DNA from: Syntrophobacterales bacterium GWC2_56_13
GTDB lineage: Bacteria > Desulfobacterota > Syntrophia > Syntrophales > UBA5619
Reading direction: 5' to 3'
DNA length: 36,715 nucleotides
Assembly (NCBI GenBank): GCA_001830835.1
Contig: MICJ01000066.1
Coordinates: 7,047 to 43,761, forward strand
Shown: one piece after another, positions 1 through 36,715 of the stretch
How the letters are laid out: the number at the start of each line of letters is the position of its first letter
How positions within the stretch are numbered: the stretch's first letter is position 1
Translations under genes and position numbers: made by a program
The notes under the pieces: model-generated
Told to the model about the DNA's origin: nothing
The model's database searches: none
What the model saw: only the letters and a program-made list of their open reading frames with translations

Positions 1-1
1 C

Positions 2-253
2 AATCTGGTCCTGCAAACGCCGAGGGAAGAGACGCCGGACGCGATGATCGCCCACCTCCGCCACAAGGTCGCCTTGGAGAAGGCGGCGGAAAGCCTTATC
101 CGCGCCCGGGACGGCCTGAATAAAGGCCTCCCGCCCGAGTTGGCCGCCCTCGAGATCCGAGAGGCTCTCGACGCTCTGGGCGAGATCACCGGCCGGACAA
201 CAACAGAGGACGTCCTCGAGAGAATCTTCGCCAACTTCTGCATTGGAAAATAG
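2..253 (+). CDS. mnmE: tRNA uridine-5-carboxymethylaminomethyl modification GTPase MnmE (TrmE), C-terminal part, 5' end outside window
   Basis: Open frame from window start; C-terminus EIREALDALGEITGRTTTEDVLERIFANFCIGK has the characteristic MnmE terminal FCIGK. Confidence 0.95.
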   Translation, partial: NLVLQTPREETPDAMIAHLRHKVALEKAAESLIRARDGLNKGLPPELAALEIREALDALGEITGRTTTEDVLERIFANFCIGK

Positions 254-270
254 TTCCTGAGGAGAAAGAG

Positions 271-600
271 ATGCCGGAATACCTGCACCAGGAACCCGGA
301 ACGGAGGTTCGTTTCATCGCCGGCCATTACGCCATCGTTGAAGAGAGGCGGATCGCCCACCGCGGCCGGGAACTCCTTGTTGTCGTCGGTATCGCCGTCG
401 TCGGGAGCGCCTGCTGCGGCGCCCAGGGGTGCCGTTTTCTGAATGTCCCCGGTTACGTCGCGGCCTGGAAGCACCGCCTCACTGAAAACGGCCTGCCTGT
501 AAGCGAGGTCGAACCGGTCGAGGACGAGAAGGAACAGGCGGAGATCCGGCAGATCCTGGAGAGTCAATTCCCCTACTCCCAGATCCTCTTCCCGGCGTGA
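271..600 (+). CDS. conserved hypothetical protein downstream of mnmE
   Basis: 109 aa ORF with upstream GAGGAGAAAGAG ribosome-binding site; cysteine-containing GSACCGAQGCRF segment. Confidence 0.75.
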   Translation: MPEYLHQEPGTEVRFIAGHYAIVEERRIAHRGRELLVVVGIAVVGSACCGAQGCRFLNVPGYVAAWKHRLTENGLPVSEVEPVEDEKEQAEIRQILESQFPYSQILFPA

Positions 601-784
601 TGCTGAGACGAACCGGAATGGCTCATTATCGGGAGATCCCAAATATGTATCGCCACAGGGTAGATGGTCAACTTTTCTGAGTCGCCGGTATTACAATTAC
701 GTTCTTAAATTACTTGATGATATCGAATATGCAAATGTTGTTGGGAAATTCACATTGACAACGGCCATAGCCAAGGATAAAAAA

Positions 785-807
785 GGCTCATCCGGTTAAT
801 GCGTACT
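785..807 (+). repeat. left inverted repeat copy
   Basis: GGCTCATCCGGTTAATGCGTACT. Confidence 0.7.
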
Positions 808-982
808 CCCTGTTTTTTTTGATTTGGGATAGTCCATATATGCTTTCAATCCGAAATTAATGAAATCACCTCATCACTGGCATTATATGTATTCACATGC
901 TCAGCAATCAAAAAGGGGTAGTATACCTTTAACTTGAGATATAGTAAGGTTATCAAAATAAAGACATTGGGCGCGTACGTAA

Positions 983-1160
983 CCCATAATATAATTAACA
1001 CTTCAACGATGAAACATGATAGCATTTGACTACGAATAAGCGTCAATCCGAAGTTGTTAAAAGGAAGAATATAAATATATTCAAGGCATAGCAGACAATT
1101 TTGGATTGACGCATGAAGGACTGAGCCGCAGCGCAAGGAAGGCACACATTATATTATGGG
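983..1160 (+). ncRNA. candidate structured RNA or leader element, nested inverted repeats
   Basis: Outer arms 983-995 and 1148-1160 are exact 13-bp complements; inner arms 1040-1056 and 1096-1112 form 17 bp with two G-U pairs on the + strand; an innermost palindrome lies at 1067-1082. Confidence 0.4.
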
Positions 1161-1316
1161 GTTTCAATCAGGGTATTCCCCATAAATTTAGCAATGAAAT
1201 ATCAATATGAGCGGGATTGTCAATCATTATTTACCACTAATACAGGGCTCCAGATCTACCGCGCAGCGGTTTAGTTCTTCGATTTATAATCAATTAAATA
1301 ATTAGGAATAATTATC

Positions 1317-2066
1317 ATGGCCGAAAAATTACCGATAAAACTAAATAAAGAGCCGCTGTTAGACGCAATTTTTGAAGTGCGTTTTTCCATGATTACCCCT
1401 GCGTCTAACATTTTACCGGGGATTTTTTTTAGCAAGCTCGATGGCGAAAAATCAATTGAGCGATTGCCTGCCGCGGATCTACCCACGCAAATGCGGGATG
1501 CAGAACCTAACTTGCAGTATGCCCCAGTTATGCGAATACACTGGAAAGAATTCGTTCTTTTAATTAGCGATCGAAGCGTTGCTGTTGCTTGCAAAATGCC
1601 TTATGCCGGATGGAAAAAATTTAAAAATGCCATCATTCAGATGGTCAAGATTCTCGATGAAGTTGAGATTCTTGAAAGCATTCAGCGGTACTCTATGAAA
1701 TACATAGACTTGATCCCTATCAAGAACTTGAGTGAGCAGATTGCATCCGTTAACATCAACATCAGCTTAGGCGATCATAAATTGGAAAAAGAGATGTTCC
1801 AGTTTCGGATTGAAATTGTAGATGGTGAATTTATCAACGCCGTGCAAATTGTTTCTTCTGGAGTAGTAAGAACAAAGGACAAAACCACAAAAGAAGGCTT
1901 AATTATTGATATTGACACCATCCGCAAAGTCGATAATCTCAATATCAAGACTTTTCTTTCTGAACTTCAAGAAATATTGGAAAATATCCATGAAAAAAAC
2001 AAAGTAATGTTTTTCAAATGTATTACCCCCACTACACTCGAGTTCTTGGAGCCTATCTATGTATAA
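1317..2066 (+). CDS. TIGR04255-like family protein
   Basis: N-terminus MAEKLPIKLNKEPLLDAIFEVRF resembles the family's PLxxAxFEIRF signature; 249 aa; first gene of an overlapping operon. Confidence 0.7.
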   Translation: MAEKLPIKLNKEPLLDAIFEVRFSMITPASNILPGIFFSKLDGEKSIERLPAADLPTQMRDAEPNLQYAPVMRIHWKEFVLLISDRSVAVACKMPYAGWKKFKNAIIQMVKILDEVEILESIQRYSMKYIDLIPIKNLSEQIASVNINISLGDHKLEKEMFQFRIEIVDGEFINAVQIVSSGVVRTKDKTTKEGLIIDIDTIRKVDNLNIKTFLSELQEILENIHEKNKVMFFKCITPTTLEFLEPIYV

Positions 2067-2397
2067 CTATTTCATTAATCAAGAATCTGGCACCGTTAGT
2101 TCTGTTACCTTTAGAGGTATTCTCGCTGCACAATTTTTAGCTGATCAGATGAACGTTAAGCAGGAAGACGACCAATATAGACCTCCATACATACGCGATG
2201 TCTACCATTGGTTTGCGACTCCTGCTACTTTTGATCACTTTAGGACCATCGTAATGGGAGAGTACCAGCAGGAGAGTGATCAATTTGAGGTGCATGTTGC
2301 CAAATTCTATACCAAGTTACTTGCCAGTCAAGAATCGCTAGGGGCCGAATTTGAGAAGGTTCTGCATGAGAATTTATGGAATCTTTATGAAAGCTAA
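2059..2397 (+). CDS. hypothetical protein, second gene of TIGR04255 operon
   Basis: 112 aa, overlaps the upstream stop by 8 nt; same AT-rich composition. Confidence 0.7.
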   Translation: MYNYFINQESGTVSSVTFRGILAAQFLADQMNVKQEDDQYRPPYIRDVYHWFATPATFDHFRTIVMGEYQQESDQFEVHVAKFYTKLLASQESLGAEFEKVLHENLWNLYES

Positions 2398-2408
2398 TCG
2401 GGTGCCTT

Positions 2409-3011
2409 ATGGATCTCAGTATCGATGCCATACAAAATCAAATCCCCTATTACCTGACACAAAGAGACAAAGAAGCCTTGGTTAAGGAGTTAAAGAACTT
2501 TAAATCCATCACTTATTACATAAATCTACATCCTGCCGTTGCTTTGCAAGGGGACGGTTGGTCTGAGTTGGGCTTAATTAGATACGAAACAGGGGAGCGC
2601 AAGCAAGTCCGTGGAATAGTCCTTTCCAACAGCTGTGATATTGATCCAACAAATAAAATGGACATACCGGCCAAACTTTTGTTTGCTCCCATTATTAAGC
2701 TAAAGGCTTATGCAGGGCTACTTGAAAAGGCTAATATTCCAAGAGAAAAAATCTTTGGCAAGTTCAATTCCATCCGTGAGCAGCGGGTAACAACTCTCTT
2801 CTATCTCCCCAAAGGTGCAGGTCTTGAAGATGAATATATCGCCTTGCTCGATGATATTCATTCACTTCCTCTTACGGCATTCTTCGAACAGAAGAATCGG
2901 ACCAAACTATTTACACTTAGCCTTGCCGGTTTTTATCTTTTTGTACTGAAGCTATCTGTGCATTTTTGCCGTTTTAGCGAAGAAGGTGTGATTCGGACTG
3001 AGGCGATTTAA
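2409..3011 (+). CDS. hypothetical protein with VLSNSCDI motif, third gene of operon
   Basis: 200 aa, starts 11 nt after the previous stop; no family recognised with confidence. Confidence 0.7.
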   Translation: MDLSIDAIQNQIPYYLTQRDKEALVKELKNFKSITYYINLHPAVALQGDGWSELGLIRYETGERKQVRGIVLSNSCDIDPTNKMDIPAKLLFAPIIKLKAYAGLLEKANIPREKIFGKFNSIREQRVTTLFYLPKGAGLEDEYIALLDDIHSLPLTAFFEQKNRTKLFTLSLAGFYLFVLKLSVHFCRFSEEGVIRTEAI

Positions 3012-3191
3012 AAAGCAGAACAATAGAAAATATACCCAAATGGTTTACTCCTAATCCTGTATTCGAAACGTTCACCATGCTGGTGAATTGGCCACCCAAG
3101 ACTCGATAAATATGTCGTTACACCCTTTCAATCCGAATTCAACGATGCTTCGGGAATCGAAGACTCACACTTCGTAGGTGAACGAGAGAGA

Positions 3192-3214
3192 AGTACGCAT
3201 CAACCGGATGAACC
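3192..3214 (-). repeat. right inverted repeat copy
   Basis: AGTACGCATCAACCGGATGAACC, inverted relative to 785-807. Confidence 0.7.
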
Positions 3215-3256
3215 TAAAAAAAGACAATTTATTGACACAAAAAAGGTCATCGTCTT

Positions 3257-4555
3257 ATGAGCCGGCATAAAATCATCGTGGCAGATTCGCGTTCCATGCT
3301 GGAAACTGCGAACGAATACGTCCATCTGATCATCACGTCACCCCCCTACTGGCAGCTCAAGGATTATGACAGCGCAAACCAGATCGGATTCAATGACACC
3401 TATGAAGACTACATCAACAATCTGAACCTGGTCTGGCAGGAATGTCACCGGGTCCTGCACGGCGGGTGTCGCCTGTGCATCAACATCGGCGACCAGTTCG
3501 CGCGGTCCGTCTATTACGGCCGGTATAAAGTCATCCCCATCCGGACCGAAATCATCAAATTCTGCGAGACGATCGGTTTTGACTACATGGGCGCGGTCAT
3601 CTGGCAGAAGGTCACGACGTGCAACACCACCGGCGGCGCCACGATCATGGGATCGTACCCGTATCCCCGAAACGGCATCATCAAGATCGATTATGAATTC
3701 ATCCTTCTCTTCAAAAAGCCGGGGGCTCCCCCTCCTGTCGGCAGGTCGGAACGGGAGCAATCCGTCCTGTCAATCGAGGAATGGAATGAGTACTTTGCCG
3801 GGCACTGGAACTTCCCCGGGGAGAAACAGGACAAGCATCTCGCCATGTTTCCGGAAGAACTGCCCAAGAGGCTGATCAAGATGTTCAGCTTCGTCGGAGA
3901 AACCGTCCTCGACCCCTTCCTGGGGAGCGGCACCACCTCGCTGGCTGCAAAGCGTCTCCAGAGGAACTCGATCGGCTACGAAATCAACGACGCTTTCCTG
4001 CCGATCATCCGGAAAAAATTGGGCGCCGAACAGGGAGACATCTTCGATAAGACCCTCATCGAGGTTGTCGAACGCAAAAGCGAGGGCGCAGATTATCGGC
4101 AGAAAATCAAAGAACTGCCGTACCTGTTTGAGGACAAAGTCAAATTCGACAAGAAGATCGATCCCCGAAAGCTGACCTTCGGCTCCAGGATCGAAGCCGG
4201 CAGCAACAACGGAAAGGAGCAATATCTTCATTTTAAGCGCGTTGTCTCCCCGAACACGGTTGAATTCAACAATGACATGATTGTCAGGCTCTTAGGCATC
4301 AAGGGCATGGAAGGGAAAGAGCCGGTGGCCATGAAATGGTTGTGGGATAAACTGAAAGGACAGAGTGTTTACCTGAAATTCGACCAGATCAAATATGACG
4401 AAAACAACCGCCTTCTTTCCTACCTGTACCTGAAAAACAACACGTTCATCAATTTCCATTTCCTACGGTCGAATCTGGTCCAGGTCGACGAGACTTTCCC
4501 GTTTCGATATCATGCCAAGTTCAAATCCGTTGTGGAAGGGGAAAACCTCTCATGA
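3257..4555 (+). CDS. beta-class DNA methyltransferase, probable m4C, of a type II restriction-modification system
   Basis: SPPYW catalytic motif IV near the N-terminus, followed by DPFLGSGTTSLAAKR SAM-binding motif I. Confidence 0.92.
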   Translation: MSRHKIIVADSRSMLETANEYVHLIITSPPYWQLKDYDSANQIGFNDTYEDYINNLNLVWQECHRVLHGGCRLCINIGDQFARSVYYGRYKVIPIRTEIIKFCETIGFDYMGAVIWQKVTTCNTTGGATIMGSYPYPRNGIIKIDYEFILLFKKPGAPPPVGRSEREQSVLSIEEWNEYFAGHWNFPGEKQDKHLAMFPEELPKRLIKMFSFVGETVLDPFLGSGTTSLAAKRLQRNSIGYEINDAFLPIIRKKLGAEQGDIFDKTLIEVVERKSEGADYRQKIKELPYLFEDKVKFDKKIDPRKLTFGSRIEAGSNNGKEQYLHFKRVVSPNTVEFNNDMIVRLLGIKGMEGKEPVAMKWLWDKLKGQSVYLKFDQIKYDENNRLLSYLYLKNNTFINFHFLRSNLVQVDETFPFRYHAKFKSVVEGENLS

Positions 4556-5136
4556 AGAAAATCAGGATCAAGAATGAGGAAGTTACGCAACTACTTGATG
4601 CGGAAGTCGTTTCGTTTCCCAAATATGCCACCCAGTTGATCAATCTGGCGAATCAGAACGCCCAGGGCACAAGGCCGGAAGTCGTCGGGCAGATGAGCGA
4701 TCTGATTCAACAGTTCAAAGGACGAAAACTCAGGGAATGGGAGGAGTGGTATCTGAACCGGCATCCCGAGGCGATTGAGAAGGCGAAAACCAGGATCCTG
4801 CAGATGATGGAGAATCTCAAGAAGGTCATCACGTTGATCGATGCGGATATGATCGAAGCCTGGGTTCGGGACCTCGTCATTGTCAAAACGTTTGTCGGCC
4901 TCAAATTCCAGGAAGCGATTCTGAAACATATCGCCACCTCTGTTAATAAATCCTATCGATTGTCGGATCCTGAAGAAGAAGCGAGGGGAATCGATGGTTA
5001 TATCGGAGAAACGCCCATCAGCATCAAGCCGCAAAGCTATGAATCGAAACCAATGCTTCCGGAAACCATCGGCGTCCGCATCATCTACTATGAGAAGGTA
5101 AAGGACGGGATCAATCTTTATTTTGAAGAATTTTAA
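4552..5136 (+). CDS. type II restriction endonuclease, probable MjaI-like (CTAG) family
   Basis: Overlaps the methyltransferase stop by 4 nt (ATGA); FPKYATQLINLANQNAQGTRPEVVGQMSDLI segment resembles MjaI-type endonucleases from memory; specificity not proven. Confidence 0.65.
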   Translation: MKKIRIKNEEVTQLLDAEVVSFPKYATQLINLANQNAQGTRPEVVGQMSDLIQQFKGRKLREWEEWYLNRHPEAIEKAKTRILQMMENLKKVITLIDADMIEAWVRDLVIVKTFVGLKFQEAILKHIATSVNKSYRLSDPEEEARGIDGYIGETPISIKPQSYESKPMLPETIGVRIIYYEKVKDGINLYFEEF

Positions 5137-5197
5137 TCAGCAATTTTTTAAGCTGCCGGACATGACGACGATCAATCCCCTGGGAGGTCGGAACACC

Positions 5198-6337
5198 ATG
5201 CACAGGAAGACACTCTTCATCTTACTGGCTCTGATCCTTCTTCTGTTTCTCCCGCTGCCTGGCGTCTGCGCGGAAAAATGCGTACAGACGGAGGGCGAAG
5301 CAGCCATCGTCGACAGAGATCTCCCCTCCGCTAAGACGGAGGCCGTCGCCCGGGCGAAGTGGGCCGCCATTGAGCAGACGGTCGGCACGGAGGTCAAGGC
5401 GGGGAGCATCGTCCAGGACTTCACCCTCGTAGACGAGATCATCAAGACCCAGGCGGCGGGCGTCGTAAAGAGCTACCAGATCCTCGCCCAGGAAAACCGC
5501 GCCGATACGGTTCTGGTAAAGATCAAGGCCTGTGTGGAGCCGAAGATGGCCCAGGAGGCGGTCTCCGCTCTCGCCCTGAACAATGCCGTCGCCGTCTTCA
5601 TCCCGGCGAAGAAACCCTCGGCCAGAGAGACCGATGAATACGAAGAGACGAACATCCTCTCCGAAACCCTGATCGGGAAGCTGATTGAACAGGGATACCG
5701 GGTCGTCGACGTCGCGCCGACCCGGGCGGCCGACGCCGCGGAGATCGAAAGGGCCGTCAAGAGCGGCAGCACCCTCACCGTCCGCAGTCTGATGTATAAA
5801 TTCCTCTCTAATGTGATCATCATCGGGAAGATCGACTACGCCGTCTCTACAAAAAAGGGGGAGGATATCGGCTACGGGCTCTCCATGCCCTTCAACAACG
5901 TGACCGTCCGGATGACCTACCGGATCGTCGCCCGGAACAACAAGACGGGGAATACGGAGATCCTGACGGCGGGGACGGAACAGGCCCGGGGGATGGCCAG
6001 GAGCGTGGAGGATGCCGCGGCGGAAGGGCTGAAGAATCTGGCCGCAAAGCTGACGCCGGCCGTCCTCGACAAGATCGCTTCCTTCATCCGGGGAAACGTG
6101 AAGAAGGTCGCCATCCGGATCAACGGGGTGACCGATCTCGACACCAACCAGGAGATCAAGGGGATGCTCCAGCAGATCGTCTGGGTCACGGAAGTGGAGG
6201 AGAAGCGGATGGGCGAGTTCACCGTCGGCTATCCGGAGAATTCAATATACCTGGCCAACAGCCTCCGTCAGAAGGGACGCTTCAAAATCCTGGACTTCAC
6301 CCCCTATGCCTTGACGCTGGAGTGGATAAAACAATAG
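5198..6337 (+). CDS. secreted FlgT N-terminal-domain-like protein
   Basis: ATG at 5198 preceded by GGGAGG; signal peptide MHRKTLFILLALILLLFLPLPGVCA; GEAAIVDRDLPSAKTEAVARAKWAAIEQTVGTEV resembles FlgT_N. Confidence 0.7.
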   Translation: MHRKTLFILLALILLLFLPLPGVCAEKCVQTEGEAAIVDRDLPSAKTEAVARAKWAAIEQTVGTEVKAGSIVQDFTLVDEIIKTQAAGVVKSYQILAQENRADTVLVKIKACVEPKMAQEAVSALALNNAVAVFIPAKKPSARETDEYEETNILSETLIGKLIEQGYRVVDVAPTRAADAAEIERAVKSGSTLTVRSLMYKFLSNVIIIGKIDYAVSTKKGEDIGYGLSMPFNNVTVRMTYRIVARNNKTGNTEILTAGTEQARGMARSVEDAAAEGLKNLAAKLTPAVLDKIASFIRGNVKKVAIRINGVTDLDTNQEIKGMLQQIVWVTEVEEKRMGEFTVGYPENSIYLANSLRQKGRFKILDFTPYALTLEWIKQ

Positions 6338-6397
6338 GGAGAGGCGATAAGACGCGACCTGAAAGCGATGGGACTGGTAAAACGGCTGGCGCGGTGG

Positions 6398-6422
6398 AAA
6401 TAGGGGGGGCGCCCCTATTTTT
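6398..6422 (+). terminator. intrinsic terminator downstream of the FlgT-like gene
   Basis: AAATAGGGG-GGGCG-CCCCTATTT stem-loop continuing into TTTTT. Confidence 0.65.
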
Positions 6423-6445
6423 CAGGGGGTCCTACGGAGAGAGAT

Positions 6446-6483
6446 CTCGGTAGGGGCCACCCGAAAGGGTGGTCCCTACCGAG
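6446..6483. repeat. 17-bp hairpin with GAAA tetraloop between convergent genes
   Basis: CTCGGTAGGGGCCACCC-GAAA-GGGTGGTCCCTACCGAG, one mismatch (G-U in RNA). Confidence 0.7.
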
Positions 6484-6486
6484 AGA

Positions 6487-7554
6487 TCATTTATTTTGAA
6501 GCTGTGCTTTTAGTTTTTCCTGATTTTTAATCGCCTGTGTAACTCTTGTAAGCGCCAGTGTAATATCGTCATCAGGCTTTCCGATTAATCGATCAGCCTT
6601 TTTATACAGAGGCAACGCAGCAACAACATCACCTCTGCTTTCGGCGCATACACCTAAATTATATGTAATAGATGCCGAATTAGACGCAATAGTGTCCGCC
6701 TCTCCCCATAATTCACAGGCGGCATCCAATCGGTTTTTCCCCGCATAATCAACCCCCTGTTTCAGCTTATCTTTCGCCTGAGAAGAGTCAATGCCATTAG
6801 TCGAATCCATTAATTTTATTTGGCGGACCACATAATAAGGTGCAATGTCTTTACGAAATCCAGCTTTAGCCATTTCGATTGACTGCCCGATGAGCTCACT
6901 TCCACCTTTCGGTGGGGTTCCATCTGTACATCCGGATGATGTTGCCGAACCATTAATGTCTCGTGTATAAATTATTTTTCCCGTTTGTACTTCAATTAAC
7001 TTGGGAGCGAAAGCAAAATAGCCAGATCTCTTAGTACAACTGACGTTGTATTTTCTCCACTGGAGACAATTACCCTGGTAGCAATTTCCTTTAGCATCGC
7101 ACTTCTGCGCGTACTGTGAACATTCTGATCTTTCTTCCGTATATTGCCCTTCCGTAGAATTATATTGAGTAACGGCGCCTGTATATATTCCTTGAGCGCC
7201 GATCAATTTACCCACCTCGGCCGCGGTGCTCTGATCCACCATTCCGCTTTGATTTAATTTCATTTCACCAAGGATCTTATCAATGGCATTCCTATCAACC
7301 ACGGTGAAATAATTTTTCCCGTCTATGCTTATACTGCCCAAAACGCCTTCTATTTCAGAAGTGATTTGCTGCCCTCCCTGACCGCTAAATGGCAATACCG
7401 CAACTGTTTTTGTAAGTGATGCCTGATGATATTCGGCAGGCTGGAGCATGTTGAGCACTATCTTAGTTGCGCATCCGTTAGTCAATAGTACAACGCAGAT
7501 TATAAAGATTACTTTCCCAAAAATACATGAATGCCGTAATCGAATCCTTTCCAT
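6487..7554 (-). CDS. CsgG-like lipoprotein with C-terminal TPR-like region
   Basis: Lipobox LLTNGC; KTVAVLPFSGQGG, YFTVVDRNAIDKILGEMKLNQSG and AAEVGKLIGAQGIYTGAVTQY are CsgG-type motifs. Confidence 0.8.
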   Translation of the reverse strand: MERIRLRHSCIFGKVIFIICVVLLTNGCATKIVLNMLQPAEYHQASLTKTVAVLPFSGQGGQQITSEIEGVLGSISIDGKNYFTVVDRNAIDKILGEMKLNQSGMVDQSTAAEVGKLIGAQGIYTGAVTQYNSTEGQYTEERSECSQYAQKCDAKGNCYQGNCLQWRKYNVSCTKRSGYFAFAPKLIEVQTGKIIYTRDINGSATSSGCTDGTPPKGGSELIGQSIEMAKAGFRKDIAPYYVVRQIKLMDSTNGIDSSQAKDKLKQGVDYAGKNRLDAACELWGEADTIASNSASITYNLGVCAESRGDVVAALPLYKKADRLIGKPDDDITLALTRVTQAIKNQEKLKAQLQNK

Positions 7555-7812
7555 AGCACTCTCCTTAATAAAATTGGGTTAACTTCAATTTTTCACGTTT
7601 GTAAATAGCTATATTAATTATCATTCATTAGTATTGAAGAGACTCAATCAGTGCAATATGCAATAGCTAAAATAAAAAAATGGTCCTTTCATGTCATCGT
7701 CCGCTTTTCATAATTCTTGATAAGAAAGCGCTTTGGCGTCAATTGAGGATACGGAAAGGAATTTTGTATGTCAAGGAGATTTTATCACAACCAGTTGTGT
7801 CGGAATAGGATT

Positions 7813-8271
7813 TTATTCCGGTTGTGCGGACATGGTAGCGGAGAGATGGATGAATCCGATCTGCCGGAGCAGTTTCAATGTGGTTTTCGTTGCCGGGAGA
7901 TCCCCGATCTCCTCCGGCGCGACCCAGCGGGCTTCGAGGGCGTCATCACCCCCCCTTACCTCGCCGCTCACGTAATCCGCCGCCAGATCGACAATCACGT
8001 AATGGAAACGGATGCGGCCGTCTCCGTCCCACTCGCAGACATCACAGGTAAATACCGGATCCCCGGCGCGGATGGTAATCCCGGTTTCCTCCAAGATCTC
8101 CCGTTCCGCCCCTTCTTTCAGGCTCTCTCCCAGTTCGAGCGCCCCGCCGGGGATCGCCCAGAGGCCCAGGGCAGGCGGAACGCCGCGCCGGACGAGAAGG
8201 ATACGGCCTTCCCGCAGGACGACCGCCCCCACGCCTACCCGTGGGCTGTCCGGATATTCACTGCGCGCCAT
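7813..8271 (-). CDS. NUDIX hydrolase
   Basis: Nudix box GGALELGESLKEGAEREILEETGI; ATG at 8271 preceded by AAGGAG. Confidence 0.93.
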   Translation of the reverse strand: MARSEYPDSPRVGVGAVVLREGRILLVRRGVPPALGLWAIPGGALELGESLKEGAEREILEETGITIRAGDPVFTCDVCEWDGDGRIRFHYVIVDLAADYVSGEVRGGDDALEARWVAPEEIGDLPATKTTLKLLRQIGFIHLSATMSAQPE

Positions 8272-8374
8272 GCTTTGCTCCTTGCGATACTCGGGGACAG
8301 CGCCCCCTGTTTTCCCTTTCAAAAGCGGCGAAGTCCCCTCCCTGAAAAATTCTCGACATCAGGGCTCCGTCCCC

Positions 8375-9145
8375 CTATTTCACCATGATCCGGAAGTCGA
8401 AACGGGCCGTCATCCAAGGATCGGCGCCGCCGTTGAACACCCGCTCGACAAAGGTCGCGTCTCCGTTCCGGTCGATGATGAGGGCCGTCGAGGAACGGGT
8501 GCCATAATCCGGGCTCTCGATGAAGAGCGGGGAGAGAACCCGCTCCCATTCCAATTCCACCCCCGTGTAGGGGAGCCGGTCGTCCGGCGGCCGCGTCCGG
8601 TCGGCAAGAAGATCGAGTAACGCCTCCGGCGAGAGCATACCCTTCCTCGCTAAGATATCCGCGAGCGCCTTCTTCCCACGTTCCACTTTAGGCCACGGGG
8701 TGTCGAGGAGGCGGTTGCTCAGGCCGTAGATCCCCGGTGTCAGGGGTCGCTGCCCATCCCGGTTCGAAAAGAAGAAGAGCTCGGCGGCGTCGCCCAGGAT
8801 CAGACTGAAATCGTTATACAGATCGGCGCGTGATTCCAGCAGCCGCAGATAGTCTTCCGGGGCATCTCGGCCGCGGAGATAATCGCTGACCAGATGTCCC
8901 CGCGACGGGGCCTTCTCCTTAAGCGTCGCCGGATCGCGGTAGTTCGTCAGCGCCGCCACCCTCCCCTCCCGGGTGATTCCGAGCCAGGTCCCCCCCTCCT
9001 TCAGATCCCTCCCGGCCAGGAGCTCCGGCGCATCGTCCCAGAAGGCGGCCGCCGCCGAAGGCCGATCATAGAACTCGTCCCGGTTGGCAGCCAGGATAAG
9101 CGGATATTTTTTTTGCGTTTTCCAGGCAAAAATGATCAGACACAT
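8375..9145 (-). CDS. NRDE (TANGO2-like) family protein
   Basis: MCLIIFAWKTQKKYPLILAANRDEFYDRP, the NRDE family signature. Confidence 0.93.
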   Translation of the reverse strand: MCLIIFAWKTQKKYPLILAANRDEFYDRPSAAAAFWDDAPELLAGRDLKEGGTWLGITREGRVAALTNYRDPATLKEKAPSRGHLVSDYLRGRDAPEDYLRLLESRADLYNDFSLILGDAAELFFFSNRDGQRPLTPGIYGLSNRLLDTPWPKVERGKKALADILARKGMLSPEALLDLLADRTRPPDDRLPYTGVELEWERVLSPLFIESPDYGTRSSTALIIDRNGDATFVERVFNGGADPWMTARFDFRIMVK

Positions 9146-9261
9146 CCGGAGAGCCTCTGTTTGACCGCCTGCAGGATCCGCCCCATGACCTCCCCCGCGT
9201 TGGCTTGAATGACGACGTCCGCGACCCGGTAGATCTTCTCTTCCGCCGCCTGATCGATCAC
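9136..9261 (-). pseudogene. short remnant or small ORF overlapping NRDE start, possibly a P-loop kinase C-terminus
   Basis: VIDQAAEEKIYRVADVVIQANAGEVMGRILQAVKQRLSGCV; stop overlaps the NRDE ATG; kinase resemblance is only to the terminal segment. Confidence 0.3.
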
Positions 9262-9420
9262 GTTACCCCCCACTGATGTATAGCCCGCCGTCCGCTGCGG
9301 AGAGTGCTGAACTATACCCGAACAGAACCGAAAAAACAAAACGAAAAACTGTCTCTGTCGGGGATCAGATGCGAAAGGCTTTTTTGAATGTAAAAAAATC
9401 TTTTTGAATCGGATATATTC

Positions 9421-9450
9421 TTGACACGCCGTGGACCTTTTGCTTATATT
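9421..9450 (+). promoter_or_regulatory. sigma70-type promoter upstream of diadenylate cyclase gene
   Basis: TTGACA (9421-9426), 18 nt spacer, TATATT (9445-9450). Confidence 0.55.
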
Positions 9451-9536
9451 GAGAACGCTTATAATGTTTTTTCAAACATCCCGTACCGATAGACAACCCG
9501 GCCCTCTCCCGACGGGCGGAAAGATGAAAGTGTGAT

Positions 9537-11000
9537 ATGGTCGAAAGCGCGCTGGCGATACTCCGCAATTTCCGGATTCTGGACCTCGTCGACATTGCCA
9601 TCATCTCGGTAATGATCTCGGCGCTTTTGATCTGGTTCAAGAACCGCGCAACCCGGTTCGTTTTTCTCGGCATCACCCTGCTCGGGGTCATCTATATCCT
9701 CGCCCGTTTCTTTCAGCTTTACCTGACGACGGTTGTCCTGCAGGCCTTTTTCGCGATCCTGCTGTTCGTCCTTGTGGTCATCTTCCAGGAGGACCTCCGC
9801 CGCTTCTTTGAACGGCTCGCCCTTCTTGGCAGGTTCCGGAAAAAAATCCTCACGGCGACCACCTTCAGCGAGAGCGCGGAGATCATCGCAGAGACCACCG
9901 CCGCCCTCGCCCACAAGAGGATCGGCGCACTGATTGTCATCCAGGGGGAGGATCCGCTCGACCGCCACCTCACCGGGGGCAGCAATCTCGACGGTCTGCT
10001 CAGCCAGCCCCTCTTAGAGAGCATCTTCGATCCCCACTCGATCGGTCACGACGGCGCCGTCCTCGTCGACGACAACCGGGTGATGCGGTTCGGCTGCCAC
10101 CTGCCCCTTTCGGCTAACGCCGCCCGGCACGGGAACCTTGGTCTTCGCCACTCAGCGGCCCTTGGCCTTTCGGAGAGGTCGGACGCGATCTGCATCGTGG
10201 TCTCCGAAGAGCGGGGCACAATCTCGCTCGCAAGAGAGGAGAGGATCCAGGAGATCGCCAACGCCTCGGCTCTCCGCATCGAGCTGGAAACCTTCTTCGC
10301 AAAAAGGACGCCACTCTCCAAACAGACGCCCATCCTGAACTGGCTGAAGAAAAACCAGCGGGAAAAGGTGCTTGCCATCGTCCTTGCCGGTATCCTTTGG
10401 GTCGTCTTCGGCTATCAGCGGGAAACGATCGGCCGCGATTTCGTCGTGCCCATAGAATATGTGAACGCCCCGGTGGAATGGGTCCTGGAAGAGCCTAAGG
10501 TCACGGAGGTAAAGATCTTGCTGATGGGCCCCACACAGGCCTTTCAGCTCCTGCACCCGGAGAGAATGAAGGTCTCCGTCGACCTCGCCCAGCTTAGACC
10601 CGGAACCCAGGAGATCACCCTGACGCAAGACATGATCAAGGCCCCCTCCAATCTTTCGGTCGCCAGCATCTCGCCGGGACGGATCAAGATCACCACGTCC
10701 CGACTCCTCCGGTTGACCGTCCCTATCGAGGTCCTCACGGAAAACAACCCGCCCCGGGAGATGTCGGTCCAAGGCATCACGGCCTCCCCCGCTGAGGCGC
10801 AGGTCCTCATCCCCCGCCGGCTCCGCGGCAAGAAGATACGGGTCATGACCGAACCGATCGATCTGTCGCTCCTGGACGTCCAGAGCGTCTTTACCCCGCC
10901 TCTCCGGTACTCGCCGGATATCCAGTTCGCCGGCGGAAAGGCGCCGATAGTCCGGGTTGTCGTCAAGACCCTCAAGAAGACCACCCCCTCACGCCGTTAG
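9537..11000 (+). CDS. CdaA-type diadenylate cyclase fused to YbbR (CdaR-like) domains
   Basis: N-terminal TM segments; IGALIVIQ, HDGAVLVDDNRVMRFGCHLPLS and LGLRHSAALGLSERSDA match the DAC domain; a second TM then repeated YbbR-like beta-rich domains. Confidence 0.88.
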   Translation: MVESALAILRNFRILDLVDIAIISVMISALLIWFKNRATRFVFLGITLLGVIYILARFFQLYLTTVVLQAFFAILLFVLVVIFQEDLRRFFERLALLGRFRKKILTATTFSESAEIIAETTAALAHKRIGALIVIQGEDPLDRHLTGGSNLDGLLSQPLLESIFDPHSIGHDGAVLVDDNRVMRFGCHLPLSANAARHGNLGLRHSAALGLSERSDAICIVVSEERGTISLAREERIQEIANASALRIELETFFAKRTPLSKQTPILNWLKKNQREKVLAIVLAGILWVVFGYQRETIGRDFVVPIEYVNAPVEWVLEEPKVTEVKILLMGPTQAFQLLHPERMKVSVDLAQLRPGTQEITLTQDMIKAPSNLSVASISPGRIKITTSRLLRLTVPIEVLTENNPPREMSVQGITASPAEAQVLIPRRLRGKKIRVMTEPIDLSLLDVQSVFTPPLRYSPDIQFAGGKAPIVRVVVKTLKKTTPSRR

Positions 11001-11003
11001 GGA

Positions 11004-12404
<1,401 letters not shown>

Positions 12405-12504
12405 GGAACCTCCGAGAGGCAATATCCATTCATACCCGGGGCGCCCCGGGATTTAGGATTTTTCTCCGCAATTGCGGCCCTTTTGTCAAGTGAAAAAACA
12501 CGTG

Positions 12505-12531
12505 CGGCCGGCCGTTCCGGCCGACTTTTTT
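12505..12531. terminator. bidirectional terminator-like hairpin between divergent genes
   Basis: CGGCCGG-CCGTT-CCGGCCG followed by a T-run on + (12526-12531) and an A-run upstream at 12493-12498 (T-run on -). Confidence 0.55.
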
Positions 12532-12627
12532 ATTGTATTTCCCCCGCCGATGGGCTAAATTACCTGCGCTTTGCATCCGGCCATCCTCATCCCGACACGA
12601 TCCGTTCGACCCCGGAGGACAAGAGCG

Positions 12628-13686
12628 ATGCCCAGAACCAAGAAGAGAAGGTCCGCCAAGACCGGGCTCCCGCCCGGCGCCCTGATTCATATCGGGGAGA
12701 GGCATGCGGAAAAGGCGAAGATCACCCTCTGCGAATACGACGAATCCCGCTTCGAGGAAAGAGAGATCCATACCCTGGAAGGCGCCCTGCAGCCCCCGGA
12801 CAAGGAAGCCGTTACCTGGGTCCACATCGACGGTCTCCAGGACGTCCGCCTCCTCGAACAGATGGGAAACGTCTTTGGCCTCCACCCGCTCACCCTTGAA
12901 GACATCCTGAACACGGAACAGCGTCCGAAGAGCGAAGACCACGGCGATTATCTCTATGTCGTCCTCAAACGCTTCCATGAAAACGGGGGCGCGCTCGTTT
13001 CGGAGCAGGTCAGCATCGTCCTCGGCCCCAACTGGCTGATCTCCCTTCAGGAAAAGGAGGGAAAACTTCTCGACCCCGTCCGTGATCGGCTCCGCAACGG
13101 AAAGGGACGCCTCCGGAAGTCCGGTGTCGATTACCTCGCCCATGCAATTCTTGACGGGATCGTCGACAGCTATTTCGTCATCCTGGACAACCTGGGCGAG
13201 CGGATCGAAGACCTGGAAGAGGCTCTGGTCGGCCGCCCCTCGCCTGAGACCCTCCTGACGATCCAGACCCTCAAGCGGGAGATGCTCCTCCTGCGCAAAT
13301 CGGTATGGCCCCTGCGGGAAATGATCGGCAGTCTCGCCCGGTCCGATTCGCCGCTCATCCGGGAGCCGTCCGTTATCTATTTCCGCGATGTTTACGACCA
13401 CGCCGTCCAGGTCATCGACACGATCGAAAATTACCGGGACATGCTCTCCGGAATGCTGGACATCTACCTCTCGACCATCAGCAACCGGATGAACGAGATC
13501 ATGAAAGTTCTCACCATCATCGCGACCGTTTTTATGCCGTTGACCTTCCTTGCCGGGGTCTACGGGATGAATTTCAAGTACATGCCGGAGCTGGAGAAGC
13601 CCTGGGGATACTTCGCCCTCTGGGGCGTGATGATTGTCATCGCCGTTTTCATGCTGATCTACTTCAGACGAAAAAAATGGCTGTAG
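12628..13686 (+). CDS. corA: magnesium/cobalt transporter CorA
   Basis: C-terminal GVYGMNFKYMPELEKPWGYFALWGVMIVIAVFMLIYFRRKKWL; ATG at 12628 with GGAGG. Confidence 0.95.
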   Translation: MPRTKKRRSAKTGLPPGALIHIGERHAEKAKITLCEYDESRFEEREIHTLEGALQPPDKEAVTWVHIDGLQDVRLLEQMGNVFGLHPLTLEDILNTEQRPKSEDHGDYLYVVLKRFHENGGALVSEQVSIVLGPNWLISLQEKEGKLLDPVRDRLRNGKGRLRKSGVDYLAHAILDGIVDSYFVILDNLGERIEDLEEALVGRPSPETLLTIQTLKREMLLLRKSVWPLREMIGSLARSDSPLIREPSVIYFRDVYDHAVQVIDTIENYRDMLSGMLDIYLSTISNRMNEIMKVLTIIATVFMPLTFLAGVYGMNFKYMPELEKPWGYFALWGVMIVIAVFMLIYFRRKKWL

Positions 13687-13752
13687 AAATAATCGATTTC
13701 CATTCACAGGGGGGCATTCTGCGGCAGGATTTTATAAACCAGGAGGTTGAAC

Positions 13753-14232
13753 ATGGCTGTCTTCGAAGCGAGTGACATTGTCGAGGTGGCGATCCGGATC
13801 GAAGAGAACGGCGCGAATTTCTACCGCTACGCGGTGCAGATCGCCGGCAAGGAAGAGGTGAAGACCCTCTTCCGGCGCCTTGCCGACGAGGAGATGAAGC
13901 ATCAGCAGACCTTCACGGAGATCCTGGCCGGGATGGACCCGTCCATCCCCCCGGAGGGTTATGACGGTGAGTATGCCGCCTACCTCCACAGCTACGTGGA
14001 CAACCGCCTCGTCTTCAAGATGGAAGTCCTGGCCGGCGAACTGGCGAAGATCCGGGACGAGGCATCGGCCTTCGATTTCGCCATCCGGCGGGAGCTCGAT
14101 TCCATCCTCTATTACCGGGAGATCCGGGAATTCCTGCCGGCGGACCGGCGGGAAGAAATCGACCGGATCATCGCCGAGGAGAAGGCACATTTCAAGAGGC
14201 TGTCGGAGATGAGGAAGCGCCTCGGATGCTGA
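13753..14232 (+). CDS. ferritin-like / rubrerythrin-type diiron protein
   Basis: ATG at 13753 with AGGAGG; EENGANFYRYAV...ADEEMKHQQTF...EEKAHFKRL. Confidence 0.85.
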   Translation: MAVFEASDIVEVAIRIEENGANFYRYAVQIAGKEEVKTLFRRLADEEMKHQQTFTEILAGMDPSIPPEGYDGEYAAYLHSYVDNRLVFKMEVLAGELAKIRDEASAFDFAIRRELDSILYYREIREFLPADRREEIDRIIAEEKAHFKRLSEMRKRLGC

Positions 14233-14255
14233 AAATGATGTATTGATGCACAGCC

Positions 14256-14585
14256 TTGCCTTCCGAGAAAAAGGGGTATCTTACCTTGAACGATTTTATC
14301 CAGAGAATCATTGCTTCCAGAAAAGGACTGTTCTGGGATAAAGGTCCGTTGGATCCGGAGAAAGATAAGTTCGTTATCGTCGAAAGGATTCTTGAGCTTG
14401 GAACGGAAAGGGAGTTCCAAACGGTTATTTCCTACTACGGCGATGAATTCATCAGGGAGGTGGTTCGTAACAGCCGGAACCTCAGCCCCAAAACGGTTAA
14501 TTATTTTGCCTGGTTATTAGACATTTCCCGGGAGGCTACACGATGTTTTTCCGCTGTATCACCGCGGACATGGCAGCCATTCTGA
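14256..14585 (+). CDS. putative antitoxin-like protein (DUF6922-like) paired with AbiEii fragment
   Basis: LNDFIQRIIASRKGLFWD...ILELGTEREFQTVISYYGDEFIREVVRNSRNLSPKTVNYFAWLLDI; overlaps the downstream AbiEii-like ORF. Confidence 0.6.
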   Translation: MPSEKKGYLTLNDFIQRIIASRKGLFWDKGPLDPEKDKFVIVERILELGTEREFQTVISYYGDEFIREVVRNSRNLSPKTVNYFAWLLDISREATRCFSAVSPRTWQPF

Positions 14586-14785
14586 AAAACCCGTTCCTAA
14601 GGGAGCTCCCCCCGCAAACATATCTGGCGGGCGGCACCGCTGTGGCGCTTCATCTTGGCCATCGACTCTCCGTGGATCTTGACTTTTTCACACCCCATGA
14701 CCTGGACAGCCTGCTATGGTACAAGGGGCTGCAAACAGCCTTTTCCAGGGATTTTAAATTATTTCATATCCAACCGGGTCGATAA
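14543..14785 (+). pseudogene. truncated AbiEii/AbiGii-type nucleotidyltransferase toxin
   Basis: LAGGTAVALHLGHRLSVDLDFFTP matches the NTase core, but the ORF stops at 80 aa. Confidence 0.7.
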
Positions 14786-14849
14786 TAAACCTCTCTAAGG
14801 AAGGAGTATCACCGGTAATCACGAGACATCAGGAAAGGAAGCTGACAAT

Positions 14850-15056
14850 ATGAATCTGTTGAACTATACGGGGTCTATCCTCATCTCCCTCTGCATCGGC
14901 CTGGGAGGGTTTGTCTTGGCATTCAAGATCTTCGACTGGTTGACGCCCGGGGTGCATTTTTCCGAACAGCTTAAACAAGACAACCGCTCGGTGGCCATAT
15001 TCCTGGCCGGGCTCTTTATCGGCTTGGGCCTGCTACTTGGAAGCACGGTAAAATGA
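14850..15056 (+). CDS. DUF350-like small membrane protein
   Basis: 68 aa, two TM segments; NYTGSILISLCIGLGGFVLAFKIFDWLTPGVHFSEQLKQDNRSVAIFLAGLFIGLGLLLGSTV. Confidence 0.75.
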   Translation: MNLLNYTGSILISLCIGLGGFVLAFKIFDWLTPGVHFSEQLKQDNRSVAIFLAGLFIGLGLLLGSTVK

Positions 15057-15529
15057 AAAAACTGGCTTTCATGATCTTGTTGTGCGCATTTATTCATTTT
15101 TTGGCCAAGCCGGCTGTCTCGGAGACGACCGGTATGGACGCACCGGAATTTAAAGCTTTCTGGGACCGGTTACGGACGACTATCGAGCTCCACCTTCACA
15201 GACCCTATGTCTGGGGGTCAAGCGGCTTAAAGAGTTTCGATTGTTCCGGATTTGTCTGGCGTGTGCTGAACGACAGCGGGGTGTTGATCAAGCGCACGAC
15301 TGCACGCAAATTTTACCTGTCGCTGCCGGCCGTCGAGCCGGATCGGGAGTACAGACCCGGGAATGTCGTTTTTTTCGATGACCTCAAGCACTGCGGTATC
15401 GTGTCGAACAGGCAAAAATTCTACCACGCCAGAAGCTCGACGGGGACCACCCTCGATAGTTTCGACACTTATTGGCGTCAGAAGGTAATTGGTTTCCGGG
15501 CAATACCTGTGCCGGACATCTCGCGGTAA
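15053..15529 (+). CDS. NlpC/P60-family peptidase, secreted
   Basis: Signal peptide; YVWGSSGLKSFDCSGFVWRVL catalytic Cys motif; H in DDLKHCGIV; 4-nt overlap with upstream gene. Confidence 0.85.
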   Translation: MKKLAFMILLCAFIHFLAKPAVSETTGMDAPEFKAFWDRLRTTIELHLHRPYVWGSSGLKSFDCSGFVWRVLNDSGVLIKRTTARKFYLSLPAVEPDREYRPGNVVFFDDLKHCGIVSNRQKFYHARSSTGTTLDSFDTYWRQKVIGFRAIPVPDISR

Positions 15530-15574
15530 TGACACGTGCGGGAGGTGCCCTCAGTCTTGCGCATGCCTTGAGCG

Positions 15575-15739
15575 GTGCTCATCCATTTATCCAATGCCGA
15601 AGGCGCCTACGCCATGCAGTTCACATTGGAGGATGCCGGTTGGTCTGTGGAACGGGTGGCCCCGTTTGACGATCTCACGTGGATAAAGGCACAATGGTCG
15701 GAGCGCGTTGCTGCCCTTGGGCAGAAGGAACAAACATAA
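15575..15739 (+). pseudogene. short GTG-initiated ORF, possible C-terminal gene fragment
   Basis: VLIHLSNAEGAYAMQFTLEDAGWSVERVAPFDDLTWIKAQWSERVAALGQKEQT, protein-like composition. Confidence 0.25.
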
Positions 15740-16046
15740 GAGAGCTGCGAATCGGGTAGCCGGGGGTTTTTCTCCCTTTGGTGTTTCTCTGTAATGACAA
15801 CTTCCTGTAGTCGAGCATGAGCTATCTTATCGATTTATACTCGGTTATTAGTGGCAATCGTTGCGTTCACTGGTTATCGCCTTCTGAAGAAAAGACGAAT
15901 GGATATGCACAAAATCGCCTCTCAATGTTTCTCAATGTCTTGATTCGCCCTACCTGGTACCTCATAATTAAAAGTTACCGAAGGAGAGTTTGGAAAGCGG
16001 GACGTTGACTCGAAAGCTCAGGCAATGCAGGCGACAACACTACCGC

Positions 16047-17261
16047 TCAGTAGATCACTTCTTCCTTTACGAGTTCCTCAATCTCTTCCGTTGACATGCC
16101 GAGGATCTGTCTGAAATAAAGATCATTGTGCTCACCTAGGAGAGGGGCATGGCGTTGAATCTCAGCCGGTGTGGCTGAGAGCCGCCACGGAGGCGTAATG
16201 GTCCAGTCCTTTCCCACCTCCGGATGCTCGACAATCCTGAAAATGCCGCGCTCCTGCAAATGGGGGTCTTTGAAGAGGTCCTCACTGCTCATGGACGGGG
16301 CAGCCGCAACACCTTCCTTCTGCAGAAGCGCCATGGCCGTGTAGACGTCATACTCGGTAGTCCATGCGGTGACGATTCGATCCAATTCCCCCTGATTGGC
16401 GAAGCGCCGGTAGCTATCGGCAAACCGCTCGTCTCCTGCCAGTTCCGGCTTGCCCATTGCTCTGCACAGGCCGCACCACTCCTCTTCCGTGGCCACGGCA
16501 ATGCTGATCCATTTGTCTTCCCCCCGACAGCGATAACAATTATGGGGGGCCATCGTGTCTTCTTTGTTACCTTTGCGCATCTGAACGCGGCCGTTCATGA
16601 TGTAGTCGAGAATCACCTCCCCCATCATGACGGTGATTGTTTCCTGCGATGCCAGGTCGATGTACTGTCCTTTCCCCGTTTTCTGCCGATAAACGAGGGC
16701 CGCGAGGATGGCAAAGGCGGATGTCGCGGCACTGCGCAAATCGATGGAACCCATGAGATTGCTCGGCTGACAGTCTTCGTAGCCGGTCAGGAAGGATACC
16801 CCTCCCAGGGCGGCAAACGTCGGGGCATAGCCGACATACTTCCGTTCCGGACCCACCTGACCGCATGCCGAAGAGGAAAGGTAAATAATATCCGGTTTGT
16901 ATTTGCTTACTGCATCATAACCAAGGCCGAGTCTTTCGATGACACCCGGCCGCATGTTCTCGATAACTACATCACTGATGGTGATCAATTTCTTGGCGAC
17001 GTGCGCCGCTTCGGGTTTGGAGATATTCAAGGTCACGCTCTTCTTGTTAAAATTGAGGCTGTTGAAAACCGAAGACTGATCGGGACTCGTAAACTGCACG
17101 CCCGTCGTGAAGGAAAGCGATCGGGAATGATCCAGACGGCGCCTGCTCTCAACCTTGACGATCTCAGCACCCAGCAGGCCGAGGAGGCACGTCGCATACG
17201 GCCCCGCCCAGGCCGCGGTAAATTCAGTGACTCTTACTCCCTGTAATGGTCCTCCGCTCAT
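16047..17261 (-). CDS. CaiB/BaiF (class III) CoA-transferase family protein
   Basis: GVRVTEFTAAWAGPYATCLLGLLGAEIVKVE; GSIDLRSAATSAFAILAAL retains the catalytic Asp position. Confidence 0.95.
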   Translation of the reverse strand: MSGGPLQGVRVTEFTAAWAGPYATCLLGLLGAEIVKVESRRRLDHSRSLSFTTGVQFTSPDQSSVFNSLNFNKKSVTLNISKPEAAHVAKKLITISDVVIENMRPGVIERLGLGYDAVSKYKPDIIYLSSSACGQVGPERKYVGYAPTFAALGGVSFLTGYEDCQPSNLMGSIDLRSAATSAFAILAALVYRQKTGKGQYIDLASQETITVMMGEVILDYIMNGRVQMRKGNKEDTMAPHNCYRCRGEDKWISIAVATEEEWCGLCRAMGKPELAGDERFADSYRRFANQGELDRIVTAWTTEYDVYTAMALLQKEGVAAAPSMSSEDLFKDPHLQERGIFRIVEHPEVGKDWTITPPWRLSATPAEIQRHAPLLGEHNDLYFRQILGMSTEEIEELVKEEVIY

Positions 17262-17277
17262 GTTCTGTTCCCTCCTC

Positions 17278-18492
17278 CTAGATGATGGCAGCTTCCCGCA
17301 GCTTCACCAATTCTTCCCGATTGTATCCCAAGCGGCCGCAGTAGATCTCCTCGTTATGTTCACCCAACAGGGGCGCTGCCCGTCTCAGTTGCCAGGGTGT
17401 TTCGCTAAAATGGTAAGGCGCAGAGGGGAATTTCATTTTGCCTGCAACGGAATGATCCATCTCGACGAAAAAGCCCCGGGCCTGCAATTGCTCCGACTTC
17501 ACCATATCCTCGGTGGAATGGAGGGGAGCGACGGGACAGCTCAGCGATTGCCCTTCCCGATATATTTGCTCTTTCGTGCGCTTTACCATCCATTTACTGA
17601 TCAGTTTTGTCAATTCCAGAGCATTCTCTGAACGGGCATTACGATCCTTGCACCAATCCTGCTTTGCCCAGTCAGGATCACCGATGAGCTTTATCAGAGA
17701 GTTCCACTGGTGATCTTCGGGGGTCACCGAAACGACGTACCCATCCTTGCAGGGCATGACACCGCCCGGCATGGCGCTTGCCTGCCGTCCCGTCCTGTTC
17801 ATGACAACACCGCTGTTGGCATAGGTCACCGACTCGATGCGCTGCATATTGATCAGGGTTTCCTGCTTCGAGATTTCAATGAACTGCCCTTCACCGGAAA
17901 CCCCTTTCCAGAAATACGCCGCCAGGATGGCGATAAGAGCCATGAGGGCCGGATCGTAATTGCAAAGATTGCCACCCGGCTTAACAGGAGGCCTCTCAAG
18001 ATCTGGAGATGGGAGGGGCAAGAGATACGCCTGCCCACTCACATTGGCCAAATTCAGCTGGTATGCCTTGTAATCCTTGTGGGGCCCGCTTCTTCCATAG
18101 GGCGTGATCGATGTCATGATCAGGCCCGAGTTGATTTTTTTCAATTCCTCGTAGCCCAATCCCCACTGTTCGATCTCGCCCGGAGCGCCGTCTTCCACGA
18201 GAATGTCGACGTCACGTACCAGCTTCTTGAAGATTTCACCCCCCGTAGGTTTGCGCGGATCCATTGTGACGCTTAACTTATTGCTGTTGAGGTAGAGAAA
18301 AAGGCCGCTCTTTTCATGGTGAGGTATATCATCAGGAAATGGCCCTTTTCTCCTCGCCTCATCGCCTTCCATCGGCGGCTCAATCTTTATCACCTCCGCG
18401 CCCAGATCGGCCATGATCTTCGTGGTGTACGCCCCCGTGACAGTCCGACAGTATTCGAGGATCTTCACCCCCTCCAGACACGTGTCCTGCAT
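17278..18492 (-). CDS. CaiB/BaiF (class III) CoA-transferase family protein, second paralogue
   Basis: GVKILEYCRTVTGAYTTKIMADLGAEVIKIEPP; same length as the neighbouring paralogue, 16 nt apart. Confidence 0.95.
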   Translation of the reverse strand: MQDTCLEGVKILEYCRTVTGAYTTKIMADLGAEVIKIEPPMEGDEARRKGPFPDDIPHHEKSGLFLYLNSNKLSVTMDPRKPTGGEIFKKLVRDVDILVEDGAPGEIEQWGLGYEELKKINSGLIMTSITPYGRSGPHKDYKAYQLNLANVSGQAYLLPLPSPDLERPPVKPGGNLCNYDPALMALIAILAAYFWKGVSGEGQFIEISKQETLINMQRIESVTYANSGVVMNRTGRQASAMPGGVMPCKDGYVVSVTPEDHQWNSLIKLIGDPDWAKQDWCKDRNARSENALELTKLISKWMVKRTKEQIYREGQSLSCPVAPLHSTEDMVKSEQLQARGFFVEMDHSVAGKMKFPSAPYHFSETPWQLRRAAPLLGEHNEEIYCGRLGYNREELVKLREAAII

Positions 18493-18591
18493 TGTGTATC
18501 GTTCCTCCTTTCCACGTATTCCGTTCGGATCGAGCCCCTTTCGGTAATCCGACGGTGTGCCCGGGTAACTGCACTCACCGTCCTCTCGCCC

Positions 18592-19191
18592 TTACGGCCT
18601 CGTCCGCTGCTTCTTCAGCCCTTTCCCCCCCTGTGCATTGGATGCAGCCACTCTTGGCAAACTCCCGTTCACAATCTTCTGCATTGCCTCTTCCGCCCAT
18701 TCCAATTCGGCCTTACAGCGCCTTACCAGGAAGTCCAAGACCAATTCCCAGTAGAATCTGTCCAGGTTGTCCCTTCCCAGTGCGGTCTTCTCGATGTGTT
18801 TCCGGGCTTCGGTTTCATAATAGGCCAGCTCCTCCTTTTTGACCTTAATGAAGTTATCCATGCCCGCGATAATAGCTTTCTTCTTGACTTGGGAGGCGAA
18901 GGAGAGTTTCAACACGAGGCGCTCCTTCACCGGGGCAACCTTCCAGGCTCCCGCCATCCAACGCTGAAACTCCGCCTTTCCTTTCTTTGTCAGACAGTAC
19001 ATGTTTCGCGCGGGGCGCTTTTCCTGCTGCTCCCGTGTGGAGGTGACCAGACCTTCCACCGCCATTTCCTTAAGGGTACGATAGACCTGTGAGAGTTTGG
19101 GCATGCCGGGTTGGAAGAACCTCTTACGGAGAGAATAGCCGCTTTCCGGCCCATAGGTGAGAAATCCCAACAATACGTATTTTAGAGACAT
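18592..19191 (-). CDS. PadR-family transcriptional regulator
   Basis: MSLKYVLLGFLTYGPESGYSLRKRF...LSQVYRTLKEMAVEGLV...KKGKAEFQRWM. Confidence 0.92.
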   Translation of the reverse strand: MSLKYVLLGFLTYGPESGYSLRKRFFQPGMPKLSQVYRTLKEMAVEGLVTSTREQQEKRPARNMYCLTKKGKAEFQRWMAGAWKVAPVKERLVLKLSFASQVKKKAIIAGMDNFIKVKKEELAYYETEARKHIEKTALGRDNLDRFYWELVLDFLVRRCKAELEWAEEAMQKIVNGSLPRVAASNAQGGKGLKKQRTRP

Positions 19192-19325
19192 GCCATACCC
19201 GCTCCTCTTTTCACATTCTCCATTATCTCCTCCAAACCTGCAGGACCGGGATAAATCGTCGTCCCCATCCGTCTAAATCACCACGTCCCAAGCCGCTCTT
19301 GGATATACTTGTATTATATTCACTT

Positions 19326-19354
19326 TGTATCATAGGTCACAGTAATCCTGTCAA
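19326..19354 (-). promoter_or_regulatory. possible sigma70 promoter of the padR-caiB operon
   Basis: On minus strand TTGACA, 17 nt spacer, GATACA. Confidence 0.35.
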
Positions 19355-19480
19355 GTAAAATATGGAGTGATTACATTACGGTTGGGATACCTCAATTTCA
19401 TTCAGGACTCAGCCGATCTCCGCGGAGATGATTGCCATATATTGTGACCTGCTATCTCTATTCATTTCAATCAGTAATGC

Positions 19481-19592
19481 TTACGTTTCTAAGATAACCC
19501 TGGCCAACGCTTTGTAGGTGAAAGCGAGGTTGCTTGCTATCAGGCTTTGATCTCGTCCTTTTTCACGAATGTACGCATCAACCGGATGAACC
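19481..19592 (-). pseudogene. possible coding remnant containing the third dispersed-repeat copy
   Basis: Minus-strand frame HPVDAYIREKGRDQSLIASNLAFTYKALARVILET* is open but has no start of its own. Confidence 0.25.
19571..19592 (-). repeat. third, solitary copy of the same dispersed repeat
   Basis: GTACGCATCAACCGGATGAACC is identical over 22 nt to 3193-3214. Confidence 0.75.
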
Positions 19593-19596
19593 GCTT

Positions 19597-20964
19597 TTAC
19601 CCCGCCTTCAGCCCGTACTTCTTGAGCTTGTAGCGAAGCATTCGCTCGCTGATCCCGAGGAGCTCGGCGGCGCGGGTCTGGTGGTCGCCGGCCTTCTCCA
19701 TCGCCTCGACGATCAGCTTCTTCTCCAGTTCCTCGATGGAACCGCGGAGGAGACTCTCTTCAGACCTCCGGCCCTCCAGGGCCTCTTCCATCCCCTCGCG
19801 AAAGGGGAGGTCTTCAACGGAGATCACATCCTCCCGGGCGATGACGACGGCCCGCTCGATGATGTTCTCTAACTCCCGGACATTCCCGGGATAGTCGTAC
19901 TTGAGCAGAAGGTCCTGCGCCTCGCGGCTCAGGCCGTCGATCCCCTTCCCGTTCTCCTCGGCGTACCGCTTAAGGAAATGGTCGATCAGGACCGGGATAT
20001 CCTCCTTCCGTTCCCGGAGCGGCGGGATGGACATCATGACGACGTTCAGGCGGTAGAAGAGATCCTCCCGGAAGGCCCCCTCCTTCACCCTTTGCTCCAG
20101 GTCGCGGTTCGTCGCGCTGATCACCCGGACGTCGGTGCGGAGCATCTGGTTCCCGCCGAGGCGCTGGAACTCGTGCTCCTGGAGGAAGCGGAGGAGCTTG
20201 ACCTGGACCTGGGGCGAGAGCTCGCCGATCTCGTCGAGGAAGAGGGTCCCCCCGTCCGCCTCCTCGAACCGGCCGATCCGCCGGGCCGTCGCCCCGGTGA
20301 AGGCCCCCTTCTCGTGTCCGAAGAGCTCGCTCTCCAGGAGATTCTCGTGGAGGGCGCCGCAGTTCACGGCGATGATCGGCCGCGTTGAGCGGGGGCTCAG
20401 GTTGTGGATCAGCCTCGCCAGAAGCTCCTTCCCCGTCCCGCTTTCCCCCTGGAGAAGGACCGTGGCGCGGCTCGCGGCCACCCGGCCGGCCATATTGATC
20501 AGTACGCCCATCTTCCCACTCCGGTAGATGATCCGGTCCGTCGTTACCCCCTTGTCCCGGAGTTCGCGGCGGAGGATCTCGTTCTCCCGCAGCAGCGTCC
20601 TGCGCTCCGAAACGCGGTCCACGAGGAGCAGGAGTTCCTCGAATTCCACAGGTTTGGTGATGTAGTCCAATGCCCCGGCTTTCATGGCATCCACGGCCGT
20701 TTCGATCGTCCCGTAGGCCGTGATGATCACGATGTCGATTTCCGGATTGATCCCTTTGAGCGCTTGGAGGACCTGCATTCCGTCCATCCCCGGCATCTTG
20801 TAATCGAGGAGGATCAGGTCATAGTGACCCTCCCGGACCCGCTGAATCGCCCGGTCTCCGCTTTCGGCCTCGCCGACGGCGTGGCCTTCCTTCCGGAGGA
20901 AATCCCGGAGCATCTCCCGCTGCGACCGGCCGTCTTCCACAACCAGAATGTTGAGCTTCTTCAT
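19597..20964 (-). CDS. sigma54-dependent response regulator (AtoC/ZraR-like)
   Basis: Receiver VVEDGRSQREM...LLDYKMPGMDG...DYITKPVEF; AAA+ GESGTGKE, GAFTGA; C-terminal Fis HTH. Confidence 0.95.
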   Translation of the reverse strand: MKKLNILVVEDGRSQREMLRDFLRKEGHAVGEAESGDRAIQRVREGHYDLILLDYKMPGMDGMQVLQALKGINPEIDIVIITAYGTIETAVDAMKAGALDYITKPVEFEELLLLVDRVSERRTLLRENEILRRELRDKGVTTDRIIYRSGKMGVLINMAGRVAASRATVLLQGESGTGKELLARLIHNLSPRSTRPIIAVNCGALHENLLESELFGHEKGAFTGATARRIGRFEEADGGTLFLDEIGELSPQVQVKLLRFLQEHEFQRLGGNQMLRTDVRVISATNRDLEQRVKEGAFREDLFYRLNVVMMSIPPLRERKEDIPVLIDHFLKRYAEENGKGIDGLSREAQDLLLKYDYPGNVRELENIIERAVVIAREDVISVEDLPFREGMEEALEGRRSEESLLRGSIEELEKKLIVEAMEKAGDHQTRAAELLGISERMLRYKLKKYGLKAG

Positions 20965-22760
20965 TCGGATTTTACCCCCTTGCCGTTGCCGTGTCTTTCC
21001 GCAGGCAGCAGGACCTCGAAGGTCGTCCCCGACTCCTTTAGGCTCAGGACGCGGATCTCCCCGCCATGGCCGCGGATGATCTCATGGGCGAGAGGCAACC
21101 CGAGCCCCAGCCCTTTCTCCTTTGTCGTATATTCGGGGTTGAATATCCGATCGACCTCTTCGGAGGTCATTCCACACCCGGTGTCGGTGATCCGGATGCT
21201 CACCCGTCCATCCACCGGCTTCAGGACGGAGATGGTCACCGTCCCTTCTCCGCTGATCGACTCCATTGCGTTCTTGATGAAATTGAGGAAGGCCTGCTGG
21301 AGTTTGTCCATATCCATCGGGATGACGACCGGGTCGCTTCCCCAGTCGGTCCGGAGGGTGATGCCTTTCGTCGCGGCCTCCGCGGAGATCAGGTTGACGA
21401 TCTTCTGGAGGATCTCCTGGACCGTGCAGTCGTGGAGTTCCAGTCGCCGGCTCTTCGAGAAGGTAAGAAATTCCTCGATGATTCCATTGAGCCGCCGGAT
21501 CTCGTCGCGGATCACACCGGTCATCGCCTTGAATTCCGTCATCTTTTCCTGATCGGCCGGCAGGAATTCCCGCTTCAACCGCTGGCTCGCCATACTGATC
21601 GCATTGAGGGGATTGCGGATCTCGTGCGCCACCCCGGCGGCCAACTGACCGAGGGACGAGAGCCGCTCCGCTTTTTCGAGCTGCCGTTCCATCTCCACGA
21701 TCCCGGCGAGGTGCCGGTTCTGGTTGTGATAGAGGAGCCACATTGACAAAAGGGCGATCAGGACGACGAAGGCAAGAAAGACAAACATATTCCGCCGGTT
21801 CTCAGCGAGGATCTGATCGGTGTTCCCTCGCTCCAGCCCCAGGCGGACGATTCCGGCGATCTTTTCGTTCAGATGGAAGGGAGCGACGATTTCGAGGATG
21901 CTCTTCCCGCCGAAGGTCACCTTCCGGCTTTCCATCGGCCTTGTACCATTTATGATCTTCACGACCAGTGGATGGTCATTGCCCCACTCCTCCGGAAGTT
22001 CGCCGGCATTGCCCAGGAGCATCCCCTTTTTTTCCCGGACGGTGAGATAGACGAGACCCTGTCCCTGTCCCTCCCCAAGCTTCTCGATCGCCTTTTCCAC
22101 GGAGACCCTTGTCCCCCAGTAACGCACTCCATCCTGGTCCAGGGCGATGACGATGGTTCCGCTGCCGTCCGGACGGCGCAGGGCAAGAAAACCGATCTTC
22201 TGGCGGGCGAGCCGGGTGAAAAGATCGGGGGCCCCCTCCCGGCGGCTCCCCTTCATCGCCGCCCTCTTTCCGGGGAAAGCCTCGTCCGGAAGATCGCGGC
22301 TCTGGAAGGCGATGTCCCCCCAGGCATTGAGGACGGCCAGGAGCCAGAGATTCTTTTCCTGGGCGTACTTTCGCAGATAGTTCCCGCTCAGATGTTCTGT
22401 CTTCCAATGGATGTCGACCTCGCGCGCCATCGCAACGATCTTCTCGGTCAGGAATTTCTGCGGGGAGATGGCCTGTTCGGTCAGGGGAACGAAGACATTT
22501 CCCCCGGCTTTCTGGGAGGCCTGAATCATCGTATTCAGGTTCTCCTGGGTGAGCCTCTCCACCACCCCGACGATCCGCATCCCCTGGTTCTCCATGAAGC
22601 CGGCGAGGGTCTGGTCGCTCCTTCGGAGATCCATCACCCCCATCGTCAGGATGAGACCAATAAATATAGCACAGACAAGGGCCACGGCCAAGGGCTGCAT
22701 AAAGGGGCGGTCATAGCGGGGGGTGCGGTGCTGCCAGATGATCTTTCCTTGAGGGCTCAT
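20961..22760 (-). CDS. sensor histidine kinase, partner of 19597-20964
   Basis: H-box GVAHEIRNPLNAIS, ATPase motifs DTGCGMT and KGLGLGLPLAHEII; 4-nt overlap with the regulator. Confidence 0.95.
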   Translation of the reverse strand: MSPQGKIIWQHRTPRYDRPFMQPLAVALVCAIFIGLILTMGVMDLRRSDQTLAGFMENQGMRIVGVVERLTQENLNTMIQASQKAGGNVFVPLTEQAISPQKFLTEKIVAMAREVDIHWKTEHLSGNYLRKYAQEKNLWLLAVLNAWGDIAFQSRDLPDEAFPGKRAAMKGSRREGAPDLFTRLARQKIGFLALRRPDGSGTIVIALDQDGVRYWGTRVSVEKAIEKLGEGQGQGLVYLTVREKKGMLLGNAGELPEEWGNDHPLVVKIINGTRPMESRKVTFGGKSILEIVAPFHLNEKIAGIVRLGLERGNTDQILAENRRNMFVFLAFVVLIALLSMWLLYHNQNRHLAGIVEMERQLEKAERLSSLGQLAAGVAHEIRNPLNAISMASQRLKREFLPADQEKMTEFKAMTGVIRDEIRRLNGIIEEFLTFSKSRRLELHDCTVQEILQKIVNLISAEAATKGITLRTDWGSDPVVIPMDMDKLQQAFLNFIKNAMESISGEGTVTISVLKPVDGRVSIRITDTGCGMTSEEVDRIFNPEYTTKEKGLGLGLPLAHEIIRGHGGEIRVLSLKESGTTFEVLLPAERHGNGKGVKSE

Positions 22761-23389
22761 AATGCCTGTCCATGTTCGCAGTCCATGAAGACCATGCAAA
22801 AATACCCGTCGGCGCAGTCTGGGAAAGGGGTCTTCCTTTGGAAATCCATAATCATATCGTGGGCGTCATCATAGGCCATTCACTTCAAAAGTCAACGATT
22901 TCTTTCCCGGCGGCCGCGTCGGTGAGGCCGCGACGTTCCTGGTCCCGATCCAACTGAGTGAAAAAGGGATATCGGAGGTTTTTCTGGAAAGCAGAAGACG
23001 GCTTTACGGAGGATCTGGAGATTTCTTTGTTCGCTGCGAACGGCGAAGGCCGCGAAGAAGCATTGAAAAGGGTCTTCGACATTTTTGTCGATCTGCGGGC
23101 TCAAGCGATTTTTAGATGCAACCATTTGATGCAAGGGGATTTTTAATGGCGCCGCTTCCGCGAAGCGACAATTCTTGCCGCCTGTTATCTGCCATCGGAC
23201 AGGCAACCGGGAGGACCTCCTCGTTGAATATTACCTGATTTCTATGGCTTGCAGAAAGCCAGCACTGTTGGCATAGGAGATGCACCACTTTCCAACCAAA
23301 GGAAGTTTGTCGACTGTGGGAACGGGCACGATCAGCCGACAGTAAAACGACCAAAGGGAAAAGCAAAAGTCTTTCCCACTCCTGAACGC

Positions 23390-23419
23390 GGGGGGGTTCT
23401 CGGAACCCCCCCTTTTTTT
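23390..23419 (+). terminator. intrinsic terminator
   Basis: GGGGGGTTC-TCG-GAACCCCCC followed by T7 on the + strand. Confidence 0.75.
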
Positions 23420-23442
23420 GCATCAACCATGCCCGAAGCCTC

Positions 23443-24828
23443 TCAGGGCTTTTCCTTCTTTGCGGCGTTTGCCTCCCGGATCTTCCGCCACTGCTCCAGA
23501 CGCTCCCCGATGATCTTCTCATACCCCCGGTCCGTCGGCTGATAGAACTGAGGCCCCTTCCCCCGCAGCTCATCGGGAAGATATTCCTGAGGAATATAGG
23601 CATCGGCGAAATCGTGGGCATAGAGGTAGCCCTTGCCGTAATCCAGCTCCTTCATCAGTTTCGTCGGCGCGTTCCGAATATGGAGCGGCACCGGCAGGGT
23701 CCCCGTCTTCTCGATGGTCTGGCGTACCCGGCCGTATCCGGCATAGAGCGAATTGCTCTTTGGCGCCGTGGCCAGGTAGACGGCCGCCTGAGCGAGGGCC
23801 AGCTCCCCCTCGGGCAAGCCGAGGAAGTGGTAGGCCTGCATCGCATCAATGGTAACGGTGAGTGCCCGCGGATCGGCGTTCCCTACATCCTCGGAGGCAA
23901 AGCGGATCAGACGCCTCGCGACGTAGAGGGGGTCTTCGCCCGCCATCAGCATCCGGCCGAGCCAGTAGAGGGCCGCGTCGGGGTCGCTCCCCCGGAGGCT
24001 CTTGTGGAAGGCCGAAATGAGGTTGTAGTGCTCCTCTCCGCTCTTGTCGTACTGGAGCGCCTTTTTCTGGATCGCCTCCTCGACGAAGGCCCGGGTGATC
24101 CGCCGGCCCGTCTCTCCCGAGTTGTCCATGACCGATGCCGCGGCTTCGAGGCTGTTCAGGGCGGATCGGGCGTCCCCGTCGGCCGACCAGACGATGTGCG
24201 AGAGGGCCTCCGGTTCGATCTCGATACCGAGACCGCCCAGCCCCCTTTCACTGTCCGCAAGGGCGCGCCGGACGATCCCGGAGAGGTCCTCCTCCGTAAA
24301 CGGCTTGAGGGTCAGGACGCGCATCCGCGAGAGGAGCGGCGCGATCACCTCGAATGAGGGATTTTCCGTCGTGGCGCCGATCAGGGTGATCAGGCCGCTC
24401 TCCACGTGGGGGAGAAAGGCGTCCTGCTGCGCCTTATTGAAGCGATGAATCTCGTCCACAAACAGAATCGTCCTTCTCCGCTGATGGCGCCACAGCTCGG
24501 TGGCCTCTTCGACGACGCCCCGGATCTCCTTCACGCCGGAGAGGACCGCGGAAAAGCCGATGAAGTGGGACTTCGTCTCCTGGGCCATGATCCGGGCAAG
24601 CGTCGTCTTCCCCGAGCCGGGCGGCCCCCAGAAGATGACGGAGAAGAGCCGGTCTTCCACCACGGCGCGCCTGAGGAGGCTGTCCGCGCCGAGGAGGTGA
24701 TCCTGGCCCACGTATTCGTCGAGGCTCCGGGGGCGCATCCGGTCGGCCAGCGGCCGGTTGTCGCTCTTCCCATCCTGCTGATCGAAAAGATCCATCTCTC
24801 TACACCTGAATTTCCGCCCCGGCTGCAC
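23443..24828 (-). CDS. rarA: replication-associated recombination protein A (RarA/MgsA) AAA ATPase
   Basis: PLADRMRPRSLDEYVGQDHLLG; GPPGSGKTTLARI; DEIHRFNKAQQDAFLPHVE. Confidence 0.96.
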   Translation of the reverse strand: MQPGRKFRCREMDLFDQQDGKSDNRPLADRMRPRSLDEYVGQDHLLGADSLLRRAVVEDRLFSVIFWGPPGSGKTTLARIMAQETKSHFIGFSAVLSGVKEIRGVVEEATELWRHQRRRTILFVDEIHRFNKAQQDAFLPHVESGLITLIGATTENPSFEVIAPLLSRMRVLTLKPFTEEDLSGIVRRALADSERGLGGLGIEIEPEALSHIVWSADGDARSALNSLEAAASVMDNSGETGRRITRAFVEEAIQKKALQYDKSGEEHYNLISAFHKSLRGSDPDAALYWLGRMLMAGEDPLYVARRLIRFASEDVGNADPRALTVTIDAMQAYHFLGLPEGELALAQAAVYLATAPKSNSLYAGYGRVRQTIEKTGTLPVPLHIRNAPTKLMKELDYGKGYLYAHDFADAYIPQEYLPDELRGKGPQFYQPTDRGYEKIIGERLEQWRKIREANAAKKEKP

Positions 24829-24907
24829 CGATGAAAACCGCCTGCGGAAATAACTCTCCCGCGCCCCATTGCCCCTCTCCCGTTAGGGGAAGGACAACCC
24901 GAATTTT

Positions 24908-25216
24908 CTAAGATGACGATCCTGTTCCTTCTTTCCGCCGCCGCTTCGCAGCCTCGACAAGATCGATCAGCATCGTCATCCGGTCCTTCGGGACCTGCCC
25001 GCAAAAGCGCTCCCACGCCTCCGGCGTCATGGTTTCACGCAGGCAGGTCTCCACCGGGAAACCGGCCTCCCAGCAGCGCACGACCTGACGACAGGGAAGA
25101 TCACCTGCCTCCCGTTCGCAGTAAGAAAATGGAACCTCGCCGCCGAGACGCGGACATCTCATCACCAGATCGCGATACGATTTCATCTCTTCCCCCGTGA
25201 CGTTTTCAGGCGACAT
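24908..25216 (-). CDS. hypothetical Cys-containing small protein
   Basis: MSPENVTGEEMKSYRDLVMRCPRLGGEVPFSYCEREAGDLPCRQVVRCWEAGFPVETCLRE...; alternative start at 25183. Confidence 0.6.
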   Translation of the reverse strand: MSPENVTGEEMKSYRDLVMRCPRLGGEVPFSYCEREAGDLPCRQVVRCWEAGFPVETCLRETMTPEAWERFCGQVPKDRMTMLIDLVEAAKRRRKEGTGSSS

Positions 25217-25239
25217 CCTACCCCCATTCGATCGTGCAA

Positions 25240-26139
25240 TCAAGTCGCGATCTCCTCTTCCTCCGCCATTTCTCTCAGCCGCCGTTCCGCCTGTCGTTTC
25301 TTCCGCATGTACCCGTAGATGAAGATCAGCGCCGCAATAAACCAGAGCGTGGAGACGCTGGTGATGATCGGTATCCAGGAGACGCGGAGCTTGAGATAGA
25401 CCAGCCACCGCTCCTCCAGATTGGCGAGGGTCATCCCCGTCCCCCGCCGGAGCGCCCCCTCCAGGTCCCCATAGCGGGTATAATCCCGGATCAGGCGGTG
25501 AAAGGCCTCCCGGCCGACCTTGTTGATCATAAAGGAGATGAACATGAAGCTTTCCGCATAGGCCAGTTCGGCCGGCTCCACATCCGCCGGAAAGGAGAGG
25601 GTGAGAACGGGCAACGGAATCAAGCTGTCCATCAGCGAGGCCCTCGTCAGGACGGCGATCCGGGAGAAGGTCCACTCCCGGGCCTCGTAAATAGCGAGCC
25701 CTTCGTTGAGCCAGACCGGGACTTTCACGCCCGTCAAGGCCCTCCCCAGGGCAATATGGCTAAATTCATGGGCGAAGACATCAATCACGTCGATGCGACT
25801 CCCTTTGACTGCCCGCGGCGAGCAAAGGACGATCACATTCTCCCCGGGATAGGCCACACCGACCGCCCAGAGTGGAACCCAGGTCCTTCCGGGCTGGGCC
25901 GCCCGGAACGCTTCGAGGGTGGGGGCGATACGGATCTCCGTCTTTCCGGGAAAATCGACACCGATGTCGGCGATGATCCGCACCCGGATGCCGGGCGATT
26001 CCCGGCCAAGTTCCGAAGCGATCCGCTCGTCACCAGACGCATAGCGAATGATGAAATGGTCGTTTTCCATCCGCAGGTCACCCGCGCCGGCGGTTGTCGC
26101 GGGCAGGAAAATGAGCAGAAAAAAGATGATCGCCGGCAT
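25240..26139 (-). CDS. peptidase MA-like (gluzincin) membrane-anchored protein
   Basis: HEFSHIALGRAL zinc motif, WLNEGLAIYEA; C-terminal TM. Confidence 0.85.
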   Translation of the reverse strand: MPAIIFFLLIFLPATTAGAGDLRMENDHFIIRYASGDERIASELGRESPGIRVRIIADIGVDFPGKTEIRIAPTLEAFRAAQPGRTWVPLWAVGVAYPGENVIVLCSPRAVKGSRIDVIDVFAHEFSHIALGRALTGVKVPVWLNEGLAIYEAREWTFSRIAVLTRASLMDSLIPLPVLTLSFPADVEPAELAYAESFMFISFMINKVGREAFHRLIRDYTRYGDLEGALRRGTGMTLANLEERWLVYLKLRVSWIPIITSVSTLWFIAALIFIYGYMRKKRQAERRLREMAEEEEIAT

Positions 26140-26167
26140 GACACTCCTTATCTCAGGGATGGGCGCC

Positions 26168-26310
26168 TTACCGGAGTCCCGCCATCGTCCGGAGGATGAG
26201 GATCACCTCGACCAGGCCGATTTCCCCGTCCCCGTCCGCGTCGGCACGCAGGTTGATAGTCCTGCCGGTCATATCCACGCCGCTCAAGGACTGCACCGCC
26301 ACGCTGAGCG
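26168..26310 (-). pseudogene. dockerin/EF-hand-like C-terminal fragment without upstream gene
   Basis: LSVAVQSLSGVDMTGRTINLRADADGDGEIGLVEVILILRTMAGLR*. Confidence 0.5.
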
Positions 26311-26441
26311 AGGAAGAGCAGCGCCTATCGATCGAGAAGAATTACCCGATGTTCTCGCGGGTGATGACGCACACCGAATTCCTGGAGGCGCTCGCCGGCG
26401 AACAGGTCGCGGCGGGCTCGGGCAGGGGATACAACCAGTAA
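26286..26441 (+). pseudogene. C-terminal coding fragment of unknown gene
   Basis: + strand LKDCTATLSEEEQRLSIEKNYPMFSRVMTHTEFLEALAGEQVAAGSGRGYNQ*, overlapping the dockerin-like fragment end. Confidence 0.35.
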
Positions 26442-26536
26442 AGCCCGGGAGAGGGCAAATCCCGGTGTGGCTTAGAAGGCCACCACCAGCTCCTCGGCAG
26501 CTCCAACTCGAGGGTACAAGAAAAAAGTTACAAGAA

Positions 26537-27247
26537 TTAAGAAACTGCGTAACGGGAACGCAAGCCAGCACGCGCAAAGCCGGGAGGGCGCCAGTGAACC
26601 ATAAACTGGGCGCTGAACCAGTTGACGCCCGGCACAGGGCCAAAACTACAGCGCGAACCCGCGCAGAGCGTCCAATTTTTAATGTCCAGATGTCTGTTGG
26701 TTTCCTTAAAAAATTTGAGCTCAAATATCTCCCGCTCTTCCAAGGTAATGCCCGGAATATTTTGCTGTTTCAGATGATTAGCTGAAAGATTTTTCAGTTC
26801 TTCATCGGCTTCCACGCAGTTACGGACACGGATAGCGTATGAACCGTCTTTCGCCGTTCTGTCCGATGTCACAATCTTGTCCAAGTCATCATCCGTGCAT
26901 TTCCAACACGGAAAATTCTTGGCGCAAAGGTCGTAGGCCGATTGTGGAGTGATGCCTTTGGCCATAACGATAACCTGGTTGAATCCGCCCGGGTCATCGG
27001 GGATAATGACGTCCGACAAACCGCAGTCAATGCCAAGGTTCCGATAAAACGCCTCCCAATCGGCGAGCAAAGGCGAATAGTCGACGGCGGGCACAACCAT
27101 CATTCGCTTGTTTTCAATCAACAGCTGCAATCCGTCCAGCGTTTGTTCCGGTTCAAGGATGTTTTTCCGCCAGCAGTTTTCCAGTTCCCATAATCTGTCA
27201 TGGAACTTCTTTACCTGTTCGTCGGCAACAACATATTTTTTCTTCAT
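26537..27247 (-). CDS. conserved hypothetical protein
   Basis: 236 aa with AAAGGGAGG ribosome-binding site; GITPQSAYDLCAKNFPCWKCTDDDLDKIVTSDRTAKDGSYAIRVRNCVEADEELKNLSANHL. Confidence 0.75.
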   Translation of the reverse strand: MKKKYVVADEQVKKFHDRLWELENCWRKNILEPEQTLDGLQLLIENKRMMVVPAVDYSPLLADWEAFYRNLGIDCGLSDVIIPDDPGGFNQVIVMAKGITPQSAYDLCAKNFPCWKCTDDDLDKIVTSDRTAKDGSYAIRVRNCVEADEELKNLSANHLKQQNIPGITLEEREIFELKFFKETNRHLDIKNWTLCAGSRCSFGPVPGVNWFSAQFMVHWRPPGFARAGLRSRYAVS

Positions 27248-27394
27248 GACAAATACCTCCCTTTCCTAAAAACTTTTTAAAGATCCAACGGGCGCTCTAT
27301 TTGGCGCATAATTGCAACCTAAAAGCTATAATATAAGTATGGCACGATAAAGTATTATATGTCAAGATTCACTACATTTGTAGCATGTGTCTGA

Positions 27395-27514
27395 ATGAAA
27401 CGTTTTCTCGACGCGGCGATCGCCCAAGGCATGACCGATACCGACTTTTCGCGTCTCTACGAGCGCTTCGACGAGATCGTCGCGACAGTCGGCAATACCG
27501 AATCGTCAGGTTAA
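27395..27514 (+). pseudogene. short fragment resembling the C-terminus of a 3-hydroxyisobutyrate dehydrogenase-type oxidoreductase
   Basis: MKRFLDAAIAQGMTDTDFSRLYERFDEIVATVGNTESSG*. Confidence 0.35.
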
Positions 27515-28009
27515 ATCATACTTTTCGGTCACATCCAGTCTGCGGACCAGCCGTTTGTGCTCCTCCGGCGTGATCCACGACACGCGGAGATAATTGGCGA
27601 TGGCCTCATCTTTCAAACCGATTCGGCGGGCCTCCTGTACGGTTACCTGGTAAGCCTCGATTTCTGTCTCCCGATCTACATAAGCCTTGCTCCTGTCGTA
27701 AAGATTCCGTCCCTGCAGGTGCTGTTTGACATGGCACAGCTCGTGAATGATATCCAGATACAGGAATTCGTCCGAGGCTTCACGCAGATGCGTCAGGCCG
27801 ATGGTGATGGAACCGTCGTCGTTATCTACGAACATCTCACTGCGCCGGTCCACCACAAACACCTTGGTGTGCGCCATGACCCCATCGATCTCTTCCGCGT
27901 CGGCAAAGATGGCGGGCAGAATGCCATAGGTTCGGATATCCCAAAATAGTTCCACCAGACGGTACTGTCCGGGTTCAACCCGGCGATGGATGCGAAAAAT
28001 ATTTTTCAT
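27506..28009 (-). CDS. hypothetical protein with HExxH zinc-protease-like motif
   Basis: IIHELCHVKQHLQGRNLYDRSKAYVDRETEIEAYQ; 4-nt overlap with upstream small ORF. Confidence 0.65.
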   Translation of the reverse strand: MKNIFRIHRRVEPGQYRLVELFWDIRTYGILPAIFADAEEIDGVMAHTKVFVVDRRSEMFVDNDDGSITIGLTHLREASDEFLYLDIIHELCHVKQHLQGRNLYDRSKAYVDRETEIEAYQVTVQEARRIGLKDEAIANYLRVSWITPEEHKRLVRRLDVTEKYDLT

Positions 28010-28203
28010 CCGGATTGCCTCGCCTCATGGTCGACCCGTTTCAAGCCGGCGTTGGCCATGGCATGTTTGACGTCGTATGGTATTTTCACGGGGGGAAGCA
28101 TAAGCAGAACGGGTTCATATGTCAATAAAATCCCGGCTGCAAAATGGGGGGCGCCGTGCCGATGATCGTGGTTGGGGTGTAGCGGAATGTTCATAAAAAA
28201 CAT
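28006..28203 (-). CDS. hypothetical small protein
   Basis: 65 aa, overlaps the HExxH gene by 4 nt (ATGA). Confidence 0.4.
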   Translation of the reverse strand: MFFMNIPLHPNHDHRHGAPHFAAGILLTYEPVLLMLPPVKIPYDVKHAMANAGLKRVDHEARQSG

Positions 28204-28292
28204 TGCGAAATCGGCATCGGCACGATAAGAATCTTTGCCTCCACGATGGCGTTCGTAGCCAGGGTCGTTGAAAGGCCGATGGCGGCGCTCAT
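28191..28292 (-). pseudogene. 5' fragment of hydantoinase/oxoprolinase-type (ASKHA) gene
   Basis: MSAAIGLSTTLATNAIVEAK then a divergent tail; ATG directly downstream of the corrinoid protein gene. Confidence 0.5.
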
Positions 28293-28320
28293 GGTTTATC
28301 CTGGAAACAGATCATTCCGT

Positions 28321-28956
28321 TCAGCGTGTCGTGAGGATGCGGGCCTTTTCGACGGCGCTGGTCGCATCGGGGGAATAGCCGTCCGCCCCGATATCCTGGG
28401 CGAACTTCTCCGTCACCGGCGCCCCCCCCACCATCACCTTCACACTGCCCCGCAGCCCCGCTTCCACGAGGGATTCGATGACCTCCCTCATCCGGGGCAT
28501 CGTTGTGGTGAGCAGCGCAGAAAGTCCGACGATATCGGGCTTATGGGTCCTCACCGCCTCGACAAAACGCTCCGGCGCCACATCCACGCCCAGGTCGATC
28601 ACCTGATAGCCCGTTCCCTCGCACAGCATCCCCACGAGGTTCTTGCCGATATCATGGAGGTCCCCCTTGACGGTGCCGAGGACAATCATCCCGGCCGTTC
28701 TCACCCCCGTTTCGATGAGCTTGGGCCTCAGGACCTCCATGGCTGACTGCATGGCCTTGGCGGCTATGAGGACCTCGGGCATGAAGAGCTCATCCCGGCG
28801 GAACTTCTCGCCCACCACATCCATGCCGGCGACCAGGGCATCGCTGAGGATCACTGCCGGTGCAATGCCCTGGGCGAGGGCTTCCCTGGTCAGCTTGGGC
28901 ACATCGATATAATTGCCGTTCTGCAGTTCCTCGGATATTCTCTCTAAAAGCTCCAT
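28321..28956 (-). CDS. corrinoid protein of a methyltransferase system (B12-binding)
   Basis: GTVKGDLHDIGKNLV (DxHxxG), MELLERISEELQNGNYIDVPKLTREAL; ATG at 28956 with AAGGAG. Confidence 0.93.
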   Translation of the reverse strand: MELLERISEELQNGNYIDVPKLTREALAQGIAPAVILSDALVAGMDVVGEKFRRDELFMPEVLIAAKAMQSAMEVLRPKLIETGVRTAGMIVLGTVKGDLHDIGKNLVGMLCEGTGYQVIDLGVDVAPERFVEAVRTHKPDIVGLSALLTTTMPRMREVIESLVEAGLRGSVKVMVGGAPVTEKFAQDIGADGYSPDATSAVEKARILTTR

Positions 28957-29128
28957 CGGTTCATCTCCTTTTCTCGATTGCGTATCCCCCATCCTGTCCT
29001 TTCCCCGACCGGAGAGGGGTTTCTCCTGTGCCCCGGGAAGCCCCAGAGGCTTATGGTCCGCAAGCAGGCGTTTCGCCGCAGCGACGGCCTTCTCCTCCAC
29101 CGTCGGCCCCCCGCTTTTTCCCCCGCGG

Positions 29129-30112
29129 CTACTGCCGCCAGTGAGCCGCCAGGGTCGCATCGAGTTTATGACAGGCGGCCTCATGCTCCTTCGCCACCTC
29201 TACGAGCGGCGGTTCCCGCTCGGCGCAGACCGGCCGGGCATACGGGCAGCGTGTGCGGAAGCGGCAGCCGGAGGGGGGGTTGATCGGGCTGGGGACGTCC
29301 CCCGTCAGGATGATCTGCTTGCGCTCCAGCGTCGGATCCGGCACCGGTACGGCGGAAAGGAGGGCCTCCGTATAGGGATGGAGAGGATGAGAGTAGAGTT
29401 CCTCCGTACCGGCGGTTTCCATGATCTTTCCCAGGTACATGACGGCTACCCGGTGGGAGATGTGCCTGATGACGCTCAGGTCATGGGCGATGAACAGATA
29501 AGTGAGGCCGAAACGGGCCTGCAGGTCCTCCAGGAGATTGATCACCTGGGCCTGAATCGACACATCGAGGGCCGACAAGGGTTCGTCGCAGACGATCAGC
29601 TTGGGATTCAGCGCCAGTGCGCGGGCGATGCCGATCCGCTGCCGCTGCCCGCCGCTGAACTCATGGGGATACTTCTGCGCATATCGGGGATCCATCCCCA
29701 CTGTCTCCAGCAGGGCGTTCACGCGGTCCGTCTTCTCCCTGCCCCGGGCGACGCCGTGGATCTGGAGCGCCTCGCCGATGATGTCCCCTACCGTCATCCG
29801 GGGATTCAGGGAGGAATAAGGATCCTGGAAGATGATCTGCATGTCCCGCTTGATCCGGCGCAGTTCCTCTTTCGTAAGCCCCGCCAGATCCACCCCTTCG
29901 AAGAGGACCTCCCCGGCCGTCGGCTCCAGGAGCCCCAAGACCAGCCTGCCTACCGTCGTCTTACCGCAGCCCGATTCTCCGACGAGCCCCAGGATCTCGC
30001 CCCGTCGGATGTGAAAGCTGACGCCGTCCACGGCCTGAACATACCCCCTGATCCGGGAAAAGACTCCGCCCCGGATGGGGAAATATTTCTTCAGGTTTCT
30101 TACGTCCAGCAC
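29129..30112 (-). CDS. oligo/dipeptide ABC transporter ATP-binding protein (DppF/OppF type)
   Basis: Walker [19 protein letters not shown]-like [16 protein letters not shown]-terminal CxFRxRCPYA motif. Confidence 0.95.
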
Positions 30113-30136
30113 TTTTTACCCCTCTCCTCTGTCCTC

Positions 30137-31135
<999 letters not shown>

Positions 31136-31346
31136 CGTTTCTTCTCCTGTTTTCTTCCCGCTTTACGAAAGCATCAGAATGCTGCGCCTCCTCTTCTTCA
31201 AACCAGGTAAAGCACTATATCGCTGACTTTGTGCTCCTCGAAACTCTCCACCAGCTCCAGGATCTCCCGGACCAGCCCGCGTAAAATTGGGTGGTGGATG
31301 TAGACAAGGAGAATTGAGCATGAACATGGGGAAGATCGAATTTTAG

Positions 31347-31368
31347 GGCCGCCCCGGTTGGGGCGGCC
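31347..31368. terminator. GC-rich hairpin downstream of trpB2, possible terminator
   Basis: GGCCGCCCC-GGTT-GGGGCGGCC; no canonical U-tract. Confidence 0.4.
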
Positions 31369-31450
31369 TTAAAAGAAGTTATGTGATATGATGCGCCCCT
31401 GTCACCTCCCGCTGGAGAATGGAATGACAAAAACCGGGATTGGGGCACGG

Positions 31451-32812
31451 TTACGGCTTCGGAAAGCCCTCGATCGCCTTCAAGGCCCGCTGGATATCCT
31501 CATCGGGGAGTTCATGGGGAGTCAGTTTTCCGGTGAGGTAGGCGTCGTAGGCCGCCATATCGACCAACCCGTGACCGCTCCAGTTGAAGAGGATCGTCCG
31601 CTCCTTCCCCTCCTCCTTCGCCCGCCGCGCCTCTGCGACGACCGCGGCGATGGCGTGGTTGGTCTCCGGGGCGGGGATAAAGCCCTCGGTCCGCGCCCAC
31701 TTCACGCCCGCCTCGAAGGTTTCGATCTGGTCGTAAGCCTTGGCCTCGATCAATCCCTCCCGGAGGAGGTGGCTCACGATCGGCGCCATCCCGTGGTAAC
31801 GGAGCCCCCCGGCGTGTATCGGCGCGGGCACGAAGTCATGGCCGAGCGTGTACATCGGCAGCAGCGGCGTCTTCATCGCCAGATCGCCGAAGTCGTAGGC
31901 GAAAGGCCCCCTCGTCATCGTGGGGCAGGAGGCCGGTTCGGCAGCGACGATCCGCACCTGCTTCCCATGGATCTTGTCCCGGACGAAGGGGAGTGCGGTA
32001 CCGGCGAAATTGCTCCCGCCGCCGGCGCAGCCAATCACCACGTCGGGATAGACCCCGATCTTTTCGAACTGTTTCTGCGCCTCCAGGCCGATGATCGTCT
32101 GGTGGAGCAGAACATGGTTCAGGACGCTTCCCAGGGAATAACGGGAATTCTCGTGGGAGACCGCATCCTCCACCGCCTCGCTGATCGCGATCCCGAGGCT
32201 CCCCGGAGAGTCGGGATGCGCGGCCAGGACCTGGCGACCCGCCTCGGTCCGGTCGCTGGGGCTCGGGATGCACTCGGCCCCCCAGGTGTTCATCATCATC
32301 CGCCGGTAGGGCTTCTGCTCGTAGCTCACCCGGACCATGAAGACGCGGCACTCCAGACCGAACATCCGGCAGGCCATCGCCAGGGCGCTGCCCCACTGGC
32401 CGGCGCCGGTTTCCGTGGAAAGCCGTTTCACACCGAAGACCTTGTTGTAATAGGCCTGAGCGACGGCGGTGTTCGGCTTGTGGGAGCCGGCAGGGCTCAA
32501 CCCCTCGTTCTTGTAGTAGATCTTCACGGGGGCATCGAGAAGCTTCTCAAAATTCCGTGCCCGGCAGAGGGGACTCGGCCGCCAGATCAGGTACTTCTCG
32601 AGGACCTCGCCGGGGATGTCGATCCACCGCTCCTGGCTTACCTCCTGTTCGATGAGGTTCATCGGGAAGACCGGCGCCAGATCCCCCGGGCCGACCGGTT
32701 TTCCCGTCCCGGGATGGAGCGGGGGGCTCATCGGTTTGGGCAAGTCCGCCTGGATGTTGTACCACTGCCTCGGGATCTCGTGATCCGCCAGAACGACCTT
32801 TGTCTGTTCCAT
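31451..32812 (-). CDS. TrpB-like pyridoxal-phosphate enzyme (TrpB2 type)
   Basis: [18 protein letters not shown]-lysine motif, [23 protein letters not shown]. Confidence 0.95.
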
Positions 32813-32887
32813 AATCTGCCTCCTTTTTTATGAAAATACATGTCGCCCCGGACTACTCAAAGGGTGACATGACACGTCATGGCTCGA

Positions 32888-32906
32888 TCCTTCGACGGGC
32901 TCAGGA
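32888..32906. repeat. REP-like element
   Basis: TCCTTCGACGGGCTCAGGA resembles the widespread CCTTCGACAGGCTCAGG repeat. Confidence 0.5.
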
Positions 32907-32940
32907 CAAACACCATGATAACAACCTTACGAAACCTCCA

Positions 32941-32973
32941 AAAACTAAAAAGCCATGGGAACTTTCCATGGCT
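32941..32973 (-). terminator. trp attenuator terminator
   Basis: Minus strand AGCCATGG-AAAGTTC-CCATGGCT followed by TTTTTAGTTTT. Confidence 0.75.
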
Positions 32974-33038
32974 TCATGTACGGTCGTCCCGAGACATGGG
33001 AAGGGTTCCACCCTGCCCACGGCCCATTTTACGGAGAG

Positions 33039-33107
33039 CTAATGCGGGCAGACTTCTGAGGTCTGCCACCACCAGAACAACGATATCACTTCTGCACCTA
33101 TTTTCAC
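33039..33107 (-). CDS. trpL: trp leader peptide with three consecutive Trp codons
   Basis: Minus strand GTG AAA ATA ... TTG TTC TGG TGG TGG CAG ACC TCA ... CAT TAG encodes (M)KIGAEVISLFWWWQTSEVCPH; GGAG upstream. Confidence 0.75.
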   Translation of the reverse strand: MKIGAEVISLFWWWQTSEVCPH

Positions 33108-33174
33108 GGTTTCAACTCTCCAAAGACTTTGGAACTCCCCTAACATACCCAAAAAACAGATGTCAAGAATTTAT

Positions 33175-34377
33175 TTACTGGTTCGCCAGGAAGCCGCGGT
33201 GGCGCCGGTACCAGAGGTTTGGAAAAAGCCGGTAGATGAGGCGCGATAACGGACCGATGAACTCATTCGTCCGCCGGTCGAACTGCGTCGCCTGGAGAAT
33301 CTGCTCCCGGATCTCCTCCCGGGACCGCTCTTCGTTGAAGATCTTGTAGGCGCAATGGAAGATCGGGCTGTACATGTTCCGTTTTTCCAGGAACTTGTGG
33401 ACATTGAGGATGGTGTTCGGCCCTTCCGGTTTCCCGTCGATCCGCTGGAGGACCTTAAGATGGGTCTCGATTGAATTCCCGGTGAAGAGTTCGTAGAAGA
33501 AGCGGCCGTAGCGGTGATTCTTGCTCGCATCCGAGGAGAAGGTGACATACATGTCTCCCACTCCGGCCTGACTCTGGAAGGCCTGAAAACTCCCTCCGAG
33601 AAGACGGGAGAGTGACCTCATCTCCACGCCGGAGCGTGAAAAGATAGTCCCCGGGATCGAGTCGCCGAGGTCGAGACAGTCCGTCACCCCCTTGAGGTTG
33701 GCTGCGATGTTCTTCAGGGCGCCGCAGATCTCGATCCCGACGTCATCGAAATTGTAGAATGAGGTCAGCTCCCGCCGGTTGGAACCGATGAACCCGTTCC
33801 GGACGATCCGGCAGACATCCTTAGCGCCCGCCACGGTGAGGCAGACCGGCTTCCCCAGGGCGATATCCATGTCGAAGAACGGCCCCCCGATGGAAACCAC
33901 ATCGAATCGGTCCTTTAGGGTGAAGAAGTTGCTGCGGATGAGCCGGGAGGGGGTGATGAGCAGGCGGTTGATCTCGCTCGCAGTCAGCCCCTTGATCGCC
34001 GAGATAAAGCAGGTATGCGTACTTTTCCTCTCCAGGATCGGCTTCATCTGATTCAGGATCTCCGGAAGCCGGTCCATCGTGACGGAGAGGAAAAGGAAGT
34101 CGTTGTTCTCTACCACCTGCTCCAGGTTGTTCGTGGCATAGACCTTCGGGGAAAGCCTGGGTACCTTGTCGATCCCGCCGAGGCGCCGGGCGAGGTCCTC
34201 GGTCAGGTGTTTCGGGTTGAGGTGCTCCCGGTTGATCGCCTTGCAGACGTCGACGTCATGGTAGTAGACGATCACCCGTTTGTTGTCGCGGCCAAACTTG
34301 TAGGCAAAAGCGGTCCCCAGCCGGCCCGGCCCGATGATGGCTATTCTGCCTGTATCGAAGGAAGATGAAAACAACAT
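33175..34377 (-). CDS. NAD-dependent glycerol-3-phosphate dehydrogenase-like protein
   Basis: IAIIGPGRLGTAFAYKFGRDNKRVIVY Rossmann; SAIKGL; EICGALKNIAANLKGVTD; GVGDMYVTF. Confidence 0.85.
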   Translation of the reverse strand: MLFSSSFDTGRIAIIGPGRLGTAFAYKFGRDNKRVIVYYHDVDVCKAINREHLNPKHLTEDLARRLGGIDKVPRLSPKVYATNNLEQVVENNDFLFLSVTMDRLPEILNQMKPILERKSTHTCFISAIKGLTASEINRLLITPSRLIRSNFFTLKDRFDVVSIGGPFFDMDIALGKPVCLTVAGAKDVCRIVRNGFIGSNRRELTSFYNFDDVGIEICGALKNIAANLKGVTDCLDLGDSIPGTIFSRSGVEMRSLSRLLGGSFQAFQSQAGVGDMYVTFSSDASKNHRYGRFFYELFTGNSIETHLKVLQRIDGKPEGPNTILNVHKFLEKRNMYSPIFHCAYKIFNEERSREEIREQILQATQFDRRTNEFIGPLSRLIYRLFPNLWYRRHRGFLANQ

Positions 34378-34381
34378 AGGA

Positions 34382-34708
34382 TCAGTCTTGCATGACCTCC
34401 CGGGCAATAACGATCCGCTGGACCTCGGAGGTCCCCTCGTAGATCGAGGTGACCCGGGCATCCTCCTCCGTCTCCAGTTCGTCCATGTTCAGCTTCAGGA
34501 CGCGGCTGAGCTGGAGGACGAGCGACACAGGCGGTACGGTACGGTCCTCCTCCACCCCCTTGAGAACCTCCGGCAGGTACCCCGTCTCCAGGGCGAGGTC
34601 CTCGACGCTCATTCCCATCTTCTCCCGGCCGGCCTTCATCCGCAGGCCGAGGGTTATCTTCTTAATTTTCTTTCGAGCCATCAGACACCTCCTCAATCTC
34701 AGCAGCAT
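34382..34708 (-). CDS. XRE-type HTH protein ending in acyl-CoA dehydrogenase-like tail
   Basis: MARKKIKKITLGLRMKAGREKMGMSVEDLALETGYLPEVLKGVEEDR...; C-terminal DARVTSIYEGTSEVQRIVIAREVMQD. Confidence 0.85.
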   Translation of the reverse strand: MLLRLRRCLMARKKIKKITLGLRMKAGREKMGMSVEDLALETGYLPEVLKGVEEDRTVPPVSLVLQLSRVLKLNMDELETEEDARVTSIYEGTSEVQRIVIAREVMQD

Positions 34709-34991
34709 TGATCACCACAGGCCGATGCCGGCTGTAGAACCGCCGGGACGGGAAGAGGCACAATCCACTCCCTGCATTCCCTGCGAAATAAGGACTTTCA
34801 CAGGTAACGGTGAACAACCTATACCAAGCGTGCATTTTTGTAAAGCCCCTTGGACAGAACGGGGGGCCGCATCAACAAGAGGTACGAATAATACTATTTC
34901 CCAGTCGGCGCAGCGGGTTTCCCCGCCTTCAGGATCGGCCGCGCCCCATCTTTTCTCGATTCCGCACTCATCCCGGGCAGCAACACTATCC

Positions 34992-35591
34992 TTATGGCAC
35001 CAGGCATACCAACTTCTTTCCCAGCTCCTCGGCCGCCTTCATCAGGACATCATTCGCCCGGATCTCCCCTGCCTCGTACGCACTGCCGTAGACCATCCCG
35101 ACAATCTTCGCCCGCGTGTAGTTGAAGGCATCCTGGAAGGTGCGCAGGGCGTTGACGCAACCCGAGCTGAACGGATCGGCATCGCCGTAGCTCATCGCGA
35201 TGGCGATCCGTTTTCCGGCGAACGCTTCCTTCGCATAAGCGGGCAGGGCGAAGCAGCGGTCCATAAAGATCTTCGTCTGCGCCGACATCGTGAACCAGTA
35301 GACGGGGCTCGCGATGACCCAGGCCTCCGCTTCGAGGAGCTTCGGATAGAGGTCCTGCATCGCATCCTTGATGGCGCAGCCCTTGCTCTTCTCCTTCTGG
35401 CAGGCGTAGCAAGAGTTGCAGGGAGCGATGTTCAGACCGTGAAGGAAGATGGTCTCCACCTTCGCCCCGGACGCCTTGGCCCCCCTGGCGATCCGGTCCG
35501 CCAGAATGCCGCTATTCCCCTTCTTCCTGGGGCTCCCCAGCAGTACCAGAACCTTCTTCGTTTCCCTCTTTTCCACTTTACCCGCCATCAC
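34992..35591 (-). CDS. flavodoxin-like NAD(P)H-dependent FMN reductase family protein
   Basis: VLVLLGSPRKKGNSGILADRI; CNSCYACQ; ASPVYWFTMSAQTKIFMDR. Confidence 0.92.
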   Translation of the reverse strand: MMAGKVEKRETKKVLVLLGSPRKKGNSGILADRIARGAKASGAKVETIFLHGLNIAPCNSCYACQKEKSKGCAIKDAMQDLYPKLLEAEAWVIASPVYWFTMSAQTKIFMDRCFALPAYAKEAFAGKRIAIAMSYGDADPFSSGCVNALRTFQDAFNYTRAKIVGMVYGSAYEAGEIRANDVLMKAAEELGKKLVCLVP

Positions 35592-35740
35592 TCACCTCCG
35601 ATAGTTGTATGGGCTCCCCCGGCCAACCCGCGCACCCCTTCACTGCCCCTCGGCCAGGCGCCGGGCGAGGCCGGACATTCCGTTGACCCGCTGGACTGAA
35701 TGATATTTTAACGGAATATGCGAAGGATTGGAAGGTTTTT

Positions 35741-36715
35741 TCAAACCTGCGGCGTCCCGCGGGGGATGACGTGGACCGCCGTCGCCTTGAAGGAGGCCGT
35801 CACTTTTTTGCCTTCGTACAGTGTTAGGTTTTCGAGCGATTGGCGCGTCACATAGGCCACAAGGTCGAAACCGCAGTCGAGGCGGACCCGGTGGAAAAGC
35901 CCGAGGGGCGTGATCTTCCGGATCGTTCCGGGAAAGACATTCCGTACGCTCGACCCGGACAGCGGGGAATTCGTCGAGAGGGTCACGTGCTCCGGACGGA
36001 TGCAGCAGAGAACCGCGGCTCCCGGGCGAACCTGGCCTACCGCCTCTATCTCACCGCCTTCCACGGCGGCAGTGAAAACGCCGTCGGAGGTCCTGATGAC
36101 CCGCCCCGGCAGGACCGTCTCCACGCCCACGAAAGAGGCGACAAAACCGTCCGCCGGCCGGTTGATCACCTCGGCGACCGGCCCGATCTGGGCGATCTTC
36201 CCCTCGTTCATGACTGCGATCCGGTCGGCCAGCCGGAGGGCCTCCGCCTGATCATGCGTGGCCACGGTCGCCGTCGTATGCGTCTCGCGCAGAATCCTTT
36301 CGAGATCCCCGATCAGCTCCTCCCGCGTCGGGGCATCGAGCGAGGAGAAGGGCTCGTCGAGAAAGATGATCTCCGGTTTCGTTACGAAGGCGCGGGCGAG
36401 GCTCGTCCGCTGCGCCTCCCCTCCGGAAAGCTTCCGGGCGGACCGCGGGGCCAGGTGGCCGATGCCGAAACGCTCCAGATATGCGGACACGGTCCGCCCG
36501 ATCTCCGCCCTCCCCATGCCGCGGATCTTCAGGCCCGCGGCGACATTGTCGAAAACGGTCGCATCGAAGAGTAGCGGCTCCTGGAAAGCCATCGCGATCC
36601 GCCGGCGGTAACCGGAACCGCCGGCGTCGATCTCCTCCCCCCGGATGAGGAGGCTCCCCTGCGCGGGTTTCAGCAAACCGGCCAGGGTCAGGAGCAGCGT
36701 CGATTTCCCCGCGCC
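35741..36715 (-). CDS. ABC transporter ATP-binding protein, tungstate/molybdate type with TOBE domain, 5' end outside window
   Basis: GAGKSTLLLTLAGLLKP at window edge; KLSGGEAQRTSLARAFVTKPEIIFLDEPFSSLD; C-terminal TOBE-like region. Confidence 0.9.
   Translation of the reverse strand, partial: GAGKSTLLLTLAGLLKPAQGSLLIRGEEIDAGGSGYRRRIAMAFQEPLLFDATVFDNVAAGLKIRGMGRAEIGRTVSAYLERFGIGHLAPRSARKLSGGEAQRTSLARAFVTKPEIIFLDEPFSSLDAPTREELIGDLERILRETHTTATVATHDQAEALRLADRIAVMNEGKIAQIGPVAEVINRPADGFVASFVGVETVLPGRVIRTSDGVFTAAVEGGEIEAVGQVRPGAAVLCCIRPEHVTLSTNSPLSGSSVRNVFPGTIRKITPLGLFHRVRLDCGFDLVAYVTRQSLENLTLYEGKKVTASFKATAVHVIPRGTPQV

Follow-up and report, generated by a model that had tools for sequence, protein, structure and literature searches.

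A probable mobile insertion cassette with ISL3-type ends carries an undescribed prophage-type operon in a Syntrophobacterales bacterium

RESULTS

Layout of the cassette

The window, that is, the whole stretch of 36,715 nucleotides that was analysed from Syntrophobacterales bacterium GWC2_56_13, contains a compact unit of 2,430 bp, measured between the outer edges of two terminal inverted repeats at 785–3214 (Table 1). The two repeats are identical at 21 of 23 positions (92% over 24 bp), and the unit is bordered on each side by the same TAAAAAA. Its G+C content is 39.6% versus 57.3% in both flanks. Three tightly packed genes follow a leader of about 500 bp in which no credible gene was found, and an Rfam scan of positions 600–3300 returned zero matches. 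Domain and profile searches of the cassette proteins revealed no transposase domain inside the unit. All of these features are as given in the preliminary description, which had been made from the sequence alone. It had also called the unit TIGR04255-headed, which holds, as the first gene matches this family with E = 4.4e-30, and had placed it beside a restriction-modification pair, which proved to consist of an N6/N4 DNA methyltransferase and an MjaI endonuclease (PF09568).

The extra segment of the leader at 1032–1278 recurs elsewhere in the same genome (contig C23, 86%) and in the related genome G018 (contig C178, 89%). Of the two outside copies (L002, 670–941; L217, 1033–1318), one lies about 90 bp inside another ISL3-type end.

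Table 1. Features of the cassette and its flanks (window positions unless a locus is named)
Feature	Position	Strand	Remark
Left target-site duplication copy, TAAAAAA	778–784	no strand	single A-rich copy at G013 and G020 empty sites
Left terminal inverted repeat, ISL3-type, GGCTCATCCGGTTAATGCGTACT	785–807	+	ends match intact ISL3-family element
Non-coding leader, 36% G+C	808–1316	no strand	
Extra non-coding leader segment, ~247 bp	1032–1278	no strand	missing at the homologous operon loci of G010 and G018
Gene 1, TIGR04255 family protein, 249 aa, phrog_5464	1317–2066	+	
Gene 2, 112 aa, phrog_5728	2059–2397	+	
Gene 3, 200 aa, phrog_4575, predicted MazF/PemK-like fold	2409–3011	+	
Right subterminal sequence, conserved, TCTCTCTCGTTCACCTAC read inwards	3169–3191	-	common to ~10 other element ends
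Right terminal inverted repeat, GGTTCATCCGGTTGATGCGTACT	3192–3214	-	
Right target-site duplication copy, TAAAAAA	3215–3221	no strand	
N6/N4 DNA methyltransferase of MjaI-type system (flank)	3257–4555	+	also adjoins G013 and G020 empty sites
MjaI-type restriction endonuclease (flank)	4552–5136	+	PF09568, E = 1.4e-65
~55-bp repeat copies	L181, 862–916 and 3620–3674; L020, 4957–5011 and 7688–7742		

The three-gene operon occurs mostly in prophages

Homologues of gene 3 were found in Pseudomonas phages and a Phocaeicola plasmid. In every one of them, profiles identified genes 1 and 3 in unchanged order; the gene between the two was recognised as gene 2 by profile in the phages and by position in the plasmid. 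The gene order is kept in two Pseudomonas phages and the plasmid, and also in three bacterial genomes (G010, G018 and G118). The preliminary description had proposed counting how often the three genes occur together; a scan of viral contigs yielded 44 operon loci, 43 of which have the order gene 1, gene 2, gene 3, some gene 2 copies being called by position and size only and one locus (L347) being recognised by eye, while the remaining locus (L342) is cut at a contig end. The operon is carried chiefly by prophages, as one of their accessory operons. It adjoins the portal gene in phage Dobby (Peduoviridae), lies between the CI repressor and the integrase in phage VW-6S, and neighbours integrase, repressor, terminase or tail genes in other prophages. 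Anti-phage hotspots have been reported between gpA and the portal gene of P2-like phages and between cI and the integrase of a P2-related phage of Vibrionaceae (Rousset et al. 2022, PMC9122126). Homologous operons thus occupy both kinds of position, portal in the Peduoviridae phage and cI–integrase in the other Pseudomonas phage, whereas the window operon resides on a bacterial contig within an ISL3-type cassette and not in a phage. All three PHROG families are annotated as unknown in PHROGs, none of the genes has a significant PADLOC model, and a literature search found no paper naming TIGR04255 or phrog_4575.

Predicted folds and conserved motifs

Sequence searches of the PDB with genes 1 and 3 gave nothing significant. 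The structure-based searches suggested in the preliminary description were informative for gene 3 and uninformative for gene 1, whose model (pLDDT 93.6) gave weak, TBP-like Foldseek matches with a TM of about 0.3, from which no conclusion on the fold is drawn. For gene 3 (model pLDDT 83.6), the top 50 PDB matches were all MazF-type toxins, with a modest best E-value of 9e-5 and TMt values of 0.57–0.73. Its predicted fold and a GD...VLSN-like order of motifs resemble the MazF/PemK mRNA interferases; however, at 200 aa the protein is larger, has no Pfam match up to E = 1, including the PemK/MazF sequence models, and carries invariant motifs of its own, QGD and LSN(S/T)CD, and a classical antitoxin is absent. 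The invariant residues include Q47-G48-D49, L72-S73-N74, C76-D77, N82, T128, P134, S183, R188 and R196, while the catalytic Arg and Thr of MazF are not conserved: by an equivalence read off the motif pattern rather than a structural superposition, they fall at position 68, which is R in 9 of 23 sequences, and position 94, which is P in 21 of 23. Classic MazF chemistry would therefore not be expected of gene 3, whose predicted fold is MazF-like but lacks the MazF catalytic residues. In most homologues of gene 2 an N-terminal stretch is moderately hydrophobic, and a motif near the C-terminus, LGxEFxxVLxxNxWDLY, is conserved.

What the operon may do

Outside and inside phages the operon is found in defence contexts, namely beside the restriction-modification pair of the window, next to a PglX-like gene in G010 and at phage hotspots. 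On balance we regard phage competition as its most likely job, and an anti-phage role as likely. The preliminary suggestion of a possibly defence-related module is strengthened by the conserved prophage gene order, the hotspot positions and the MazF-like fold of gene 3, and it stays a suggestion. In such a system, the MazF-fold protein of gene 3 would be the effector or an RNA-binding part, gene 1 would be its partner or a sensor, and gene 2, with its hydrophobic N-terminus, would couple genes 1 and 3 or act at the membrane; we give these individual roles far less weight than the reading of the unit as a cassette.

Toxin-antitoxin modules can be defensive too, so that a defence role overlaps with an addiction module in which a MazF-fold toxin and its partner would serve mainly to maintain prophages and cassettes. 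The MazF-like fold of gene 3 and the carriage of this small operon by prophages, by a plasmid and by a cassette would fit such a module, but it has three genes with no recognisable antitoxin, the MazF catalytic residues are not conserved and the operon sits at phage defence hotspots, and we consider a mainly addictive function rather unlikely. It is also improbable, and more so, that the operon is a prophage accessory that gives host or phage some other benefit, such as lysogeny control or membrane modification, and is merely carried along by the cassette. The PHROG families, all without known function, and the varied phage neighbours (integrase, repressor, portal, terminase, tail) leave room for this, yet outside phages the operon adjoins restriction-modification genes, in the window and, with the PglX-like gene identified by eye, in G010, and its hotspot positions favour phage competition.

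The terminal repeats match those of ISL3-family insertion sequences

With up to three mismatches allowed, the end motif occurs 17 times in the 2.6-Mb genome that contains the window, versus zero occurrences of a reversed-motif control. Exact copies were found in 57 stretches of other genomes, mostly Syntrophaceae, and single genomes of the same family hold up to 50–60 ends. In a closed genome of the same order (G054), the motif flanks 1.31-kb elements present in about 12 copies of two subtypes; one intact element (L237, 353–1665) of 1,313 bp has cassette-type ends and an 8-bp duplication (CTTATTAT), and its transposase matches DDE_Tnp_ISL3 (E = 1e-80) and HTH_Tnp_ISL3. A partial transposase at another locus (L021) also runs into the same terminal repeat. 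On contig C64 of the window's own genome, a decayed, internally deleted ISL3 transposase remnant terminates in this repeat and is the sole transposase found directly joined to such an end there; no intact cognate transposase was found in this assembly, which is 91% complete. Judged by these sequence matches, the 23-bp inverted repeats of the window are the ends of an ISL3-family insertion sequence. A promoter or extragenic repeat was rejected as an explanation of the motif, since the ends are paired, are accompanied by duplications and in some cases enclose an ISL3 transposase. One further locus (L055) was discarded as a transposase copy because only the end is present there. A literature search found no paper coupling ISL3 with Syntrophaceae.

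Several other arrangements of these ends were observed. The window contains a second ISL3-type end at 19570–19592 on the minus strand (22 of 23 positions), for which no convincing partner was found; its subterminal sequence, TTCGTGAAAAAGGAcGAGATCAAAG, is common to ends in several genomes. Three ISL3-type ends on contig C93 of G000 (L184), at 111, 2311 and 5877, all have the same orientation, and about 135–190 bp around each are conserved at 91–96%, both inside and outside the repeat. G018 holds 34 ends, and no PF01610 transposase was found in its 95% complete assembly; either contig breaks have cost the assembly its copies, or the cassettes are stranded.

The cassette inserted as a unit

On contig C25 of G013 and contig C61 of G020, the upstream gene (window 271–600) and the methyltransferase are the same as in the window and the cassette is absent, the DNA aligning straight across the insertion point (L360 and L361) with a single A-rich copy versus two in the window. 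Because this restriction-modification locus occurs in both genomes with a single target copy and no cassette, the 2,430-bp unit must have been inserted whole. The preliminary description had allowed that TAAAAAA could be chance, which the two empty sites counter; it had proposed looking for such sites in relatives, and had named flanks continuous with the cassette in all relatives as evidence against its view, a situation that they contradict. The insertion spot is A-rich and intergenic, lies just upstream of the MjaI-type methyltransferase gene and bears a short target duplication. This duplication measures 7 bp in the window versus 8 bp at L237, L250, L255, L257 and L271, and loss of one A from the A-run may account for the difference. 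When the flanks are joined at one TAAAAAA, an open frame runs across the junction and ends on the methyltransferase start codon, which had suggested that the cassette interrupts a gene; the empty-site relatives share that DNA without the open frame, so the site is intergenic.

It is very improbable that the repeats are fortuitous, or that two independent miniature elements bracket a resident operon by accident: single unpaired ends are common in these genomes, making accidental bracketing possible for some pairs (pairs without duplication occur at L172, L046/L182 and L025), but the window unit has a direct duplication at its outer borders, two relatives have empty sites, low G+C is restricted to the unit, and another locus, in G010, holds a sibling cassette that shares the operon and the ends. 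Positions 785–3214 thus very probably constitute a transposase-less mobile insertion cassette (MIC) with ISL3-family ends. The preliminary proposal of a non-autonomous transposable cassette is borne out by the ISL3 element with the same ends, the siblings with target duplications and the two empty sites. Mobility as a unit is well supported. Lacking a transposase, the cassette would depend on one supplied in trans, and we infer that a cognate ISL3 transposase acting in this way excised the 2.43-kb unit and inserted it here.

Sibling cassettes carry different cargoes

Among the 54 convergent end pairs drawn from all retrieved loci, 19 show an 8-bp duplication with at most one mismatch, versus 0.19% in shifted controls; of these 19, five are ISL3 copies of intact length in G054. 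The cargoes of units with a duplication include a ParB-like and Mrr-like nuclease pair (L042), a TIR-domain protein (L031), an ammonium transporter (by eye) with P-II genes (L171) and a cNMP-binding protein with a phosphoesterase (L176). L203 encodes an aldo/keto reductase, L183 (one mismatch in 9 bp) a universal stress protein, L293 a CHAT-TPR protein and L298 a tyrosine phosphatase-like protein; several further cargo proteins gave no match. A GmrSD-type nuclease (L172), a nucleotidyltransferase-HEPN pair (L174), a DNA methyltransferase (L175) and an AAA ATPase with DUF4276 (L020) lie between good ends without a clear duplication; for want of the latter, we did not accept these four loci, or L181 and L182, as proven units. 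Searches of the tested cargo proteins detected no ISL3 transposase domain. The cargoes differ greatly between siblings and are in part defence-like; defence-like cargo is common in this small, non-random sample, for which no enrichment is claimed.

Two others of the pairs with a duplication (L302 and L305) apparently have genes of other mobile elements inside, as judged by eye. The AAA ATPase and DUF4276 genes of L020 (5225–7056) show weak similarity to HEC-01 and AriA-type defence models. At L176 (1037–4847), one left end is followed by two tandem right ends, each behind a different gene, the outer pair having a perfect 8-bp duplication and the inner pair lacking one, which resembles the addition of a second cargo.

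One slot with different cargoes, and operons without repeats

At the G010 locus (L181), a second cassette with ends of this kind carries the window's operon; it is located between the PglX-like gene and selA (both identified by eye). A related metagenome-assembled genome contig (L020) has closely similar ends in the same slot, with the AAA ATPase and DUF4276 pair as cargo. In these two genomes with different cargo, about 55 bp of the end of the PglX-like gene are repeated directly behind the right repeat (Table 1). In G018 (L291) the operon lies beside selA and recognisable ends are absent. Together, the G010, L020 and G018 loci suggest exchange or decay of cassettes at a slot. G118 (L292) also holds the operon without ends, so that operon and mobile unit are separable. 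Relatives carrying the operon without the repeats had been named in the preliminary description as speaking against a cassette; these two genomes are of that kind, while the evidence for insertion stands.

DISCUSSION

MICs such as MIC231 of Bacillus cereus and mic-qnrD/qnrS2 consist of two insertion sequence inverted repeats and passenger genes, with a target duplication and no transposase, and MIC231A1 is mobilisable in trans by the IS231A transposase (PMC3913671). The window unit shares this organisation, including the duplication, and an empty site is at hand; it differs in having ISL3-family ends, in its cargo, an uncharacterised prophage-type operon, and in that ISL3-ended units are numerous in one bacterial group and hold many different cargoes. 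Compared with the ISL3 insertion sequences themselves (L237 in G054), the terminal repeats, the A+T-rich target and the short target duplication are alike, whereas the window unit has no transposase, measures 2,430 bp versus 1,313 bp and duplicated 7 bp versus 8 bp. By its sequence it is a derivative of an ISL3 insertion sequence and not an insertion sequence itself. The cassette is thus of a known kind, the MIC, in a form that we did not find described, and its cargo is an undescribed prophage-type operon.

A broader model is possible, and we put it forward tentatively as a whole: that Syntrophaceae and their relatives keep a pool of transposase-less ISL3-ended cassettes that move and swap varied, partly anti-phage genes from one chromosomal slot to another, integron-like without an integrase, and that the window operon represents a three-gene anti-phage system not described before, in which the MazF-fold protein would have a new chemistry.

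Defence genes move fast between bacteria, and what carries small modules is often unknown. The vehicle seen here is simple, made of insertion sequence ends and cargo without a transposase, in many copies with many cargoes, and at one chromosomal slot the cargo differs between two related genomes. Among prophages the three-gene operon is widespread; it is conserved in order and directly testable. The end motif also offers a handle for finding further cassettes and, in them, unknown defence genes. If such cassettes are moved in trans, one insertion sequence could spread a whole repertoire of genes.
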